NCBI RefSeq assembly: GCF_900111005.1
Contig: NZ_FOFV01000007.1
Coordinates: 62,001 to 126,000 of the forward strand
DNA length: 64,000 nt
Reading direction: 5' to 3'
Source: Lentzea albida
GTDB lineage: Bacteria; Actinomycetota; Actinomycetes; Mycobacteriales; Pseudonocardiaceae
Numbering within the stretch: position 1 is the stretch's first letter; the number at the start of each line of letters is the position of its first letter. Shown in pieces: positions 1-64,000 of this stretch. The position numbers and the translations under genes were made by a program. Below the pieces are notes generated by a model, which was not told the origin of the DNA, made no database searches, and worked only from the letters and a program-made list of their open reading frames with translations.

Positions 1-885
1 CTCAGCGCCGTTCCCGAGTCCGCGTGGGAGTTCGTGCGGGGCGACCTCTGCGACCCGCGGCTCGCCGCCGAGGTGATGCGCGGGGTCGACGTCGTCTTCC
101 ACCTGGCCGCCATCCACGGTGGACGGGGGTTCATCGAGCTGCACCAAGCCGCGTGCTCGCGGAACTTCGTGCTGGACGGCGTGGTCTCGCAGGCGGCGGT
201 CGACGAGGGCGTCGAGAACTTCGTGTTCGCCTCCTCCGGCTGCGTCTACCCGGTCGACCTGCAGGCTGACGTGAACGAGGAGGTGCGGCTGGCCGAATCC
301 CAGGTGGGGCCGCCCTTCCACGCGGACGGCATCTACGGCTGGGCCAAGCTGATGACGGAACAGCGGCTCGCCGCACTGCACGCCGAGCTCGGGTTCCCGT
401 CGGTGTCGTGCCGTCTGTTCACGGTCTACGGCGAGCGTTGCCCGGAAAGCCACGCCCTGACCGCCATGGTGGGCCGCGCGTTTCTCCGGCAGCAGCCCTT
501 CGAGGTCTGGGGCGACGGGACGCAGATCCGCAACTGGACCTATGTCACGGACATCGTGCGCGGTCTGGTCCTCGCGGGCGAGCGCGTCCACGACGGCAGC
601 GCGATCAACCTGGGCACCGAGGAGCCCATCCAGGTCGGCCAGGCAGCCAGGATGATCCTGGAGTTCACCGGCCAGGCCGACACGGAGATCAAGCCGTTGC
701 CGGACAAGCCGACCGGTCCCTACAACCGGGTCGCGTCCGCGGCGATGGCGCTCGACCGGCTCGGCTGGATGCCCGAGGTGCCGTTCCACACCGGTCTCAA
801 GCGGCTCACCGAGTGGTACTTCGAGTCGCGGCAGGCGGAGCGGATGACGACCGACGAGTTCGCCGAGCGGCTGACCACGAGGTAG
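1..885 (+). CDS. NAD-dependent sugar epimerase, 3,5-epimerase-like SDR (5' end outside window)
   Basis: The reading frame is open from the first base, so the N-terminus with the Rossmann glycine motif is missing; 294 residues remain. The extended-SDR Tyr-x3-Lys pair is at 334-336 (Tyr) and 346-348 (Lys). The usual SST motif is replaced by SSGCVYP, with Cys at 241-243, and a His follows in the stretch ESHALTAM (His at 451-453). Cys plus His at these places is the acid/base pair that GDP-fucose synthase uses for 3,5-epimerisation; plant GDP-mannose 3,5-epimerase has the same Cys and a Lys. The segment GGRGFIELH also resembles GDP-mannose 3,5-epimerase. The likely substrate is a GDP-hexose, which is inference. 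It leads an operon with an aldonolactone oxidase 2 bases downstream. It could also be a different nucleotide-sugar epimerase. Confidence 0.8.
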   Translation, partial: LSAVPESAWEFVRGDLCDPRLAAEVMRGVDVVFHLAAIHGGRGFIELHQAACSRNFVLDGVVSQAAVDEGVENFVFASSGCVYPVDLQADVNEEVRLAESQVGPPFHADGIYGWAKLMTEQRLAALHAELGFPSVSCRLFTVYGERCPESHALTAMVGRAFLRQQPFEVWGDGTQIRNWTYVTDIVRGLVLAGERVHDGSAINLGTEEPIQVGQAARMILEFTGQADTEIKPLPDKPTGPYNRVASAAMALDRLGWMPEVPFHTGLKRLTEWYFESRQAERMTTDEFAERLTTR

Positions 886-887
886 AG

Positions 888-2219
888 ATGGCCGACGCAC
901 CGCGGTCGACACCAGGCCGGGAGATCACCACCGGGGAACGCCGGCGCAAGGCGTGGGCCAACTGGAGCGGGGCGGTCCGCGGCATCGCGGACAGCCTCCT
1001 CTCCCCCGCCACCACGGACGAACTGCGCGAGATCGTGCTCGACGACGCCGCACGCGCACGTGGCATCGGCGTGGTGGGGTCGGGCCACTCCTACGCGGAC
1101 CTCGTCGCGCCGGCCGGCCGGACGCTGCTCGACCTGCGCCACCACCGCGGCATCGACACCGTCGACCCGGCGGCCATGACGGTCACGGTGCGGGCGGGCA
1201 CGACGATGCGCGAGCTGAACCAGGAGCTCGCCGCGGCGGGCTACGCGTTGCCGAACCAGAGCGCGATCGACGAGCAGACCGTCGCCGGTGTCGTGGCCAC
1301 CGCCACGCACGGCAGCAGCCCCGGACTGGGCACGCTGTCCAGCCACGTCGTGGCGGCGCGCGTCCTGACCGCGGACGGCCGGGTGCGCACGGTCACGCGG
1401 GACGACCCGGAGCTCGACGGGGTCCGCGTGCACCTGGGGTGCCTCGGCGTCGTCCTGGACCTCACCTTCACCGTCGTGCCCGGCCACCGGCTGCGCAAGG
1501 TCGTCCACCGCAAGCCGTTGCCCGAGGTGCTGGCCGATCTCGGCGCGTTCCGGGACGTCCACTTCGGTGGCTTCTGGTGGTACCCGCACACTTCTCAGGC
1601 GATCGTCTGGGAGGCCTCGCCGACGGACGAGCCACCGACACCGCCGCCGGCACGGCCCGGAGCGCTGCTCTCCCTGCTGTGCAACAACTCCTGGACACCT
1701 CGGATCGCGGGAGCCGCGCACTATGCCGCCGCTGTGGCCGCGGGGCGGGGCGGGGCGCGGGTCCTGCGCCGCGACGACGCACTGCTGCACCATCTCCCAC
1801 CGCCCGTGCAGGGCACCGAGTACAGCGTCCCGTTCGACCGGGCGGCCGACGCGATCCGCGCCCTGGTCGGGGAGGTGCGCCGAGGCGGGTTGCGCGTCAG
1901 TGCACCCGTGGACGTCCGTTTCACCGCCGCGGACACCGGCTGGCTCAGCCCGAGCAGGCAGTCCCCCACCTGCCACATCGGCGTCACACACCCCGTGTCG
2001 GCACACGATCCCCAGGGCTGGATCGCACCGCTGCGCGCCGCGGACTCGGTGCTGTGGGAGTTCGACGGCCGCCCCCACTGGGCCAAGGTCCACTTCAGGA
2101 CGGGCCGGGAGCTGGCCTCGCGCTACCCGGAGTGGGACCGGTTCCAGGAGCTGCGCAGGACCTGGGACCCGGACGGCGTCTTCCTCGGAGCGCATCTCCG
2201 CCGGCTCTTCGAACACTGA
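888..2219 (+). CDS. FAD-dependent aldonolactone oxidase (D-arabinono-1,4-lactone / L-gulonolactone oxidase family)
   Basis: The protein has 443 residues. The N-terminal FAD-binding (PCMH-type) domain carries GSGHSYADL and the segment ATATHGSS. The C-terminal ALO domain ends with the family signature HWAKVHF and a DPDGVFL motif. Family members oxidise aldono-1,4-lactones (L-gulono-, L-galactono- or D-arabinono-lactone) to ascorbate-like products using FAD, often with O2. The start ATG lies 2 bases after the previous stop, with the purine-rich GAGGTAGAG in front, so it is translationally coupled. No signal peptide is evident, so it is probably cytosolic. Together with the aldo/keto reductase of the same operon it could take a free aldose through lactone to an ascorbate analogue. 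The substrate is not shown by the sequence. Confidence 0.85.
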   Translation: MADAPRSTPGREITTGERRRKAWANWSGAVRGIADSLLSPATTDELREIVLDDAARARGIGVVGSGHSYADLVAPAGRTLLDLRHHRGIDTVDPAAMTVTVRAGTTMRELNQELAAAGYALPNQSAIDEQTVAGVVATATHGSSPGLGTLSSHVVAARVLTADGRVRTVTRDDPELDGVRVHLGCLGVVLDLTFTVVPGHRLRKVVHRKPLPEVLADLGAFRDVHFGGFWWYPHTSQAIVWEASPTDEPPTPPPARPGALLSLLCNNSWTPRIAGAAHYAAAVAAGRGGARVLRRDDALLHHLPPPVQGTEYSVPFDRAADAIRALVGEVRRGGLRVSAPVDVRFTAADTGWLSPSRQSPTCHIGVTHPVSAHDPQGWIAPLRAADSVLWEFDGRPHWAKVHFRTGRELASRYPEWDRFQELRRTWDPDGVFLGAHLRRLFEH

Positions 2220-2242
2220 CCCCCTTGGAGAAGCGGACGCTC

Positions 2243-3133
2243 ATGGCGATCAAGTTCGGCTACCACACCTGGTCCTACTCCAGCTTCGGCAGCTGGGTCC
2301 CCGCCTACACCCTGGACGAGACCATCAAGCGGCTGGCCAGGATCGGTTTCGACGGCATCGAGATCGGTGCCGCCGCACCCCACGCCTTCCCGCCGTACCT
2401 GAGCCCGGCCAGGCGGCGCGAGGTGCGCGCCCTGCTCGGCGACCACGGCATCGAGGTCTCCGGCATCGGCCCGGCGCCCACCGGCGGTCCCGGTTACAAC
2501 CCGAGCTCTCCCGTCGCCGAGGAACGCGCGGCGACCGTGGAGCACTACCGCGCGATCAACGAGCTGTGCGCCGAGTGGGGCGCCGGGTCGGTGGTCTACC
2601 TGCCCGGCTGGGTCGTGTTCGGCACCCGGCGGCGCCAGGCCTGGGCGTGGTCGCGCGAATGCCTGGAACAGATCGCAGATGACGCGGCGCAGTACGGCCT
2701 CACCGTGGTGGTCGAGCCGCTCGCGGAGAACTCGAACCTGTGCGAGAGCGGCGAGGACGCCATGGAGCTGATGGAGGACATCGCACGGCCCAACGTGAAG
2801 GTGATGTTCGACTGCAGCCACGTCCGCTACCGCCGCGAGTCGCTCACCGACCAGGTCCACCTGATGGGCGCGAACCTGCACCAGATCCACGTCGCCGACA
2901 CGACGGCCACCGCCACGCGGCTGCCAGCCGGCCGCGGTGACGAGGACTGGGAGGGCCTGGTCGACGCCCTGCTCGACACGGGCTTCGACGGCTACCTGAC
3001 AGCCGAGACGGGGTTCCACCGCCGGGGGATCGACCCCGACCACGACGCGCGGACCGGCCTCGCCTTCCTCAAGCCGCTGGTCGCCAGGAAGATCGCCGAC
3101 CGCGCGGCACTCGGCAACTCGACCGGGAGGTAG
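2243..3133 (+). CDS. Sugar phosphate isomerase/epimerase, xylose-isomerase-like TIM barrel
   Basis: The protein has 296 residues in the AP-endonuclease-2/xylose-isomerase-like fold. Candidate metal ligands appear in the usual order at strand ends: Glu in VVVEPLAE, Asp/His in MFDCSHV, His in HQIHVAD and Glu in YLTAETGFH. Family members interconvert ketoses and aldoses or dehydrate inositol-type sugars; substrate cannot be read from sequence. GGAG at 2227-2230 serves the ATG about 12 bases downstream. It sits third in the sugar operon, followed 7 bases later by a mutarotase, which suggests it handles a free or phosphorylated monosaccharide. Confidence 0.8.
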   Translation: MAIKFGYHTWSYSSFGSWVPAYTLDETIKRLARIGFDGIEIGAAAPHAFPPYLSPARRREVRALLGDHGIEVSGIGPAPTGGPGYNPSSPVAEERAATVEHYRAINELCAEWGAGSVVYLPGWVVFGTRRRQAWAWSRECLEQIADDAAQYGLTVVVEPLAENSNLCESGEDAMELMEDIARPNVKVMFDCSHVRYRRESLTDQVHLMGANLHQIHVADTTATATRLPAGRGDEDWEGLVDALLDTGFDGYLTAETGFHRRGIDPDHDARTGLAFLKPLVARKIADRAALGNSTGR

Positions 3134-3140
3134 CGCCACG

Positions 3141-3452
3141 ATGGAGACAGTCGCCCTGCACACCAGGCTCAAGCCCGGCCAGGAAGCGGCCTACGAGGCC
3201 GCGCACGCCCGGATTCCCGACGACCTCGATGCCGCGCTGCGTGCGGCGGGCGTGCGTTCGTGGCGGATCTGGCGCAGCGGCCTCGACCTGTTCCACGTCG
3301 TCGAGGTCGACGACTACGCGGCCATGATGCGGCAGATGCACGGTCACCCGGCCGACGTCCCGTGGCAGCGGAAGATGGACGAGTTCCTCGACGCCCCGCT
3401 CGACTACGACTCCGGCCGCTCGGACGCGAAGTTCGTGTGGGAGCTGCCGTGA
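3141..3452 (+). CDS. L-rhamnose mutarotase family protein (anomer interconversion)
   Basis: The protein is 103 residues, the usual size of the RhaM family, which are small dimeric alpha/beta (ferredoxin-like) proteins interconverting alpha and beta anomers of 6-deoxy sugars. His22, the general acid of characterised RhaM, is present at the same number in YEAAH. The family's C-terminal pattern, a hydrophobic residue followed by WELP, is also present. GGGAGG at 3126-3131 overlaps the upstream stop and precedes the ATG by about 9 bases. The stop overlaps the GTG start of the next gene (GTGA). A mutarotase beside an aldose 1-dehydrogenase makes sense because such dehydrogenases act on one anomer. 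Specificity (rhamnose, fucose, galactose) is open. Confidence 0.8.
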   Translation: METVALHTRLKPGQEAAYEAAHARIPDDLDAALRAAGVRSWRIWRSGLDLFHVVEVDDYAAMMRQMHGHPADVPWQRKMDEFLDAPLDYDSGRSDAKFVWELP

Positions 3453-4429
3453 TCTCCGGTCTCGGCCTCGGCGGGTCCGCACTGGGCAACCTGTACCGAG
3501 CCGTGTCCGAAGTGGACGCTCGTGCCACCGTCGACGCCGCGTGGCTTGCCGGCGTCCGGTACTTCGACACCGCACCGCACTACGGCCTCGGCCTGTCGGA
3601 ACGACGGCTCGGCGCGGCACTGGCGGACCGGCCCCGGTCGGAGTTCGTCGTCTCGACCAAGGTCGGCCGCCTGCTGGAGCCCTGCGACGCCGGCGGCGAC
3701 GACCTGGCCGACGGCTTCGCGGTGCCTGCCACCCACCGCCGGGTGTGGGACTTCAGCGCCGACGGCGTGCGCCGGTCGCTGGAGGCCTCACTGACCCGCC
3801 TCGGCCTGGACCGGGTCGACGTCGTCTACCTCCACGACCCGGACGACCACTGCGAGCAGGCGCTGCGCGAGGCGCTGCCGGCGTTGGCGGAGCTGAAGGC
3901 CCAGGGCGTGGTCCGCGGGATCGGCGTCGGGGTGAACCGGTGGCAGGTGGCCGAGCGGTTCGTGCTGGAGCACCCGCTGGACCACGTCATGCTGGCCGGC
4001 CGGTACACGTTGCTCGAACACGCCGCGACCGCAGGCTTCCTCTCGCGGTGCTGGGTGCGGGGAGTCTCCGTCGTGGCGGCCGGTGTCTTCAACTCCGGCC
4101 TGCTGGCCCGCGGCGAGGTCCCGGCCGACGCCACGCACGACTACACGACGGCACCACGCGCGCTACTCGACCGTGCCCGCAGGATCGCCGCGGTCTGCCG
4201 GCGGCACGGCATCCCGCTTCCCCAGGCGGCGCTGCACTTCCCGTTCGGGCACCCGGCGGTGCGCGCGGTCGTGGTCGGTGCCCGCACCGCGGCGGAAGTC
4301 ACCGAGAACGTCGCACTGGCCACCGGCCACGTGCCCGCCGCTCTCTGGTCCGACCTGCTCGCCGAGAACCTGCTTTCGGCGAACGTTCCCGTACCGCCGC
4401 CGAAGGCCGTCGAGAAGCCGACCGGCTGA
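3449..4429 (+). CDS. Aldo/keto reductase, aldose 1-dehydrogenase type (L-fucose/L-galactose dehydrogenase-like)
   Basis: The GTG start overlaps the mutarotase stop by 4 bases (GTGA), giving 326 residues. The AKR catalytic tetrad is visible: Asp40 and Tyr45 in FDTAPHYG, Lys71 in VVSTKVGR and His in VVYLHDPDD. The start lies right at GLGLGGSALGN, typical of the D-threo-aldose 1-dehydrogenase / L-galactose dehydrogenase / pyridoxal dehydrogenase subgroup. This subgroup oxidises the anomeric carbon of L-fucose, L-galactose or D-arabinose with NAD(P) to give a lactone. It is the last gene of the operon. It could serve L-fucose breakdown, or supply lactone to the aldonolactone oxidase at 888-2219. 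Confidence 0.85.
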   Translation: MISGLGLGGSALGNLYRAVSEVDARATVDAAWLAGVRYFDTAPHYGLGLSERRLGAALADRPRSEFVVSTKVGRLLEPCDAGGDDLADGFAVPATHRRVWDFSADGVRRSLEASLTRLGLDRVDVVYLHDPDDHCEQALREALPALAELKAQGVVRGIGVGVNRWQVAERFVLEHPLDHVMLAGRYTLLEHAATAGFLSRCWVRGVSVVAAGVFNSGLLARGEVPADATHDYTTAPRALLDRARRIAAVCRRHGIPLPQAALHFPFGHPAVRAVVVGARTAAEVTENVALATGHVPAALWSDLLAENLLSANVPVPPPKAVEKPTG

Positions 4430-4778
4430 TGCGCTCTCGGTCCTGCGCAGGAGCCACAGCGCGGCGAATGCGTGGGAGACGGCGAGGTAGGCGAAGCGGA
4501 CCAGCACGGCCGCGATCATGCCGGACGATGACCGTTACCCGACCAACGCCCTTGACCTGCACGGACGTATTTCTCGGCACGCACAACGCCACGCGTGCAG
4601 CGAAATGTCCTGGTGCGGCTCGATCGAGCGGACCGCGAGGTCCACTGTGGACTCATCGATCCCCACTCGCACGGACTCTGATCACCCTGCGGCGGGAGAA
4701 CCAGGATCGGAACCATCTGCGTGGGCGGTTCACACCTTCGGACGTGTCACCGCCAAGCGGCGATGACCTTCCCGGACA
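4430..4778. other. Gene-free stretch between convergent operons, with a transposase-like remnant
   Basis: No convincing gene covers this 349-base gap between the sugar operon and the two immunity genes. Its left third holds the short remnant listed separately at 4433-4519. The rest has mixed codon position composition on both strands, and I see no clear hairpin terminator in it. Confidence 0.5.
4433..4519 (-). pseudogene. Remnant of an integrase/transposase N-terminus
   Basis: Reading leftward from an ATG at 4519, the first 25 or so codons give VLVRFAYLAVSHAFAALWLL. This resembles the conserved start of a common actinomycete integrase-type transposase (pattern LxRLAYLxVTxxFAxLRLLP). After about 29 codons the similarity stops and the frame runs into the antisense of the aldo/keto reductase. 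I read it as a decayed fragment. The match rests on remembered family sequence and is short. Confidence 0.35.
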
Positions 4779-5222
4779 TCAGCCGTCCAGTCCGTCGAGC
4801 CCCCGCTGGAACCACTCGGGCATGTTCTCCGGCGTGCGCGGGAACCGTTCCTGGTCCAGGGCGAACTGCTCGCGAGCGGGCGGTGCCGGGAACGGCGGCT
4901 GGTCGTTCCAGTTGTACTGGATGGTGAACCGGTCCGGCGGCTGCACGATCAGCCGGAACGAGTACCAGGCCCCGCCGTCCGGTGTGTACATGCCCTGCCG
5001 CAGCGCGGAGAGCATCGGCGCGAGCTCTCGCGGCGCCGGGAACCGTTGCGTGCTGCCGTCCTGCAACCTGGCGATCGCACCGACGTTGACCTTCCTGCCC
5101 ACCACCATGTAGTCCATGATGATCCGCTCCCAGCCGGAGGGCGCCTGCCCGAGCAGCGTCTTGGTCGCCTCGCCCACCAGGTGGTGCTGCTCGTCCGGGG
5201 GCATCGGCGTGGGCGTTGTCAT
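4779..5222 (-). CDS. YezG-like immunity protein, copy 2
   Basis: The protein has 147 residues. The core GMYTPDGGAWYSFRL followed by an aromatic/acidic strand and a C-terminal helix ending in MPEWFQRGL matches the YezG/DUF600-type immunity fold that protects Bacillus against the nuclease toxin YeeF. It is paralogous to the gene just upstream and has exactly the same length. Its ATG overlaps that gene's stop by 4 bases. It is the last gene of the toxin operon. The expected role is to bind and block the nuclease tip of the toxin at 5652-9857, or of a related toxin from competitors. Function is inferred from weak family resemblance plus position. Confidence 0.65.
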   Translation of the reverse strand: MTTPTPMPPDEQHHLVGEATKTLLGQAPSGWERIIMDYMVVGRKVNVGAIARLQDGSTQRFPAPRELAPMLSALRQGMYTPDGGAWYSFRLIVQPPDRFTIQYNWNDQPPFPAPPAREQFALDQERFPRTPENMPEWFQRGLDGLDG

Positions 5223-5662
5223 CCGGGGATGGTCCTCTCGTCGGTAGGTCGGGGCAGCACGTCGAGCCGTTCACGCAGCCAGCCCGGGACGTGCTCGGCC
5301 GCCCTCGGGAAGGTCGCGAGGTCGCGGGCGAAGATCCAGGACGGGATGTCCGGGAACCATTGTGGATCATCGTCGTAGTTGAACCGGACCTCGGGCTCGT
5401 TTTCCCCGGTGAGCACGAAACGCGCCGAGAACCACGTGCCGCGCTGCGGCACGTACATCTCCGACCGCAGTTCGGCCAGGTCGGCTTCCGGTGCCCGGAG
5501 CGACATGTCCGGAGTGGAGCCGTCCGCCATGGTGACCGCGAACTCGGTCTGCACCAGGACGACCGTGGCCCAGACCGTGAACACGATCCGCCGCCAGCCG
5601 GGCGGAACCTCCCGCCGCACCGCCGCCAGCACGCGCGCGATCCGCTCGTCCTCACTCGCCAT
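5219..5662 (-). CDS. YezG-like immunity protein, copy 1
   Basis: The protein has 147 residues, the same size as its downstream paralogue. Shared core: EMYVPQRGTWFSARF, then FNYDDDPQWF, then VPGWLRERL near the C-terminus. The ATG at 5662 is preferred over one 12 bases upstream because AGGTG lies about 9 bases before it. The chosen start overlaps the toxin stop by 11 bases, which is typical of cognate toxin-immunity pairs. Family knowledge: YezG-type proteins neutralise Endonuclease_NS_2-type tips of LXG/WXG toxins. The two copies have diverged considerably, so one may target a different toxin tip. Confidence 0.68.
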   Translation of the reverse strand: MASEDERIARVLAAVRREVPPGWRRIVFTVWATVVLVQTEFAVTMADGSTPDMSLRAPEADLAELRSEMYVPQRGTWFSARFVLTGENEPEVRFNYDDDPQWFPDIPSWIFARDLATFPRAAEHVPGWLRERLDVLPRPTDERTIPG

Positions 5663-8600
5663 AGCGGGGCACACCTGACCAATCGCTGATTCCCATGTTC
5701 TCCGGGACGTTGACGAACGTGCGCTGGAACACCCTCACCCTGGGCTCCCCCGTCTCGGGGTCGGTGTCGCGAACGTGCCAGCGCATGACCTCTTCCGGTG
5801 CCATGCCGTCACCCTCGCGCCGCAGCACCTCGACCTCGAGCAGCTCCACGTCGTGGCCGTCCTGCTTCGCGTGGGCCGCGATCTGCTCCTCCTGCAGCCG
5901 CCACGATTCGGCACGCGTCCAGCCGTCGCGGTTGTTGCCGCTGTTGGAGGCCGCCATCTGGCCGTGCTGGTTGCCGTAGCCGCCGGGCGCGCCCGACTCC
6001 GTCGCCAGCAGGTGCCCGCCTGCCCACCTGACCTGGCGGTGGTCGGGGTGCGTGGCGTACGGCGTGCCGGTGCCGTCCTCCCGGCCGCGCCAGCCTTCGC
6101 GGGCGGCGCGGTTCTGGGCCGCCTGGTCCCGGTAGTTGTCGTCGGACGCACCGTACGACGGCTGACCGCTGGCCCGCACCGCCTGACCGCGCTCGTTGGT
6201 CTCGAAGTGCATGTGCCTGCTCGGGTCGCGCCAGTTCTCGACCCGGTACTGGCAGTTGGGCAGCACCTGGTTGAAATCCGGGTTGGTACCGGCCCTGGTG
6301 CCGTCCGGCGCGAGCTGGGCCCCCGGGCTCAGCTCCACCCACCTGATGGCACCGGCGCTGTCGGTGTAGAAGGTCGTCCGCGCGGCCACCTCGCCGTTCG
6401 CCCCGAGGTACTCGACGGGAATGGCGGTGTCCGGGCGCAACCGCCCGTTCTCGAACAGTTCCGGGTGGCCGCGCAGCGCTCGGGGCACCTGGTAGCGCTC
6501 CGGCAGGTCCCGGTTGAGCGGCGGGAACAGCGCCCGCGCCGGCATCTCGGTGCGGATGGTCGGGGCCGGGGAGTCCGGCGGCCGGTTGTAGGGGTTGTCA
6601 GGCGGGGAGGCGTCCGGGGCGCCGAGACCTGGCCGGTCGTAGTCGATGATCGGCCGGTGCAGGTCCGGATCGTCGGAGGAGACCTCGTAGTCGCCCCACT
6701 CCTCGTCCCAGTCCGTGTCGGCGTAGCGGTCCGGCCGGCCGTCGCCGTCCTGGTCCTCGTCGCCGGTGTCCCCGTCGCCGTCGCCCCGCGCACGTGCGCT
6801 GTCCGGGTCCGGCCGGTGCTTGTCGGAGTCCGGCGTGTCCGGTGTGAAGCCGTCTTCGCCGACGCGCGTCGACGTGCCGTCGGGCGAGTGCACGGACCAC
6901 TCGCCGGTCGGTGGGATCCGGGGACGGGTGCCGCCGTCCGGGCCGACCTCGTAGTCGGACGAGAACACCCGCCCGCCCGAGTCGGTCCACGCCGGCCGGT
7001 TGGGCGCCATGACCTCGGTGCCCAGCGCCTGCGCCAGGCGCGGCGCGAAGCCGTTCGCGCTCGCGTCACACCCGATCAGGCGGATCGGGCGGCCGTCGTA
7101 GTCGCCGCCGCGGCGCAGGACCTCGGCGAACTGCTCCGGGGTGTAGCGCCGCCCGCCGATGTTGGCGTGGCCGTCGGGGTCGATGTGCACGTCGACGGTG
7201 TACCGGCCGTCCGAGTCGGGCCGGACGCGCTGCGGCAGATCGCCCATGTCCGCGTCGCCGCGGTGGTAGGAGACTCCCGCCGGAGTCGGCTCCGCGTGCC
7301 GCTGGTTGACCTCGTCCGGCGACAGCGGACCGGTGTCGCGCGGCGCACCCGGACCACCGTCGGCGTCCTGGGACGTCGACGGATCGTGCTGGCCGGGTCC
7401 GTTCTGCCCGCTGGTACCGGGGCGCCGGCCGTTGTCGGGGAGTCCGGCGTGGTGTGGCTGGCCGCCGTGCGGTGGCGCGACCGGTCCACGTGCGACCGGC
7501 GACTGCGAACCGGCGTGATCCGGTCCGGCCGGACGCGGACCCGGCCCGCTGGCCGGACCGCGAGTGCCGGGGTGCGAAGGCGGTCCGGGCCGGTGCGGCG
7601 GCTGCGAACCGGCCGGGTCCGGGCGGCCGCGCGCGTGATCGCGTGGGCCGGGACCGTGCGGCGTGTTCGGTGCCGGGCTCCCCGGTGTGCCGGTCCACCC
7701 GGGACGGGACCCTGCCGAGGGGGAACCGCCTGTGCCGCCTGGACTTCCGGTCTGCGCGCCGCCCAGCGGCATTCCGCCCGCAGGCGGGAGGCCCGCCGGG
7801 GAGTCGGTGCCGCGGTGGGTGGGTGCGGACTGGCCTCCGGCCGGCCTCACGTCGGCCGGACCGGAGTGGAACGCAGGCCCGGTCGACGTCTCGGCGCGGG
7901 CCGTCGCGGTGGTGTGGTTCGCGGGGCCGTTCGGCATGGCGTGCGGTGCACCACCTGGGCCGTTGCCGTTCGGGGCGGGGCCGGTGGGGTGCGGGGCGCC
8001 GCTGGCAGGAGAGTGCGGCAGCGGGCCCGCGGCGTGCGATGGTCCGCCGAGGTTGCCCGGTCCGCTGTTGCCCGGCCCGCCGGGGTTGCCCGCGTTGCTG
8101 AAGTTCCCCGGCCCGCCAGGGTTGCCTGGCCCACCAGCGTTGGCCGGACCACCGGGGATGCCGGACCCACCGAAGTTGCCAGGCACACCAGCGTTGCTCG
8201 GTCCACCGGCATTGGCCGGTCCACCGGCGTTACCCGGCCCACCAGAGTTGCCCGCGCCGCCGAAGTTCCCAGGCCCGCCGGCGTTGCCCGGCCCACCAGA
8301 GTTGCCCGTGCCGCCGAAGTTCCCAAGCCCGCCGGCGTTGCCCGGCCCACCAGGGTTGCCCGTGCCGCTGAAGTTGGCCGGTCCCCCTGGGCTGCCGGAC
8401 GTTCCGGTGCCGACCGGCCCACCGGACGCAGGAGACCCGCCGGGTGAACCGTGCCCGCCCGGAGTGCCGCCACCGGCACCACCTGGCGCGGCCGGGGCGT
8501 GGCCTCCCTGCCCGCTCGGGCTGGGACCACCCGACGAGGGCTGGCTGCTCGGCCCACCCTGGGGGCTGGGCCCGTGCGCTCCGCCCGGCGTCGGACCCCC

Positions 8601-9857
8601 GAACCCGCTCGGACTCGTCGGCGCGAACCCGCCCGGCCGCGCACCGCCGCTCGACGGACCGCCGCTCGACGAGCTGCCACCGGACGGGCCGCCGCTGGGG
8701 GCGCCGCCCATCGGCACCCCGCCGCCCCCGAACGGAGCGGGTCCACCGGAGGTGGAGGAGCCGGGTTGGGACGGCGAGGACGGTGCGTGCGGGACGGGTG
8801 GAGCCGGCGGGGCGGCCGCCGCGGCACTGGTCTCGGAGTTGGTGGTGCTGCCCGGGGTGTTCGAGGGGCCCACGGGCGGCGCCGACGGGCCGCCGGACGG
8901 GCCACCGGGTCCGGCGGGAGGCCAGCCTCCGGGGCCGCCGGACGGTCCGGGAGGCGCTGCGGGCGGACCGCCAGGAGGCGGCGGGGCACCCGGCCCGTCA
9001 CCGATGCCGGGTGCCGTCGGAGCGTCGTAGTGCGACGTCGCCCCGCCGATCCCGCCGGATACGCCGCCGGAGACGCCACTGCGCGCGAGGTCGCCCGCGG
9101 TGATGTCCTCGCCGGTCACCGCCGCGTTCGCCACGGTGGAGGCGACGCCCTCGACGCCGCCGCGGACGGCGCCCTCGACGACGTTGCCGCCGAGACCGGT
9201 GGCCCTGGTCGGGACGAAGTCCATGCCGCCGCCGATCGCGCCGGAGATGGCTCCGGAGAGCGCGGCGCCGCCGGTCTTGCTCCAGTCCCAGCTCTTGCGG
9301 TCGCCCTTGGCCATCTGGATGCCCTGGATCGCCGCGTCGATGGCGACCTCGGTGAGCATCTCGCGCAGGATCGCGGTGATCAGCTTGCGGAAGATCATCT
9401 GGACGGTGATGCGGGTGGCCGCCTGGGCGATCGGGATGCCCGCCGTGGACGTGCCGAACGTGCCGAAGGCCGCCGCGACCAGGGCCGCGATCTCGATGGC
9501 GAGCATGATCAGCGCGGCGATGATGGCGTACTTGGCGTACTCCACCTCCAGCGCGGTGTTGTCGCACGAGCCGGCGAGGCCGTCGCAGGACTTCTTCAAC
9601 TTCACCAGGTAGGCGTCCGCGCCGTCGACGAACTTCTTCCAGTACTCCTGGAAGGAGTCGGCGGCCTGGCCCTCCATGGCGCCGAACGACTTCGTCGCGG
9701 CGTTCCCGGCCTGCGTGATGACCTCGTCGATGTCGGCGGACGCGGCCCGCCAGGCATCGCCGAGCGCCCTGAGCTTGTCCTCATCGCCCTCGGGCCAGCT
9801 CTCGCCGACGACGATGGGGAACAGCCAGGTGATCTCCGGTGGAATGGTGATCGACAT
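5652..9857 (-). CDS. WXG100-like polymorphic toxin with C-terminal DNA/RNA nuclease-like tip
   Basis: The protein has 1401 residues. About 1-105 is a helical WXG100-like/CpnT-type N-terminal domain. About 108-140 is a hydrophobic segment. About 280-900 is Pro/Gly-rich, with a tandem Gly-Gly-Pro-Gly-Asn array near 480-605. About 885-990 is a compact domain with LIGCDASANGF. About 1015-1065 is strongly acidic. About 1195-1401 is the toxic tip. The tip contains WAGGHLLATESGAPGGYGN with His1282, like the G-GH motif of the Endonuclease_NS_2 family, followed by an Asn-rich stretch. Such proteins leave by type VII secretion; no secretion machinery is encoded here. The gene follows a WXG100 gene and precedes two immunity genes. 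Active-site assignment is by motif only. Confidence 0.8.
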   Translation of the reverse strand: MSITIPPEITWLFPIVVGESWPEGDEDKLRALGDAWRAASADIDEVITQAGNAATKSFGAMEGQAADSFQEYWKKFVDGADAYLVKLKKSCDGLAGSCDNTALEVEYAKYAIIAALIMLAIEIAALVAAAFGTFGTSTAGIPIAQAATRITVQMIFRKLITAILREMLTEVAIDAAIQGIQMAKGDRKSWDWSKTGGAALSGAISGAIGGGMDFVPTRATGLGGNVVEGAVRGGVEGVASTVANAAVTGEDITAGDLARSGVSGGVSGGIGGATSHYDAPTAPGIGDGPGAPPPPGGPPAAPPGPSGGPGGWPPAGPGGPSGGPSAPPVGPSNTPGSTTNSETSAAAAAPPAPPVPHAPSSPSQPGSSTSGGPAPFGGGGVPMGGAPSGGPSGGSSSSGGPSSGGARPGGFAPTSPSGFGGPTPGGAHGPSPQGGPSSQPSSGGPSPSGQGGHAPAAPGGAGGGTPGGHGSPGGSPASGGPVGTGTSGSPGGPANFSGTGNPGGPGNAGGLGNFGGTGNSGGPGNAGGPGNFGGAGNSGGPGNAGGPANAGGPSNAGVPGNFGGSGIPGGPANAGGPGNPGGPGNFSNAGNPGGPGNSGPGNLGGPSHAAGPLPHSPASGAPHPTGPAPNGNGPGGAPHAMPNGPANHTTATARAETSTGPAFHSGPADVRPAGGQSAPTHRGTDSPAGLPPAGGMPLGGAQTGSPGGTGGSPSAGSRPGWTGTPGSPAPNTPHGPGPRDHARGRPDPAGSQPPHRPGPPSHPGTRGPASGPGPRPAGPDHAGSQSPVARGPVAPPHGGQPHHAGLPDNGRRPGTSGQNGPGQHDPSTSQDADGGPGAPRDTGPLSPDEVNQRHAEPTPAGVSYHRGDADMGDLPQRVRPDSDGRYTVDVHIDPDGHANIGGRRYTPEQFAEVLRRGGDYDGRPIRLIGCDASANGFAPRLAQALGTEVMAPNRPAWTDSGGRVFSSDYEVGPDGGTRPRIPPTGEWSVHSPDGTSTRVGEDGFTPDTPDSDKHRPDPDSARARGDGDGDTGDEDQDGDGRPDRYADTDWDEEWGDYEVSSDDPDLHRPIIDYDRPGLGAPDASPPDNPYNRPPDSPAPTIRTEMPARALFPPLNRDLPERYQVPRALRGHPELFENGRLRPDTAIPVEYLGANGEVAARTTFYTDSAGAIRWVELSPGAQLAPDGTRAGTNPDFNQVLPNCQYRVENWRDPSRHMHFETNERGQAVRASGQPSYGASDDNYRDQAAQNRAAREGWRGREDGTGTPYATHPDHRQVRWAGGHLLATESGAPGGYGNQHGQMAASNSGNNRDGWTRAESWRLQEEQIAAHAKQDGHDVELLEVEVLRREGDGMAPEEVMRWHVRDTDPETGEPRVRVFQRTFVNVPENMGISDWSGVPRYGE
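8041..8410 (-). repeat. Tandem coding repeat: Gly-Gly-Pro-Gly-Asn units inside the toxin
   Basis: Imperfect repeats of about 18 to 36 bases encode runs such as GGPGNAGGPGNFGG, roughly residues 480-605 of the toxin. The same DNA reads as collagen-like Gly-Pro-Pro on the other strand, but the minus-strand gene has the proper context. Short, near-identical units make copy-number change by slippage likely. The array probably forms a flexible linker between the secretion domain and the toxic tip. Confidence 0.7.
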
Positions 9858-9874
9858 GATCCCCGTTCAACCCC

Positions 9875-10186
9875 CTACAGCGCGCCGAGGCCACCGCTGG
9901 TGGACTTGTCGGTGTTCTGGTGCGTGTTGGCGGTCTCGTCGAGCGCGGTCTTGATCGCCCGGATCGCCTCGCTCAACTGGCTGAACGCCTTGACCGTGCC
10001 CTCCGCGGCGGGCACGTAGTCCTTGGAGAACTGCTGTCCCGACTCGTCGCCGCCCCAGCAGGCACCCTGCGCCGCCAGCGCGTTCGAGAGCGTGCTGCCC
10101 GCCTCGGAGAGCATCTCCGCCGCCACGCCGAACCCGCCGGCGCCCGCACGGACCTCGTCGAGCTGGATCCGGAAGCCGCCGGTCAT
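9875..10186 (-). CDS. WXG100 family (EsxA/EsxB-like) protein
   Basis: The protein has 103 residues, in the size range of the family. It is a helical hairpin with CWGGDESG at the turn, the WxG motif that defines WXG100 secretion substrates and chaperones. No signal peptide is present, as expected for type VII substrates. The start ATG overlaps the stop of the YbaB-like gene by 4 bases, and the toxin follows 17 bases downstream. The likely role is to pair with the N-terminal WXG-like domain of the toxin and target it to the ESX machinery. Confidence 0.85.
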   Translation of the reverse strand: MTGGFRIQLDEVRAGAGGFGVAAEMLSEAGSTLSNALAAQGACWGGDESGQQFSKDYVPAAEGTVKAFSQLSEAIRAIKTALDETANTHQNTDKSTSGGLGAL

Positions 10187-10695
10187 CGCTGCCCCGGTCC
10201 CTTGAGCACGCTGCCGAAGCCCTCGTCGTCGTCGGGATCGTCCTGACGGGGCGGCCGGCCCCGCTGCGGCGGCGCTTCGGCGGCAGGCGGAGGAGGCGGC
10301 TTGAGCAGGTCGGCGAACGAGGGCGCACCCTCCACCAGTTCGGACAGGTCGGTCTGCCCCTGCAGCGGCGCGAGCACGCCCTCGACCTGCTCGCGCGCCG
10401 ACCGGGCCGCGGTCTGCGCGGTCTCGATCACCGAGCGCGCCAGCTTCTCCGGCGTCGACCGCTGGAACGCGGCAGGAGCGAACCGCAGGTCCGTCAGCAC
10501 CCCGGCCGGGTTCACCTGGACCTGCACCAACCCGTCCGGCGAGGTCGCCGCTCCGGTCACGGCGGCCGCACGGGCTTGCGCCCCGGCGAACTCGCTCGTG
10601 CGACGTCGCAGGTCAGCCATCAAGTTGTCGACGTTCTCACGCATGGCGGCGTTGCGCGCTTCCAGCTCAGCCCTGCGCGCGGCAGCGTCACTCAT
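10183..10695 (-). CDS. YbaB/EbfC family protein of an ESX-toxin operon
   Basis: The protein has 170 residues. The N-terminal half is a coiled helix (AARRAELEARNAAMREN) followed by a strand pair (GLVQVQVNPAGVLTDLRF) that matches the YbaB/EbfC DNA-binding-associated fold. The C-terminal third is Pro-rich and acidic. The ATG at 10695 is chosen because GGGGAGGGG lies just upstream; an in-frame ATG 63 bases earlier lacks a good ribosome site. In actinomycetes such proteins often precede WXG100 genes in type VII substrate operons, where their function is unknown. It is the first gene of the five-gene operon. Confidence 0.75.
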   Translation of the reverse strand: MSDAAARRAELEARNAAMRENVDNLMADLRRRTSEFAGAQARAAAVTGAATSPDGLVQVQVNPAGVLTDLRFAPAAFQRSTPEKLARSVIETAQTAARSAREQVEGVLAPLQGQTDLSELVEGAPSFADLLKPPPPPAAEAPPQRGRPPRQDDPDDDEGFGSVLKGPGQR

Positions 10696-11060
10696 GTGTC
10701 CCCTCCCCCTGAATGCCCGAAGGACACACACACGCATCCCGGGAGCACAGACGCCCAACTTAGCGAAGCTGGCCTGCTCGCCTCAGCCGTTTGGCGATGA
10801 TGACTTCGTGGAGCCGTGCTGGTGCCCCATGACTTCGGCACCTGCTGCGCGGATCAAGATCCGTCCCCTGGGCACTCCACCGCGGCGTACACGGTCTTGC
10901 CGCCGTCGAGCAGAGGCCTCACGCCCCCTCGAGGGCGAGGTGCTCGACCACGACGATGCCGCGGCCCGGCTGCCGCTCGGACGACCACTCATGCCACAGC
11001 CACAGCCACAGCGCAGCGAATACGACTGTATACATCCAGATTAAGTCTACACTCGTATAC
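10696..11060. other. Intergenic region with a gene remnant and two divergent promoters
   Basis: The 365 bases separate the toxin operon from a TetR gene. A possible -10 (TAAGTT, minus strand, 10757-10762) faces the YbaB-like gene. The right half holds an anti-sigma-factor remnant (10854-10995) and the tetR promoter with GTATACAT repeats; both are listed separately. Confidence 0.5.
10854..10995 (-). pseudogene. Frameshifted C-terminal remnant of an anti-sigma-type ATP-binding protein
   Basis: On the minus strand one frame gives PGRGIVVVEHLALEG followed by a stop. The next frame continues VRPLLDGGKTVYAAVECP to a stop at 10854-10856. Together these match the end of HATPase domains of RsbW-like serine kinases (pattern GRGxxxVExLAxxWGVRPxxxGKTVW). 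Adding a single base inside the G-run near 10924-10929 would restore LEWGVRPLLDGGKTVY. Nothing upstream encodes the rest of the domain. It is therefore a decayed fragment. Confidence 0.5.
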
Positions 11061-11062
11061 AT
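11027..11062 (+). promoter_or_regulatory. tetR promoter with paired GTATACAT elements; probable leaderless start
   Basis: TGTATACAT (11027-11035) and CGTATACAT (11054-11062) form a direct repeat with GTATAC palindromic cores, centres 27 bases apart. TACACT at 11048-11053 fits a -10 box, which puts transcription start at or next to the ATG at 11061, and there is no purine-rich ribosome site. The second repeat covers the start codon. Autorepression by the TetR protein is likely but inferred. Confidence 0.5.
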
Positions 11063-11618
11063 GGCAACTGCACACCGTCGGGACGCTGCCGCCACGCGGG
11101 CGGCCATCCTGGGCGCGGGCATCGAGGCGTTCACCAGACATGGGTACGACGGGGTCGGCGTGCGCGAGATCGCGCAGGCGGCCGGGGTGTCGGCGATGCT
11201 CGTGAACCGCTACTTCGGCAACAAGGAGGGGTTGTTCGCGGAGGTCGTGGAAGCGTCCATGACGGACCGGACCGTGCTCACCGGCGATCCGGGGACCCTG
11301 GCGCGCGACGTCGCCGCGGCACTGGTCGCGCGCACCGCACCGGACGCGGACGACCTGTCGCCGTTCCTGCTGATGCTCAGGTCGGCGGCCAACCCGCGGG
11401 CCGCCGAGATCCTGCGCGCGGGCATCGAGAAGCACGTCGAGGCGCATCTGCACGAGGTCTCGCCGCACAGCCGCGACACGGCGGCGGCGGTGGTGCTGTC
11501 GGTGATCGCCGGGTTCTGGTTGCTGCGCAAGGTGATCGGCAGCTCCACCCTCACGGCGGCCGACGAGGAGGAGCTGACGACCACCCTGCGCGGGGTCTTC
11601 GACGTGCTGCTGCCCTGA
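11061..11618 (+). CDS. TetR family transcriptional regulator
   Basis: The protein has 185 residues. The N-terminal HTH is typical: TRAAILGAGIEAFTRHGYDG, then VREIAQAAGVSAMLVNRYFGNKEG (about 30-55). The C-terminal ligand-binding half is of the AefR/YcdC-like type. There is no Shine-Dalgarno sequence before the ATG, consistent with a leaderless mRNA. The neighbouring DNA on both sides is gene debris, including a truncated MFS transporter that could be its former target, so its present regulon may be elsewhere or only itself. Confidence 0.85.
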   Translation: MATAHRRDAAATRAAILGAGIEAFTRHGYDGVGVREIAQAAGVSAMLVNRYFGNKEGLFAEVVEASMTDRTVLTGDPGTLARDVAAALVARTAPDADDLSPFLLMLRSAANPRAAEILRAGIEKHVEAHLHEVSPHSRDTAAAVVLSVIAGFWLLRKVIGSSTLTAADEEELTTTLRGVFDVLLP

Positions 11619-12112
11619 CCGGCCCCGCACCGTGGACCGGTCGACCACCAACGATCCGGCGTGCGGCCGCAGCCCGAGTCCCGGCACCCAGCCGGCCACC
11701 ACCGCCGGATCGACCACGGACCCGATCGGCGCCGACCGCCACAGCCAGCAGCGTGCGCTCCACACCGAACCGCCGCGCCGGGTGCTGCACCAGCGGGGAG
11801 ATCACCGCGAACGCCAGCAGGGGCAACGCTCCGAGCAGGCCCTGCGCGCCCTCGGAGAGCCCGGCCTCTCCCCCGATCCGCGGCAGCAAGGGCCCCACGG
11901 AGGTCAGCGCCGGACGGAGGTTGAGCGCGACCAGGAACACCAGCGCGACCATCACCGGCGCGAGCGTGCCCACCCTCGCACGTTCGATCATGGGACCATC
12001 TCCGGCCGCATTCTTCGCGTGCCCGGCGGAGGCGCGTCGCGCGGGTGGGCCGTGTCCTCGGCGGCAGGCGCGGAACCGCTGCTGGCGCCCGACGTGACTG
12101 CCGGGACACGGT
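11619..12112. other. Region of gene remnants, no intact gene
   Basis: The region contains the truncated CynX-like transporter (11728-11991) and, at about 11640-11727 on the minus strand, a second coding-like scrap reading VVAGWVPGLGLRPHAGSLVVD that I cannot identify. The remaining bases up to 12112 show no gene signal. Confidence 0.5.
11728..11991 (-). pseudogene. Truncated MFS transporter, CynX/NimT type (N-terminal 88 codons)
   Basis: From the ATG at 11991 the frame gives APVMVALVFLVALNLRPALT, then VGPLLPRIGGEAGLSEGAQG and LLGALPLLAFAVISPLVQ, the first three membrane segments of CynX-type major facilitator transporters (family length about 400 residues). After ERTLLAVAVGA near 11728 the hydrophobic pattern stops and the frame continues as Arg/Gly-rich noise into the antisense of tetR. 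About 300 residues are missing. The fragment starts well, so a deletion between it and tetR is the simplest explanation. Confidence 0.6.
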
Positions 12113-12919
12113 CTAGGTGCGGATCGCGGTGAGGCCCCACGTGGCGTAAGGCAGCGTGACGGTGCCACCCAGCTCGTCGACCGCCGCGCCGACCTCCGCC
12201 AGCACCCCGGCCAGTTGCTCCGGCGGCAGCGTGGTGAGGCCTCCAGAGGTCGGCACCAGGTCGAGCAGTTCGTCACGGCTGTAGGCGCGTTCCCAGTCGT
12301 GGCGCCACAACTCGGGCTCGCCGAAGCCTCCCGCCTCCCGGATGCCGTCCGCCGCCCTGGCGTACAACCCCTGGTAGGCGTCCAGGACGGACACCTCCGA
12401 CCGGGCGACGAACGGCGCGTCCGGGATCAGGCGCCGGTAGGCCGAGGCCAGGACGTCCGCGACGGCCGGAGGCAGTGCGTAGACGTGCCCGAACGGCACC
12501 AGCACGCCTCCCGGCCGCAGCACCCGGGCCGCTTTCGCCGCTCCCGCGACCGGGTCCACCCAGTGCCAGGCCGTGGCCGAGACGACCGCGTCGAACGCAC
12601 GGCCTCCGGAGTCCCACGCCTCGAACGTCGCGATCTCGACGTCGACGCCGGCCCTGCGGGCGAAGGCGGCCATCCGCGGATCGGGCTCGACGCCGAGGAC
12701 GGTGAGCCCGGCCGCCTGGAACTGGCGGGCCGCGATGCCGGTGCCGCACCCGACGTCGAGGAGGCCGGATCCCGGGCAAGCGGCGGTGATCCGGCCGACC
12801 ACCGCCTCGGGATAGGAGGCCCTGGTGCGGTCGTACCGCTCGGGGTCGACGCCGAACGACTCCGCGACCCGGCGGTGCCGGTGCGGTTCCGGTGCAGGTG
12901 GAGGCACTAGAGTGACCAT
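12113..12919 (-). CDS. Class I SAM-dependent methyltransferase (Methyltransf_11 type)
   Basis: The protein has 268 residues. SAM motif I is LLDVGCGTGIAARQF (about 53-67), the acidic residue of motif II is in LGVEPDPRM and the post-motif is AWHWVDP. Family members of this shape methylate small molecules; the substrate is unknown. It is divergent from a TetR gene, and the start codon lies between two of three palindromes (12905-12955), so it is almost certainly repressed by that TetR protein. The chosen ATG fits the family, with the catalytic domain preceded by about 40 residues. Confidence 0.8.
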   Translation of the reverse strand: MVTLVPPPAPEPHRHRRVAESFGVDPERYDRTRASYPEAVVGRITAACPGSGLLDVGCGTGIAARQFQAAGLTVLGVEPDPRMAAFARRAGVDVEIATFEAWDSGGRAFDAVVSATAWHWVDPVAGAAKAARVLRPGGVLVPFGHVYALPPAVADVLASAYRRLIPDAPFVARSEVSVLDAYQGLYARAADGIREAGGFGEPELWRHDWERAYSRDELLDLVPTSGGLTTLPPEQLAGVLAEVGAAVDELGGTVTLPYATWGLTAIRT

Positions 12920-12955
12920 GCGCCCACTCTAGTGGGCAGGCGCCCACTCGTGGGC
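12905..12955. promoter_or_regulatory. Three evenly spaced dyads in a TetR/methyltransferase divergent promoter
   Basis: There are three dyads: CACT-AG-AGTG at 12905-12914; GCCCACT-CT-AGTGGGC at 12922-12937, perfect 7-base arms; and GCCCAC-TC-GTGGGC at 12942-12955, perfect 6-base arms. Centres lie about 20 bases apart, two helical turns, so dimers would bind on one DNA face. The array spans the methyltransferase start codon and ends about 30 bases before the TetR start. Confidence 0.65.
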
Positions 12956-12984
12956 GGTGTTCGCTCGTGGAAGAAGGAGGCCCG

Positions 12985-13572
12985 GTGCCCACCGGAGTGG
13001 CGCTGCGCGACCCGCGCCAGCAGTTGTTCGACGCCGCCGCGCGCGTCCTGGTGAGGGACGGCGTCGGCGAGCTGACCAGCAGGGCGGTCACGGCGGAGGC
13101 GGGTGTCGCCAAGGGCGTCCTGCACCGGCACTTCGCCGACTTCGACGCGTTCCTGACTGAACTGGTGCTGGACCGCATCGCGCGGATCGAGGCCCGCGCC
13201 GCCGACCTGCGGGACAGGGCGGGTTCCGGCACCGTCACCGGCAACCTGACCGAGGCCCTGGTCAGCGGCTTCGACCCGGTCGCGGTGGCGATGATCGTGC
13301 TCGTCATCGCACGGGACGAGCTCCGCACCCGGCTCCGCGCGGCCGGCACCGCGCGACTCCCGCTCGTCGGCGAGGCGGCGGCCATGGTCGCCGGGTACCT
13401 GACGGCCGAGCGCGACCTCGGCCGGATCGCCGCGGACGCCGACGTCGACACGCTCGCACCGACCCTGATCGGCGCCGCGCACCTGCGGTTCACCGAGGAG
13501 GAGCACGGCCCGGCCGCCCCCGAAGCGGTGCGCAGGGTCGTGGAGGCGGTTCTGGCCGCCGCCCTGCGGTGA
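12985..13572 (+). CDS. TetR family transcriptional regulator
   Basis: The protein has 195 residues from GTG 12985, chosen because AAGGAGG at 12974-12980 sits just before it; an in-frame GTG at 12967 lacks a site. HTH: QQLFDAAARVLVRDGVGELT, then VTAEAGVAKGVLHRHFADFD. The C-terminal half is a variable helical effector domain. It is divergent from the methyltransferase, with three palindromes between them, so it probably represses both genes. The inducer is unknown. Confidence 0.85.
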   Translation: MPTGVALRDPRQQLFDAAARVLVRDGVGELTSRAVTAEAGVAKGVLHRHFADFDAFLTELVLDRIARIEARAADLRDRAGSGTVTGNLTEALVSGFDPVAVAMIVLVIARDELRTRLRAAGTARLPLVGEAAAMVAGYLTAERDLGRIAADADVDTLAPTLIGAAHLRFTEEEHGPAAPEAVRRVVEAVLAAALR

Positions 13573-13575
13573 CCG

Positions 13576-14019
13576 TCAGGACAGCTCGATGATGATCTTC
13601 TCGATCCGCCGGGCGCGGGTCTCGGCCTGCTTCGCCCCCGCCACCGCCTCGGCCCGCTGCCGCTGGTTGCTGTAGGACAGCGCGGTGAACGCCGCGCGGG
13701 CCGCCGGATTCCGGTCGAGCGCCGCCGCGAGGTCCTCGGGCACGTCGACGGTGCGTTCGGCCAGGTCCGGTTCGAGCGTCACCTCGACGGTGTCCCCCGC
13801 GGTCACGCCCGCCGCCTCCCGGTTGGCGGCGCTCACGCCCAGCATGAAGTCGCCGTCGTAGACCGCGACCGTGCTGCGCCAGGTGTGGCCGCCGATGCCC
13901 ACCAGCACCCTGGGCTTCCTGCCCTGCCCGAGCGCCTCGACGACGTCCGCGGGGACGCGGAACCCGGTCGCGGTCTTGCCGTTCAGCTCGAGCAGCGCGG
14001 TGAAGGTGTGGCGCGTCAA
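13576..14019 (-). CDS. YdeI/OmpD-associated (DUF1905) family protein
   Basis: The protein has 147 residues. The N-terminal DUF1905 beta-barrel part reads TFTALLELNGKTATGFRVPA with KPRVLVGIGGHTWR. The C-terminal helical YdeI part has VDVPEDLAAALDRNPAARAAF and YSNQRQRAEAV. Family members are called bacteriocin-protection or OmdA-like proteins, without an established biochemical role. It converges on the TetR gene with 3 bases between stops, leaving no room for an independent terminator. Confidence 0.8.
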   Translation of the reverse strand: MTRHTFTALLELNGKTATGFRVPADVVEALGQGRKPRVLVGIGGHTWRSTVAVYDGDFMLGVSAANREAAGVTAGDTVEVTLEPDLAERTVDVPEDLAAALDRNPAARAAFTALSYSNQRQRAEAVAGAKQAETRARRIEKIIIELS

Positions 14020-14041
14020 GGTCCGGCCTCCCGTCGGCGGT

Positions 14042-14180
14042 TCACCGGATCGTAGCGACAGAAGAGGCGGTCAGCGCCTCTCCGCTCACCATGCCCTGCG
14101 GCGCGTCGCCGAGTTCGGTCGCGGCCAGGACGGCCATCCGAGGGGCGGCGGCCTCGACCACCAACGCGGGAGCCGGCCTC
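14042..14180 (-). pseudogene. Coding-like 45-codon scrap, unidentified
   Basis: Between the hydrolase stop and the YdeI-like start, the minus strand reads VVEAAAPRMAVLAATELGDA, then PQGMVSGEALTASS, and ends at a stop at 14042, with third codon positions mostly G or C. No convincing start or ribosome site is adjacent. It looks like the tail of a lost gene, or a very small protein. I do not recognise it. Confidence 0.25.
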
Positions 14181-14183
14181 CCC

Positions 14184-15020
14184 CTAGGCGTGCGCCAGCG
14201 TCTTGCCCAAGAAGGGCAGCGCGAGCGCGAGGACCTCGTCCGGCGTCTGGGTGTGCGGGTAGTGCCCGGCACCCTCGACGACGACGAGTTCGCCGAGACC
14301 GCGGGGCAGGTCGGCGAGGACCTTCTCGCCCTCGGCGCGCGGGTCGGCCCAGTCGGGGTCGGCGTCGCCCATGACCACGAGGACGGGGCAGGTGACGTGG
14401 GCCAGCCGGGCGCCGGCGTCCGCGGGACTGGACTTGCCCATGGCCCGCAGGACCTCCATCCGGCCGGGCTCGCGGAGCTTGGCCTCGATCCGGGCGAGCT
14501 CCGCGTCCCAGTCGGCCGGCTTGGCGGGCACCGCCACGTCGAGGTACTTCTTCCAGGCGGGGAGGCTCCCGCTGACGACGACCTTGGCGAGCTGGGTGTA
14601 GCCCCTGCGGAACCGCTTGACGCGCAGCAGTCCCGCGAGGTCGACGGACTGCGCCCGCGTGAACGGCGCGAGCTCGATGACGCCGGAGATCACGTCGGGG
14701 GCGGTGGCCGCCGCGACCGTCGCCGCCCCGCCGCTGATCGAGTGGCCGATGATCACGGCCGGGCCGCCCAGGTGGCGCACGAGGGCGACGAGGTCTCCCG
14801 CGATGTCGGTGCGGCTGTAGCCGTCCCAGCCGACGCTCGAGTCGCCGCAGCCCCGGATGTCGGCGTTCGCCACCCGGTAGCCCCGTGCGGCCAGCGCCGG
14901 AGCGAGGAAGCGGTAGGAGTGGCGGCTGTCGCCGATGCCGTGGGCCAGCAGGACGAGCGGCCCCTCGCCGGTGACCTCGTAGGCGAGGGTGTTGCCCGCG
15001 ACGTCCAGGTGCTCGATCAT
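14184..15020 (-). CDS. Alpha/beta hydrolase
   Basis: The protein has 278 residues from the ATG at 15020, which has GGAGGA 4 bases before it; an in-frame GTG 12 bases upstream does not. Oxyanion region: LLAHGIGDSRHSY. Nucleophile elbow: VIIGHSISGGA with Ser. Acid: VVMGDADPDW. Catalytic His: VEGAGHYPHT. This is a standard hydrolase of the esterase/epoxide-hydrolase-like superfamily; the substrate cannot be assigned. A strong dyad with 15-base arms lies 16 bases upstream of its start, so it is tightly regulated. Confidence 0.8.
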   Translation of the reverse strand: MIEHLDVAGNTLAYEVTGEGPLVLLAHGIGDSRHSYRFLAPALAARGYRVANADIRGCGDSSVGWDGYSRTDIAGDLVALVRHLGGPAVIIGHSISGGAATVAAATAPDVISGVIELAPFTRAQSVDLAGLLRVKRFRRGYTQLAKVVVSGSLPAWKKYLDVAVPAKPADWDAELARIEAKLREPGRMEVLRAMGKSSPADAGARLAHVTCPVLVVMGDADPDWADPRAEGEKVLADLPRGLGELVVVEGAGHYPHTQTPDEVLALALPFLGKTLAHA

Positions 15021-15035
15021 GCCGTCCTCCACGAA

Positions 15036-15070
15036 GCTAATGCCGTTAGCTATAAGCTAACGACATTAGC
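15036..15070. promoter_or_regulatory. Large dyad operator upstream of the hydrolase
   Basis: GCTAATGCCGTTAGC (15036-15050) and GCTAACGACATTAGC (15056-15070) are reverse complements with one mismatch, separated by TATAA. Each arm also has GCTAA...TTAGC symmetry. This fits a TetR- or MarR-type operator overlapping the hydrolase promoter. No regulator gene adjoins it, so the protein that binds it must be encoded elsewhere. Confidence 0.6.
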
Positions 15071-15102
15071 CAACGCCTGTCAACGCCCACTGGGCGCGGG
15101 AC

Positions 15103-15906
15103 TCACGGAGCGACCGAAGGCGGCAGGTGCAGGACCTCGTTCAGGCCGCCGTCCACGGTGATGCTCGCGCCGTTGACGTAACTGGCCTCATCGCTCGCCA
15201 GGAAGGCCACGACCGAGGCGATCTCCTCGGGGGTGCCCAGGCGGCGCATGGGGACGTACGACGCATATGCGTCGAGCACCCCAGGGATGTCCTCCATCGG
15301 ACCGGTCATGCCGGTCGGGAAGATCACGCCGGGGTGCACCGTGTTCGCGCGGATCCCGTGTGCGCCGTGCTCGATCGCGATGCTGGCGGTGAGGCTCTCC
15401 GCGGCGCTCTTGGCGGCACCGTAGGCGGGCTGGCCGTAGTTGTTGCGCAGCGCGTTGGACGAGCCGATGGTGACGACGTTGCCCTTGGTCTTCTTCAGGT
15501 GCGGCAGCGCGGCCTTCGTCGCGAAGAAGACGGCACCGGCGTTGACCGCGATGATGTCGTTCCAGGTCTGCGCGTCCAGGTCGGCGAACAGAGCGAAGTC
15601 GGTGGCGCCCGCGCAGTTCACGAGGACGTCCAGCCGGCCGAACGTCTCGGCGGTGCCGTTCACGAGTTCGATGACGGCCGCCTCGTCCCGGACGTCGACG
15701 ACGCGCTGCACGATCTTGCCGTTCCCGGCCGCCCGCTCGGCGGTGCGGCTCAGCTTCTGCTCGTCCCGCCCCGCGACGACGACGGTCGCACCCTCCTCGG
15801 CCAGCCTCAGGGCGATCGCGGCCCCCATGCCGCTCCCGCCGCCGGTGACCACCGCGACCTGGTCCGCAAACCGGTTCGATCCCACTGCCTTCATCTCCTC
15901 GACCAC
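15103..15906 (-). CDS. SDR family oxidoreductase
   Basis: The protein has 267 residues, classical SDR. Cofactor motif: VTGGGSGMGAAIA. Then VVDVRDEAAV, NNAG replaced by VNCAG, Ser in IGSSNALR, and Tyr-x3-Lys as YGAAKSAAE. The C-terminus shows the usual substrate cap and VNGASITVDGG. It probably reduces or oxidises a small alcohol/ketone with NAD(P). The start is a GTG with poor ribosome signals; the next ATG, 12 bases on, has GAGGAG directly abutting it. It is divergent from the lyase gene at 16038, and the hydrolase operator lies downstream of its stop. Confidence 0.85.
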   Translation of the reverse strand: MVEEMKAVGSNRFADQVAVVTGGGSGMGAAIALRLAEEGATVVVAGRDEQKLSRTAERAAGNGKIVQRVVDVRDEAAVIELVNGTAETFGRLDVLVNCAGATDFALFADLDAQTWNDIIAVNAGAVFFATKAALPHLKKTKGNVVTIGSSNALRNNYGQPAYGAAKSAAESLTASIAIEHGAHGIRANTVHPGVIFPTGMTGPMEDIPGVLDAYASYVPMRRLGTPEEIASVVAFLASDEASYVNGASITVDGGLNEVLHLPPSVAP

Positions 15907-15974
15907 TTCGGCGCGGCGAGGCCCGGTTCCACACCGTCCACACCGGACGTGCGCGGGCCCGCCGCCCAGTTGTA

Positions 15975-16012
15975 TATGTAACGCTCACTCTACTCAAGTG
16001 GGAGCGCTACCG
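15975..16012. promoter_or_regulatory. Imperfect inverted repeat in SDR/lyase divergent promoter
   Basis: GTAACGCTCACT at about 15979 faces AGTGGGAGCGCTAC at about 15997-16010 (arms match except for two extra bases). It lies midway between the divergent SDR and PEP-mutase-like genes and could be a shared operator. The match is imperfect. Confidence 0.35.
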
Positions 16013-16037
16013 CCGTCCGTGTGGCATGGTCGTGATC

Positions 16038-16817
16038 ATGACCTCCACGGCAGACAAGGCGAAGCGCCTGCAGGCCCTGCACGCGGCACCGGAGTTGTTG
16101 CTCGTCGTCAACGTGTGGGACGCGATCACCGCGAAGGTGGTCGCCGAGACGCCCGGCACGCAGGCGCTCGCGACCCCTAGCCACGGCATCGCGGCCTCCC
16201 GGGGCTACCCGGACGGCGAGAAGATCCCCCGCGACGAGATGATCGCCGAGGTCGCGCTGATCGTGCGCGTGGCGGGCGACCTGCCGGTCACCGCCGACCT
16301 CGAGGGCGGGTACGGCGATCCCGGCGGCACCATCGCGAGGGCGATCGACGCCGGTGCGGCGGGCGCGAACCTCGAGGACCAGATGAAACCGCTCGACGAG
16401 TCCGTGCGGGCCGTCGAGGCCGCGGTCGCCGCCGCCCAGGCCGCCGGGGTCGACTTCGTGCTCAACGCCCGCACCGACGCGTTCGTCAAGGCGGGCGACC
16501 GCGACCCCGAGGAGGTGCTGGCCGACGCGATCACCCGCGGCCGCGCGTACCTCGACGCGGGCGCCTCCAACGTCTTCGTGCCCGGCAGGCTCGACACCTC
16601 GCAGGTCGAACGGCTCGTCGAGGCGCTGGGCGAACGCAAGGTCAACCTGATCGGCGTCCCCGGCTCGATCCCCCTGGCCACGGCGCAGAAGCTCGGCGTC
16701 TCACGCGTGTCCTACGGGCCGTGGAGCCAGAACGTCGCGCTCACCGCGCTGGCCAAGCTCGCCGAGGACGTCTACGCGGGCGGCGGACTGCCCGAGGACA
16801 CCCGCAGGCTGAACTAA
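16038..16817 (+). CDS. Isocitrate lyase/PEP mutase family protein
   Basis: The protein has about 259 residues from the ATG at 16038; an ATG 12 bases earlier is also possible and neither has a strong ribosome site. TIM-barrel lyase of the PEP-mutase branch: NVWDAITAKV, TADLEGGYGD (metal-binding Asp), ANLEDQ and NARTDAF. The isocitrate-lyase KKCGH signature is absent, so it is not the glyoxylate-cycle enzyme. Relatives cleave 2-methylisocitrate, dimethylmalate or oxaloacetate, or mutate PEP. The substrate is open. Confidence 0.8.
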   Translation: MTSTADKAKRLQALHAAPELLLVVNVWDAITAKVVAETPGTQALATPSHGIAASRGYPDGEKIPRDEMIAEVALIVRVAGDLPVTADLEGGYGDPGGTIARAIDAGAAGANLEDQMKPLDESVRAVEAAVAAAQAAGVDFVLNARTDAFVKAGDRDPEEVLADAITRGRAYLDAGASNVFVPGRLDTSQVERLVEALGERKVNLIGVPGSIPLATAQKLGVSRVSYGPWSQNVALTALAKLAEDVYAGGGLPEDTRRLN

Positions 16818-16825
16818 CGGGACAC

Positions 16826-16864
16826 GTCGGCCCGGCCATTTCGGCCGGGTCGACGTTTTCTCTT
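16826..16864 (+). terminator. Rho-independent terminator after the PEP-mutase-like gene
   Basis: Stem GTCGGCCCGGCC (16826-16837) pairs with GGCCGGGTCGAC (16843-16854) with one mismatch around loop ATTTC, and is followed by GTTTTCTCTT. It lies 9 bases after the stop codon. It also insulates the next gene. Confidence 0.75.
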
Positions 16865-16957
16865 ACGCCACAACGGTTCGACGGACTAGGCTCGGATCCG
16901 GGACGCACCGAACTCTCCGGCAGTTGCGGTCAACGCGGATCTGAGGGAGCTACCGAC

Positions 16958-17695
16958 GTGGTCGAGACGCACGACATCGTTCGCCCGCCCGCCGAGTTCA
17001 GCGAGGCCCTCGCGGCCCTCGGCAGCGCGACGGCCAGCGCGGAACTGAGCCGCATGGGCATCCGCAGCGCGTTCATCAGCGGTCCCGTGTCGGTGACGCC
17101 CGGTGTGCGCGTCGCCGGCCCGGCGCTGACGTTGCAGTTCCTGCCGAAGCGGGAGGACCTCTACCCCGTCGACGAGTACGCCGAGCCGGAGAAGCAGTTG
17201 CACCGCCACGTGATGTACCACGCCCAGCCCGGCGACATGATCGTCGTCGACGCGCGCGGGGACATGGACAGCGGCGTGTTCGGCGAGATGATGCTGACCT
17301 ACTTCAAGGGCCGCGGTGGCGTCGGCGTCGTCGTCGACGGGTGCCTGCGCGACACCGGCGAGGCGAAGAAACTCGGTCTCGGGCTGTGGATCCGCGGTGC
17401 CACACCGAACTTCCACGCCCAGACCGGCATCGTCCCGACCGCCGTCAACGTGCCGGTGGCGTGCGGCGGCACGCTCGTCGAGCCGGGGGACATCGTCGTC
17501 GCCGACGACGACGGGGCGGTCGTGGTGCCCGTCAAGCTCGCGCCGGCGCTCATCGCCGCCGCCCAGGAACACGCGGAGTGGGAGGAGTTCTCCCGGATCC
17601 GCTTGTCCGAGGGTGGTGACCTGCGGCTGTACTACCCGCTGTCGGACGAGGCGCGGCCGGAGTACGAGCGGTGGCGGGCCGAGCAGGGGCGTTAG
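16958..17695 (+). CDS. RraA family protein (HMG/CHA-type aldolase-like)
   Basis: The GTG start is chosen for GAGGGAG at 16943-16949, 8 bases upstream; 245 residues. Conserved core: GDMIVVDARGD, then VVVDGCLRD with the Arg-Asp pair used by 4-hydroxy-4-methyl-2-oxoglutarate aldolases. The C-terminal half ends VADDDGAVVVP. The family includes RNase E inhibitors, but actinomycetes lack the E. coli system in that form and most members are pyruvate-releasing aldolases or oxaloacetate decarboxylases. Next to acid-sugar dehydratase genes it could cleave the resulting 2-oxo acid. It is convergent with the dehydratase gene at 17755. Confidence 0.75.
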   Translation: MVETHDIVRPPAEFSEALAALGSATASAELSRMGIRSAFISGPVSVTPGVRVAGPALTLQFLPKREDLYPVDEYAEPEKQLHRHVMYHAQPGDMIVVDARGDMDSGVFGEMMLTYFKGRGGVGVVVDGCLRDTGEAKKLGLGLWIRGATPNFHAQTGIVPTAVNVPVACGGTLVEPGDIVVADDDGAVVVPVKLAPALIAAAQEHAEWEEFSRIRLSEGGDLRLYYPLSDEARPEYERWRAEQGR

Positions 17696-17706
17696 CGTTG
17701 TGGCGC

Positions 17707-17735
17707 AGCACGTCGGCGCGTCACGCCGGCGTGCT
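17707..17735. terminator. Hairpin between convergent genes
   Basis: AGCACGTCGGCG (17707-17718) pairs with CGCCGGCGTGCT (17724-17735), one mismatch, with loop CGTCA. There is no T-run on either side. It stands 11 bases after the RraA-like stop and before the dehydratase stop, so it may end transcription from both directions. Confidence 0.5.
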
Positions 17736-17754
17736 GGGCCACCTAGGCCGTCTC

Positions 17755-19017
17755 CTAGCTCCACAGGCGGTCGTGGCTCGCCTCACCGTCCCAATGCGAC
17801 GTCTCGGCGAAGAACACCGGATCGCGCGGGTCGAGGTGGCGTTGCAGCACCTCCTCGTCGAGGTCGCCGAACCCCAGCCCCGGCGTGTCCGGCACCGCGA
17901 TGTGACCGTCCTGGATCAGCGGGCGGGGCAGGCCGGTGACGAGGTCGCTCCAGAACTCCACCTCGGCGGCGTGGTGTTCGAGCGCGAGGAAGTTCTCCGT
18001 GGCGGCGGCGAGGTGCACGCATGCCATGGTCGCGATCGGTGACGCGGCCAGGTGCAGGGCCATCGGGATGCCGCGTTCCTGCGCGTGGTCGCCGATCCGC
18101 TTGGTCTCCGCGATCCCTCCCGCCGTCGCCGGGTCCGGGTGCACGACGCGGATGGCGCCGGTGTCGAGCAACGGGCGGAAGCCGTCGAGCAGGTAGATGT
18201 CCTCCCCCGTGCACGTCGGGACGGCGACGGATGCGGTGAGCCGCCGCCACTGGTCGGTCAGCTGCCACGGGATCAGGTCCTCGATCCACGCCAGCGTGAA
18301 GTCCTCCAGCGCGCGGCCGATCCGGATGCACGAGTCGAGCGCGATGTGGCCGAAGTGGTCGGCCGCGAGCGCGACGTCGTAGCCGACGACGGAGCGCACG
18401 GTGTCCACATAGGACGCGAGATGGTCGACTCCCTTCGCGGTGACCTGGATGCCGGTGAACGGGTGCATCGTCGTCAGGTCCGCACGGGCGCCCTTCGGCG
18501 CGATCAACGCTCCCGGCACGTCCCACAGCAGATCGATGCCCACGTCCATCTTCAGCATCGTGAACCCGCGCTCCTTGCGCTCCAGCAACCGGGCGCCCAT
18601 CGCGTGCGGGTCGGGCAGCGACGGCGTGTCCGCGTAGCAGCGGACCTCGTCGCGGAACCGGCCGCCGATCAACGCGTGCGCGGGCACCCCGTAGGCCTTG
18701 CCGGCGAGGTCCACCAGCGCCATCTCGACGCCGGAGACCCCGCCGCCCTGCCGTCCGTGGTGCCCGAACTGCTTGATCTTGCGGAAGACCTTGTCCAGGT
18801 TGCAGGGGTTCTCCCCCACCAGGCGGCTCTTGAGCACCAGCGCGTAGGTGGCGCTGGCCTGGTCGCGCACCTCCCCGTAGCCCGCCAGGCCCTGGTTCGT
18901 GTCGATCCTGATGATCGACGAGCGGAACGGCACGCCGGCCACGTTCGCGACCCGCAGGTCGGTGATGCGCAGGTCGCTCGGCCGGGACCCCTGCGGCACG
19001 TGCTCCTCGGTGATCAC
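17755..19017 (-). CDS. Enolase-superfamily (mandelate racemase/muconate lactonizing type) acid-sugar dehydratase
   Basis: The protein has 420 residues. The N-terminal capping domain is followed by the barrel domain. Metal ligands are visible in order: Asp in LAADHFGH, Glu in AWIEDLIPW, Glu in CTGEDIYL; a base/acid His is in MALHLAASP. The Asp followed by His two to three residues later (ADHFGH) is typical of the mannonate/gluconate-dehydratase-like subgroup, which removes water from aldonic acids to give 2-keto-3-deoxy acids. The start ATG overlaps the fused permease stop by 4 bases, so it is the last gene of the transport operon 22444 to 17755. Substrate unknown. Confidence 0.8.
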   Translation of the reverse strand: MITEEHVPQGSRPSDLRITDLRVANVAGVPFRSSIIRIDTNQGLAGYGEVRDQASATYALVLKSRLVGENPCNLDKVFRKIKQFGHHGRQGGGVSGVEMALVDLAGKAYGVPAHALIGGRFRDEVRCYADTPSLPDPHAMGARLLERKERGFTMLKMDVGIDLLWDVPGALIAPKGARADLTTMHPFTGIQVTAKGVDHLASYVDTVRSVVGYDVALAADHFGHIALDSCIRIGRALEDFTLAWIEDLIPWQLTDQWRRLTASVAVPTCTGEDIYLLDGFRPLLDTGAIRVVHPDPATAGGIAETKRIGDHAQERGIPMALHLAASPIATMACVHLAAATENFLALEHHAAEVEFWSDLVTGLPRPLIQDGHIAVPDTPGLGFGDLDEEVLQRHLDPRDPVFFAETSHWDGEASHDRLWS

Positions 19018-21023
19018 CCCTTCACCGCTCCGGCCGTGAGGCCCTCCGTCAGGAACCTCTGCCCGAACGCGTACATCACCACGACCGGGATGCTGATCAG
19101 CAACGAGGCCGCGGCGAGCTGCCCCTGCGGCACGACGTCACCGAAGATCATCGACTGCATGCCGACGGGCAGCGTCTTGTACCCGTCGTCGGTGATGAAC
19201 ACGAACGCGAACAGGAACTCGTTCCACGCGTTGGTGAGCGTGAACAGCGCGACGGCGAGCAGCCCCGGTTTCGCCAGCGGGAGCGTGATCCGCAGGAACG
19301 CCCCGAACCGCGTGCACCCGTCCACGAGCGCGGCCTCTTCGAGGTCGGCCGGGATCGACTTGAAGTAGCCGACGAGCAGCCAGGTCGCGAACGGCAGCGT
19401 GAACGTCGGGTACGCGAGCACGAGCGACCACAACGAGTCGTTCAGCCCGATGCCGCTCATCATCTGGTACAGCGGGATGAACAGCAGCGCGCCCGGCATC
19501 ACGTAGGTGAGCAGGATCGTCACCGTGAAGCTCTCCGAGCCCCGGAACCTGAGCCGTGCCAACGCGTACCCCGCCAGTGCGGCGCACACCAGGGCGATCG
19601 CGGTCGACGCCACCGACACCAGGACCGTGTTGAGGTACCAGGTGCCGAACGCCCTGCCGTTGAACAGGTTCGTGAACTGCTGGGTGGTCCACGGGGTCGG
19701 CCAGAGGTCGTCGGTGCGCGCCACGATCTGGTCGTCGGACTTGAACGCCGTGACCGTCATCCAGTAGAGCGGGGCGAGCACGAAGCCCAGCAGGCCGACG
19801 AGCGCGACGCCGCTGCCCGTGCCGCCGACCAGCCGTGCGGCCAGCCGGTTGCCCCGCGCCGCCAGCACGGAGACGACCCGCCCCACCGCGGCGGCGAGCA
19901 CCACGAACACGGCCAGCACGAGCGCGGCCTTCCAGACGATGTGCGGCGACGCCCAGACGAGCACCAGCGTCGAGGCCAGAACGATCACCCACGGCATCGC
20001 CCTGCGCTGCGCGGGGGTCAGCCTCCGGCCGCCCGTCCCGCCCGTGCCGGGGAGGTCGTTGCGCCGCATCATCCGCACGAGGATCACCACGAGGACGGCG
20101 ATGACCGGCAGCATCACCAGCGTGACCGCGGCGCCCGCGCCCAGTTGCAGCTGCTGGATCGCCTTGGAGTAGGCCACCATCACGTACGGGGCGGTGGCGT
20201 CGCCCGGCCCGCCCTGGGTCATGAGCCAGATCAGGTCGAAGTTGTTGAACGTCCAGATCGACGACAGCAGCACCGTCACGATCATGACGTGGCGCAGGCC
20301 CGGCAACGTGATGTGCACGAAGCGCTGCCACGGCGACGCACCGTCCACGATGGCCGCTTCGTACAGGCCGCTGTCGATGGCCTTGAGCCCGGCGAGGAAC
20401 GTCACCGTGAAGAACGGGATGCCCTTCCAGACGTTGACCAGGATGACCGCGGGCATCGCGAGCGCCGGATCGGACAGCCACTCCGCGGGCCAGCGGTCGA
20501 CGAGCCCGATCGTGGCGAGGAACGGCCCGATGCCGGAGTCGGTGAGCAGAACGTTGACGCTGCCGAAGATCGGGTCGAACAGCGACCGCCAGGTGAAGGC
20601 CGTGACGACCGTCGGCACCACCCACGGCAGCAGGATCACCCCGGCCACGACCGCCCTGCCACGCCGCATGTGGTGCAGCATCAGCGCCGCGATGAGGCCG
20701 AGGACCACTTTGAAGATCTCGGCGTACGCGGTGAAGACGAACGAGTTGAGCACGCCCTTGTGGAACACCGCGTCGTCGACGAGCGCGGTGTAGTTGTCCA
20801 GCCCGACGAAGACCGTCTCCGCGCCGTGGCGTTCGGTGGTGCTGGTGACGACCGAGTCGACGATCGGGAACAGGATCAGGCCCGCGACGAGCACCAGCGT
20901 GGGCCCGACGAACACCGCGGCGAGGCGCCAGTCGCGCCCGAGCAGCCGTTGCGACGGGCTGAGCGAGGGCGACCCCTCCGGCGCCGGGCGGACCGGCGCC
21001 GGCCGTTCCCGCAGGACGGTCAC
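19014..21023 (-). CDS. Fused ABC sugar-transporter permease (MalF-type plus MalG-type in one chain)
   Basis: The chain has 669 residues, about twice a single permease. About 1-320 is a MalF/UgpA-like permease with EAA loop EAAIVDGASPWQRF near 230. About 335-390 is a hydrophobic Arg-rich connector. About 395-669 is a MalG/UgpE-like permease with EAA loop EEAALVDGCTRFGAF near 569. I see no stop or frame break between them. Two EAA loops mean one polypeptide forms the whole membrane pore. It follows the binding-protein gene with a 4-base overlap. No ATPase gene is nearby, so a shared MsmK-type ATPase is likely. Confidence 0.85.
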   Translation of the reverse strand: MTVLRERPAPVRPAPEGSPSLSPSQRLLGRDWRLAAVFVGPTLVLVAGLILFPIVDSVVTSTTERHGAETVFVGLDNYTALVDDAVFHKGVLNSFVFTAYAEIFKVVLGLIAALMLHHMRRGRAVVAGVILLPWVVPTVVTAFTWRSLFDPIFGSVNVLLTDSGIGPFLATIGLVDRWPAEWLSDPALAMPAVILVNVWKGIPFFTVTFLAGLKAIDSGLYEAAIVDGASPWQRFVHITLPGLRHVMIVTVLLSSIWTFNNFDLIWLMTQGGPGDATAPYVMVAYSKAIQQLQLGAGAAVTLVMLPVIAVLVVILVRMMRRNDLPGTGGTGGRRLTPAQRRAMPWVIVLASTLVLVWASPHIVWKAALVLAVFVVLAAAVGRVVSVLAARGNRLAARLVGGTGSGVALVGLLGFVLAPLYWMTVTAFKSDDQIVARTDDLWPTPWTTQQFTNLFNGRAFGTWYLNTVLVSVASTAIALVCAALAGYALARLRFRGSESFTVTILLTYVMPGALLFIPLYQMMSGIGLNDSLWSLVLAYPTFTLPFATWLLVGYFKSIPADLEEAALVDGCTRFGAFLRITLPLAKPGLLAVALFTLTNAWNEFLFAFVFITDDGYKTLPVGMQSMIFGDVVPQGQLAAASLLISIPVVVMYAFGQRFLTEGLTAGAVKG

Positions 21024-22444
21024 TGCTTGTAGCCCTGCTGCTCGAAGACCTGCACGATCCGCGCGTGCGTCGAGGCGACGGCGTCCGCGGGCTTCGTGCC
21101 CTGGATGACCGACTGCATCATGTCGGTGAGCAGGTAGGCGGCGGTGGCCGCCTGCTCACCGGGGCTCGGCGCCTGGGGGAACTTGAAGCCGGTCTTCGTG
21201 GTGACCGGCAGCGGCGTGCGGGTCTGCTCGCGCAGCGCGGGGAACGCCGGGTCACCGGTCGTGTAGTACGGGTCGGAGTCCCACACCTTGTCCCACGACG
21301 GGTTCACCAGGCACGGCGCTCCCTTCGCGACACCGAGCAGTGCGGTCCCGCTGACCATGTACTTCGCGACCAGCTTGGCGAGGTCGGCGTTCTTGGCGCC
21401 CTTGAACACGACGAACGAGTTGGACTCGCCGAACGCGAGCGGCTTGTCGATCGCCGGTCCGGTGGCGCCGTTGAACGGGTGGGTGTTGGCGTACACCGGG
21501 TTGTTCTTGGTCTTCGAGTCGGCGTAGACGCTGAACTGGTTGAGCGTGAGCCCCAGGATCTGGGCCAGCCAGTTCTCGTTGTTGCTCGAGTCGGTCCAGC
21601 TGCCGATGCCCGGCGGCAGCATCGGCGTGTACTTCGGGTTCGTGTAGATGTCGCCGATGAACGTGACAGCGGCGACGGTCTCCGGCGAGTTGAACACCAC
21701 CTTCGTGCCGGTGTTGTCCGCCATCGCGCCGCCGTAGCAGTTGATGACGTTCGCGATGAACCCGTTGGCGTCGCCGGAGCGGTTGACCGTGAGACCCCAG
21801 CCGAAGCGCCTCTTCGCCGGGTCGGAGACCTCCAAGGCGTTGTCGCGCAACTCTTCCCACGTGTAGTGCGGTTTGAGCGGGAGACCCTTCTCCTGGTACC
21901 AGTCCTTGCGCAGGTACATCGCGGACGCGATGAAGTGGTACGGGATCGCGAACCAGCGCCCGTTGAAGACGCAGTAGTTGCCGGCCTCCGTCGCGGGCTC
22001 GCCGTAGAGCTTCTTCATCTCCTCGACCACGTCGGTGACGTCCGTGAGGGCGCCGAGGTTGTGCAGCTGGCCGACGAACCGCCGGTCGCTCACGAAGGCG
22101 AAGTCGCGGCTGGTGCCGGCCTTCACCTCGGCGTCCATCTTCGCGACCATGTCCCCCGCGTCGCCGGAGACCAGGTCGTTGCGGACGGTGGTGCCGGTGG
22201 CCTGCGCGAAGACCTGCAGCGACCGGTCGAGCGCCTGGTTGGCGGCTTCGGAGTAGAGCTTCTGCGACAGCATCCCCACCGACCCGCCGCGCAGCGACGA
22301 CGCCTCGTCGAGCAACGCCTGGGGCACTTGCACGTCGACCTGCGGTGCGGGCGCGGGACCGCCCCCGCACCCGGCGAGACCGAGCACGCCGAGCGCGCTC
22401 ATGCCGAGGAAGGTGCGCCTCGATAAGTCCGATTTCTCTTCCAT
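21020..22444 (-). CDS. ABC transporter solute-binding lipoprotein
   Basis: The protein has 474 residues from the ATG at 22444, preceded by AGGAG. The N-terminus has twin-arginine SRRTFLGMSALG followed by lipobox LAGC (Cys about 26), so it is a Tat-type lipoprotein anchored outside the membrane. The body matches family 1 extracellular sugar-binding proteins, with two lobes and many Trp/Tyr residues. It is encoded first in an operon with the fused permease and a dehydratase, which suggests uptake of an acid sugar or a glycoside derived from it. Its promoter lies in the 175 bases between it and the GntR gene. Confidence 0.85.
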   Translation of the reverse strand: MEEKSDLSRRTFLGMSALGVLGLAGCGGGPAPAPQVDVQVPQALLDEASSLRGGSVGMLSQKLYSEAANQALDRSLQVFAQATGTTVRNDLVSGDAGDMVAKMDAEVKAGTSRDFAFVSDRRFVGQLHNLGALTDVTDVVEEMKKLYGEPATEAGNYCVFNGRWFAIPYHFIASAMYLRKDWYQEKGLPLKPHYTWEELRDNALEVSDPAKRRFGWGLTVNRSGDANGFIANVINCYGGAMADNTGTKVVFNSPETVAAVTFIGDIYTNPKYTPMLPPGIGSWTDSSNNENWLAQILGLTLNQFSVYADSKTKNNPVYANTHPFNGATGPAIDKPLAFGESNSFVVFKGAKNADLAKLVAKYMVSGTALLGVAKGAPCLVNPSWDKVWDSDPYYTTGDPAFPALREQTRTPLPVTTKTGFKFPQAPSPGEQAATAAYLLTDMMQSVIQGTKPADAVASTHARIVQVFEQQGYKQ

Positions 22445-22619
22445 GCCAACTCCTCTCGCGTCCGGCCGAGCGGACGCGTACCGACGGGGCGACGTTGCAA
22501 CCGGCGGGACAGCGGGGCGTGGGCCGCGCTGCCGGGTGGAACATGTGCGAAGAACGGCGAAGCGGAGTACTCGCCGATGCCCCTGGAGCGGGACACCGGT
22601 GCATCGGTCGGGCGGTGCG

Positions 22620-23363
22620 CTACCGGCGCCCCGCGGCTCGTCTGGTCTGCTCTTCCCTCTCCGCGATGAGAGCGGAGTTGTTCGCGAGGTGCGTGCGCAT
22701 CGCCGCGCGGGCACGGTCCGGATCGCGCGCGAGGATCGCCTCGTAGATCTCCGTGTGGTCGTGCGTGGCCTTGCGCAGCGCGGCGGGCGCCTCGTTGGTG
22801 ATGCGCCGGCTGGCCGTGCCCAGCCAGCGGGCCGAGTACATGATCCGGTCGAGGATGCGGTTGTCGGCCGCCCGGCAGATCTCCATGTGGAACTCGTGGT
22901 CGACCTCGAGGTAGGCGTTGGGATCCGCCTCGAGCTCGGCCATGCGGTCGACCTCGGCCTTGAGCCGCTCGAGCGCCTCGCCGGTCGCGCAGGCGGCGGC
23001 CATCGCGGCGAGTTCGGGCTCGAGCAGCACGCGCATCTGGTGCAGCTCCTGGAGGAGCTCACCCACGAGCTCCGTCGGCAGCCATTCGATCAGCAACGGG
23101 CTGAGGTAGTCCCACTCCGCAGGGGGACGCACGACGACGCGGCGGCCTTGGGCGACGTCGACGATGTCCAGCGAGGCGAGGATCTTGAGCGTCTCCCTCG
23201 CGACCACGCGGGACACGCCGAACTCCTGGGCGATGTCGAGTTCCGACGGCGCCCGCCCGTCCTCGATCTCGCCGCTGACGATGCGCCGGGTCAGGTGTGC
23301 GGCCACCTGCACCGGAAGAGTCCGGACCTTGACAGCGTCCGGAGACTCTTGTCCCCTTTGCAT
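22620..23363 (-). CDS. GntR family regulator, FadR/FCD type
   Basis: The protein has 247 residues. The N-terminal winged HTH reads VAAHLTRRIVSGEIEDGRAP and LDIAQEFGVSRVVARETLKI. The C-terminal FCD domain has metal-binding Asp/His positions (LEVDHEFHMEI) and a later His in THDHTEIYE. FCD regulators of this type sense sugar acids such as galactonate or glucuronate. It sits between the transport operon and a divergent dehydratase gene, so it is the obvious local regulator. Candidate half-sites lie at 23348-23384. Confidence 0.85.
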   Translation of the reverse strand: MQRGQESPDAVKVRTLPVQVAAHLTRRIVSGEIEDGRAPSELDIAQEFGVSRVVARETLKILASLDIVDVAQGRRVVVRPPAEWDYLSPLLIEWLPTELVGELLQELHQMRVLLEPELAAMAAACATGEALERLKAEVDRMAELEADPNAYLEVDHEFHMEICRAADNRILDRIMYSARWLGTASRRITNEAPAALRKATHDHTEIYEAILARDPDRARAAMRTHLANNSALIAEREEQTRRAAGRR

Positions 23364-23384
23364 GTCATCAGCTTATAGGACAAG
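23348..23384. promoter_or_regulatory. Candidate GntR operator: CTTGTCC ... GGACAAG
   Basis: Perfect 7-base inverted arms at 23348-23354 and 23378-23384, separated by 23 bases. They flank the gntR start codon and precede the divergent dehydratase. Wide spacing suggests two half-sites or two dimers rather than one compact operator. Confidence 0.4.
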
Positions 23385-23435
23385 TTGAACATCGCGACAG
23401 TCCGTACTTCTGCACAACCCGACTTCGGGAGAGCT

Positions 23436-24593
23436 ATGCGGATCGTGAACGTCACAACGGCGGTGGTGGCCTACCACGGTGAGGCCACGCTGGTGCGGAT
23501 CGACACCGACGAGGGCCTCAGCGGGTACGGCGAGGCCAATCCCGACGCCGGCGCGGGCGCCGTCGTCGGCATGATCGAGTTCCTGACCCCCCTGCTGATC
23601 GGCGAGGACCCGCGCAACGTCGAGCGCTGCTGGGAGAAGCTGCGCCGCCACAAGGTCTTCGCGGGCCCGCAGGCCGGGGTGTTCGTGATAGCGCTGTCCG
23701 GGATCGAGATCGCGCTGTGGGACCTCGCGGGCAAGGCCGCGGGCCAGCCGGTCTACCGGATGCTCGGCGGGAAGTTCCGCGACCGGATCCGCCTCTACGC
23801 CGACTGCGGCGACGGCGACGACCCGGCGGGTTCGATCGCGGGCTGCGTCGACCGCGCCCAGCGCGTCGTCGCCGAGGGCTTCACCGCCCTCAAGTTCGAC
23901 GTCGACAACCTCCGCCACCCGGCGAAGTACGACGACTACAACCACACCGTCAACGCCGCCGAGATCAGGTCGATGGTCGAGCGCGTGGCCGCCGTCCGGG
24001 AGGCGATCGGCCCGGACGTCGACCTGGCCATCGACCTGCACGCCCGCTACGACCTGCCGAGCGCGTGCCGGATCTCGTGGGAGCTCGAGCCGTTCGACCT
24101 CATGTGGCTCGAGGAACCGCTGCCCGCCGAGAACGTGGACGCGCTCGTCCGGGTGCGCGCGCAGACCCGCACCCCGATCTGCGTGGGCGAGAACCTCTAC
24201 CTGCGGTGGGGTTTCCGCGAACTGCTCGAACGCGGAGCCGTGGACGTGATCGAGCCCGACGTGCCGAAGTGCGGCGGCCTCGCCGAGGCCAAGAAGATCG
24301 CGAACCTGGCGGAGCTGCACTACATCCCGTTCGCACCGCACCTGGTGTCGACGCCGCTCGGCACGATGGCGACCTCGCACCAGTGCGGGGCGATCCCGAA
24401 CTTCCTCGTCCAGGAGTGGCACGCCCTCGACGAGCGCGCGGTGTGGGACAGCTACGTGCACGCCCCCGACGGGAGCGGGTCGATCGTGAAGGACGGGTAC
24501 ATCACGCTTCCCGACACGCCTGGGATCGGTGTGGAGCTCGACATGGACGGGGTGCGGGCGCACGCGGTGGCGGGGTACGGGGTGTTCGAGTAG
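23436..24593 (+). CDS. Enolase-superfamily acid-sugar dehydratase (mandelate racemase type)
   Basis: The protein has 385 residues from the ATG at 23436 (GGGAGAG just before); an in-frame ATG at 23385 lies in the probable operator region. Catalytic features: Lys in TALKFDVDN, Asp-x-His in AIDLHARYD, Glu in WLEEPLPAEN, Glu in CVGENLYLRWG, His in FAPHLVSTP. The DxH pattern and EEPLPxEN match galactonate/mannonate-type dehydratases. It is transcribed away from gntR. With the second dehydratase at 17755 and the importer between, the locus probably handles two related sugar acids or two epimers. Confidence 0.85.
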   Translation: MRIVNVTTAVVAYHGEATLVRIDTDEGLSGYGEANPDAGAGAVVGMIEFLTPLLIGEDPRNVERCWEKLRRHKVFAGPQAGVFVIALSGIEIALWDLAGKAAGQPVYRMLGGKFRDRIRLYADCGDGDDPAGSIAGCVDRAQRVVAEGFTALKFDVDNLRHPAKYDDYNHTVNAAEIRSMVERVAAVREAIGPDVDLAIDLHARYDLPSACRISWELEPFDLMWLEEPLPAENVDALVRVRAQTRTPICVGENLYLRWGFRELLERGAVDVIEPDVPKCGGLAEAKKIANLAELHYIPFAPHLVSTPLGTMATSHQCGAIPNFLVQEWHALDERAVWDSYVHAPDGSGSIVKDGYITLPDTPGIGVELDMDGVRAHAVAGYGVFE

Positions 24594-24714
24594 CGCTCCG
24601 GAGGCGCTGCCGGGGGAACCAGGTGAGGTCTGGTCGGGTGGAGCGGGTGGAATGCCCGCTCCGCCTGGCAGAGCAGGGCCGGCTCGCCCGCCGCCGGGCG
24701 GGAAGCCGGGTTCC

Positions 24715-24738
24715 GGGAGGCGGGAGGCGGGAGGCGGG
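24715..24738 (+). repeat. GGGAGGC heptamer repeat, potential G-quadruplex
   Basis: Three full GGGAGGC units plus GGG, giving four G3 runs separated by AGGC, in the gap after the dehydratase gene. It fits the G3-N4 quadruplex rule on the plus strand. Confidence 0.6.
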
Positions 24739-24798
24739 CAGCAGCGTGCGGGCCGCAGGCCACGGGAGGCGGCGTGCGGACCGCAGCCCCCACACCGA

Positions 24799-24836
24799 AC
24801 GTGGCCGGCTCCCCACCATGCGGGAGCCGGCCACGT
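24799..24836. terminator. Strong hairpin terminator between convergent genes
   Basis: ACGTGGCCGGCTCCC (24799-24813) and GGGAGCCGGCCACGT (24822-24836) are perfectly complementary over 15 bases, with an 8-base loop. It stands between the dehydratase stop (24593) and the GH62 stop (24850). No T-run is present, as is common in actinomycetes; it probably works for both directions. Confidence 0.75.
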
Positions 24837-24849
24837 CCTCACGCCTTCA

Positions 24850-26373
24850 TCAGCGTTGCAGCGTCAACAGACCCGGCCGGTACGGCAGGAGCCCGTAGTC
24901 ACCGCCCGAGTTGGGATTGCGCCCCTGGTAGAGGAACTGGAGGTTGCAGGGGTCGATGGTCTTCGTCTGGTCCGGGTTGGTGCGGATCAGGTCACCGTGG
25001 CTGATGTCGTTGGTCCACGTGGCGCCGCTGTTCGCCTTGCCCGCGAACGGGTTGCTCTCGGTGGCGGCCTGCGGTGTCCACGCCCCGTTGAGGCTGCTGG
25101 ACGTGAACGACCGGAAGTAGCGCCCGCCGCTGCCCATCGCCTCGACGATCATCAGGTACTGGTTCTGGCCCTGGACCTTGTAGACCTCGACGGCCTCGAA
25201 CAGGTTCGCGGTCGTGTCGCTCATGATCTGCGTCCAGGACGAGCCGAAGCTGCCGGGGAAGTTCCCGATCGGCATGGAGGCCCGGTAGATCTTGCCGTTG
25301 TCCCCGGCGAAGAACAGGTACATGTTCGTGCCGTCACCGATGAGCGTCTGGTCGATCGGGCCGGTGCCCGAGTTCGGGATGGTGCCGGTGAAGAGGGTCT
25401 GCGCCGACGACCAGCCGTTCGGGTTGGTCGGGTCGCTCGACGTCCGGTAGCTGAACGTCGTCGGGCCCCACTGGTAGGTGAGCACCCAGATGTTCTTGGG
25501 GGCGAAGTAGAACAGCGTGGGGGCGACCGCGCCGGTGTTCATCGCGTTCTGGCTCGCCGAGCCCATGTCCGACCAGTTCGTGAAGGTGCCGAAGTTCATC
25601 GAGCCCCACGTCGTCCCGGTGTCGTGCGTCGTCGCGTAGACGAGGTGTCTGCCGTTGTACATGACGTGGGTGAAGTCCTTGAGCGAGACCCAGCCCTGCC
25701 TCGGCTGGGCCAGCGGGCCGGTCGAGGACCAGCGGTAGGTCGACGGGAGCTGGCACGTGCCGCCCGGTGAGGTGGTGGTCGTGGTGGTGGGGTTCGTGCC
25801 GCCGACGCGGACGAGCTGCCACTGCTGGTTGGTCCCGTTCCAGTCGCTGTACTGGACGACGTTGGCGCCGTCCGCGGTCGAGCCGCCCTGGACCTCGACG
25901 GCCTTGCCGCTGTTGCGGTTGACCAGGCGGACGTACCCGCTGTCCGAGTCGGCGAGGCGGAACTGCTGGTTGGTGCCGTTCAGGTCGGACCACTGGACGA
26001 TGCCGCCGCCGTCGGCGGTCGAGAAGTTGTAGACGTCGAGGACCTTGCCCGACAGCCGTGACTTGAGGCGGTAGTAGCCGCCTCCCGAGTCGACGAACTG
26101 CCATTGCTGCTGGTTGCCGTCGTTGCGGGCCCACTGGGTGATGCGCGCGCCGTCGTTCGTGGCGAGGTTGTAGACGTCCAATGCCTTGCCGCTGTTGCGG
26201 TTGACCAGCACGTACCAGGCGCTGGTGTCCACTGTGGCCGCGGAGACGGACGTCGCGCCGAAGGCCGCGAGCAGGCCCCCGAGCAGGACGGCGACGGCGG
26301 CGCTGATGCCCGCCATCCGGCGGCGGCGGGCGCGGGAGGCGGAGGTGTGCGGGTGATGGCCAGGTCCGGCCAT
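24850..26373 (-). CDS. Secreted GH62 alpha-L-arabinofuranosidase with ricin-type lectin domain
   Basis: The protein has 507 residues from the ATG at 26373, which has AGAGGAG 7 bases before it. An Arg-rich n-region (SRARRRR) and a hydrophobic stretch ending ATSVSAA form the signal peptide. A ricin-B-type beta-trefoil follows (about 45-190) with repeated NxxSGKxxDVYN and QW motifs. A Pro-Thr linker leads to the GH62 five-bladed propeller: [31 protein letters not shown] and [14 protein letters not shown]62 enzymes release arabinose from arabinoxylan; the lectin domain binds the polysaccharide. The operator-like palindrome at 26533-26548 lies upstream. Confidence 0.9.
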
Positions 26374-26532
26374 GAGCATGCTCCTCTTCGTTGAGGTCGG
26401 TGCGACAAGCGCACGAAGGGTCAACCGGCCGCTTGCGCCGAGCGGTTCGGTTGTGCGCATCCCCGGACGGACCGCGATCTCCAGCGGTCCGTCACACACT
26501 GTGGAGGACGCCCCACACCTGGTCAAGAACGC

Positions 26533-26548
26533 GTCGAACGCGTTCGAC
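26533..26548. promoter_or_regulatory. 16-base perfect palindrome upstream of the GH62 gene
   Basis: GTCGAACGCGTTCGAC is perfectly self-complementary with a central CG, as in LacI-family operators for glycoside hydrolases. A related GTCGAATGCCGTCGAAC follows near 26569. It lies about 160 bases before the GH62 start. No LacI gene is in the window. Confidence 0.5.
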
Positions 26549-26603
26549 AGGGCCGTTCGCCGCGACCCCGTCGAATGCCGTCGAACGGCGTCGGCCTACC
26601 GCG

Positions 26604-28574
26604 TCACGCGCCGGCCGGACCCGCTGCCGACCCGCGCAGGAACATCAGGACCAGGTTGACGGCCACCGCGGCCCCGACGACGGCGGTGAGCGGGGCGGCC
26701 AGACCGGGCAGCGCCCAGGTTCCCAGCGCCGCACCGAGGAAGGCCGCACCGGCACCCGCGACCAGGCCCCTGCGCCGGACCTTCCGAGTCCACTCAGGAC
26801 GGACCCACGCCACGTAGGCGCCGAGCCCGATCAGCGCGCCGACGCCGGGAACGACCGCGGTGGCGCTGACCACGTAGTCGTCCGGGTTGACCGTCCACAC
26901 CACCAGAACGCCCAGGAGCCAGCCGCCCAGTCCGAGCGGAAGTGCCGTCAGGGCACGGATCCACGCGCTCCTCCTCGAGGAGAACCCACCGCGGCGGCGT
27001 GCGGAGCGGGCGATCAGCGCCAGCACCACCAGGCCGAGGAGCGCGCCGCCGACCGCGACACCGATGAGGAGCCTCGCGATGGTGGACATGCTCATGGGCA
27101 CGTCGCCGAACGCCACCGGCCGGGGGTCGAAGCCGGAGTCGTCCACCTGTCCGGTGGCGTAGAAGGTGGTGAGCATGTGCTTGCTCGCTTCCGGGCGGTG
27201 TTCCCAGAAGTCGTACGTGTGGTCGAGTCCGGAGAGGACGACCTGCTTGCCGCGGGACAGCGACGGGAGCAGGTCCTGGGTCGCGAGCTGGGACGGGGTC
27301 GAGAAGTCGATCTCACCGCTGACGACGAGCGTCTCGACGTCGCTGGGGCGCACGGTGCGGTAGTCGGTGTTGTCGGGGCTGTCCGGCCACACCGTCGCGA
27401 CACCCGACGGGCCCGCCCAGAGGAAGTCGGTGGAGGCGTTGCCGAGGATCGAGCCGGGGTCGCCGCCGGCGTCGTAGTAGCGCCGGTTCGCCGGTGCGTC
27501 GATCATGGCGAACGAGGCGAACTCGCCCCACACCAGCGAGTCAGGCAGGACGACGTCGCCCAGCACGGACATCGCCCACAGGGCACCGGTGTCGCCGCTG
27601 AGGTACGCGTCGAGCACGGTCGGCGCGCTGTTCGGCGCCTGGGACTTCCCGTTGTGGTGCAGGGCGTACTGGCTCAGCACCCGGACGTTGGTGTCCTTGA
27701 CGGCCAGCGGTCCCCAGCGCTGCGGCATCGCGGTGGCGACGTCGCGGACCGACGCGGCGAGGTCCGGGGTGCGGGCCGCGCACCCGGCGTCGGCGCGGCA
27801 CAGGCCGGTGTACTGGCCGAACTGCGAGTCGGTGGTGCGCGGGTCCCAGAACAGGTGGCCGGGAGTGTTGACCGACACCATCACGGACCGCCCCAACGAC
27901 TCGGGGTGCCGCCACGAGTAGATCATCGCGGTGCGGGTGCCCGCACTGGAGCTGATCAGGTTGATCCGGTCGTAGCCCAGGGCCGTGCGGGCCGCCTCGA
28001 AGTCCTCGATCCGCTGGACGATCGAGTACCCGGTGAGGTCGACGCCGTCCCCGGTCAGCCGGTCGGCGCACAGCTCGAACGCCTTGCTGGTGGAGGGCAG
28101 GGTCTTCGCGTCGGCGATTCCACCACCGTTGCGCATGGACGCGGCGACCTCCGGGCAGTCCAGGCGTCGTGACCCGTCCACCCCGCGGTACCCGACGAGC
28201 ACCACGTCGCCGGTGCCGGTGAGCCTGCTCGCCTGCGGGAAGTCCATGTTGGTGGCGCCGGGACCACCGCCCAGCCGGAACACCGGCGCGCCCGGATTCG
28301 GCGTGGTGGCGCGGATCCTGGTCACCGGCAACGCGATGAGGTCCGAGGCGGGGTCGCGGCGGTTCTCCGGCACCACGAGCGTGCCGCAGTCGGCGGCGAG
28401 GGTGCCGGACTCGGTGGTGTAGTCGCAGGGCTCGGTCGTCAGGGAGCCGGGGGCCGCCCCGTCCGGCACGGTCATCGTCCCCTCGGGACTGACACCGAGG
28501 TAGGCGAGGCCGAGGAGCACGGCACCGGCGAGTCCGGCGGCGACCGTCCGCCGGGAGGGCTTGATCGAAGGCAT
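26604..28574 (-). CDS. Membrane-anchored alpha/beta hydrolase (TAP/prolyl-peptidase-like) with C-terminal membrane segments
   Basis: The protein has 656 residues. The N-terminal membrane anchor is AAGLAGAVLLGLAYLGV. The hydrolase domain has the oxyanion region RLGGGPGATN, nucleophile Ser in LISSSAGTRTA, acid in VSGEIDFSTP and His in SGLDHTYDFW, as in actinomycete tripeptidyl aminopeptidases. About 490-650 holds four or five membrane helices, which is unusual for TAP enzymes. It probably acts on peptides outside the membrane. It is divergent from a two-component system with 107 bases between, and is a likely target of it. Confidence 0.75.
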   Translation of the reverse strand: MPSIKPSRRTVAAGLAGAVLLGLAYLGVSPEGTMTVPDGAAPGSLTTEPCDYTTESGTLAADCGTLVVPENRRDPASDLIALPVTRIRATTPNPGAPVFRLGGGPGATNMDFPQASRLTGTGDVVLVGYRGVDGSRRLDCPEVAASMRNGGGIADAKTLPSTSKAFELCADRLTGDGVDLTGYSIVQRIEDFEAARTALGYDRINLISSSAGTRTAMIYSWRHPESLGRSVMVSVNTPGHLFWDPRTTDSQFGQYTGLCRADAGCAARTPDLAASVRDVATAMPQRWGPLAVKDTNVRVLSQYALHHNGKSQAPNSAPTVLDAYLSGDTGALWAMSVLGDVVLPDSLVWGEFASFAMIDAPANRRYYDAGGDPGSILGNASTDFLWAGPSGVATVWPDSPDNTDYRTVRPSDVETLVVSGEIDFSTPSQLATQDLLPSLSRGKQVVLSGLDHTYDFWEHRPEASKHMLTTFYATGQVDDSGFDPRPVAFGDVPMSMSTIARLLIGVAVGGALLGLVVLALIARSARRRGGFSSRRSAWIRALTALPLGLGGWLLGVLVVWTVNPDDYVVSATAVVPGVGALIGLGAYVAWVRPEWTRKVRRRGLVAGAGAAFLGAALGTWALPGLAAPLTAVVGAAVAVNLVLMFLRGSAAGPAGA

Positions 28575-28632
28575 GGGAGAAACCTAGGAATTCCCGCGTC
28601 CGCGATCTTCCCCGCGGCGAGGAGAACCGTCT

Positions 28633-28644
28633 CCCTCGCGAGGG
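28633..28644. promoter_or_regulatory. Palindrome CCCTCGCGAGGG in the hydrolase/kinase divergent promoter
   Basis: A perfect 12-base palindrome, extended by outer T/A to TCCCTCGCGAGGG. It lies between the hydrolase start (28574) and the kinase start (28682) and could be the response-regulator site. Confidence 0.4.
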
Positions 28645-28681
28645 GGATGCCGCGGGCCCCGTCTCCTGACATCGTCTGCGG

Positions 28682-29848
28682 GTGATCAACAGCCAGTCGC
28701 TGTCCCGTGCGCGGACCAGTCTGAAGCGCCAGTCCTATGTGGTCGCGGGCGTCTGCGCCGTGGCCGACGTGCTGTCGTTCCTGGTGCAGGACCTCCCGGT
28801 CAACGGCGCGTGGATCGTCGCGCTGGTCTCGATCGTCGTGGCGGACGCGGCGCTCGCCGGCCGGACGAGCTGGTCGGGAGCCGTCGCGGTCGTCGCCGTC
28901 GTGGTCAACGCCGGGGTGGCCGTGCTGCTGGGCGGCCCGCGGACGCTGCGGTTGAACGAGACCGGGGTCCTCGTGGCGTCCTACCGGGCGGGTGCGTGGC
29001 TGCGCGGGTGGCAGGCGAGGGCCTCGCTGCTCGCGGTGATCGGCGGGCTCGTGCTCGCCCACCTCGCCCGCGGGTACGTCCTCGACTGGCACGTGCTCGT
29101 GTCGGCGGCGAAGGTCGGGCTGGTCTCGTGGCTCGTCGGCCGCTACACCACCTCCCGCCGCGCCTACCTCGACGAGATGAGACGGCAGGCCGAGCAGGAG
29201 GAACGCGAGGCGAAGGACGCCGTCGACGCCGCGATCGCCGAGGACCGCGCGGCCATCGCCCGCGACCTGCACGACGTGATCACCCACCACGTCAGCGCGA
29301 TCAGCGTGCACGCGGGCGCGGCACGGCTGCGCCTGACCAGGACCGCGGGCGACGAGTCCGCGCTGAAGTCCGTGCGGTCGGTGGAGGACTCCAGCCGCAC
29401 CGCGCTGCACGACCTCAGGCAGATGCTCGACCTGTTGCTCGGACAACGCCCCAAGGCCGACCGCGACCCCGGTCTGGCCGACGTCACGACGATGGTGGAA
29501 CGCCTGCGGGAGACCGGGCTCGAGGTGCGGCTGGACGTCTCGGGCACACCGCGCGCCCTGCCGCCGGACCTCGACGCCGCGGTGTTCCGCATCGTGCAGG
29601 AGATGTTGACCAACGCGCTGCGCCACGGCGACGGCGGTCCCGTCGAGGTCGCGGTCCGCCACTCCGGCGACCGGCTGCACGTCGAGACGGTCAACCCCTC
29701 GTCCGCCGGCGAGGGGCGGGAAGGGCGTGGTCTCGCGGGCATCCGCGCCCGTGCCGAGGAGTTCGGCGGGGTGCTCGACCGGGGGCTGCTGCCAGACGGC
29801 CAGAATTGGCGCACCGCCGTCACGTTCCGCTTCGGAGGCCCCGCATGA
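28682..29848 (+). CDS. Sensor histidine kinase, NarL/DesK type (HisKA_3)
   Basis: The GTG start gives 388 residues. Four to five membrane helices occupy about 18-150. A coiled linker (YLDEMRRQAEQEEREAK) leads to the dimerisation helix with phospho-acceptor His197 in IARDLHDVITHHV. The ATPase domain has EMLTNALRHG (N box) and EGRGLAGIRARAEEFGG (G box). It is coupled to the response regulator by a 4-base overlap (ATGA). The signal is probably at the membrane, since there is no large extracellular domain. No Shine-Dalgarno is obvious. Confidence 0.9.
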   Translation: MINSQSLSRARTSLKRQSYVVAGVCAVADVLSFLVQDLPVNGAWIVALVSIVVADAALAGRTSWSGAVAVVAVVVNAGVAVLLGGPRTLRLNETGVLVASYRAGAWLRGWQARASLLAVIGGLVLAHLARGYVLDWHVLVSAAKVGLVSWLVGRYTTSRRAYLDEMRRQAEQEEREAKDAVDAAIAEDRAAIARDLHDVITHHVSAISVHAGAARLRLTRTAGDESALKSVRSVEDSSRTALHDLRQMLDLLLGQRPKADRDPGLADVTTMVERLRETGLEVRLDVSGTPRALPPDLDAAVFRIVQEMLTNALRHGDGGPVEVAVRHSGDRLHVETVNPSSAGEGREGRGLAGIRARAEEFGGVLDRGLLPDGQNWRTAVTFRFGGPA

Positions 29849-30519
29849 CCATCACCGTCCTGATCGCGGACGACCACGCGGTCTTCCGCTCGGGCCTGCG
29901 CGCCATCCTCGACACCGAGGACGACCTGGAGGTCGTCGCCGAGGTGGCCGACGGCGACCAGGCCGTGGACGCCGCGCTGCGACTGCGCCCGGACGTGGCC
30001 GTGCTCGACATCAGCATGCCGCGCCGCGACGGCCTCGGTGCCGCCACCGCCATCCTGGCCGCCCCCGGCAACCGCACCCGGATCATCATGCTCACCACGC
30101 ACGACACCGACGAGTACGTGCACCGCGCGATGAGCGCGGGCGCCCGCGGGTTCCTGCTCAAGTCGATGCCGCCGGAGGAGATGATCGCCGCGGTGCGCAT
30201 CGCGGCCCGCGACGACGTGCTGATCGACCCGTCGATCGTGCGGCGGCACCTCGCGCGCTTCGCCGACACCCTCAGCGCTCCCGCTCTCCCCGGCGACATC
30301 GACCGGCTGACGGCCCGCGAGCGCGAGGTGCTGTTGCTGCTCTCCCGTGCCCACACCAATTCGGAGATCGCCGGCCTGCTGCACGTCGGCGAGGAGACGG
30401 TGAAGTCGCACGTGTCGAGCATCCTGCGCAAGCTCGGCCTGCGCGACCGGACGCACGCGGTCGCGTACGCCCACCTCACCGGGTTCGCCGGGCAGGGCAG
30501 GGCTTCCGGCGGGAGGTGA
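29845..30519 (+). CDS. NarL/FixJ family response regulator
   Basis: The protein has 224 residues. Receiver domain: acidic pair in LIADDHAVFR, phospho-acceptor Asp55 in AVLDISMP, Thr in MLTTHDTDE and Lys in FLLKSMPPEE. The C-terminal LuxR HTH is about 155-215: LTAREREVLLLLSRAHTNSE, then LHVGEETVKSHVSSILRKLG. It is the partner of the kinase immediately upstream. The last codons overlap the first of two 48-base direct repeats. Confidence 0.92.
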   Translation: MTITVLIADDHAVFRSGLRAILDTEDDLEVVAEVADGDQAVDAALRLRPDVAVLDISMPRRDGLGAATAILAAPGNRTRIIMLTTHDTDEYVHRAMSAGARGFLLKSMPPEEMIAAVRIAARDDVLIDPSIVRRHLARFADTLSAPALPGDIDRLTAREREVLLLLSRAHTNSEIAGLLHVGEETVKSHVSSILRKLGLRDRTHAVAYAHLTGFAGQGRASGGR

Positions 30520-30605
30520 GGGTTCGGCGGTGTTGCAACGATGGCCACCCGCTCCACCGGAAGGTGAGGACTCGGCGGTGTTGCGCCGGTGGCCACCCGT
30601 TCCGC
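30514..30605. repeat. Two tandem copies of a 48-base unit after the response regulator
   Basis: Units begin with AGGTGAG at 30514 and 30562 and share CGGCGGTGTTGC and GGCCACCCG blocks. The first copy includes the response-regulator stop codon, so duplication probably arose from the 3' end of the gene. No gene lies in the second copy. Confidence 0.65.
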
Positions 30606-30645
30606 CGGCAGATCCCGGCGCAGCCCGGCAGCGTCGCGCCGCCGG

Positions 30646-31212
30646 CTACCCGTTCCGGTCGAGCAGAGCGCTGCCCAGCCACTCCCGGAACAGCCCGAAG
30701 TGCGCGTTAGCCGCCGCGACGGCGACGTCCGCCTCCTCGTCGGGCACCACGGCCCCCGCGAGCGCGCCGAAGCGCCGGAACCTCCGCCGCGCGTCGCCGT
30801 CCGAGGCGAAGAACGACACGGGCACCGGACCGAGCGCCTGCCCGACCCAGCGCGTGATCAACTGCCCGCCGAGGCGTGCGCCCTCCACGACGTACAGGGA
30901 GCCGACGAGCGCGGGCAACGCCTCGACGTCGGGCGGTGACGCCCGCGGCAGCGAAGCGATCCGCGACGGGCTCCACCCCAGGCCTCGCAGGTCGGAGGTC
31001 AGCCGTTCGGTGTCGGGCGCCAGGTCCCACGGCAGCCGGTGTGCGGCGGCGGACGCCGTCAGCGCCTTCTCCAGCGGTTCGTGGAACCCCAGGAACGCCG
31101 CCAGCACCTCGCTGTAGCGCGCGGGCGTGAGTCCGGAGAGGAACGCGAGGTCGTCCTCCAGCGCCTGGTGTGCGGTGCGCGTGTCGGTGCGCAGGCGCGT
31201 CAGCAGGGTCAC
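30646..31212 (-). CDS. Biliverdin-forming heme oxygenase of a phytochrome module
   Basis: The protein has 188 residues from the GTG that overlaps the upstream response-regulator stop (GTGA). It has the all-helical heme-oxygenase fold: proximal heme ligand His15 in RTAHQALE and the distal-helix pattern VGSLYVVEGARLGGQLI. Bacterial heme oxygenases linked to phytochromes cleave heme to biliverdin, the chromophore. It is last in the operon phosphatase, response regulator, heme oxygenase and lies opposite the bacteriophytochrome, so it probably supplies that chromophore. Confidence 0.85.
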   Translation of the reverse strand: MTLLTRLRTDTRTAHQALEDDLAFLSGLTPARYSEVLAAFLGFHEPLEKALTASAAAHRLPWDLAPDTERLTSDLRGLGWSPSRIASLPRASPPDVEALPALVGSLYVVEGARLGGQLITRWVGQALGPVPVSFFASDGDARRRFRRFGALAGAVVPDEEADVAVAAANAHFGLFREWLGSALLDRNG

Positions 31213-31664
31213 GCCACGGGCACTTCCGGCGGGGCGCCGGGGCGCACGAAACCGTTGGTGTGCCAGTACTCCACGGCACCCTGCAGCACGGTCCGGAACA
31301 ACGTGAAGTTGACCGGCTTGTAGACGTAGCTGTCCGCGCCCGCCTCGGAGCACCGGTCGATGTCCGCGGACGTGGTCGACGAGGTGAACACGACGACGAT
31401 CACGTCCCTGAGCCGCGGGTCCTCGTCGGCGCGGAGTTCCTGCAGCACCCGGAACCCGTCGGTGCCCGGCATGTTCAGGTCGAGCAGCACCAGCACCGGG
31501 TGCGGCAGGGCGTCGTCGCGCAGCCGGTCCGGGACGCGGTGCCCGTCGTGCAGGAACTCGAGCACGAGCTCCGGGTGCGACCGGGACAGGGCGCGCAGGA
31601 TCGCCTCCCGGTCCTCCTCGCTGTCCTCCACGACCAGCACCACCTGCTCGCCGCTCGCGGTCAC
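31209..31664 (-). CDS. Single-domain response regulator, Rcp1-like phytochrome partner
   Basis: The protein has 151 residues from a GTG overlapping the phosphatase stop (GTGA). It is a receiver domain only: acidic pair in VVEDSEED, phospho-acceptor Asp62 in LLDLNMPG, Ser/Thr in VFTSSTT and Lys in VYKPVNF. The extended loop after alpha-3 and the C-terminal helix ending VEYWHTNGFV match Rcp1-type regulators that receive phosphate from bacterial phytochromes. No output domain is present, so it may act by binding the phosphatase or other partners. Confidence 0.85.
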   Translation of the reverse strand: MTASGEQVVLVVEDSEEDREAILRALSRSHPELVLEFLHDGHRVPDRLRDDALPHPVLVLLDLNMPGTDGFRVLQELRADEDPRLRDVIVVVFTSSTTSADIDRCSEAGADSYVYKPVNFTLFRTVLQGAVEYWHTNGFVRPGAPPEVPVA

Positions 31665-33586
31665 AGGACCTCCCACCACGTGCCGGCTCCTCCGCTGATC
31701 TCGATCCGCGCCCACCCGGCGTCCCCGTCGACGGTGACGGTCACGTCCTCGTGCCCCGCCGGAGCGTCGACCCGGTCCGGCAGGCCCGGTCTGCCCAGCG
31801 CTCGCACGGCGGCGAGCGCGGCGTCGGCCGCCTGGTCCGCGGGCAGCACCGCGTCGAGGTGCCGGGGGCCGCGGTACCGGATGAGCAGCACGGCCGCGTC
31901 GTCGTCCACCGCGTACCGCCCGTCGCCCGCGACCAGGGCGGCGGCCATCTCGGACAGCGGCAGGTCGTGCAGTGCGGCAAGCGTCGGCTCCAGGTCCTCG
32001 TCGCCGAAGAACGCCCCGGAGGCGTCCCGCGCCTCGACCAGGCCGTCGGTGAACAGCACCACCGAGTCGCCGGGCCTGAGCACGTCGTCGGCCTGTGTGA
32101 ACGAGACCTGGTCGAGCACGCCGACCAGGTGGCCGCGGCAGGCCGTCTCCTCGACCGCGCCATCGCGCCGGATGATCACGGGCGGCGGGTGCCCGGCCGT
32201 CAGCGACCGCATCGGCAGGCCGTCCGGTCCCGCCTTGCCGAACGTGACGGCGGCGAGGGTGAGGAACTTGCCGACGCGGTTGCGCAGCAACTTGGCGTTG
32301 AGCAGGCGCACCGCGTCCTCGGCCCCGCCGCCCTCCTCCAGGATGGTCTCCACGGTGTGCCGGGCGAGGCCGGTGAGCGCGGCGGCCGCGGCGCCACGGC
32401 CGCAGACGTCGCCGATGAGGGCGGTGAAGCGGTCGTCCGGCTGCCGCACGACCCCGTAGAAGTCGCCGCCCACGTCCAGCAGGTGGCCGGCCACGTTGTA
32501 CCCCGTCGCCAGCTCGACGCCGTCGATCGCGGGCAGCACCGACGGCAGCAGGTGCTGCTGGAGTTCCTCGACCTCGGCGCGGCGCTGGCTGTAGAGGGTC
32601 GCGTTGTCGATGGCGAGGGCGGCCCGCGCCGCGATGTCGCGCACGAACTCCCGCGTGGGCACCCGGCGGGCCCCGGCGCGGTGGAAGAACGTCAGCACGC
32701 CCAGCAGCCGGCCCCGCGCCCGCAGGACCGCGCTGGTCATCAGCTCCAGGCCCACGTCGGCGGGCAGCCCCGACGGCAGCGGGTCCACCTCGTCACCGGC
32801 CGTCACCGGCAGGCCGGCCCACCGGCCCTGGCGCAGGTGGTCGTTGAGCAGCCGTTCGCGGTGCACGTCCACGTGCGCGGCGGCGATCTGCTTCAGCGCG
32901 CCGTCGCGCCGGACGTGCACGGCAGCCCCGTCCGCGAGGCCCGGCACCGCCATCCGCACGACCGACCGCAGGGTCTCCTCCACGTCGAGCGAGCCCGCGA
33001 GCCGCAGCGAGACCTCGGCCAGCACGGCGTCGGCCGCCAGCCGGTTGTCGAGCAGCGCCTGGTCGGCGATCCGGTCGTCGGCCGCGATCACGACGTCCGC
33101 GATCTGCTCCAGCGCCCGCGCGACCGCCTCGTCCTCAGGGGTCCGGTCCAGTGCGACGAGCAGCAGGCCGTTGTCGCCCTCGGCGGCGCGGAACGACGCC
33201 GCGACCACCGCGGTGCCCCCGACCTCGCGCATCCGCTCGCCCAGCGCGGGCGCGAACGACGCGAGCTCGGCGACGCCCAATTCGGTGATCTTCGCCTGCC
33301 CGGCCGGGCGTGCCTCCAGGTCCGCTGAGCCCGTGACCCACGGCGCGACGTCCGCGGCGAGACCCGCGGGGCCGCTCATCACCCCGTGCTCGTGGTCGGC
33401 CCAGCGCACGACCAGCACGGTGCCGTCGGGGCCGGTCCGCGCGCCGAGCACACCGCGCACGTGCGGCAGTTCCAGCAGTCCCAAGTAGAGTTCCTTGGCG
33501 AAGACCTTGGTGCTGCCCGCCGAGAACGCGCTGCGCCACAACGCGTGCAGGAGATCGGGCCAGGTCGGTGCGTCACCTGCGCTCAT
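31661..33586 (-). CDS. GAF-domain PP2C/SpoIIE-type serine phosphatase
   Basis: The protein has 641 residues from the ATG at 33586 (GAGGGA about 10 bases before). The N-terminal sensory region is about 1-190, a GAF domain about 200-360 (VEETLRSVVRMAVPGLADGA), then the SpoIIE phosphatase about 380-585. Metal-binding acids are in DVGGDFYGV, LIGDVCGRG, VLFTDGLVEA and DDDAAVLLIR. A short C-terminal beta domain follows. Such enzymes dephosphorylate anti-anti-sigma factors in partner-switching cascades. It is divergent from the bacteriophytochrome and coupled to the response regulator, so light control of a stress sigma factor is a reasonable guess. Confidence 0.85.
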   Translation of the reverse strand: MSAGDAPTWPDLLHALWRSAFSAGSTKVFAKELYLGLLELPHVRGVLGARTGPDGTVLVVRWADHEHGVMSGPAGLAADVAPWVTGSADLEARPAGQAKITELGVAELASFAPALGERMREVGGTAVVAASFRAAEGDNGLLLVALDRTPEDEAVARALEQIADVVIAADDRIADQALLDNRLAADAVLAEVSLRLAGSLDVEETLRSVVRMAVPGLADGAAVHVRRDGALKQIAAAHVDVHRERLLNDHLRQGRWAGLPVTAGDEVDPLPSGLPADVGLELMTSAVLRARGRLLGVLTFFHRAGARRVPTREFVRDIAARAALAIDNATLYSQRRAEVEELQQHLLPSVLPAIDGVELATGYNVAGHLLDVGGDFYGVVRQPDDRFTALIGDVCGRGAAAAALTGLARHTVETILEEGGGAEDAVRLLNAKLLRNRVGKFLTLAAVTFGKAGPDGLPMRSLTAGHPPPVIIRRDGAVEETACRGHLVGVLDQVSFTQADDVLRPGDSVVLFTDGLVEARDASGAFFGDEDLEPTLAALHDLPLSEMAAALVAGDGRYAVDDDAAVLLIRYRGPRHLDAVLPADQAADAALAAVRALGRPGLPDRVDAPAGHEDVTVTVDGDAGWARIEISGGAGTWWEVL

Positions 33587-33681
33587 CCGGTCCGGTCCCT
33601 CGTTCCCGCGTTCGTCCGCCGCTCCCCTGCGGGACGGTCTTCGCCCCGGAAACCGTACGCCCACCGGAAGCAGGAACCAGC

Positions 33682-35988
33682 ATGCAGGACGAGCAGGCGC
33701 TCCCGCTCACCGGCCAGGACGGGCTGGACGCGGAGTGGGCCCGTGCCGCGCAGGCCGAGGCGGAGGCGGGCACGACGTCGTTCGACATGACGGTCTGCCT
33801 CACCGAGCCGATCCACCTGCTGGGCGGGATCCAGTCCCACGGCGCGTTGCTGGCCGTCGACGACGCGGGCGTGGTCGAGGTCGTCAGCGCGAACACCGGC
33901 GCCGTGCTCGGCAGCGAGCCCGAGGAACTGCTCGGCACCGAGGTGGAGGCGGTGATCGGGACCGAAGGCGTCGCGGCGGTGCGGGCCACGCTCGACGCCC
34001 CGACCGGCGACCGGGGTCTCTGCGCGGTCGTGCTGCCCTCCTCGGGGGAGAGCTTCGACGTCACCGTGCACCGGGCGGACGGCCGGACCGTGCTCGAGTT
34101 CGAACGCCGTCCCGCGCAGGACACGTTCCGCTTCTCCCAGTTCTACCCGCGCCTGCGCACCTCGCTCACGAAGCTGCAGCACGAGCGGACCGTCGTCGAC
34201 GTGTGCGCGTCGGCCGTGGCGGAGATCCGCGCGCTGACCGGCTACGACCGGGTGGTGGCCTACCGCTTCGACGGCGAGGCGGGGCCCGGTGAGGTGATCG
34301 CCGAGTCGGTCGCCGACGGCCTGGAGCCGTGGCTCGGCCTGTGGTTCCCGGCGACCGACATCCCGCCCCAGGCACGGCGCCTGTACGAGCGAAACTGGAT
34401 CCGAGTGATCCACGACGTGGACGACGAGACGGCGACGCTGCTCCCCCAGGTGCTGCCCGGCACGGCGCAGCCGCTCGACCTGTCCGACTCGGCGTTGCGC
34501 ACGGTGTCGTCGTTCCACCTGGAGTACCTGCGCAACATCGGGGTCGCGTCGTCGATGTCGGTGTCGTTGCTGCACTCCGGCTCGTTGTGGGGTCTCATCG
34601 CATGCCACGGCGTCGCGCCCCGGCGGCTGGACCCGGAGGTGCGTTCGGCGTGCGAGTTCTTCGGCGTGACGCTGTCGCTCCAGCTCGCCGCGCTGGAGGA
34701 GGCGCAGACCTCCCGTGCCCGCCACGACACCCGCACGGCGCTGTCGCGCCTGGTCACGGAGCTGAACACGGACATCACGCAGTCCGTGCGGACCAGCGTC
34801 GACCTGCTGCACGAGCTGATCGACGCGCGTGCCGTGGTGCTGCGCCTCGACGGGGAGACGACGGTCGTCAGCGGCCAGGACCCGGATGCACTCAAGCCCG
34901 GCCTGGCCGCGTTGTGGGACGTGATGCCGCGCCTGACCGCCGGCGAGGTGTGGAGCACGGACAACCTCTCCTCGCACGACGCCTCCCTGGCACCGCACGC
35001 CGAGCAGCTCAGCGGCGTGCTCGTGCTCGCCCTCGGCGGCACAGGAGACCTGATCGCGTGGGTCCGTCCCGAGCGCCGCGCCGCCAGGACGTGGGCGACC
35101 GACCCGAGCACCCCGGTCCGCCTGGGCGAACACGGCGAACGCCTCACCCCGCGCGGCTCGTCGGCCGTCTACCAGGCCTACACCCGAGGCTGCAGCGTGC
35201 CGTGGACCACCTCCGACGAGGCCGTGGCCGGTGAGTTCGGCCGGGCGATCACCACCGTGGTCCTGCGCCACAACGCCCGTCTCACCGCCCTGAACGAGGA
35301 ACTGAACCGCGCGAACCGCGACCTCGACACCTACGCCCACGTGGCAGCGCACGAACTCAAGGAACCCCTGCGGGGCATCTTCAACTCGACGGCGTTCATC
35401 CGCGAGGACGCGGGCGACCTCGACGACACGACGGTCCGCCGCCTCGACACCGTCCAACGCCTGGCCCAGCGCATGGACGAGCTCATCAACTCACTCCTGC
35501 ACTTCGCCCAGCTGGGCCACGGTGCCCTGCGCCCGCAGCGGATCGACCTGCGCGACGCCGCCCTCGCCGCACTGGAGATCGCGGGCCCCCGCCTCGCGGA
35601 GCGCGAGGTGGAGGTGGTGCTGCCCGAACCGGGCCTGGTGGTGCACGCCGACCCCGACCGGCTGTCGGAGGTGCTGGTGAACCTGCTGGTCAACGCGGCG
35701 AAGTACGCCCGCCAGGAACTCCCGCGCACGGTGGAGATCACGCTCGCCCAGGACGCGGTCTCCGTGCGGGACAACGGCATCGGCATTCCGCCCGAGCACC
35801 GCGAGGAGGTGCTGCGGCTGTTCCGGCGGCTGCACCAGCGGGACGCGCACGGCGGCGGCCACGGCGCCGGGCTGGCGATCGTGCACCGGATCGTCGAGCG
35901 GCACGGCGGGGAGGTGCGGCTGGACGCGACGCCGGGTGGGGGCACGACGGTGACGTTCACGCTGCCCGACGGGGGTGGGCAGGGGTGA
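33682..35988 (+). CDS. bphP: Bacteriophytochrome histidine kinase
   Basis: The protein has 768 residues from the ATG at 33682. PAS about 40-140, GAF about 150-320, PHY about 330-515, kinase about 535-768. The biliverdin-linking Cys is kept (Cys39 in VCLTEPIHLLGGIQSHG). Asp226 of the PASDIP-type motif is present as PATDIPPQAR, the conserved chromophore-pocket His is in FHLEYLRNIGV and the PHY tongue PRxS motif is LTPRGSS. Phospho-acceptor His557 is in AAHELKEPLRG, with N box NLLVNAAKYA and G box GGGHGAGLAIV. It senses red/far-red light and passes phosphate, probably to the Rcp1-like regulator opposite. Confidence 0.93.
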   Translation: MQDEQALPLTGQDGLDAEWARAAQAEAEAGTTSFDMTVCLTEPIHLLGGIQSHGALLAVDDAGVVEVVSANTGAVLGSEPEELLGTEVEAVIGTEGVAAVRATLDAPTGDRGLCAVVLPSSGESFDVTVHRADGRTVLEFERRPAQDTFRFSQFYPRLRTSLTKLQHERTVVDVCASAVAEIRALTGYDRVVAYRFDGEAGPGEVIAESVADGLEPWLGLWFPATDIPPQARRLYERNWIRVIHDVDDETATLLPQVLPGTAQPLDLSDSALRTVSSFHLEYLRNIGVASSMSVSLLHSGSLWGLIACHGVAPRRLDPEVRSACEFFGVTLSLQLAALEEAQTSRARHDTRTALSRLVTELNTDITQSVRTSVDLLHELIDARAVVLRLDGETTVVSGQDPDALKPGLAALWDVMPRLTAGEVWSTDNLSSHDASLAPHAEQLSGVLVLALGGTGDLIAWVRPERRAARTWATDPSTPVRLGEHGERLTPRGSSAVYQAYTRGCSVPWTTSDEAVAGEFGRAITTVVLRHNARLTALNEELNRANRDLDTYAHVAAHELKEPLRGIFNSTAFIREDAGDLDDTTVRRLDTVQRLAQRMDELINSLLHFAQLGHGALRPQRIDLRDAALAALEIAGPRLAEREVEVVLPEPGLVVHADPDRLSEVLVNLLVNAAKYARQELPRTVEITLAQDAVSVRDNGIGIPPEHREEVLRLFRRLHQRDAHGGGHGAGLAIVHRIVERHGGEVRLDATPGGGTTVTFTLPDGGGQG

Positions 35989-36236
35989 GCTGGGGCCGCT
36001 GGGCGCTCGAGAGGGCGGGGCTCCCGGACGGCGTGGCGGCGGGCCTGGGGCGACGCCGGGTTTGGGGTGGTGGCTCGGCGCGGTGGTAGTGGTGGTGGGC
36101 TCGGCGTGGTGATGAGCTCGAGGTGGGCTCTACACGGCGGCGGGCTCGCGGCGGCGGGCTCGCGTTCCTCACGGCCGGCGCGCATCCCGGCGCCGGCGCG
36201 CGGCCACCCGCCGGAGCGGGCAGCCGCGCCTCCACC

Positions 36237-37367
36237 TCACCCCGCCGCGTACTCCGCCACCACCGCCCGCACCCGCAGCGGACTCGTCCCCGGCACGTCC
36301 GCACTGCCCACCGCGATCACCCGATCGGTCCCGGGCACCGCGGTGATCGCGTTGTAGGTCACCCCGGACGACCCGGCGGGCACCGGTGCCATCGCCAGGC
36401 TCCAGCCCGCGGAGCCGTAGGAGCGGAAGGTCGCCAGCGGGAAGCTCGAGATGACCCACGGCATCCCGCCGGCCCCCACCGCGACACCAGGTGTCTTCGG
36501 CGTGCTCAGCCCGCCGACGGTCTGCCAGGTGGTGCCGTCCCCTCGCAGCACCACGTTGGCGGAGCCCATGCCGCCACCGTCACCGACCGCCCAGACATCC
36601 TTTGAGGACTGTCCGTCAATTGCTTGCAGTGACAGGGGTTGCTGGTTCAGTCCGATGTCGACGGTCCGCCACGCGGTGCCGTTCCAGTGGAAAAGCAGCG
36701 GTCCCGAGAAGCCGTTCCACATGCCGTTGCCCGCCGCCCACACGTCGTCGGGCGCGAAAGCTTTGACGGCGTTGACGTTGCAGAAGTTCACGAAGCCGCC
36801 GCCCGTCACGCACTGCGCGGGCGGCTGGTGCTCCTGCCAGGCGCCGCCGGTCCACTCGTGGAACACCGGCCTGTTGCCCCGGGTTCCGACCAACCAGGCG
36901 CGTCCGTCCACAACGGACAGATCACGGATCGACAGGGTGCTCGGCGTGGCGCCGGCCGGATACGGGACCTCGGTCCACGTGGTGCCGTCGTAGCGCCACA
37001 CCAGGGCGACGTTGCCGTCCGGCGACGGGCGCGAGCCCTTGACCCAGACGTCCTGCGCGGACGACGCCGCCACGCGCTGGAACGACACGTTTCCCTGCAC
37101 GGCCGGGCGGGACGCGCGGGACCAGGTGGCGCCGTCCCACCTCAGCATCATCGGATCACCGGTCGCGTACTCCTGCTCCCACAGGTATCCCTCGAAGCCG
37201 ACCGCCCAGGCGTTCCCGGCGTCCACGGCGGCGACGTCCCAGAGGTTGCTCGTCACCTCGGTCTGCGGGATCGAGGCCAGTCGCCACGCGGGTTGCGCGG
37301 CCGCGGCCGGAACGGCGGTAGCGGCCACCACCGCGACAGCCGCGGCCAGACATCTGCGGATTCTCAT
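36237..37367 (-). CDS. Secreted beta-propeller-like protein of unknown function
   Basis: The protein has 376 residues from the ATG at 37367, which follows a G-rich site. The signal peptide is RIRRCLAAAVAVVAATAVPA ending at AAA. The body has at least five repeats of the pattern WRxDGTTW, then Asp-VWAVG (for example KDVWAVGDGG, DDVWAAGNGM, QDVWVKGSR), as in propeller blades. Two Cys (AQCVTGG and FVNFCNV) may form a disulphide. No enzyme motif is visible. A 248-base GC-rich, repetitive spacer without genes separates its stop from the phytochrome gene. Confidence 0.75.
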   Translation of the reverse strand: MRIRRCLAAAVAVVAATAVPAAAAQPAWRLASIPQTEVTSNLWDVAAVDAGNAWAVGFEGYLWEQEYATGDPMMLRWDGATWSRASRPAVQGNVSFQRVAASSAQDVWVKGSRPSPDGNVALVWRYDGTTWTEVPYPAGATPSTLSIRDLSVVDGRAWLVGTRGNRPVFHEWTGGAWQEHQPPAQCVTGGGFVNFCNVNAVKAFAPDDVWAAGNGMWNGFSGPLLFHWNGTAWRTVDIGLNQQPLSLQAIDGQSSKDVWAVGDGGGMGSANVVLRGDGTTWQTVGGLSTPKTPGVAVGAGGMPWVISSFPLATFRSYGSAGWSLAMAPVPAGSSGVTYNAITAVPGTDRVIAVGSADVPGTSPLRVRAVVAEYAAG

Positions 37368-37521
37368 GATTCCCCCAAGCTCTTCGACCCGAACAGGCCG
37401 GTCGATCCACTCACGGCACCCGCCCGCGCACCAGGGCTTCGCGGCGGCTTGACCCAAACGAGCGGTGATCGTGTCCCAGCCGTCGCGGCCAGGTAACCCG
37501 AATGGGATTCAGGTATGCCCT

Positions 37522-37537
37522 TGTGATCTAGCTCACC
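37522..37537. promoter_or_regulatory. Crp/GlxR-like site upstream of the first DUF3068 gene
   Basis: TGTGA-TCTAGC-TCACC differs from the cAMP-receptor consensus TGTGA-N6-TCACA only at the last base. It lies 85 bases before the GTG at 37622 and about 155 bases from the divergent propeller gene. Confidence 0.5.
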
Positions 37538-37621
37538 GAGCAGGTACAACTGAACGCACGGTTACCGGAAGTCGCGCCTCACGGAAACGCCTCCCTGCCA
37601 ACCGAATACTTGTGAGGACCT

Positions 37622-38734
37622 GTGCGAACCGCAGTCGTCGCCGCCCTGCTCGGACTCGGCGCCTTCGCCGCCGCGGCAGGCCTGGTGCTGCAGCTGCACG
37701 CCTATCCCCTGCTGGCCAAGCTGCAGCACGACATCAACACCGTCTCGGTCTCGGAAGGAGAAGGTGTCACCGCCGTCGTGTACCCGCCCGGCGGCGCACC
37801 GGAGGTCCGCCACGGCCTGCGGCTCACGGCGACCACGCGCGTCGAGGGTGATCTCGCGGCACCCGAGGTCCAGGCGAACGGCGACGTCACCGTGTGGAAG
37901 CGGGCGACGATCGTCAAGGAGGACGCCGAGAAGCTCGTGCTGAGCGCCGAGGTCCGCAAGGTCTGCCTCGACCGCCGCACCGGCGAGGCGGTCGCGCCGT
38001 GCCGGGGCGAGTTCTACGAGACCGAGCAGGGCAAACGGGTCACCGCGGACGACCGGCGGCTGCTCCAGCCCGGCCTCAACTTCGTGTTCCCGTTCGACAC
38101 CGAGCGGCGCGACCACCGTTGGTACGACACGGTTCTCAACCGCCCGGTCACCATCCACTTCGCCGGCGAGCAGCTGTTGCAGGGCCTCGACGTGTACCGG
38201 TTCGCGCACACCGTCCCGCCGACGGCGCTCGGCCGGTTCGCGGTGCCGGGTTCCCTCGTCGGCAGCCCGGAACCGTCCGTGAACGTCACGCAGTACTACG
38301 GCGTCACCCGCACGCTGCTGGTCGAGCCCAGGACCGGCGCGGTGCTCTCCGTGCGCGAGGACATCCGGCAGGAGCTGCGCGCCGACGGCCAGGCCGAGGG
38401 CGCCGGAACGCCCGTGTTCGCGGGAGAACTGCAGCTCACCAATGCCTCGGTCACCGCGAACGTCGACCAGGTCAGGAAGAACCTGCCGAAGCTCTTCGCG
38501 ATCACCGTGCTCCCCGTGGTCCTGCTGGTCGCCGGTGGCGCGCTGCTCGCGGCCGGGATCGTCCTGCTGCTCGTGCGCAGGCGCGGTCTCGTCGCGGGGT
38601 CGCTGGCGCTGGTGATCGGTGCGTGCCTCGCGGGCGCGATCACCTACGGCGTCGCCGACGCCAGCGACCCGGACGGTTCCCTCGACCTCAAGAACGTCGT
38701 GTCGTCCTCGAACGTCGACTACGGGCTTCGATGA
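37622..38734 (+). CDS. DUF3068 (PorA-like) membrane-anchored protein, copy 1
   Basis: The protein has 370 residues with a GTG start and GAGGA just upstream. The N-terminal helix ALLGLGAFAAAAGLVLQL and a large outside domain match DUF3068: VCLDRRTGEAVAPC, LNFVFPFDTE and TRTLLVEPRTGAVLSV. Two C-terminal helices follow (about 295-345). The two Cys in CLDRRTGEAVAPC are conserved in the second copy. The family is found in arabinogalactan-containing actinobacteria; Rv0227c is the tubercular member. Function is unknown. Its 3' end overlaps the convergent amidase-like gene by 16 bases. Confidence 0.85.
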   Translation: MRTAVVAALLGLGAFAAAAGLVLQLHAYPLLAKLQHDINTVSVSEGEGVTAVVYPPGGAPEVRHGLRLTATTRVEGDLAAPEVQANGDVTVWKRATIVKEDAEKLVLSAEVRKVCLDRRTGEAVAPCRGEFYETEQGKRVTADDRRLLQPGLNFVFPFDTERRDHRWYDTVLNRPVTIHFAGEQLLQGLDVYRFAHTVPPTALGRFAVPGSLVGSPEPSVNVTQYYGVTRTLLVEPRTGAVLSVREDIRQELRADGQAEGAGTPVFAGELQLTNASVTANVDQVRKNLPKLFAITVLPVVLLVAGGALLAAGIVLLLVRRRGLVAGSLALVIGACLAGAITYGVADASDPDGSLDLKNVVSSSNVDYGLR

Positions 38735-39846
38735 GCGCCGCCCTCCTCCTCGACGATCCGGGCGACGCCGAGCAGCTCGCCCTCCGCCCTCGGCACCGCG
38801 ATCAGGGTCACCGGCAACGGGTTCCCGTCGCCGTCCGAGGCCGCGCGGACGGACACGGCCGGGTAGCCGCTGACCCTCCAGAGCGGGGCGAACGGCGAGG
38901 TGGCGCCGTTGCGCACCAGGACACCGCCGGGCAGCGAGGTGGTCTCGACCGGGCCGGTGTGCCCCGGTGTCACCAGCACGTCGACGCCCGCGAACATGTG
39001 GTCCAGCATCACCCGCTCCGCCGCGCGCATCGACCGGCAGATGCCCCGCAACGGCGTGGGCACGAGCCGGTCGAGCAGCTCCAGCTCGCGCGGGCCCGCC
39101 GCGAGGTGCGGCGCCAGCAGGAGCCGGGCCGCGCTCGCGAGGTGCGGGTCGTGGTCCACCACCTCGTGCACGTGCAACGACAGCAGAGCGGCGACGTCCT
39201 CGACCGCCCGGCGCATCGGCGCGCGGGTCCGCGTGGTCACCGAGAGGCCGCGCAGCGACACGCCGATCCTCAGTGGACGGTCGGCGGGCACGGCCTCCCA
39301 GCCGACGCCGCGCACGACGTGCGCCACGTCGTCGACGGTCCTCGCCACCACACCGGAGCCGCCGGAGGTCTCGAAGCCGACCACACCGACACCTCCCGCC
39401 GGCACCTGGCCCGCTCCGGGCGCACGGCGGGCCAGCACCCCGGACACCACGCCGGTGGCGACGGCGACGGCGGTGCCGGACACCTTCGGGTCCAGTGCCG
39501 TGGCGGGGAGGCCGGGCGTCGGGTTGCGATGTCTCTCGGCCGAGGACGTCCGTCCGATCACGACCGCCCCGGACGCCGCCAGTGCGTCGAAAGCCGAACG
39601 GGGCAAGGAGTCCTCGACCGCCAGGGGCAGGCCGAGCAGGCGGCCGCGCTCCCCCGCCGCCAACCGCCGATCGGCCTCCTCGGCACTGCGCCGGGCGGCC
39701 GCCAAATCGACATCTGTGAAAACGACGCGCCGCGAACCGAGCCGATGTTCCGCAGTCGCAAGGAGTTCTGCTGCGGTCGTCGCACCGCGCGCGAGCAGGC
39801 GGGCCTGCTCGACTGCTCCGGGATAGCACACAGGGGTTTCTTCCAC
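38719..39846 (-). CDS. Amidase-signature-fold protein lacking catalytic residues
   Basis: The protein has 375 residues, shorter than active amidases (450-500). The fold is recognisable from LGLPLAVEDSL and the C-terminal block LVTPGHTGPVE ... PLWRVSGYPAVSV. But the catalytic Lys of the usual AVKDN motif is Glu here. The Gly/Ser-rich GGSSSGSA motif is reduced to PKVSGTAVAVA, and the nucleophile motif GGSxRxPA is missing. It is therefore probably a non-enzymatic relative. It stands between two DUF3068 genes, tail to tail with the first. It may bind a DUF3068 protein or be decaying; the frame is fully open. Confidence 0.7.
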   Translation of the reverse strand: MEETPVCYPGAVEQARLLARGATTAAELLATAEHRLGSRRVVFTDVDLAAARRSAEEADRRLAAGERGRLLGLPLAVEDSLPRSAFDALAASGAVVIGRTSSAERHRNPTPGLPATALDPKVSGTAVAVATGVVSGVLARRAPGAGQVPAGGVGVVGFETSGGSGVVARTVDDVAHVVRGVGWEAVPADRPLRIGVSLRGLSVTTRTRAPMRRAVEDVAALLSLHVHEVVDHDPHLASAARLLLAPHLAAGPRELELLDRLVPTPLRGICRSMRAAERVMLDHMFAGVDVLVTPGHTGPVETTSLPGGVLVRNGATSPFAPLWRVSGYPAVSVRAASDGDGNPLPVTLIAVPRAEGELLGVARIVEEEGGAHRSP

Positions 39847-39987
39847 GTGTCTCTTCCTCCGGCATCGTCGCCGATGAGTAAGGAGCTGCTTCCTTCAGCC
39901 GCTACCCGTTGGACAGCAGGGGTTCCGCCGAACGGCTCCAAGCCGCGGCGGCCGAGTAGCTTCTTTCTCCACGCGGACCGATCAAGA

Positions 39988-40041
39988 TGACCTGAGTCAC
40001 CCCGACCGAAGGGTTGCGCAGAGGTTACTGTCCGGTAGTTT
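39988..40041 (+). promoter_or_regulatory. Promoter region of DUF3068 copy 2, with dyad TACT-GTCC-GGTA
   Basis: TGAC-CTGA-GTCA (39988-39999) is a perfect dyad. TACTGTCCGGTA (40026-40037) is one of five TACY-N4-RGTA elements in this block. It is followed by TAGTTT (40036-40041), which fits a -10 box. The gene starts at 40096. Confidence 0.5.
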
Positions 40042-40095
40042 CCTCGCCACTGTGACGTCCCTCTCACACCCCGCATGCACCTGGAAGGAGGACGA

Positions 40096-41052
40096 GTGCG
40101 ACGTGTTGCGAGCCTCGTGCTGGTAGGACTGGGCATCTTCTCGCTGGCGCTCGGAGCAGTCCTGCGCTTCTACGTGTACCCCGAGCTCGCCGTCGTGCCG
40201 CTCGACCAGAAGACGGAATCCGTCGCGGAAGGCGCGGCGAAGGTCTTCTACCCCAAGGAACTCGTCGTCAGGGACGCGCGGCTGACGGCCACCCGCAAGG
40301 TCGAGAGCAACCTGACCCGGCCGGAGGCCAAGGTCGACGGTGACGTGATGGTGTGGGACCAGGGCCTGGTCGTCACCGACTCGGAGAACCAGCTCGTCTC
40401 CGCGATGAAGCACCGCGTGTGCCTCGACCGGCGCACGAACATGGCGGTGCAGGACTGCACCCAGCAGTACGTAACCGACGCCGAGGGCGACCCCACCGAG
40501 GACGACAAGAAGGTGCGCCAGGAGGGTCTGAACTACAAGTTCCCCTTCGACACCCAGCCGCAGGACTACGAGTACTTCGACACCACCCTGCGCAAGGCGT
40601 CGACCGCGCGCTACGAGGGCACGGAGCAGCTCAACGGGCTCGAGGTCTACAAGTTCGTCCAGAAGATCCCGTCGACCAGGTTCCGCGACCAGGAGGTGCC
40701 CGGCACGCTGGTCAACAGCTCCGAGGCCTCGGTCAAGGCGGAGCGCCGCTACCAGAACACCCGGACCATGTGGGTGGAGCCGACCAGCGGCATCATCATC
40801 AAGGGTTCGGAACAGCAGCGGCAGGTGCTCGTCGGGCCGGACGGAAAAGAAGGCACGGTGCTGCTCGACGCGACTTTGACGTTCAACGAGACAACTGTCA
40901 AAGATTCGGTCGAACGCGCTTCCGAAGCCCGCAAGAAATTGACGCTGATCAGCAGCACCGGGCCGATCGTGCTCCTTTCCACCGGCCTGGTTCTGCTGCT
41001 GGCGGGAATTGCCTTGGGCGTCATCGGGCGACGCGCTAGGCACGCCGCCTGA
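40096..41052 (+). CDS. DUF3068 (PorA-like) membrane-anchored protein, copy 2
   Basis: The protein has 318 residues from GTG 40096 with GGAAGGAGG upstream. The N-terminal helix is LVLVGLGIFSLALGAVLRF. The outside domain shares VCLDRRTNMAVQDC, LNYKFPFDTQ and TRTMWVEPTSGIII with copy 1, and a single C-terminal helix spans about 280-310. The protein is 52 residues shorter than copy 1, mainly at the C-terminus. It overlaps the end of the convergent methyltransferase gene by 17 bases. The pair probably arose by duplication around the amidase-like gene. Confidence 0.85.
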   Translation: MRRVASLVLVGLGIFSLALGAVLRFYVYPELAVVPLDQKTESVAEGAAKVFYPKELVVRDARLTATRKVESNLTRPEAKVDGDVMVWDQGLVVTDSENQLVSAMKHRVCLDRRTNMAVQDCTQQYVTDAEGDPTEDDKKVRQEGLNYKFPFDTQPQDYEYFDTTLRKASTARYEGTEQLNGLEVYKFVQKIPSTRFRDQEVPGTLVNSSEASVKAERRYQNTRTMWVEPTSGIIIKGSEQQRQVLVGPDGKEGTVLLDATLTFNETTVKDSVERASEARKKLTLISSTGPIVLLSTGLVLLLAGIALGVIGRRARHAA

Positions 41053-41797
41053 GCACGACCACGAAGTTCCACGAGGCGACCTCCCGGACCACCGGCACGC
41101 GGGTGATCCACTTCGCCCACCACGGGTGGTACCGGGGGAACGTCTCGACCACGTCGGCGCCGGTCTGGCGGTGAGCCCACCGCCGGACCGCCCCGACGCT
41201 CACCGGGAACAGCGAGACGCCGAACGCGTTCTTCGGCGGTTTGCCGTTGCGGTGCTCGTAGCGCTGTCGCGCGTAGTGACCGCCGAGGTAGTGCCACGGC
41301 GCCGTCTCATGGCCTCCCCAGGGTGACCACCACGGCGTGTACGACATGAAGACGGTGCCTCCGGGCCTGGTCACGCGCACCATCTCGGCCAGCATGAGCC
41401 ACGGGTCGTCGACGTGCTCCAGGACGTTGGACGAGTAGCAGACGTCCACCGAGCCGTCACGGAACGGAAGCGCCGTCCCGCTCGCCCGGATCATGCCGGG
41501 GTCGGGCTCCCCGCGCGCGGACAGCTCGCCGACGTCCGGGTCGAGACCCACGTACCGGGCGCCGGCACCGCGGAACGCCTCCGCGAAGTAGCCGGGTCCC
41601 CCTCCGACGTCGAGGACGACCGCACCCTCCAGGGACACGTAGGACGACACCTGGGCGACCGAGTCCCCCGCCAGGACCCGGTAGAAGTGGTCGGGGTCGG
41701 TCTGCTCTTTCAGAAATGCGCGAAAAAGGTGAACCGAGCGCCGGAGAGTTGGCTTTCGCAACTTTCCGGGGGTCGAAACTGAACCGATCTCGACCAT
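41036..41797 (-). CDS. SAM-dependent methyltransferase of the envelope locus (Rv0224c-like)
   Basis: The protein has 253 residues. The ATG at 41797 is preferred because GGGAG sits 6 bases upstream; three other ATGs lie within 27 bases. SAM motif: VVLDVGGGPGYFAEAF; acidic residue in YVGLDPD; post-motif SSNVLEHVDDP. The Trp/His-rich segment SYTPWWSPWGGHETAPW is characteristic of this subgroup beside mycobacterial GT genes. The substrate is probably an envelope glycan or lipid, which is inference. It is divergent from the GT4 gene and shares a promoter space carrying the TACY-N4-RGTA element. Confidence 0.8.
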   Translation of the reverse strand: MVEIGSVSTPGKLRKPTLRRSVHLFRAFLKEQTDPDHFYRVLAGDSVAQVSSYVSLEGAVVLDVGGGPGYFAEAFRGAGARYVGLDPDVGELSARGEPDPGMIRASGTALPFRDGSVDVCYSSNVLEHVDDPWLMLAEMVRVTRPGGTVFMSYTPWWSPWGGHETAPWHYLGGHYARQRYEHRNGKPPKNAFGVSLFPVSVGAVRRWAHRQTGADVVETFPRYHPWWAKWITRVPVVREVASWNFVVVLRRRA

Positions 41798-41827
41798 TGC
41801 CATCTCCCGCATTCCGTCTACCATGGC

Positions 41828-41839
41828 TACTTGACAGTA
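41828..41839. promoter_or_regulatory. TACY-N4-RGTA element in methyltransferase/GT4 divergent promoter
   Basis: TACT-TGAC-AGTA at 41828-41839. It lies 31 bases before the methyltransferase start and 22 bases before the GT4 start. On the plus strand TAACCT just after it fits a -10 box. Confidence 0.5.
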
Positions 41840-41860
41840 ACCTAGCACCGGGAGAGGCAG

Positions 41861-43021
41861 ATGTCGCGTTGCCCTGATTACCGGCCGAGCATTCTGCTGG
41901 TGAATTGGCGCGACACGAGACATCCCGAGGGCGGCGGTTCCGAGCGGTACGTCGAACGCATCGCCGCGGGGCTGGCGCGGCTCGGCTACCGGGTCGCGAT
42001 CCAGTGCGCGGACCACAACCGCGCCCCGTCCGGCGACTGGGTGGCGGGCGTCCGCTTCCGCAGGCGCGGCAACAAGTTCACCGTCTACCTGCACGCCCTG
42101 CTGGCGATCCTGCGCTCCGACGCGGACGTCATCGTGGACGTGCAGAACGGCATGCCCTTCTTCAGCCGCCTGGTCGCGCGCTGCCCCGTCCTCGTGCTGG
42201 TGCACCACGTGCACCGCGAGCAGTGGCACAGCGCGCTGGGGCCGTTCTTCGGCCGGATCGGCTGGTGGATCGAGTCGTGGCTCGCACCCCGGCTGTACCG
42301 GAAGTGCCGCTACATCACGGTTTCCCACGTCACGCGGGACGAACTGGGCGCGCTCGGCGTCGAACTGCGGCGCACGGTCGTCGTGCCGAACGGCCTGGAC
42401 GCACCGCCCGCCGTCACCGCGCGGCGCACGCAGGCCCCCGTGCTCGTCGCGGTGTCCCGGCTGGTGCCGCACAAGCGGCTGGAGCACGCGATCGACCTGG
42501 TCGCCGAGCTCCGTCCGAAGTGGCCGGACCTGCGGCTCGAACTCGTCGGCGAGGGCCCGTGGAAGGACGTGCTGCGGCAGCACGCGATCGACCGCGGCGT
42601 GCAGGACAGCGTCGTGATCCACGGCTGGGTGGACGAGCAGGCGAAGCACGAGATCCTGGCCGGCGCGTGGGTGCACGTGTGCCCGTCGGTCAAGGAGGGC
42701 TGGGGCATCGTGATCATGGAGGCCGCCTCGCACGGCGTGCCGACGGTCGCGTACCGCTCGGCGGGCGGTGTGGCCGAGGCGATCGTGGAGCACAGCACGG
42801 GCCTGCTGGCCGACGACTTCGGCGACTTCGTCCGGCACACCGAGGAGTTGTTGCGGGACCAGCCGTTGCGCAAGGCGATGGGCGCGGCGGCCAGGGAACG
42901 GGCCCAGCGGTTCAGCTGGGAGGAGAGCCTCGACGCGTTCGAAAGCGCCGTGCACAGCGCGTTGCGGCTACCGCCGCGCCTCGTGGCCGGTGAGCGCCGC
43001 GTCGCACAGCAGGTCGAGTAG
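41861..43021 (+). CDS. GT4 family glycosyltransferase (Rv0225-like)
   Basis: The protein has 386 residues. N-terminal Rossmann domain: NWRDTRHPEGGGSERYV with the GGG-SE acceptor loop, and LVHHVHREQW. C-terminal donor domain: VAVSRLVPHKRLEHAI, Glu motif VCPSVKEGWGIVIMEAASHG (EX7E). It is a retaining transferase that probably uses GDP-mannose or a polyprenyl/nucleotide sugar in envelope synthesis, on the inner face of the membrane. GGGAGAGG precedes the ATG. The last 54 bases overlap the convergent gene at 42968. Confidence 0.85.
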   Translation: MSRCPDYRPSILLVNWRDTRHPEGGGSERYVERIAAGLARLGYRVAIQCADHNRAPSGDWVAGVRFRRRGNKFTVYLHALLAILRSDADVIVDVQNGMPFFSRLVARCPVLVLVHHVHREQWHSALGPFFGRIGWWIESWLAPRLYRKCRYITVSHVTRDELGALGVELRRTVVVPNGLDAPPAVTARRTQAPVLVAVSRLVPHKRLEHAIDLVAELRPKWPDLRLELVGEGPWKDVLRQHAIDRGVQDSVVIHGWVDEQAKHEILAGAWVHVCPSVKEGWGIVIMEAASHGVPTVAYRSAGGVAEAIVEHSTGLLADDFGDFVRHTEELLRDQPLRKAMGAAARERAQRFSWEESLDAFESAVHSALRLPPRLVAGERRVAQQVE

Positions 43022-43990
43022 GCCCGCGGCGGCGGCCGCGTCGAAGTCCCGGCGTCGCACGCGCACGGTGGCCGTGGTGACCTCCCCTGTCGTCACCACG
43101 CCGAACGCGACGCCGGACCGGCCGCTCGCCGCGGGGTAGAAGCGCAAGGCGGCGACGCCCGCCTCGACGACACCGAGGTTCGACACGAGGAAGGTGCTGC
43201 CGAGCCGCGAGGCCAGCAGCCGCATGCCCCACCGCGCCAGCGGGTTGTGCGCGTTCGGGAAGCCGGCTTCCGGTGCCGCCGACGCCAGCAGCGCGCGCAC
43301 GTCGTCCTCCACCGCTCCGGCGGGCAGGCGCAGTCGGAGCAACGCGCTGTCGGCCTCGGGTCGCGGATCCGCGCCACCACGCCAAGAGGCCCCGATCGCG
43401 GCGACGACGCGCCCGTGTGCGGCGCCACGGGCCGCGTTCCACTTCCGCGTCGTCTCCAGTGCGGCGGACGTCAGTCTGGCGCTGCCCAGCTTGAGCGCGG
43501 GCAACGTCCTGGACACCAGGTGGTCGCCGGAGTCGTTGCCCCGCAACGAGGGCTGGATGCGCGTGGGAGGCGTCCACACCGCCTCGCGGACGCGGTCGAG
43601 AGCGCTCAGGAGGTACGGCCGGTCGGGACTGCGCAGCGCCACGCCGGTCGCCGAACTCCGCACCGGTTCACCGAGTGCGATGCCCAGCAAGGCGATCAGG
43701 CCGAGCCCGTCGACCGCGCCGTGGTGCGCGGCGATCATCAGGGACTCCCCGGCCAGCGCCACCCGGACCAGCGGATCGCCGACACCGTAGTGACCGTCGG
43801 CGAACTCCGCGCGCGTCAGGTCCCAATCGGACGGTCGGACCACGAGCGCGGCGGGGCCGAGGTTCGGGAACTCCGCACTGGCGCGGGACATCCGCGCGGC
43901 CACGACCGCGGGGTCCGGCGCCTCGCGCAGGGTCGCCTCCAGCAGGATGCTCCAGGACGCCGCCGGGTCCCCGGAGAAGGCCACGGTCAC
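42968..43990 (-). CDS. Condensation-fold acyltransferase-like protein
   Basis: The protein has 340 residues in the CoA-dependent acyltransferase/condensation superfamily. The active-site motif is intact as AAHHGAVDGLGL (HHxxxDG). The second-half marker STFLVSNLGVV is also present. The length is below NRPS condensation domains and WES/DGAT enzymes (about 450), so it may be a stand-alone polyketide-associated-protein-like acyltransferase. Position in an envelope locus suggests transfer of an acyl group to a glycan or lipid; this is inference. It overlaps the GT4 gene tail to tail by 54 bases. Confidence 0.7.
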   Translation of the reverse strand: MTVAFSGDPAASWSILLEATLREAPDPAVVAARMSRASAEFPNLGPAALVVRPSDWDLTRAEFADGHYGVGDPLVRVALAGESLMIAAHHGAVDGLGLIALLGIALGEPVRSSATGVALRSPDRPYLLSALDRVREAVWTPPTRIQPSLRGNDSGDHLVSRTLPALKLGSARLTSAALETTRKWNAARGAAHGRVVAAIGASWRGGADPRPEADSALLRLRLPAGAVEDDVRALLASAAPEAGFPNAHNPLARWGMRLLASRLGSTFLVSNLGVVEAGVAALRFYPAASGRSGVAFGVVTTGEVTTATVRVRRRDFDAAAAAGLLDLLCDAALTGHEARR

Positions 43991-43994
43991 CCGG

Positions 43995-44162
43995 TCAGCG
44001 GGAGCCGTAGTCGAGGACCTCGGGCTCCTGGGCCCGCACGCCCTCCTCGATCCGCTGCTCGACCATCTTGTCCGGGCTGTTCTGCTCGACGACGATCACA
44101 CCGACCCCTCCGGCCAGAGCGGCCCCGGCAACGATCGCCACCAGCACCGAAACCAGTTCCAC
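43995..44162 (-). CDS. DUF2613-like small membrane protein
   Basis: The protein has 55 residues from GTG 44162, with GAGGAG 5 bases upstream. One N-terminal helix (VSVLVAIVAGAALAGGVGVI) is followed by a short charged tail (DKMVEQRIEEGVRAQEPEVL). This matches DUF2613, whose mycobacterial member Rv0236A lies next to aftD. It may be an accessory subunit of a membrane glycosyltransferase. It sits 3 bases beyond the GT-C-like gene, and its promoter-like element (44194-44205) is inside that gene's 3' end. Confidence 0.7.
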   Translation of the reverse strand: MELVSVLVAIVAGAALAGGVGVIVVEQNSPDKMVEQRIEEGVRAQEPEVLDYGSR

Positions 44163-44164
44163 GT

Positions 44165-45769
44165 CTACTCCTCACGTCGGGGTGCCGCGAATCTACCGAC
44201 CGGTAACCATCTCCACAACAGGCTCGCGCCGATCAGTGACCCGGCCGCGATCCACGCCAGCACAACGGGTGCAGCCGATGGGCCGTTCGGTTCAGCGGGC
44301 GCTGCTCCCGGCACCCGGTACAGCGTGAGGTCAGGCCCGTCGTGGACTTTCTCCAGGCGCGCCAGCAGGTTCTCGTCCACGCGGCCCGGTGTGCCGCGCT
44401 CGACCAGTACCCAGCCGATGCCGGTCAGGTCGCCACCGCGCAGCCGTGCGGCCCGCGGGTCCTCCCCCGCCACGACCTTTCCGCCCACCGACAGCGAGTC
44501 GTCCACGACGGTCGCACCGGGCAGGAAGCGCGGTGCCGGGTCGAGCTGGGTGCGGCGGTCGTTCCAGTCGAACCTGCGGAACGCCGACAGCGGGTACACG
44601 GCGACGTCACCGGGCCGGCCGACGAGCTCCTCCCGCACCGCGGCCCAGTCCGCCGGGTAGTCGACGGGGTCGAGACGGCCGAGCCCGCCCCAGACGAGGT
44701 CGGGCAGCAGTCCCAGCAGCAGCACGGCCACGAGCAGCCGCGCGCGCAGCCGTTCGACCGCGGCCGCGAGCCCCAGCGCGAACGGCAGCGCGAGCCACGC
44801 CACCCACTTCTGGCCGTCCCGCAACAGACCCGCGCCCGGCACGTGCTCGATCAACGCCTCCAGCACGACCACACCGCCCGGCAGCACGGCGATCAGGGCG
44901 AGCACCGCGCCGAGGACACCCAGGCCCGCCAACGGCCACACGGGAAGGCGTTTCGCCAGCTGCCGCAGCCCCAGGACCGCCGTTCCCAGGAGCAGCAGCG
45001 TGATCACGGGAAGCGCCGGGTTGGCGCGGCTCGCCGGGACGACCTCGGCGTTCCAGATCCCGCCCAGCCCCAGCACGCTCAGGACCGGTCCGCCCCAGTT
45101 CTCGGCCCGCGCGCTGAACGCCTCGACGCCGGCCGGGTCGGAGAGACCGTTGTGCAGCAACGAGGGCACCCACCACGGCGCGTTCAGCACGACCCCGATC
45201 GCCAGGACCTGCCCGGCCCTGCGGCGCCCGGCCGTGGCGAGCGCGGTGCCGAGCGCGAGGATCCCGCCCGGCGCCGAGAGCACGGCGGGCAGGCTCGCGA
45301 GCACGAGCCGGGTCCAGGCGTGCGGCTGGTCCTCCCGCATCCTCAACCCCGCCATGGCGACCCATGGCAGGGCCGCGTAGCCCAGCAACAGCGTCCAGTG
45401 GCCTATGAAGAGCCGTTCGGCGACGTAGGCGTTCCACGAGTACGCGACGGCGGCGACGATCCGCACGCCGGTCTTCTCGGTCGGCACCAACAGCCCCGCA
45501 CCCAACGCGCCCGCGAAGACGATCGCGAGCAGCGCCACCTTCTGCACGACCTGACCGGGCACGACCTGGGTCAGCAGCGCCACCACGGCGTCGACCGGCA
45601 CCGCCCGAGGCAAGGCGTCACCGAGGCCGAAAGCGGCGGCGTTGAGCGGCTGCTCCGGCGTGAAGACCATGTCGTAGACGAGGGCGTAGCCGGGCGACAG
45701 CACGGGTGCGAGGGCGGCCAGGGCCAGCGCCGCGCACGTGGCGTAGAGCGTCAGTCCGTTCGGCCGCAC
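44165..45769 (-). CDS. Polytopic membrane protein, GT-C-like (Rv0226c-like)
   Basis: The protein has 534 residues from GTG 45769, chosen for GGGGGAG 4 bases before; an in-frame start 81 bases upstream lies in the promoter. About 11 membrane helices are present. The first outside loop has acidic YDMVFTPEQPLN, in the position of the GT-C catalytic Asp. The C-terminal soluble part contains DVAVYPLSAFRRFDWNDRR. Content and neighbours resemble mycobacterial Rv0226c, an envelope membrane protein of unproven activity. A lipid-linked sugar transferase is the best guess. Confidence 0.65.
   Translation of the reverse strand: MRPNGLTLYATCAALALAALAPVLSPGYALVYDMVFTPEQPLNAAAFGLGDALPRAVPVDAVVALLTQVVPGQVVQKVALLAIVFAGALGAGLLVPTEKTGVRIVAAVAYSWNAYVAERLFIGHWTLLLGYAALPWVAMAGLRMREDQPHAWTRLVLASLPAVLSAPGGILALGTALATAGRRRAGQVLAIGVVLNAPWWVPSLLHNGLSDPAGVEAFSARAENWGGPVLSVLGLGGIWNAEVVPASRANPALPVITLLLLGTAVLGLRQLAKRLPVWPLAGLGVLGAVLALIAVLPGGVVVLEALIEHVPGAGLLRDGQKWVAWLALPFALGLAAAVERLRARLLVAVLLLGLLPDLVWGGLGRLDPVDYPADWAAVREELVGRPGDVAVYPLSAFRRFDWNDRRTQLDPAPRFLPGATVVDDSLSVGGKVVAGEDPRAARLRGGDLTGIGWVLVERGTPGRVDENLLARLEKVHDGPDLTLYRVPGAAPAEPNGPSAAPVVLAWIAAGSLIGASLLWRWLPVGRFAAPRREE
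44194..44205. promoter_or_regulatory. TACY-N4-RGTA element upstream of the DUF2613-like gene
   Basis: TACC-GACC-GGTA at 44194-44205, 32 bases before the GTG at 44162 and inside the end of the upstream gene. On the minus strand TAGATT follows and fits a -10 box, so the small gene may have its own promoter. Confidence 0.5.
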
Positions 45770-45810
45770 TTGCTCCCCCTCCGGTCTCGCCGGGGCTACA
45801 GTCGCCGAAA

Positions 45811-45824
45811 CTACCGGCCGGTAG
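45811..45824. promoter_or_regulatory. Perfect palindrome CTACCGGCCGGTAG in GT-C/flippase divergent promoter
   Basis: The 14-base perfect palindrome contains the TACC-GGCC-GGTA element (45812-45823) midway between starts at 45769 and 45865. On the minus strand TAGTTT follows as a possible -10. Confidence 0.6.
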
Positions 45825-45864
45825 TACTCGCCGGTAGCCCTGCTCGCCACCGGAAGGATCTCGC

Positions 45865-47040
45865 GTGTCCGCTCCGGCTACGACGACCACACGCCTGGAC
45901 GCCCTGCTCATCACCGGCGCGCTGCTGGGTGCCAACGCCGCCAGCTACGTGCTCACCATCGCGGCGGCACGAGCCCTGGCACCGGCGGTCTTCGGCGAGC
46001 TCAGCGCACTGCTCGCCCTCGTGGTCATCGGCGTCGTGCCGGCGATGAGCCTGCAGACCGTCGCGGCCCTGCGCGTGACGAACCTCGGCCCGCGCCCGCT
46101 GTTCGGCCTGGGCCTGACCGTGAGCGCCGGCATGACCGTGCTGACCCTGGCCCTGGTGCCCCTGCTCGCCCGCCTGCTGCACCTGGACGGCCCGTGGCCG
46201 GTCGTGTGGCTCGCGCTCTCCCTGGCACCGCTCACGGTCCTGGGCGTGCTGCACGGCCTGCTGCAGGGGACGCACCGGTTCGGCGCGCTGGCGTTGCTGG
46301 TGTCGCTGGAAGGACTCGGCAAGGTCGGTGGCGGGCTGATCGGCCTGTGGCTCTCCCCCACGTCCACCTCGGTGCTCGCGGGCACGGCCATCGGCTCGCT
46401 CCTCGTCGTGCTCACCGGGTGGCGGCTCTGCGGCGCGCCCCGCCCGGCCAGGCCCGCGGGCGGACCCGACGTGCTGCACGCGTCGCAGGCGATGCTGGCG
46501 CTGGTGCTGCTGGTCAACCTCGACCTCGTGCTGGCCCGCCACCAGCTCGCGGACCTCGCGGGCGGCTACGCCGTCGGGGCGGTCGTCACGAAGATCGCGT
46601 ACTGGCTGCCGCAGGCGGTGGGCGTGCTGGTGCTGCCGCGCATGGCCGACGCGGACGACCGGCGCCGCACGCTGCCCAGGGCACTGGCGGTGTGCGCGGG
46701 ACTCGACGCGTTCGTCGTGGCCGGATGCGCGTTGTTCGGGCCGCTGGGCGTGTCGCTGATCGGCGGGGCGAACTACCACGGGGAGGCGATCCCGTTGTGG
46801 CAGTTCGCTCTCGTGGGATCGTGTCTCGCTTTGGTGCAGTTGCTGCTGTTCTCGCGGATCGCGAGCGGGGACCGGCGGTCGACCGTGGCGGTGTGGATCG
46901 CGGTCGGGGCCGAGGTCGGGCTGATCACGTTGTGGCTCAACGGATCGGCCGGGCAGGTGGTGACGGGGGCGTTGCTCGCCACGGCCGGGCTGGTGGTGGC
47001 GGGGGCGGTCATCGAGGTCCGGGGGACGCGACGGGCCTGA
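45865..47040 (+). CDS. Polysaccharide flippase-like membrane protein (MOP/MATE fold)
   Basis: The GTG start follows GGAAGGA by 6 bases; 391 residues. About 11-12 membrane helices are arranged as in Wzx/MATE exporters: N-terminal ALLITGALLGANAASYVLT, ALLALVVIGVVPAMSLQTVA, central NLDLVLARHQL, and YAVGAVVTKIAYWLPQAVGV. The family moves lipid-linked oligosaccharides across the membrane. Placement between the GT-C-like protein and AftD suggests that it flips an envelope glycan precursor. It is convergent with aftD, 36 bases apart. Confidence 0.8.
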   Translation: MSAPATTTTRLDALLITGALLGANAASYVLTIAAARALAPAVFGELSALLALVVIGVVPAMSLQTVAALRVTNLGPRPLFGLGLTVSAGMTVLTLALVPLLARLLHLDGPWPVVWLALSLAPLTVLGVLHGLLQGTHRFGALALLVSLEGLGKVGGGLIGLWLSPTSTSVLAGTAIGSLLVVLTGWRLCGAPRPARPAGGPDVLHASQAMLALVLLVNLDLVLARHQLADLAGGYAVGAVVTKIAYWLPQAVGVLVLPRMADADDRRRTLPRALAVCAGLDAFVVAGCALFGPLGVSLIGGANYHGEAIPLWQFALVGSCLALVQLLLFSRIASGDRRSTVAVWIAVGAEVGLITLWLNGSAGQVVTGALLATAGLVVAGAVIEVRGTRRA

Positions 47041-47076
47041 TCCCGACGCCGCACGGCACGCTCCAGCAGAATCCGA

Positions 47077-50000
47077 TCAAGGCCTGACTGGCTCCACCAG
47101 AACCGTCTGCTCCTCGCCACCCTTCTCCTCACCGCTCCTCTCGTCCCGCCGCCCGAACGGCCGGAACGCGGCCGCCACCACGGCCGACACCGCCACCAGC
47201 AGCGCGGCCTGCGCCACCGGCACGTACGCCCACTCCTGCCCGTGCCCGAGGATCCGGCCGAGCACCGCGACCGACGACCCCAGCGCCATCCCGCCGACCG
47301 CGATCACCTTGGGCGCGGCCGCCCAGAACTCCCGCGCCAGCAGGCACGCGATCACCGCCACGATCGGCAGCATCCCGCCGAGCACGGCCAGCAGCACCAG
47401 CATCGCGACCACCGGCCACCGGCTTTCCGACGGCGCCGCGAACGCCACCCGCCGCCGCACCGGGATCGCCGCGAGCAGCAGCACCGCCAGCACGCCGAGC
47501 GCGCCCACCAGCAGACCGGTGCGGTAGCGGGTGTCCGGGCCGAACTCCAGGGCGACCACGCCGCCGTCGCCCCCGGGCAGGACGTACGCCTGCTGCCAGC
47601 CGTCGACCCTGACCTTCTCGAGCACCTGGCCGTTCAGGGTGGCGGTCCAGCCGTCGTTGACGTTCTCGGGCACCACGAGCAGCGCGCGGGCGCCCGGCGC
47701 GACGGTCACCCGCCGGTCGGTGGCGTCCCACTTCCCGATCGTCACCTCGCGATGCGTCGCCACGGGTTGCGCGAGACCGACGTGGGTCACGGAGACGTCC
47801 TGCACCACGAACGAGTCGGACCGCGACGTGCTCAGGACGTGGTCGCCCGCCGGGAGTTCCAGGGCCGTGGCCAGGTCGTCGTCGCACAGCACGGCCTTGA
47901 GCGGACGGTGGTTCACGACGTCGCCGAGCACGCCGGAGACCGAGCTGTTGATCTTGACGCCGTCGACGTCGACGACCGGACCGCGGCCGCACGGCACGGT
48001 GAACGGGGTGTCCGCCGGCACCGGCTCCAGCACGCCGTCCAGGGCGGGCACGCGGAGCTCTCCGATCTCGGCGGGGCCGGCACCTCCCGACTCGCGCACG
48101 ACGAGTTCGAGCTTCTCGGTGTCGGCCGGTCTGATCGTGACGAGCCCGTCCGCGCCGACGCGCACCACCTCGGTGCCCGCGTCGGTGCGCACCTCCAGCT
48201 CGACCGGCGTCCTGGAGCCCTTCCGCCCCTCGACGCGGAACTCGGAGACGGTCCGCTTCCCCTGCCACGCCAGCGTCAGCGTCGGTCGCAGGTCCGTCAC
48301 GTCCGGCACCCACGCCGTGCCGACGTCACCGTCCACAGCGGACAGCGGGCTCGCCGCGACGTCGCCCGCGAGCGACGAGGTGCCCGTGACGGTGACGCCG
48401 TCGGGTGCGACCGGGTTCCGCGCGCCGGCGGCGGGCACGACGGTGGCGTTCACGACGAACCTGCCGGCGGCCGAGGTCCGGAACAGCCGGGTGAGGCCGT
48501 TGACCTCCTCGCCGAAGCGGGACAGCGACGAGTCGCAGCGCACCGCGTCGCCGGTCCGGTAGCAGGCGGGACGGGACTGGCTGCCCCTGGTGAAGGAGAA
48601 GCCCGGCTCGGCCGCCTCCCGGTCGCGGGGCACGCGCAACGCCCGCTGCGCCGTCATGCCCGGCACGCTCAGTTCCTTGACGCCGACGTTGCCGTCCTGC
48701 CGGTCCGCGGCGACGCCGAGGACCGTGACGCGCACGCTGCCGGTCAGCCCGGGACTGACGGGATAGGCGTGCGGACCGCCGCCGGAGGGCACGTCGTGGT
48801 CGGTCGCACCGGTGTCCGTGGTGATCCTGATCCGGGTGACCGCCCAGCCCACCCGCAGGTCGTCGACCAGGTCGAGCGTCACCTCACCGACCGAGCGCGG
48901 GGTGTCGAGGTCGATCTCCAGCCACTGCCCGACGGGTCCGGTGAAGCTCGACGAGTGCCACGCCGAACCGCCATCGCCGTCGACCGCCGCGAACGGGGAG
49001 TTCGCCGGATCGATCGTGCCCGCCGCGTCGGCGTAGGCGGTCGAGGTGGACGCGCGGACGGCCCGGATGCCGCGGTACTCCGCCACGGTCTGGTGCCGCA
49101 CGTCCTGGAACGGCGACACGTCCAGGGCCACGCGCCCCTGCCGGGACGCCTCGTCCGCCGACATCGTCTGGCTGAGGTTGTCCGACACCCTGCCGACGTT
49201 GCGCTCCTTGCGTCGCAGGCCGTCGGTGACGAGCAGCTCAGCGGACCCCTCCGCCGCGTCACCGGCGAGGATCGCGGGCTGGTCCGCCTTGAGCAGGCCC
49301 TGCGAGAGCAACGGCAGCAACGACTCCGGCCCGCCGCTCACCGTCGGCACGTCCGCCGCGTTGACCGCGGACACGACCGGGACGGGCCGTTTCACCTCGA
49401 AGACCTCGAGCGACCTGCCGGTCGCGGTCACGTCGACGGAGCTGACGAGCCGCTGGTCGCTCATCCGCACCTCGGGCCCGAACTCGGCGACGCGCTCGAT
49501 GCCGGGAGAGCCCTGAAGTGCCTGGCGCATCACGGTGAGCGGTGGCGCTCCGGTCGGTTCGCGCGCGATGTCGTTGCGCAGCAGCAGGAACCGGTAACCG
49601 CCCCGGGCGAGGAAGTCGGCGAGGCCCGCCGAACCGCGGCCGTCCGCGAGCGCGTCGTGGACGGCGTCCATGAACCGCGTGTTGCCCTCGGAGCCGAGCG
49701 GGATCTGGTTGCGCACCGCCCAGGGGGCCTCCGCGAGCGACTGCATCGGCTCGTCCACGGTCCTGCCCCAGGTGTACTGGCCGAAACCGTTGGCGGGCAA
49801 AAGCAACGTCTTCGCCCGGCCGTCCTTCTCCGCGAGCCACGCCGCCGCCTCGCGCCAGTGACCGGGCACGTCCGACCACCCGAGGCCGGGCCGCAGGGTC
49901 AGCAGCCACGCGGGCGCCGCGACGACCGCGATCAGCAGCAGGACCACACCGGTGCGCACGCGCCGCCGCCAGTGCTCGGGCGCGGCGCGCACCCCGGCGG

Positions 50001-51162
50001 GCCGGGACAGGTGCAGTCCGTGGACGAACCCGAGGACCAGGCACAGCCGCAGCACCGGCTCGAACTTGTGCACGTTGCGCAGCGGCGCGAGCGGGCCGTC
50101 CAGCAGCCCGCGGACCGTCTCCGCGAGCGGCGAGTCGAGCGACCCGACGTACCCGACGGTCAGCAGGGTCAGGCCGGTGAGCGTGCCCAGCACGAGGAAG
50201 CGGCGTTCCGGCAACCCGAGCCTGGCCAGGCCGACGACGCCGATGAGCGCCACCGCCGCGGTGCCGGCCATCAGCACCGGGTTGTCGACGAGGAGGAACC
50301 CGTTGGGCCACCACGGTTCGCCTTGCAGGACGTAAGCCACCCACTGGTTCGTCCCGCGCAGCACCTGGAACAGCGACATCGGCGAGGTGGTGTTCGCCGC
50401 GGACTCGATGTAGTCCAGGAAGGGCAGGCTGTAGCGCCCGAGCAGCAGCAGCGGGACGATCCACCACAACGCCACGGCGATGACCGAGGCCGCCCACCAC
50501 AGGACCAGCCTCACGTGCGCGCGGTTCCACCTTCGCGTCAGCAGCCAGATCCCCGGGAGGACCAGCGCCATCACGACCATCGCGCCGTTGATGCCGCCCA
50601 TCCCCAGCACCGCGAGCGCGGACAGGGCGGCGGCGCGGCGCGGCGACCCGATCCGGTCCGCCAGCACCAGGGGCAGCAGCACCCACGGCAGCATGACGGC
50701 GGGCAGCATCTCCGACGACAACGGCCCGATCTCGGTCAGCACCCGCGGGGCCAGCGCGTACGCCAGCGCGCCCGCGTACCTCGTCGGCTCCTGGCCGATG
50801 CCGAGCGCACGGGCGAGGCGCAGCACCCCGTAGAACGCGAGGCAGAGCAGGAGCGCGCACCAGAGCCGCTGCGTGATCCAGGCGGGGATGCCGAGGACCT
50901 GACCGGCGGCGAAGAACGGCCCCATCGGGAAGAAGTAGCCGTACGCCTGGTTCTGCAGCTCCCCCGCCGTCGCCTCGGGGTTCCACAGGTGCAGCGCCCT
51001 GCCCAGGAAGCCGACCGGGTTCACGACCAGGTCGAGCTTGGTGTCGAACGTGGTCTGGCCGAAGCGCTGGGCGAACGACAACACCGCGAGTGCGAGGAGC
51101 ACCCACGTGGTCGGGTTCCGGTGTGCGATCTTCAGGCTCGTGATGGCGCAGGAAGTTACCAC
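47077..51162 (-). CDS. aftD: AftD-type arabinofuranosyltransferase
   Basis: The protein has about 1361 residues from GTG 51162; mycobacterial AftD has about 1400. The N-terminal GT-C membrane part has TKLDLVVNPVGFLGRAL (conserved Asp in the first outside loop), QNQAYGYFFPMGPFF and FLDYIESAANTT. The middle and C-terminal outside part has discoidin-like carbohydrate-binding modules (for example SAWHSSSFTGPVGQWLEID), and membrane helices return at the end. AftD adds alpha-1,3-arabinofuranose branches to arabinogalactan or lipoarabinomannan from decaprenyl-phospho-arabinose. The start is uncertain: GTG 51162 lies within the TACC-N4-GGTA element and has no ribosome site. Confidence 0.9.
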   Translation of the reverse strand: MVTSCAITSLKIAHRNPTTWVLLALAVLSFAQRFGQTTFDTKLDLVVNPVGFLGRALHLWNPEATAGELQNQAYGYFFPMGPFFAAGQVLGIPAWITQRLWCALLLCLAFYGVLRLARALGIGQEPTRYAGALAYALAPRVLTEIGPLSSEMLPAVMLPWVLLPLVLADRIGSPRRAAALSALAVLGMGGINGAMVVMALVLPGIWLLTRRWNRAHVRLVLWWAASVIAVALWWIVPLLLLGRYSLPFLDYIESAANTTSPMSLFQVLRGTNQWVAYVLQGEPWWPNGFLLVDNPVLMAGTAAVALIGVVGLARLGLPERRFLVLGTLTGLTLLTVGYVGSLDSPLAETVRGLLDGPLAPLRNVHKFEPVLRLCLVLGFVHGLHLSRPAGVRAAPEHWRRRVRTGVVLLLIAVVAAPAWLLTLRPGLGWSDVPGHWREAAAWLAEKDGRAKTLLLPANGFGQYTWGRTVDEPMQSLAEAPWAVRNQIPLGSEGNTRFMDAVHDALADGRGSAGLADFLARGGYRFLLLRNDIAREPTGAPPLTVMRQALQGSPGIERVAEFGPEVRMSDQRLVSSVDVTATGRSLEVFEVKRPVPVVSAVNAADVPTVSGGPESLLPLLSQGLLKADQPAILAGDAAEGSAELLVTDGLRRKERNVGRVSDNLSQTMSADEASRQGRVALDVSPFQDVRHQTVAEYRGIRAVRASTSTAYADAAGTIDPANSPFAAVDGDGGSAWHSSSFTGPVGQWLEIDLDTPRSVGEVTLDLVDDLRVGWAVTRIRITTDTGATDHDVPSGGGPHAYPVSPGLTGSVRVTVLGVAADRQDGNVGVKELSVPGMTAQRALRVPRDREAAEPGFSFTRGSQSRPACYRTGDAVRCDSSLSRFGEEVNGLTRLFRTSAAGRFVVNATVVPAAGARNPVAPDGVTVTGTSSLAGDVAASPLSAVDGDVGTAWVPDVTDLRPTLTLAWQGKRTVSEFRVEGRKGSRTPVELEVRTDAGTEVVRVGADGLVTIRPADTEKLELVVRESGGAGPAEIGELRVPALDGVLEPVPADTPFTVPCGRGPVVDVDGVKINSSVSGVLGDVVNHRPLKAVLCDDDLATALELPAGDHVLSTSRSDSFVVQDVSVTHVGLAQPVATHREVTIGKWDATDRRVTVAPGARALLVVPENVNDGWTATLNGQVLEKVRVDGWQQAYVLPGGDGGVVALEFGPDTRYRTGLLVGALGVLAVLLLAAIPVRRRVAFAAPSESRWPVVAMLVLLAVLGGMLPIVAVIACLLAREFWAAAPKVIAVGGMALGSSVAVLGRILGHGQEWAYVPVAQAALLVAVSAVVAAAFRPFGRRDERSGEEKGGEEQTVLVEPVRP

Positions 51163-51168
51163 CGGGTA
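51157..51168. promoter_or_regulatory. TACY-N4-RGTA element at the aftD start
   Basis: TACC-ACCG-GGTA at 51157-51168, overlapping the proposed aftD start codon and 70 bases before the divergent methyltransferase. On the plus strand the flanking GTAGTGCTCGC is close to GTAGTACTCGC at 45821. Confidence 0.5.
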
Positions 51169-51237
51169 GTGCTCGCGGGCGAGTATCGCTATCTTGGGCC
51201 CCCACGACCGTTCTGGGGCGCATCCAGGCAGGTGGCG

Positions 51238-51948
51238 ATGACTTCTTCGACCGCGTTCGAGCAAGCGTGGGAGCTGGGCGACCAGGTTCCCGGCTGGTTG
51301 ACAGTTGACCAGGCGGCCATGTTGTGGAGAGCCGCCTCCCGGCTCGGGCCCGGCGCGCGGATCGTGGAGATCGGCAGCCACCAGGGGCGGTCCACCACCG
51401 TGCTCGGCCTCGCGGCCAGGTCCGTGGGCGCGACGGTGGTCGCCGTCGACCCGTTCGTCGAGGGCAAGCTGTTCGGCGGCACGTCCACCCGCGCCCGCCT
51501 CGAGCGGAACGTCTCCCGCGCAGGGCTGGCGGACGTCGTGCGGCTCGAAGCCGAGTACAGCACCAGGTTGCGCAAGAGGTGGAACGAACGCATCGACCTG
51601 CTCTACATCGACGGCAAGCACGACTACTGGACCTACACCGACGACATGCTGTGGTCGGAGAACCTCGTGCCGGACGGCGAGATCCTGGTGCACGACGCGT
51701 TCTCGTCCATCGGCGTCACGAGCGGCATCCTGGCGAAGGTGTTGTGCGGCAACCGCTACGTCTACGTGGACCGGGCGGGCTCACTCGCGCGCTTCCGCCT
51801 GGCGCAGCCGGACTGGGCCGATCGCAGGCGGGTGCTCGCCGAAATGCCCTGGTTCCTGCGCAACGTAGGCATCAAGGTGCTGCTGCGCCTGCGGCTGCGG
51901 CCGGTCGCGCGGTTCTTCGGCCACGACGGCGAGTACGACCCGTACTGA
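51238..51948 (+). CDS. Class I SAM-dependent methyltransferase (Methyltransf_24 type)
   Basis: The protein has 236 residues. SAM motif RIVEIGSHQGRSTTVLG, acidic residue in VAVDPFVEG, and IDLLYIDGKHDYWTYTDD, the catalytic/metal region of macrocin-type and cephalosporin-hydroxylase-like methyltransferases. It is divergent from aftD with 75 bases between, sharing the dyad element. It probably methylates a sugar or a glycolipid of the envelope; the substrate is not visible. AGGTGG precedes the ATG closely. Confidence 0.8.
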   Translation: MTSSTAFEQAWELGDQVPGWLTVDQAAMLWRAASRLGPGARIVEIGSHQGRSTTVLGLAARSVGATVVAVDPFVEGKLFGGTSTRARLERNVSRAGLADVVRLEAEYSTRLRKRWNERIDLLYIDGKHDYWTYTDDMLWSENLVPDGEILVHDAFSSIGVTSGILAKVLCGNRYVYVDRAGSLARFRLAQPDWADRRRVLAEMPWFLRNVGIKVLLRLRLRPVARFFGHDGEYDPY

Positions 51949-51953
51949 TCCGT

Positions 51954-53501
51954 CTACTGTGGACGGCAGGCGGGCGGCTGGCAGAGCATCGTGCTCAGCG
52001 CCTGCGCGAAGATGTCGCTGATGCCGGCGGGGTCGACGGTTGTGAACGACCGGCCGCCGGTGGCGTCGGCGATCCGCTTCAGCTCGTCCACGTCGACGTC
52101 CGGCCCCATGCCGATCGCGATGACGGGCAACGGCCTGCGCTTGTCCTGCAACTTGGCGAGCTCGTCGAGCAGTTCGCGCTGGCTGATCGAGTCCGGGTCC
52201 TCGTTGCGGCCGTCGGTCATGATCGCGACGATGTTGATGCGGCCGAGCTCCCAGTTCTTCCTGGCCTCCTTGTACGCGGCCAAAGTGGTGTCGTAGAGGC
52301 CCGTCGCGCCGTTCGCGGTCGCGCGCGTGGCGCGGACGGCGGCGACGGCCTGCCCGCTCGCGAGGTGCTCCTTGACCGAGGCGAACGGGATGATCTCCTT
52401 GTAGTCCCTGTCCCCGTCGAGTCTCGTGGAGAACTTCCACAGGCCGATCTGCGTGCCGGGCTTGAACATGCCCAGTCCGCGTTCGGCCGCCGCGACGGCC
52501 AGCGCCATCCGCGTCGTCCCGGTCCTGGGCACGACCTGGTTCATCGAGCCGGACACGTCCAGCACGCCCAGCACCCGCGCGGTCAGCGTGAGCCCGCTCC
52601 ACAGGCGCAGCGTCTCGTCCACGAACCCCTGGTCCAGCCCGGCGGCCTCGTCGTCGGGGGCGCGCAGGCCGAACCTGCCGAGGTCCTGCCCGGATCGCAG
52701 GCGTGCCAGGAACTTCTCCGCACCCGCCCGCTGTGCCTCGCCCGCGTCGGGCAGCACGACGTACGGGAAGTCGAGCGGTGGCACCGGGTTCTCCGCGGCG
52801 ACCGCCGTGAGCCGGGCCGCGCCGGGCGTGGAGTTGTGCCGTTCCAACGCCTGTTCCGAGGTGGGGAACACGTCCAGAGGGCGGGCGAACAGGTCTTCGG
52901 CCCGTTCGGCGTAGTCACCGGACACGGGCCTGATGGCGGCGACCGTCGCGGCCGCGGGGTCCTTCTCCCCCGACGCGAACCCGCGCAGCGCGAGCAGCGC
53001 CGACAGGCTGGCCGGGTCCTTGGCCGGGTCCGCGATCCCGGCGACGGCCTTGGTCCCCGGCCCGATGAGTTCGCGCCAGTTCTTGCCCTTCGCCGGGTCC
53101 TTCACGGCGAGCACGACCGGCGACATCGCCACCGAGGTGCCCGACTCCGGTACGCGCCACGCGCCGGAATCCCGCGCCTGCCGCAACCACGTCGTCGACT
53201 CGGGCACCCACACCGAGGGCGACCCCGTGCCGTCCACGAGCCGGGTCATGGTGTCGCGCGCGGGTTCCGCCTTCACCTCGACGCGGTAGCAGTCGTCGCC
53301 GGACCCGACCTGGTCCGCGATCTCGCTGAGCGCCGGCGCGACCGCGGGCGCGGCGGTGACCAGGACCGTCGCCGGATCCGTGCAGCGGGTCGCGTTGAGC
53401 CGGTCGATCACGGCGTCACCGCCGATCCAGGCGACGACGGACAACACCAGCAGCACCGAGAGTCCGACGACGGGCGCCGTCACCCGCCGTGGTCGCACCA
53501 T
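51954..53501 (-). CDS. Membrane-anchored solute-binding plus VWA domain protein
   Basis: The protein has 515 residues from ATG 53501 (AAGGTG 8 bases before), preferred to a TTG 18 bases upstream. An N-terminal anchor helix (VVGLSVLLVLSVVAWIGGDA) is followed by a substrate-binding-like domain (about 45-300) and a von Willebrand A domain (about 315-505). MIDAS residues are complete: DVSGSMN, Thr in NGATGLYD and Asp in IMTDGRNE. Such proteins probably bind a divalent metal and a protein partner outside the cell. Cys pairs (ATRCTD with DDCYRV; LCQPPACR) suggest disulphides. Confidence 0.8.
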   Translation of the reverse strand: MVRPRRVTAPVVGLSVLLVLSVVAWIGGDAVIDRLNATRCTDPATVLVTAAPAVAPALSEIADQVGSGDDCYRVEVKAEPARDTMTRLVDGTGSPSVWVPESTTWLRQARDSGAWRVPESGTSVAMSPVVLAVKDPAKGKNWRELIGPGTKAVAGIADPAKDPASLSALLALRGFASGEKDPAAATVAAIRPVSGDYAERAEDLFARPLDVFPTSEQALERHNSTPGAARLTAVAAENPVPPLDFPYVVLPDAGEAQRAGAEKFLARLRSGQDLGRFGLRAPDDEAAGLDQGFVDETLRLWSGLTLTARVLGVLDVSGSMNQVVPRTGTTRMALAVAAAERGLGMFKPGTQIGLWKFSTRLDGDRDYKEIIPFASVKEHLASGQAVAAVRATRATANGATGLYDTTLAAYKEARKNWELGRINIVAIMTDGRNEDPDSISQRELLDELAKLQDKRRPLPVIAIGMGPDVDVDELKRIADATGGRSFTTVDPAGISDIFAQALSTMLCQPPACRPQ

Positions 53502-53610
53502 GGCGGACACCTTAGACAACAGGCCCCGGCACCACCAGAACTCAACCGTTCCGCTTCTTCGGCGGCCCGACCGGTGCTGGCGGTGATTTTTTTCGGTCTA
53601 CACTGAAGCT

Positions 53611-54561
53611 TTAGAGGTGATCAGGAACCTGTCCGGCACCGCCCGGCCGCAACAGCGAACCGGCCCGCTCCTCCAGCAACGCGATCGCCATCAGCTCACC
53701 GTCCACCGGGCCGAAGCGCGCCGCGGCCTGCTGGTGCGCACGGGTGACCACATCGGACAGTTCCGACGGCACGCCGTGGTCGCGGAACAGCTCGCCGACG
53801 GCCTCCAGTTCCTCGACGCAGCGGTCCAGCCCGAACAGTGGCAGGTAGTCGCCCGCGAACACGCGGGCCAGGTCGTGCCGCAGGAACTCGCTCCCGGCCG
53901 CGCTGTCCGCCAGCACCGCGCGCAACGCCTCGGCGTCGAGACCGGCCGCCTGCCCGAGCAGCACCGCCTCGGCCGTCGCCACCGCCTGCCCGAACCACAG
54001 CAGGTTCACGAGCAGCTTGGCGGTGTAGCCCTGACCGGGCCCGCCCACCAGCTCGACCCGGTCGGCGATCACCTCCAGCAACGGCCGCAGGCGCCGGAAC
54101 GTGGCGACGTCACCACCCGCGAAGAGCCGCAGCGCGCCCGCGGCCGCGGCATCGGGCCCACCGCCCATCGGCGCTTCCAGGACGGCGACCCCACGGGCGC
54201 GGGCGTCGTCCTGGATCGGCCGCATGACCAGCGGCGAACTGCTGGTCAGGTCGAGCCACGCCGACCCGCGGCGCAGGTGCCCCAGCACCGGACCGCTCAT
54301 CAGGTCGCGGATCTCCGGAATGCCCGGCAGGACCGTGACCAGCACGTCCGCACCCGCCGCGGCCGCACCCGCGTCGGGCTCCCAGCGGGCGCCGCTCGCG
54401 GTCACCGCCCCGGCCACGTCGTGCCGGACGTCGGTCACCACCACGTCGAACCCGGCGGCGGCCAGGTTGCGGCTGATCGGCAGCCCCATCCGGCCGGCTC
54501 CGGCGACCGCGACACGTGCCCCGGGCCGCAGCGGCCGACCGTCCACGTCGTCCAGTTCCAC
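53611..54561 (-). CDS. NAD(P)-dependent beta-hydroxyacid dehydrogenase-like protein
   Basis: The GTG at 54561 follows GGGAGG by 5 bases; 316 residues. The N-terminal Rossmann domain has VAGAGRMGLPISRNLAAAG, then LDLTSSSP and EAPMGGGPDAAAAG (substrate-binding GG-S-type loop with Asp for Ser), and catalytic Lys in GYTAKLLVNLLW. Members oxidise 3-hydroxyisobutyrate, tartronate semialdehyde and similar acids, or reduce imines. The altered substrate loop leaves the specificity open. It is transcribed away from the SRPBCC gene. Confidence 0.8.
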   Translation of the reverse strand: MELDDVDGRPLRPGARVAVAGAGRMGLPISRNLAAAGFDVVVTDVRHDVAGAVTASGARWEPDAGAAAAGADVLVTVLPGIPEIRDLMSGPVLGHLRRGSAWLDLTSSSPLVMRPIQDDARARGVAVLEAPMGGGPDAAAAGALRLFAGGDVATFRRLRPLLEVIADRVELVGGPGQGYTAKLLVNLLWFGQAVATAEAVLLGQAAGLDAEALRAVLADSAAGSEFLRHDLARVFAGDYLPLFGLDRCVEELEAVGELFRDHGVPSELSDVVTRAHQQAAARFGPVDGELMAIALLEERAGSLLRPGGAGQVPDHL

Positions 54562-54645
54562 CAAGTCCTCCCGCTGTGATCACTGCGAGTGTGCACCGCG
54601 TCTCGCCGTCGTGCGGCGCCGGTGGCGCGGTGCTTGGGTTGGACC

Positions 54646-55083
54646 ATGCGCAAGAGAGCCATCTCGGTCACCAGGACGATCCCCGCGCCCGCCGACCGGA
54701 TCTTCGACCTCCTCGCCCACCCCGCCGGTCACGCGTTGATCGACGGGTCGGGTTCCGTGCGCGCGGCCAGGCCGGGCGGACCGGACAGGCTCGCGCTGGG
54801 CGCCACGTTCGGCATGGACATGAAGCTGGGGCTGGCCTACCGGATCGAGAACACCGTCGTCGAGTTCGACGAGAACCGCCTGATCGCGTGGCGGCACTTC
54901 AACGGCCACCGGTGGCGGTGGCGGCTCACGCCGGTCGACGCCGGGGCCACGGAGGTGACGGAGACGTTCGACTGGTCCACCGCGAGGATCCCGCTGCTGC
55001 TGGACCTGTCGTCGTTCCCGCGGCGCAACAAGGCCGCGATGGAGAAGTCGCTCGAGTTGATGGCGGCGCACTTCGCCGGGTGA
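54646..55083 (+). CDS. SRPBCC superfamily (polyketide cyclase/START-like) protein
   Basis: The protein has 145 residues. The helix-grip fold begins ISVTRTIPAPADRIFDLLAH and ends with the long helix NKAAMEKSLELMAAHF; internal strands include LIAWRHFNGHRWRW and TEVTETFDWS. Proteins of this fold hold small hydrophobic ligands; no catalytic residues can be assigned. The ATG at 54646 starts right before the first strand; the ribosome site is weak. It is followed by the CocE-type hydrolase 49 bases later. Confidence 0.8.
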   Translation: MRKRAISVTRTIPAPADRIFDLLAHPAGHALIDGSGSVRAARPGGPDRLALGATFGMDMKLGLAYRIENTVVEFDENRLIAWRHFNGHRWRWRLTPVDAGATEVTETFDWSTARIPLLLDLSSFPRRNKAAMEKSLELMAAHFAG

Positions 55084-55132
55084 GCACAGGTCCTGCTCGC
55101 CGTCCGCTCTCCGGCCTGATAGGAAAGATCAG

Positions 55133-56773
55133 GTGGGCACACGACCTCGCTTCGACCTCGCCGGCAAGGCCGTCGGGCTGCTCGTCCAGCGGCTGCTGAA
55201 GCTTCCCCCGGCCACGAGCCGCGACGTGACCGTCGAGCGAGACCTGCGGATCCCGACCCACGACGGGCGGACGCTCCTCGCGACCCACTGGGCGCCCGCC
55301 GATCCGGCCTCGGACGCACCCACCGCCGTGGTGCGCACGCCGTACGGGCGCAGCGGGCCGCTGGACTGGTTGTACGGGCGTGCCCTCGCCGAACGCGGGC
55401 TGCACGTGCTGACGGTGAGCTGCCGGGGCACGTTCGGCTCGGACGGCGACTTCCGGGCCATGCGGCACGAGCGCGAGGACGGGCTGTCGACGCTGCGCTG
55501 GCTCGCGGACCAGCCGTGGGGCGGCGACGTGGTGCTGACCGGCAGCAGCTACCTCGGCTACACGCAGTGGGCCATCGCGGCGGAGGCTCCCGTGCGGGTC
55601 AAGGCGATGGTGCCGCACGTGACGTCGTCCCGGCTCGCCCTGGCGTTCCTGCGGCCGGACCGGTTCGAGGTGGAGACGCTGCTCGGCTGGTCGGTGAGCA
55701 CGGCGACGCAGGAACGTCCTGGTGCCCTGTGGCGCGCGGTGCTCGGCATCGGGCGCAAGCGCGTCCAGCGGGCCATGAGCACGTTGCCGCTGGTCGACGC
55801 CGACACCGCCGCGCTCGGCCACACCTGGCCGTTCTACCAGGAGTGCCTGCACCACGACCAGGACGACCCGTACTGGAAGAACGAGGACCACTCGCCGTCC
55901 GTCGGCGACGTGACCGTGCCGGTCAGCTCGATCGCGGGCTGGTACGACATCTTCCTCGCCGACCAGCTCCGCGACTTCCAGGTGCTCAGGGCCGCCGGAC
56001 GCGACGCGCACCTGACGGTCGGGCCGTGGTGGCACGGCCACACCGGCGGGATGGCCGCGGTGCTCGGGGACACGGTCGGCTGGGCCGCCGCCCACGCCCG
56101 CGGCACGGAGCCGCCGCGCAAGCCGCCGGTCCGGCTCTTCGTGATGGGTGTGGGCGAATGGCGCGACTTCGACGAGTGGCCGCCCACCGGCTACACCTCC
56201 CGGCGCTGGCACCTCGCGCCCGGCGGCGGGCTGCGGCAGGCGCCCGGAACGCAGGCACCGCCGACGTCGTTCACCTACGACCCCGCCGAGCCGACGCCGT
56301 CGCTGGGCGGGCCGAAGCTCGAGAGCCGCGGCGCGGGTCCGGTCGACAACCGCGAGTTGGAAGCGCGTGACGACGTCCTCGTCTTCACCTCCGCGGTGCT
56401 GGACGCCGACGTCGAGGTGATCGGCGAGGTCACGGCGGAGGTGTGGATCCGCGCGGACCGCCCGTCCTGCGACCTGTTCGTCCGGCTGTGCGACGTGGAC
56501 GAGCGGGGCAGGTCGCTCAACATCTGCGACGACCTGGTCAAGGTGCGGCCGGACGGCGTGACGAAGGTGACCGTCGAGCTGTCCCCCACCGCGCACGTGT
56601 TCCGCCGCGGGCACCGGCTCCGGGTGCAGGTGTCGGCCGGGGCGTTCCCGCGCTTCGCCCGCAACCTGGGCGACGGAGGGCCGTCCCACACCGCGACGGA
56701 ACCGCGGAAGACCGCGGTGGAGGTCTTCCACGACGCCGACCACCCGTCCGCGGTGCTGCTGCCGCAGAAGTAG
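55133..56773 (+). CDS. CocE/NonD family hydrolase (X-Pro dipeptidyl-peptidase S15 type)
   Basis: The protein has 546 residues, GTG start. Catalytic Ser is in LTGSSYLGYTQW, the acid is in the segment after IAGWYDIFLADQ, and His is in PWWHGHTGG. The C-terminal jelly-roll (XPP_PepC) starts near 390 with VLDADVEVIGEV and contains SCDLFVRLCDVDE. Relatives hydrolyse cocaine, alpha-amino-acid esters or beta-lactam side chains. No signal peptide is seen. It is convergent with the WYL regulator, 5 bases between stops. Confidence 0.85.
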   Translation: MGTRPRFDLAGKAVGLLVQRLLKLPPATSRDVTVERDLRIPTHDGRTLLATHWAPADPASDAPTAVVRTPYGRSGPLDWLYGRALAERGLHVLTVSCRGTFGSDGDFRAMRHEREDGLSTLRWLADQPWGGDVVLTGSSYLGYTQWAIAAEAPVRVKAMVPHVTSSRLALAFLRPDRFEVETLLGWSVSTATQERPGALWRAVLGIGRKRVQRAMSTLPLVDADTAALGHTWPFYQECLHHDQDDPYWKNEDHSPSVGDVTVPVSSIAGWYDIFLADQLRDFQVLRAAGRDAHLTVGPWWHGHTGGMAAVLGDTVGWAAAHARGTEPPRKPPVRLFVMGVGEWRDFDEWPPTGYTSRRWHLAPGGGLRQAPGTQAPPTSFTYDPAEPTPSLGGPKLESRGAGPVDNRELEARDDVLVFTSAVLDADVEVIGEVTAEVWIRADRPSCDLFVRLCDVDERGRSLNICDDLVKVRPDGVTKVTVELSPTAHVFRRGHRLRVQVSAGAFPRFARNLGDGGPSHTATEPRKTAVEVFHDADHPSAVLLPQK

Positions 56774-56778
56774 GTCCG

Positions 56779-57726
56779 TCAGCCGTACCGCCGCACGAGC
56801 GCCCTCCCGATCGACGCCAACCGGTCCCGCACGTCCTGGGGCCCGGTCACCTCGACCCACTCGAGCAGCCCGGCGAACTCACCGGCGAGCACGTGCTCGT
56901 CGTGGCCGCGGACCACGACCTCGACTCGTCCGTCCGAAGTGGACCCTCCCACCTCGAGCCGTCCGCCGAACGCGAGCCGGAGCACGCCCACACCGTGCGG
57001 CACGCACAGCGCCCTCGCCTCCAGCGGCGTCCGCCTGCGGTCGACCTCGTCGACGATCTCGCGCCAGCTCTCGGCGAGGTCGAAGCCGGCGGGCCGGTGC
57101 ACGGGATCGCCGGTCGGCTCGGCGGACGTCACGCGGTCGACGCGGAACGTGCGCCGGCCCGCGCCGGTCTGGCAGACCAGGTACCACGACTCGCCCTTGG
57201 CGACGACGCCCAGCGGGTGGACGGTCCGCTCGGTCGCGGCGTGCTCGCGGTCGACGTAGCCGAGCCGCACCTGGACGCCGCGGATCACCGCGTCCTGGAG
57301 GGCGGCGAGGAAGCGCGGCGGGGTGCGCCCGGTCCGGCCCGCTCCCCATCCTCGCGGGTCCACGACCACCGACGACGCCGCCGCCTCGGCCTGGTCCCGG
57401 AAGGGCTCCGGCAGGGCGTGCACGAGCTTGCGCAGTGCGGTCTTCACGGCCGGCGTCGCGACCGAGGCCGGGCCCGCGACCAGGAACAGGGCGCGGGCCT
57501 CCCCCTCGGTCAGCCCGGACAGGTCGGTGCGGGCGCCGCCCACCAGTCTCCAGCCACCGCCCCTGCCCTGCGTGGAGTAGAGCGGCACCCCCGCCACGGC
57601 CAGGGCGTCGAGGTCGCGGCGAGCGGTGCGCTCGGAGACCTCCAGTTCTCTCGCGACCTCGGCCGCGGTCACCTGCCCGCGCCGTTGCAGCAGGAGCAGG
57701 ACGGCCACCAGCCGGTCGGTTCGCAC
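56779..57726 (-). CDS. WYL-domain transcriptional regulator with DeoR-type HTH
   Basis: The protein has 315 residues from GTG 57726. The N-terminal winged HTH reads RTDRLVAVLLLLQRRGQVTA, then LEVSERTARRDLDALAVAGV. The WYL domain (about 130-230) has the motif as SWYLVCQTGAGRRTFRVDRV. The C-terminal WCX region follows. WYL domains sense ligands such as nucleic acids or small molecules. It is divergent from an epoxide-hydrolase-like gene across a perfect 10+5+10 palindrome, which is very likely its operator. No ribosome site is evident, so the mRNA may be leaderless. Confidence 0.85.
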   Translation of the reverse strand: MRTDRLVAVLLLLQRRGQVTAAEVARELEVSERTARRDLDALAVAGVPLYSTQGRGGGWRLVGGARTDLSGLTEGEARALFLVAGPASVATPAVKTALRKLVHALPEPFRDQAEAAASSVVVDPRGWGAGRTGRTPPRFLAALQDAVIRGVQVRLGYVDREHAATERTVHPLGVVAKGESWYLVCQTGAGRRTFRVDRVTSAEPTGDPVHRPAGFDLAESWREIVDEVDRRRTPLEARALCVPHGVGVLRLAFGGRLEVGGSTSDGRVEVVVRGHDEHVLAGEFAGLLEWVEVTGPQDVRDRLASIGRALVRRYG

Positions 57727-57744
57727 AGGGGCAAGATTCCACGA

Positions 57745-57769
57745 AAACCGGTCATGGGGTGACCGGTTT
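57745..57769. promoter_or_regulatory. Operator: perfect 10-base inverted repeat between WYL regulator and hydrolase
   Basis: AAACCGGTCA (57745-57754), spacer TGGGG, TGACCGGTTT (57760-57769). The arms are exactly complementary. The site is centred between starts at 57726 and 57789, so one bound regulator could silence both genes. Confidence 0.75.
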
Positions 57770-57788
57770 CGGTCCGCAAGATCGCCGC

Positions 57789-58739
57789 ATGACCTCACCG
57801 ACCAGTCCTGAGCCCACCCTCGTCCCGGTCAACGGCGTGGAGCTCGAAGTCTTCGAAGCGGGACGGCACAACACGGGCGGGGCCGTCGTGCTCTGCCACG
57901 GCTGGCCGGAGCACGCCTTCTCCTGGCGCCACCAGATGCCCGCCCTCGCCGCCGCGGGCTACCACGTCATCGCACCGAACCAGCGGGGGTACGGGAACTC
58001 GTCGCGGCCGGCGGACGTGACGGCCTACGACCTCGACCACCTGACGGGCGACCTCGTCGCCCTCCTCGACCACTACGGCTACGAGGACGCCACCTTCATC
58101 GGTCACGACTGGGGTGCCACGGTCGTCTGGGGACTGGCGATGCTGCACCCGAAGCGCGTCAACAAGATCGTGAACCTGAGCGTCCCCTACCTCGAACGCG
58201 GCGAGAAGCCCTGGATCGAGTTCCTCGAGGAACTGCTCGGTCCCGACTCCTACTTCGTCCACTTCAACCGGAGGCCGGGCGTCGCGGACGCCGTGTTCGA
58301 GGAGAACACCGAACAGTTCCTCCGCAACCTGTACCGGAAGAACGAGCCTCCGCGCGCACCGCGGCCGGGCATGGCGTTCATCGAACTCGCCCTGGACGAG
58401 ACGCCGCTCGGCGACCCCGTGCTGAGCGACGACGAACTGGCCGTCTACGTCTCCGCCTTCGAGTCGTCGGGGTTCACCGGCGGCATCAACTGGTACCGCA
58501 ACCTCGACCGCAACTGGCACCGGCTGGCCGACGCGGACCCGGTCGTCCACCAGCCCACGCTGATGATCTACGGGGAACGGGACGCGGTACAGAAGTCCCC
58601 GAACCTGACGGAGTTCGTGCCCCACGCCGAGGTGGTCACCCTGGACTGCGGGCACTGGATCCAGCAGGAGGAGCCGGAGGAGACGACCCGGGCGATCCTG
58701 AGCTGGTTGCGGCGGCAGGACTCGATGACCGCCGACTGA
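57789..58739 (+). CDS. Alpha/beta hydrolase, soluble epoxide hydrolase type
   Basis: The protein has 316 residues. HGWPEHAFSW gives the HGxP oxyanion motif. The nucleophile is Asp in FIGHDWGATVVW rather than Ser, as in epoxide hydrolases. A lid Tyr pair is suggested by GGINWYRNLDRN, the acid lies in MIYGERDAV and His is in LDCGHWIQQEEP. The enzyme probably opens epoxides of xenobiotic or lipid origin in the cytosol. The start ATG lies 20 bases after the operator, so repression by the WYL protein is likely. It could instead be a haloalkane dehalogenase, but the lid Tyr favours epoxides. Confidence 0.85.
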   Translation: MTSPTSPEPTLVPVNGVELEVFEAGRHNTGGAVVLCHGWPEHAFSWRHQMPALAAAGYHVIAPNQRGYGNSSRPADVTAYDLDHLTGDLVALLDHYGYEDATFIGHDWGATVVWGLAMLHPKRVNKIVNLSVPYLERGEKPWIEFLEELLGPDSYFVHFNRRPGVADAVFEENTEQFLRNLYRKNEPPRAPRPGMAFIELALDETPLGDPVLSDDELAVYVSAFESSGFTGGINWYRNLDRNWHRLADADPVVHQPTLMIYGERDAVQKSPNLTEFVPHAEVVTLDCGHWIQQEEPEETTRAILSWLRRQDSMTAD

Positions 58740-58773
58740 GCAGACCACCCCGTGTGTTGCACGTGACGCGGCG

Positions 58774-58803
58774 GCATGTGATGTCCTTCGGGGCATCACA
58801 TGC
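58774..58803. promoter_or_regulatory. 30-base dyad/hairpin with TTCG loop before the MerR gene
   Basis: GCATGTGATG (58774-58783) pairs perfectly with CATCACATGC (58794-58803). The inside TCC-TTCG-GGG extends the RNA stem to 13 pairs with one G-U and a UUCG tetraloop. It lies 35 bases after the hydrolase stop and 20 before the MerR ATG. It may be the MerR operator, a terminator of the hydrolase transcript, or both. Confidence 0.55.
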
Positions 58804-58822
58804 TCGAAAGGCACCGTCTGCG

Positions 58823-59638
58823 ATGCACTTCTCCTTCACGCCGCCCCGCCAGGTCAAGATCGGTGATGCCGCCGCCTTCGCCGGAACGACCCCGCGCGCC
58901 ATCCGCCACTACCACCAGATCGGCCTGCTCCCCGAGCCTGAACGGGGCGGGGACGGCCGTCGCCGCTACGGCCACGACGACATGATCCGGCTGCTGTGGA
59001 TCCGCAGGGTGGCGGAGACCGGCATCAGGCTGGACGACGTGCGGGCCGCGTTCGACGAGACGTGGGACATCGAGGAGAACCTGGGCCGGCTGGAGGAGTC
59101 CCTGGCCGCCCAGGAGGCCGACATCAGGCGTCAGCGCCTGGCCGTCCAGCGGCTGCGCGCCGTGGGAAGCCCGTTGGGACTGCTCTCCGACCTCGTGTCG
59201 GACCGGCTCCGCCACCTGCCGCCCGGCTCGCTGCGCCCGTCCGACCTGGACGCCCTGATGGTCACCGAGCGGATCTTCGGTGCGGTGGCCGCCGCGGTCC
59301 AGGCGAGCACGTTCATCGTGCTGGCCACCGATCCCGAGCTCCGGGCCGAGGAGGACCGTCTCGACGCGGCCGAAGCCGCCCTCGACGACGGTGTCGAGCC
59401 CGACGACCCGCGCGTCGAGGAACTCGCTCTGCGGCGCCACGCCCACCACCAGGCACTGGTGCGGGCCATCGAGGCCGCCGGGCTGGACGCGGCCGAGGAG
59501 GAGCTGTTCGACATGGACGACGAGGAGCACGTGAGGGAGATGAGCGCGGTCACGGCGTTGACCAAGATGCCGTACGACTTCTCCCCCGCCCGCATGCGCT
59601 GCATCGAACGGACGGCACAGCTCCTCGCGGAAAGCTAA
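58823..59638 (+). CDS. MerR family transcriptional regulator
   Basis: The protein has 271 residues from ATG 58823. The MerR HTH reads VKIGDAAAFAGTTPRAIRHY and IGLLPEPERGGDGRRRYGHD. A long dimerisation helix (ENLGRLEESLAAQEADIRRQ) and a large C-terminal helical region of about 150 residues follow, which probably bind an organic ligand rather than a metal; no metal-binding Cys cluster is present. It overlaps the convergent HxlR gene by 4 bases. Confidence 0.85.
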   Translation: MHFSFTPPRQVKIGDAAAFAGTTPRAIRHYHQIGLLPEPERGGDGRRRYGHDDMIRLLWIRRVAETGIRLDDVRAAFDETWDIEENLGRLEESLAAQEADIRRQRLAVQRLRAVGSPLGLLSDLVSDRLRHLPPGSLRPSDLDALMVTERIFGAVAAAVQASTFIVLATDPELRAEEDRLDAAEAALDDGVEPDDPRVEELALRRHAHHQALVRAIEAAGLDAAEEELFDMDDEEHVREMSAVTALTKMPYDFSPARMRCIERTAQLLAES

Positions 59639-60108
59639 CCCCGCGTCGCCGCCTCGGCGTGCACCAGCAGACCAGGCCCCGCCTCGGGCACGACGTCGTG
59701 CGCGGTCATGGCCTCGCCACAGCAGTCGCACGCCAGCGTGACCCGTGCCTCGCCGGTGCAGTCGCGGTGCCGGTAGTGCACCGGGGGCCCGTCCGGTGCC
59801 ATGTGGGTGTCGCCCCAGTCCTTCACGGCCATCAGGATCGGGTAGAGGTCGTGCCCCTTGCGGCTGAGCCGGTACTCGCCGTGCTCGCCGTCGGCGGCCT
59901 GCTGCCGCACCAGGATGCCGTGCTCGACGAGCCGGCCGAGCCGGTCCTGCAGGCGGCTGCGCGGGATCCCGAGGTTGTTCTGGAAGGCGTTGAACCGCCG
60001 CACGCCCGCGAACGCCTCCTTGAGGACGAGGAACGTCCACCGGTCGCCCAGCACCACCAGCGGGCGGGTGATCGAGCAGGGCAGGTCGGCGAGCTCTTCG
60101 TACCGCAT
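59635..60108 (-). CDS. HxlR family transcriptional regulator
   Basis: The protein has 157 residues. The winged HTH reads LGDRWTFLVLKEAFAGVRRF, NNLGIPRSRLQDRLGRLVEH and YRLSRKGHDLYPIL. The family often responds to aldehydes or redox signals. The C-terminal extension has four Cys (DCTG and LACDCCGEAM), which may bind zinc or sense oxidation. It is divergent from the nitroreductase, with two palindromic operators between them. Confidence 0.85.
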   Translation of the reverse strand: MRYEELADLPCSITRPLVVLGDRWTFLVLKEAFAGVRRFNAFQNNLGIPRSRLQDRLGRLVEHGILVRQQAADGEHGEYRLSRKGHDLYPILMAVKDWGDTHMAPDGPPVHYRHRDCTGEARVTLACDCCGEAMTAHDVVPEAGPGLLVHAEAATRG

Positions 60109-60129
60109 GACCCGACCCTAACCGAATTC

Positions 60130-60180
60130 GGTCTCTTTTCGAGACTACTCTCGTGCTAGCGTCGGTCTCGAAAAGAGACC
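60130..60180. promoter_or_regulatory. Twin HxlR operators GTCTC-N5-GAGAC
   Basis: GGTCTCTTTTCGAGAC (60130-60145) and GTCTCGAAAAGAGACC (60165-60180) are perfect reverse complements over 16 bases, and each arm is itself a GTCTC-N5-GAGAC palindrome. Centres are about 34 bases apart. TAGCGT at 60157-60162, a possible -10 for the nitroreductase, lies between them. Confidence 0.75.
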
Positions 60181-60194
60181 GCCTGGAGGTCGTC

Positions 60195-60887
60195 CTGAAC
60201 ACCGACACGCCCCCGGACCTGCACGAGGCGCTGCACCGGTTGCTCGCCAAGAGGTGGACCTGCCGCCAGTTCCTGCCCGAGCCGGTCCCGAGGAACACCA
60301 TCGACCAGGTGCTCACCCTCGCCCAGCGCACCCCGTCGTGGTGCAACACCCAGCCGTGGCACGTGGTCGTCACCGAGGGCGCGGCGACGGACCGGCTGCG
60401 CACGCGGCTGCTCGAGCACCTGCGGTCGAACCCCGGCGAGCCGGACTTCCCCTTCCCCGCGCAGTACACGGGCGTCTACCAGGAACGGCGCCGGGAGTGC
60501 GGCAAGCAGCTCTACACGAGCGTCGGCGTCGAACGCGGCGACCACGAGGCCGCCGGACGGCAGATGCTGCGCAACTTCGAGCTGTTCGACGCCCCGCACG
60601 TCGCGATCATCACCACCGAGGCCGACCTCGGCGTCTACGGCGCGATCGACTGCGGCCTCTACCTCAACTCGTTCCTGCTCGCCGCGCAGAGCCTCGGTCT
60701 CGCCGCGGCACCGCAGGCCGCGCTCGCGGGGTACTCCGGCTTCCTGCGCGACCACTTCGCCCTCCCGGACACCCGGCGCGTCGTCGTCGGGGTCTCGTTC
60801 GGCTACCCGGACGCCGCGCATCCGGCCAACGGGTTCCGCACGACGCGCGCGGACGTGGACTCCGCCGTGACGTGGCACTCCGAGTGA
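60195..60887 (+). CDS. Nitroreductase family protein
   Basis: The protein has 230 residues from a CTG at 60195, the only in-frame codon well placed after GGAGG (60185-60189). The earlier GTG at 60153 lies before the probable -10 and inside the operator region. The FMN-binding start LLAKRWTCRQFLPEPVP and TPSWCNTQPWHVVV are typical of NfsB-type nitroreductases. C-terminal YLNSFLLAAQSLGLAAAP and GVSFGYPDAAHPAN complete the fold. It reduces nitro groups or quinones with NAD(P)H, or is an F420/FMN relative. It is repressed by the divergent HxlR protein, by inference. Confidence 0.85.
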   Translation: MNTDTPPDLHEALHRLLAKRWTCRQFLPEPVPRNTIDQVLTLAQRTPSWCNTQPWHVVVTEGAATDRLRTRLLEHLRSNPGEPDFPFPAQYTGVYQERRRECGKQLYTSVGVERGDHEAAGRQMLRNFELFDAPHVAIITTEADLGVYGAIDCGLYLNSFLLAAQSLGLAAAPQAALAGYSGFLRDHFALPDTRRVVVGVSFGYPDAAHPANGFRTTRADVDSAVTWHSE

Positions 60888-60903
60888 CGCGATACTGCCT
60901 GCC

Positions 60904-61713
60904 ATGACGGCGAAAGCGGGCGCGGTCGTGACCGGGGCCGGGCGGGGCGTGGGCAGGCTGGTCGCGCGGATGCTGGTCGAACGCGGCTACACGGTGCTGG
61001 TCACCGACGTCGACGAGGCCACCGCGACCGCGACGGCCACCGAGATCGGCGCGCTCGCACGCGTGCTCGACGTGCGCGACGAGGCGGCCGTGGAAGCCGC
61101 GCGCGACGACATCGTCGCCCGCGCGGGCCGGCTCGACGTCTGGGTCAACAACGCCGGGGTGCTCGTGACCGGGCCCGCGTGGGAGCAGGACGCCGCTACC
61201 CGCAGGTTGATGGTCGAGGTCAACGCCCTCGGCACCGTCAACGGCACGGTCGCCGCGATCCAGGCCATGCGCGGCAACGGCGGCGGGCACGTCGTGAACG
61301 TCGTGTCCCTCGCGGGCATCACGCCCGTCGTCGGCGAGGCGGTGTACGCCGCGTCCAAGCACGCGGCCATCGGCTTCAGCCTCAGCACCCTCGCCGACCT
61401 GCGGCAGGCGGGCGTCCACGACGTCGACATCTCGTGCGTCTGCCCGGACGGCATCTGGACGCCGATGCTGCACGACAAGCTCGACGACCCGGCGGCCGCG
61501 CTGTCGTTCTCCGGCACCCTGTTGCAGCCGGCCGACATCGCCGCGGCCGTCGCCGCCGTGCTCGACCGGCCGCGCCCGGTCGTCACGGTCCCGAGGTGGC
61601 GCGGTGCGCTGGCCCGGTTCGCCGACGTGTTCCCGCGGTTCGGGTTGCGCGCGATCCCGTTCATGGTGGCGCGGGGCCGCCGGACGCAGCGCAGGCTCGC
61701 GGCACGGGACTGA
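60904..61713 (+). CDS. SDR family oxidoreductase
   Basis: The protein has 269 residues, classical SDR: VVTGAGRGVGRLVARM, LDVRDEAAVEAAR, VNNAGVLVTG, Ser in VVSLAGITPV and Tyr-x3-Lys as YAASKHAAIGF. It lacks the usual C-terminal VDGG cap and ends basic (ARGRRTQRRLAARD). It is probably co-transcribed with the nitroreductase 16 bases upstream and so under the same HxlR control; the two may detoxify the same carbonyl or nitro compounds. Confidence 0.85.
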   Translation: MTAKAGAVVTGAGRGVGRLVARMLVERGYTVLVTDVDEATATATATEIGALARVLDVRDEAAVEAARDDIVARAGRLDVWVNNAGVLVTGPAWEQDAATRRLMVEVNALGTVNGTVAAIQAMRGNGGGHVVNVVSLAGITPVVGEAVYAASKHAAIGFSLSTLADLRQAGVHDVDISCVCPDGIWTPMLHDKLDDPAAALSFSGTLLQPADIAAAVAAVLDRPRPVVTVPRWRGALARFADVFPRFGLRAIPFMVARGRRTQRRLAARD

Positions 61714-62032
61714 TCCCGCTCACCCGCAGGTCGGGTGCCGGGCAGAAAGTGGGCAACGGGTCCTTTGAGGACCGGTGGTCAGCCGTTGCGGTCTATCGCC
61801 GGATCCGCCCGGCAACCAGTCGATTTCGACCTACACTGAAATCACTGAGCAAAACGTGAACAAACCTGCGTTCCGGACATTCGGTGCACCACAGCACATT
61901 CGAGACGGACTGTCCGATTTGGACGGTGTGACGGCGGTCGCGCCAACGCTGAACACACCTGGGCCGGGCTAGGGTCGGTGGCGGGCCCCAGGCAAGCGGG
62001 GCCCGTACGTCCCGTTCCGGAGGAAGTGAGCC
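61714..62032. other. AT-richer intergenic region upstream of tatA
   Basis: The 319 bases contain TTTCGACCTACACTGAA (61824-61840, with TACACT as a possible -10), a candidate short reading frame (61856-61972), TAGGGT at 61970-61975 as a second possible -10, and a GGGCCCC/GGGGCCC hairpin (61983-61989 with 61998-62004) in the tatA leader. GGAGGA precedes tatA. Confidence 0.5.
61856..61972 (+). CDS. Candidate short peptide, 38 residues
   Basis: GTG 61856 opens a frame reading VNKPAFRTFGAPQHIRDGLS, then DLDGVTAVAPTLN, to TAG at 61972. A possible -10 (TACACT) lies about 20 bases upstream, but no ribosome site is seen. Base composition is lower in GC than the neighbours. It could be chance. I do not recognise it. 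Confidence 0.2.
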   Translation: MNKPAFRTFGAPQHIRDGLSDLDGVTAVAPTLNTPGPG

Positions 62033-62296
62033 ATGTCCAACCTCGGCGCCACCGAACTGCTGATCATCGCCGCGGTGATCCTGTTGCTCTTCGGCAGCAA
62101 GAAGCTCCCCGAGATGGCCCGGTCGCTGGGGCGCTCCGCCAAGATCCTCAAGGCCGAGACCTCGGGCTCGCGCTACGACGAGGCGCCGGCGGCCCCCGAG
62201 GCGGACGACCCGCGGGTCGCCCGGCTCCAGCAGCAGGTCGACGACCTGCAGCAGCAGCTCAGGGCCGCGCAGCAGACGCCCAAGACCACCCCGTGA
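62033..62296 (+). CDS. tatA: Twin-arginine translocase subunit TatA/E
   Basis: The protein has 87 residues. N-terminal NLGATELLIIAAVILLLFGS followed by the hinge and amphipathic helix KKLPEMARSLGRSAKI is the TatA signature. The acidic tail includes a Gln-rich coiled helix (LQQQVDDLQQQLRAAQQ). TatA oligomers form the pore or weaken the membrane for folded Tat substrates. No tatB or tatC is adjacent, so this is a lone copy, perhaps the second tatA of the genome. GGAGGA gives a strong ribosome site. Confidence 0.92.
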   Translation: MSNLGATELLIIAAVILLLFGSKKLPEMARSLGRSAKILKAETSGSRYDEAPAAPEADDPRVARLQQQVDDLQQQLRAAQQTPKTTP

Positions 62297-62348
62297 AGCG
62301 CGGTTGCGCACCACGACCGACGACGTCCTCCAGGAGCCGGCGCCTTTC

Positions 62349-63161
62349 ATGATCATCCGACCGGGACATCCGTGCTGGGTGGAACTCGCCACGAACGACA
62401 CCGAGCGCAGCACGCGGTTCTACGAGAGCGTGTTCGGCTGGAAGCACCACTGGACGCGGGACGACGCGGGTGAGGACTACGCGATCGCCCTGCTGGACGA
62501 CGAGCCGGTGGCCGGTGTCCGTCCGCTGGGGCGGGCGACCCTCGACTGGACCCCGTACCTGGCCGTCGCCGACCTCGGTGCGGCGAGCGAGCGGGTGCGC
62601 CGGCTCGGCGGCACCGTGCTGGAGACCCGGCCCCAGGTGCTGCCCGGTCTCGTGGCCAAGGTGCTGGTCGACGATCCCAGCGGCGCCACGGTCGGCGTCG
62701 CGCAGCCCGTGGACGGCGGGGGTTTCACCGCGGGCGTGCCCGGTGCGCTCGTGTGGCTGGAGTTCGTCACCCGCGGGCCGCGCCGCGCCGATCCGTTCTA
62801 CGGCGCGCTGTTCGGCTACCGGCAGCGGCAGGTCGGTGACGGCACGTCCGTCGACCACGTCGTGTACTCCACCGGCGGCGACACCGTGATCGGCCGTGTC
62901 CGGATGGCACCGGACACCCCCGCCTCCGTGCCCCCGAGGTGGATCGCGCACTTCGCCGTCCCGCCCGGCCTGGGCTTCGACGAGACGCTCCACCGGGCCC
63001 GTTCCGCAGGCGCCCGGCTGCGCTTCCAGCCCTACCCCTCGCCCCTGGGCCAGGTGGCGGTGCTGGCCGACCCGCTCGGCACCCGTTTCGCGATCATCGA
63101 TCCGGAACTGGCCTCGGACTGGGACAGTGCCACGCCTGCTGACGACCCCTACGACGACTGA
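62349..63161 (+). CDS. Two-domain VOC family (glyoxalase-like) protein
   Basis: The protein has 270 residues from ATG 62349 (AGGAG about 11 bases before). Two VOC domains: about 5-118 begins GHPCWVELATNDTERSTRFY, and about 130-258 begins GALVWLEFVTRGPRRADPFY. In each half the first metal His position is not clearly kept (WVELAT, WLEFVT), so it may not be a metal enzyme. Relatives include CFP32-like hydroxylases and antibiotic-binding proteins. No operon partner is evident. Confidence 0.8.
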   Translation: MIIRPGHPCWVELATNDTERSTRFYESVFGWKHHWTRDDAGEDYAIALLDDEPVAGVRPLGRATLDWTPYLAVADLGAASERVRRLGGTVLETRPQVLPGLVAKVLVDDPSGATVGVAQPVDGGGFTAGVPGALVWLEFVTRGPRRADPFYGALFGYRQRQVGDGTSVDHVVYSTGGDTVIGRVRMAPDTPASVPPRWIAHFAVPPGLGFDETLHRARSAGARLRFQPYPSPLGQVAVLADPLGTRFAIIDPELASDWDSATPADDPYDD

Positions 63162-63548
63162 CCGCCGTCCGGCGGGTCGCGGACCGGGAGAACTCCGACC
63201 GCGACCCCGCCGGTGCCCGCGTCGAGCCGGGCTTCGTCGTCCCGCGGTTCATCCGGCGGCGCCGGGGTGCGGGGCCGGGTCGATCGGTTCGCGGAAGAGT
63301 CCGGTGTAGGACCGCCCGTCCTCGTCCCGCGAGGTGGTGGTGGTCGTCTTGGCGTGCACCACGTCCGGGTGGCTGAAGAGCCCGTGTGCCGGAAGTGCGG
63401 GCGTCGAGTGCGTGGCGTGCTGGATCTGCAATTCACTGGCTCTCTGTGCTGTCCGTGTCCTGCACGGGCTCCCCGACGCCGGCTTGCGCGGCGTCGCGCG
63501 CCCTGGATGCCCACTGCGGACGATCATCAACCGTCGAACCGCCGTGCT
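63162..63548. other. Intergenic region with a candidate small gene
   Basis: The 387 bases lie between the VOC gene and the end of the last gene. The minus strand carries a coding-like segment at 63249-63431 (listed separately). Elsewhere I see neither a gene nor a clear terminator. Confidence 0.4.
63249..63431 (-). CDS. Candidate small protein, 60 residues, unidentified
   Basis: From a TTG at 63431 the frame reads LQIQHATHSTPALPAHGLFS, then HPDVVHAKTTTTTSRDEDGR and SYTGLFREPIDPAPHPGAAG to TGA. Third codon positions are largely G or C and composition is protein-like, unlike the other frames. The start is weak, so it could be the remnant of a larger gene. Thr- and His-rich, no Cys, no membrane segment. 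I do not recognise a family. Confidence 0.3.
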   Translation of the reverse strand: MQIQHATHSTPALPAHGLFSHPDVVHAKTTTTTSRDEDGRSYTGLFREPIDPAPHPGAAG

Positions 63549-64000
63549 TCACCCGGTGACGGTCAGGTCGGCGTCGTTCAGGTCGAAGAAGACGTTGCCG
63601 GCCGCCTCGACCCTGATCCTGCCCTGGTCGGTCCGCACCCTCGGCAACCGCACGGTCTCGGCGCCGTCGTTGCGGGTGCGGGAGGCGAGCACGTGCGGGA
63701 AGGTCCGCCCGCCTTCGGTGGAGAAGGTGATCCGGACGGCGTCCGCGCTCACCGGGGCACTCGCCGTGCCGGCCACGTCCCAGGTGATCCGCTGCTGCGA
63801 GCCACCGCGGTACGACGCGCGGGATCCGTGCGAGGTCACCAGGAACGGGCCGGCGTTCGGCGCGATCACGAGTTCCGTGTCGGCGCTGCCGATCCCGCCG
63901 CCGCCCTGCCTGCCGTCGCGGGCGGTGAGTCTGAAGTGGAGGGTGCGGGAGCCGTCCACGCCGACCCAGTCGGCGGTGGGCAGGAACTCCGAGTAGCAGT
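63549..64000 (-). CDS. C-terminal part of a secreted metallopeptidase-like protein (5' end outside window)
   Basis: The frame is open to the right edge, giving about 149 residues. Text such as SEFLPTADWVGVDGSRTLHF, LTARDGRQGGGGIGSADTEL and TWDVAGTASAPVSADAVRIT matches the beta-sandwich C-terminal domains found after the catalytic domain in actinomycete reprolysin-like (M12B) metallopeptidases. The catalytic HExxH part would lie beyond base 64000. The fragment itself shows only the accessory domains, so the enzyme class is by analogy. Confidence 0.65.
   Translation of the reverse strand, partial: CYSEFLPTADWVGVDGSRTLHFRLTARDGRQGGGGIGSADTELVIAPNAGPFLVTSHGSRASYRGGSQQRITWDVAGTASAPVSADAVRITFSTEGGRTFPHVLASRTRNDGAETVRLPRVRTDQGRIRVEAAGNVFFDLNDADLTVTG

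Follow-up and report, generated by a model that had tools for sequence, protein, structure and literature searches.

To our knowledge ascorbate-type pathways belong to plants and animals and are not established in bacteria. The locus at the start of a 64,000-nucleotide stretch of Lentzea albida DNA (NZ_FOFV01000007.1, positions 62,001 to 126,000; referred to as the window) raises the question of whether an operon of this soil actinomycete could convert a nucleotide hexose into L-ascorbate or a close analogue. A sequence-only reading had described five coupled genes whose enzymes parallel the plant route from GDP-mannose to ascorbate (Smirnoff-Wheeler), with L-fucose breakdown as one alternative, and had suggested that the region upstream of base 1 could be decisive.

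Organization and recurrence of the cassette

Bases 1-4429 hold five + strand genes with short or overlapping junctions (Table 1). The SDR gene is truncated by the window edge; the whole gene, with its ATG 147 bases upstream of base 1, encodes 343 aa. No internal stops were found in the four complete genes (ALO, TIM, RhaM and AKR), and the Pfam scores of all five genes are well above the respective cut-offs.

Table 1. Genes of the cassette; coordinates refer to the window except for the Nudix gene.
Gene	Assignment	Length (aa)	Position	Strand	Pfam score (bits)	Context
Nudix	Nudix gene		L009:983-1456	-		outside window, further upstream; strand opposite to SDR
SDR	putative NDP-hexose 3,5-epimerase, 3'-part of gene		1..885	+	Epimerase 118	stop 885, ALO ATG 888
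ALO	ALO-family FAD oxidoreductase, putative aldonolactone oxidase/dehydrogenase	443	888..2219	+	ALO 147, FAD_binding_4 90.6	stop 2219, TIM ATG 2243
TIM	AP_endonuc_2 TIM-barrel sugar isomerase/epimerase	296	2243..3133	+	156	stop 3133, RhaM ATG 3141
RhaM	RhaM-family mutarotase	103	3141..3452	+	rhaM 69.8	stop 3452, AKR GTG 3449 (overlap)
AKR	putative L-galactose/L-fucose-type aldose 1-dehydrogenase	326	3449..4429	+	Aldo_ket_red 168.7	

The same genome carries a second copy of the five-gene cassette in the same order (90% identical DNA over 1-4429), and purifying selection acts on both copies, with dN/dS values of 0.05-0.34 between them. The five genes are found, with their order kept, at four further Lentzea loci in four genomes, giving a total of six copies in five genomes; TIM is fragmentary at one of these further loci and shortened at another. 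Because the same order recurs in the second copy and at four further Lentzea loci, the gene set reflects more than chance, and junctions, Pfam scores and recurrence together confirm the operon of five coupled genes. A core of Nudix-SDR-ALO-TIM recurs in two genera other than Lentzea. RhaM and AKR are absent from the L026 and L034 cassettes, AKR paralogues lying elsewhere in those genomes; where the two genes are lacking, Nudix and SDR still accompany ALO and TIM. The genes flanking the cassette vary from locus to locus, and most SDR relatives occur at loci without ALO or AKR.

An independent operon, L035, in a cyanobacterial-phylum MAG combines ALO and AKR genes with an SDR from the clade of the cassette enzyme (96/82). 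Its ALO exceeds the TIGR01679 cut-off, its AKR has L-galactose dehydrogenase as best PDB match (E 9.5e-76) and falls on the plant side of the tree, and no PKS genes are present across the 12.8 kb covered.

The SDR and the upstream Nudix protein

The SDR does resemble a nucleotide-sugar 3,5-epimerase, as had been proposed: its top structural match is GDP-mannose 3,5-epimerase (GM35E), whose Cys and Arg it retains. It has the extended SDR fold with Ser/Tyr-x3-Lys expected of a GM35E, and its catalytic residues by alignment are C130, Y161, K165, H200 and R292. C130 and R292 align with GM35E C145 and R306 (the latter being what we take to be the number of the GM35E Arg), and the Cys/His/Arg active site is found in 28/28 family rows. 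A catalytic Cys and an Arg that acidifies it are a criterion for a GM35E according to PMC8787198. At the position of the base, His is present in 28/28 SDR family rows, whereas Lys occupies it in 7/7 readable GM35E rows.

The predicted SDR model (pLDDT 92.7) matches five GM35E entries with Z scores of 42.6-42.7, the plant enzyme ranking first at 42.7 and the next fold scoring 39.8; Foldseek ranks the archaeal Mth375 epimerase and GM35E almost equally, and by sequence Mth375 is the best PDB match (124.5 bits vs 114.5 for GM35E). In the midpoint-rooted tree the SDR joins GM35Es and GDP-fucose synthase in a group (100/99) that excludes GalE, RfbB and Gmd, so that the epimerase does not group with unrelated NDP-sugar enzymes; within this part of the tree the GM35E rows (99/98) and the SDR family (99/96) form separate clades. 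The Cys/His pair of GDP-fucose synthase is present, but Arg is found where E. coli Fcl has Lys, and the score for the GDP-fucose synthase family NF047922 is 71.5 bits against a cut-off of 500.

Upstream of base 1, where the earlier reading had expected an answer, there is a candidate for the conversion of GDP-sugar to free sugar, but it is a Nudix protein like GDP-mannose mannosyl hydrolase (Gmm) and not the phosphorylase or phosphatase that had been sought; no gene for GDP-L-galactose phosphorylase (VTC2) or L-Gal-1-P phosphatase occurs within the cassette. The Nudix gene is present at 8/8 cassette loci, all with the box RTAEQE[SC]G, and overlaps the SDR start in L026 (one genus). Gmm is its best PDB and NCBIfam match, the NF011963 score of 41.7 bits being the best of 7 families and far below the cut-off of 146. 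Both Nudix-box glutamates are lost, as in E. coli Gmm; 19 of the 22 readable Nudix boxes in the L. albida genome are canonical, and one further box outside the canonical set, L146, likewise has neither Glu. A Nudix domain that has lost its catalytic box glutamates is the principle behind the recognition of Gmm (PMC5389931). Identity to Gmm is 29-34%, with the aligned Asp, Arg, GGR and His retained and two active-site positions (Tyr, Gln) changed. E. coli Gmm accepts GDP-mannose, GDP-glucose and, weakly, GDP-L-fucose, according to PMC10037897. GDP-L-fucose is the 6-deoxy form of GDP-L-galactose.

Mutarotase, dehydrogenase, TIM-barrel enzyme and oxidase

RhaM and AKR are 59% and 61% identical, respectively, to a paralogue pair in an L-fucose-type operon elsewhere in the genome, on contig C22, that has lactonase, dehydratase and sugar uptake proteins as best matches. 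The best PDB matches of the AKR are L-galactose dehydrogenases, and it had been assigned to the subgroup that includes the plant enzyme; the tree, however, puts it nearer the L-fucose-operon enzymes, in a cluster with 6 L-fucose-type paralogues (100/100) and outside the plant L-GalDH clade. This paralogy with the pair of an L-fucose operon sets the AKR apart from the plant type, and it suggests L-galactose stereochemistry. L-Fucose breakdown thus accounts for the origin of the pair, the C22 operon being a real example, but not for the operon in the window.

The nearest solved relatives of the TIM-barrel enzyme are ketose 3-epimerases, and four putative metal ligands, Glu-Asp-His-Glu, align with D-tagatose 3-epimerase, where these residues presumably serve as ligands. 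The plant route has no place for the TIM-barrel gene.

Membership of the oxidase in the ALO family, also read from the sequence earlier, holds, and the motifs GSGHS, DVR and RPHWAKVH are present. Its TIGR01679 score is 261.6 bits, below the cut-off of 292.25, and its best PDB match is the alditol oxidase AldO (4.5e-38, vs 4.9e-24 for L-galactonolactone dehydrogenase). In the tree, which has GALDH as sole characterised lactone enzyme, it sits on a weak branch (57/59). Lentzea albida has separate ALO paralogues, of which L050 groups with AldO and L047 is, to judge from its neighbour gene, presumably Rv1771-like; the cassette enzyme belongs to a third group and has Ser where GALDH has its gatekeeper Ala. 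Among the differences of the cassette and L035 enzymes from the AldO rows are DVR vs EIR and RPHW[AG]K[VI]H vs RPHWGK[VL]F.

A possible route and its rivals

We consider it possible, at somewhat less than an even chance, that bacteria use the cassette to turn a nucleotide hexose into L-ascorbate or a close analogue of it. From protein families, residues and gene neighbourhood we infer the steps as follows, ascorbate as end product being likewise inferred. The SDR would convert GDP-D-mannose to GDP-L-galactose (C5 and C3) or to GDP-L-gulose (C5 only) through a transiently C4-oxidized intermediate, Cys130 and His200 being the likely acid/base pair, and the upstream Nudix enzyme may then hydrolyse this GDP-sugar by attack at carbon, which would release GDP and the free sugar, one reaction replacing the plant phosphorylase and phosphatase. 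RhaM would interconvert the anomers, the AKR would oxidize C1 to give the aldonolactone and the ALO-family flavoenzyme would oxidize C2 to give the enediol lactone, with the TIM-barrel enzyme perhaps acting earlier or later than this fifth step. Copies with PKS/NRPS genes as neighbours may supply their product to the assembly of a natural product. The most ambitious form of this proposal is that bacteria have a complete L-ascorbate pathway of their own, built from an NDP-hexose 3,5-epimerase of a new Cys/His/Arg class, a glycosyl hydrolase of the Nudix type in place of the plant phosphorylase and phosphatase, and a lactone oxidase. The pathway would be present as an operon in actinomycetes and, in a cyanobacterial-phylum lineage, alongside an L-galactose dehydrogenase of plant type, the actinomycete product also feeding natural-product assembly; in this full form we regard the proposal as rather unlikely.

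That the cassette instead makes a modified sugar or sugar-lactone unit for a PKS/NRPS natural product, the TIM-barrel enzyme and oxidase turning the L-sugar into a keto-sugar or deoxy unit, is unlikely in our estimation, though a serious contender. At three loci outside the window an SDR-FkbH-ACP-AdhE megaenzyme and a glutamate decarboxylase lie alongside, KS/AT/KR proteins are found beside the cassette in L024 and L127 and NRPS and PKS genes in L026, and the TIM gene is kept in the core though an ascorbate route has no need of it. The window copy, however, is flanked by genes for a WXG100-domain protein and a 4778-aa protein, and no PKS gene occurs in the part read there; cassette neighbours are not constant among loci, L035 has its three genes without PKS genes, and the selection on both genomic copies also argues against such a role. 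An alditol or aldose oxidase reading of the ALO-family enzyme, with the set acting on D-sugars or pentoses (for example D-arabinose to D-erythroascorbate), would fit the AldO match, and L-fucose dehydrogenase-like enzymes are often active on D-arabinose as well (PMC6946681 and PMC11293516), although those are SDRs and not AKRs. We think it improbable, as a D-arabinose route leaves the SDR and Nudix enzymes without a role and the cassette and L035 oxidases depart from the AldO rows at several alignment positions.

Little credence is given to a 6-deoxy route, in which GDP-4-keto-6-deoxymannose from a GDP-mannose 4,6-dehydratase (GMD) would be converted by the SDR to GDP-L-fucose and on through L-fucose and L-fuconolactone to 6-deoxy-ascorbate. 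The Cys/His pair of the SDR, the paralogy of AKR and RhaM to L-fucose enzymes, the adjoining gmm, fcl and gmd genes of E. coli and two GMD-like genes in the L. albida genome (392 and 390 bits, slightly below the cut-off of 415) would suit it, but no GMD gene is seen in the cassette flanks read, GMD matches at E <= 1e-60 are absent from 3/7 other cassette genomes (G272, G286 and G231, all at least 99% complete), and both the Arg in place of the Fcl Lys and the low GDP-fucose synthase score speak against it. The chance is similarly small that the operon serves to break down L-galactose, L-fucose or D-arabinose and that its SDR and Nudix neighbours are unrelated to this: AKR and RhaM do derive from a catabolic operon type, yet the cassette has no ABC sugar transporter, lactonase, dehydratase or aldolase, all of which the C22 operon has, and Nudix and SDR stay with ALO and TIM even where AKR and RhaM are missing. 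By reading, an MFS-like gene is found at L026 only.

The six genes together would span the conversion of a GDP-hexose into an ascorbate-type lactone, which makes the question directly testable by expressing them once in a heterologous host. For vitamin C or L-galactose fermentation the Nudix shortcut would offer a compact part, and the Cys/His/Arg SDR family would be a new source of L-sugar epimerases.

Comparison with known systems

With the Smirnoff-Wheeler route the cassette has in common a putative GDP-hexose epimerase, an AKR-superfamily aldose 1-dehydrogenase and a VAO-type aldonolactone oxidoreductase. The plant-like enzyme set first proposed survives in its epimerase-like SDR, its ALO-family oxidase and a candidate for release of the free sugar, but not in a GM35E-clade epimerase, a phosphorylase/phosphatase pair or a plant-type AKR: plants use GDP-L-galactose phosphorylase and a phosphatase where the cassette has a Nudix protein, and the cassette further differs in its Cys/His SDR, an L-fucose-operon-type AKR, an extra mutarotase and TIM-barrel enzyme and its arrangement as one operon. 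GM35E and the SDR share fold, catalytic triad, Cys and Arg, whereas the SDR has His for the Lys base, a clade of its own and about 28-33% identity. Bacterial GM35Es are named for the bleomycin and A201A pathways in PMC6678494. GDP-L-fucose synthase shares the Cys/His pair, and E. coli fcl adjoins gmm as the SDR adjoins a Gmm-like Nudix gene, but in the SDR Arg replaces Lys beside the Cys. Gmm/WcaH has lost the same two Nudix-box Glu as the cassette protein, which scores below the family cut-off. Rv1771, the mycobacterial L-gulono-1,4-lactone dehydrogenase, and the AldO types share the ALO family and GSGHS with the cassette enzyme. Finally, the oxidative L-fucose pathway has the AKR/mutarotase pair in common, about 60% identical, whereas its lactonase, dehydratase and sugar-binding protein have no counterpart in the cassette.

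A recurrent gene cassette and its surroundings

The genes for the SDR, ALO-family oxidase, TIM-barrel protein, RhaM mutarotase and AKR occupy bases 1-4429 of the window (C15:62001-126000 of a 9.44 Mb genome), with junctions of at most 23 bases, the tightest being an overlap of 4 bases, and with the start of the SDR gene (343 aa) lying 147 bases upstream of the window. The operon of five coupled genes described in the sequence-only reading stands, on the strength of its tight junctions and of its recurrence in further loci. Contig C17 of the same genome carries all of bases 1-4429 again at 90% identity, no stops are found in either copy, and dN/dS values between the two are 0.12 (SDR), 0.34 (ALO), 0.16 (TIM), 0.05 (RhaM), 0.32 (AKR) and 0.27 (Nudix); the two SDRs are sisters in the tree (97/97, branch supports here and below). 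SDR matches at E <= 1e-40 occur in 9 of 297 Pseudonocardiaceae genomes, six of them, L. albida included, at at least 75% (5 of 24 same-genus genomes together with G231, a genome of another genus) and the remaining three at 36-38%. A scan of 84,980 species, using two peptide patterns only and not exhaustive, yielded 17 SDR loci, comprising 4 Lentzea loci again, Streptomyces sp. NBRC 110028 (87%), 10 family members (46-61%) and 2 distant ones. The Nudix, SDR, ALO and TIM genes are kept in the Streptomyces and G231 loci and RhaM and AKR are absent, with AKR paralogues elsewhere (one in the Streptomyces genome, two in G231). Because the cassette is conserved in eight loci a chance neighbourhood can be rejected. 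Genes were called with a GC-frame script that may miss short or unusual ones, and the flanks of L045, an SDR-family locus, and of several others are short or at contig ends.

Three copies (C17, NRRL S-836 and L. aerocolonigenes) adjoin both a glutamate decarboxylase (TIGR01788; in C17 504 bits against a cut-off of 380) and a 2018-aa SDR-FkbH-ACP-AdhE protein (FkbH 295 against 147 bits, AdhE 1229 against 951), 85-90% conserved in two other Lentzea; the AdhE part of this protein is a bifunctional aldehyde/alcohol dehydrogenase. Judged from its domains this fusion would produce and reduce a glyceryl-ACP; nothing on point for an FkbH-AdhE fusion was found in the openly licensed PMC literature. KS, AT and KR genes lie near the L024 copy and, by reading, also in locus L127, and the G231 copy adjoins NRPS and PKS genes. 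No PKS/NRPS-type, decarboxylase or FkbH-fusion genes were found in the stretch read around the window copy. That copy lies between two very large secreted-type proteins, since a 4778-aa protein is found upstream and a 1401-aa WXG100_2 protein on the other side; the latter reads as part of a polymorphic-toxin locus, in which the two small ORFs that follow it would be immunity-like genes.

Coordinates of features discussed in the text
Feature	Location	Strand	Remarks
2018-aa SDR/FkbH/ACP/AdhE fusion	L010:12210-18266	+	homologues in L022, L025
1401-aa protein	window 5652-9857	-	WXG100_2 domain, 131 bits
Two small ORFs after 1401-aa protein	window 5219-5674, 4779-5222	-	no Pfam match
4778-aa protein upstream of cassette	L008:2-14338		weak Gly_transf_sug match
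TIM gene, L. aerocolonigenes	L025:7051-7866		24 aa lost, including one ligand Glu
TIM gene, NEAU-D7	L023 about 7905-8335		fragmentary
ALO paralogue L047	C22:189-956		
Two GMD-like genes (C34)	L125:5271-6308, 17014-18045		
SDR, ABM-domain protein, ALO, plant-type L-GalDH-like AKR, glycosyltransferase	L035:1762-6334		consecutive

The SDR and the upstream Nudix protein

According to a review (PMC8787198), GDP-mannose 3,5-epimerase (GM35E) uses Cys and Lys with Arg and GDP-fucose synthase (Fcl) Cys and His with Lys. The cassette SDR has Cys, His and Arg, as have 28 of 28 family rows, a mixed set between those of the two enzymes; residue counts are from 7 of 13 GM35E rows, five bacterial rows and one too-short row having been left out. 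This family of intermediate residues is widespread (L036-L043, L045, L061-L070), by reading mostly among glycan genes. In a 49-row tree, midpoint-rooted and with long branches flagged, for which the five bacterial GM35E rows were taken in, L090 dropped and family row L041 cut at its stop, the SDR family (99/96) is separate from the GM35E rows (99/98), and the two share a side of the tree with E. coli Fcl (100/99), opposite GalE, RfbB, Gmd and five SDRs of the same genome. An ordinary enzyme of the GalE, RfbB or Gmd type is ruled out by this separate position and by different active-site residues, the Cys/His pair being absent from all three E. coli proteins. The NAD-binding Asp was dropped as a discriminating argument because that column holds Asp in E. 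coli Fcl too.

A model of the SDR built from 31 rows reached a pLDDT of 92.7 (a 7-row model, at 51.4, was set aside), and in VIA-align five GM35E entries come out on top (Z 42.6-42.7, rmsd 1.9-2.1, 329-331 residues; next entry 39.8). Foldseek likewise places GM35E first, with the archaeal Mth375 epimerase almost level, and by sequence Mth375 is ahead as the top match. The earlier description of a 3,5-epimerase-like SDR is thus upheld by Cys, Arg and fold but does not extend to membership of the GM35E clade, given a clade of its own and His for Lys; the grouping with unrelated NDP-sugar enzymes that was to count against it is not what the tree gives. True GM35Es are found in 18 of 246 sampled Actinomycetota genomes (E <= 1e-55) and, at the same threshold, not in that of L. 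albida, where 0 of 12 GDP-fucose synthase matches are above cut-off.

In all six Lentzea copies and the Streptomyces locus the Nudix gene lies ahead of the SDR gene and is divergent from it; in G231 it runs in the same direction, its TGA overlapping the SDR ATG. Its product has as top PDB match E. coli GDP-mannose mannosyl hydrolase (Gmm; E 1.1e-7, next kind 5e-5), and the Gmm family is also the top of seven NCBIfam matches, at 41.7 of 146 bits and hence below cut-off. Of the residues with roles in E. coli Gmm, it retains an Asp, the KRT Arg, the GGR motif, the Glu of the box and a His late in the sequence, whereas a Tyr and a Gln differ. Both variable glutamates of the canonical box RExxEExG are gone (R-T-A-E-Q-E-S-G), as they are in Gmm (RLTMAELG). 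Among 30 Nudix matches in the L. albida genome 22 have a readable box and 19 of these are canonical, the three exceptions being the two cassette genes and L146. Such loss is a mark of GDP-sugar glycosyl hydrolases and also of other groups, such as IPP isomerases (PMC5389931); E. coli Gmm accepts GDP-mannose and GDP-glucose, and GDP-L-fucose poorly (PMC10037897). A candidate for the GDP-sugar release step sought upstream in the sequence-only reading is therefore at hand, which upgrades that reading, but it is a Nudix protein resembling Gmm and not a phosphorylase or phosphatase.

The remaining enzymes and an independent operon

The cassette ALO is a third ALO group in the genome, beside L050 (AldO-like) and the paralogue L047, and its motifs and low scores are compatible with either an alditol or a lactone as substrate; the ALO tree holds 6 of 8 cassettes, and its Streptomyces row includes a lead upstream of the start that contains one stop. 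L047 adjoins a gene reading like an alanine-racemase-type PLP protein, as in the Rv1769-Rv1771 arrangement of mycobacteria. Searches of 296 Actinomycetota genomes for TIM-barrel relatives (E <= 1e-45) returned only L. albida's own two copies. Putative metal ligands are intact in six loci, and the damaged genes in L. aerocolonigenes and NEAU-D7 reflect either a dispensable gene or assembly error.

The AKR had been assigned to the subgroup of plant L-galactose dehydrogenase, and this is not borne out. In a tree built with three of the six cassette AKRs and six of ten further AKR matches it groups with paralogues of the type on contig C22 (100/100), the plant enzymes and the AKR of L035 lying on the opposite side (100/100). 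The C22 AKR and RhaM are 61% and 59% identical to those of the cassette, in a row with genes whose best matches are L-fucono-1,5-lactonase (194 of 400 bits), a diketo-acid hydrolase (311 of 500), a dehydratase of the MR/MLE kind, an SDR and a sugar-binding protein; by content this is an L-fucose-type operon, with no match above its NCBIfam cut-off.

L035 is a single contig from a MAG that bears the title Cyanobacteria bacterium RYN_339 and is nominally of the cyanobacterial phylum. Its SDR is 61% identical and sister to the cassette SDRs (96/82), its ALO, at 327 bits, clears the TIGR01679 threshold of 292, and its AKR matches plant-type L-galactose dehydrogenases at E 9.5e-76 and other AKRs at 9.4e-22 or worse; among 292 genomes of the phylum this plant-type AKR occurs in 1, L035's own. 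Of 20 non-cassette family loci only L035 has both ALO and AKR, the sole other locus with anything of the kind being L043 (a distant FAD-oxidase match, 24%). An SDR of the cassette clade, an ALO and an L-galactose-type AKR have therefore been assembled with different AKR types.

The probable starting sugar and the plant route

GDP-fucose as the source of substrate could draw on two GMD-like genes in L. albida (392 and 390 bits, against a cut-off of 415) and on such genes in 4 of 7 other cassette genomes. No GMD match at E <= 1e-60 is found in the other three, which are 99-100% complete, and because of this absence the GDP-fucose route is disfavoured and rejected as the main reading. Both L. albida genes lie within one 20-kb stretch, with the start of a type I PKS after the second.

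An AKR of the L-fucose type would imply L-galactose stereochemistry. Together with the active-site residues of a 3,5-epimerase and the match to a GDP-hexose hydrolase, it points to D-mannose as the probable starting sugar, since the 3,5-epimer of D-mannose is L-galactose and its 5-epimer L-gulose. We found no report of such an operon in the openly licensed PMC literature. The putative pathway of the cassette would resemble the plant route in the way it works, without being a copy of it.
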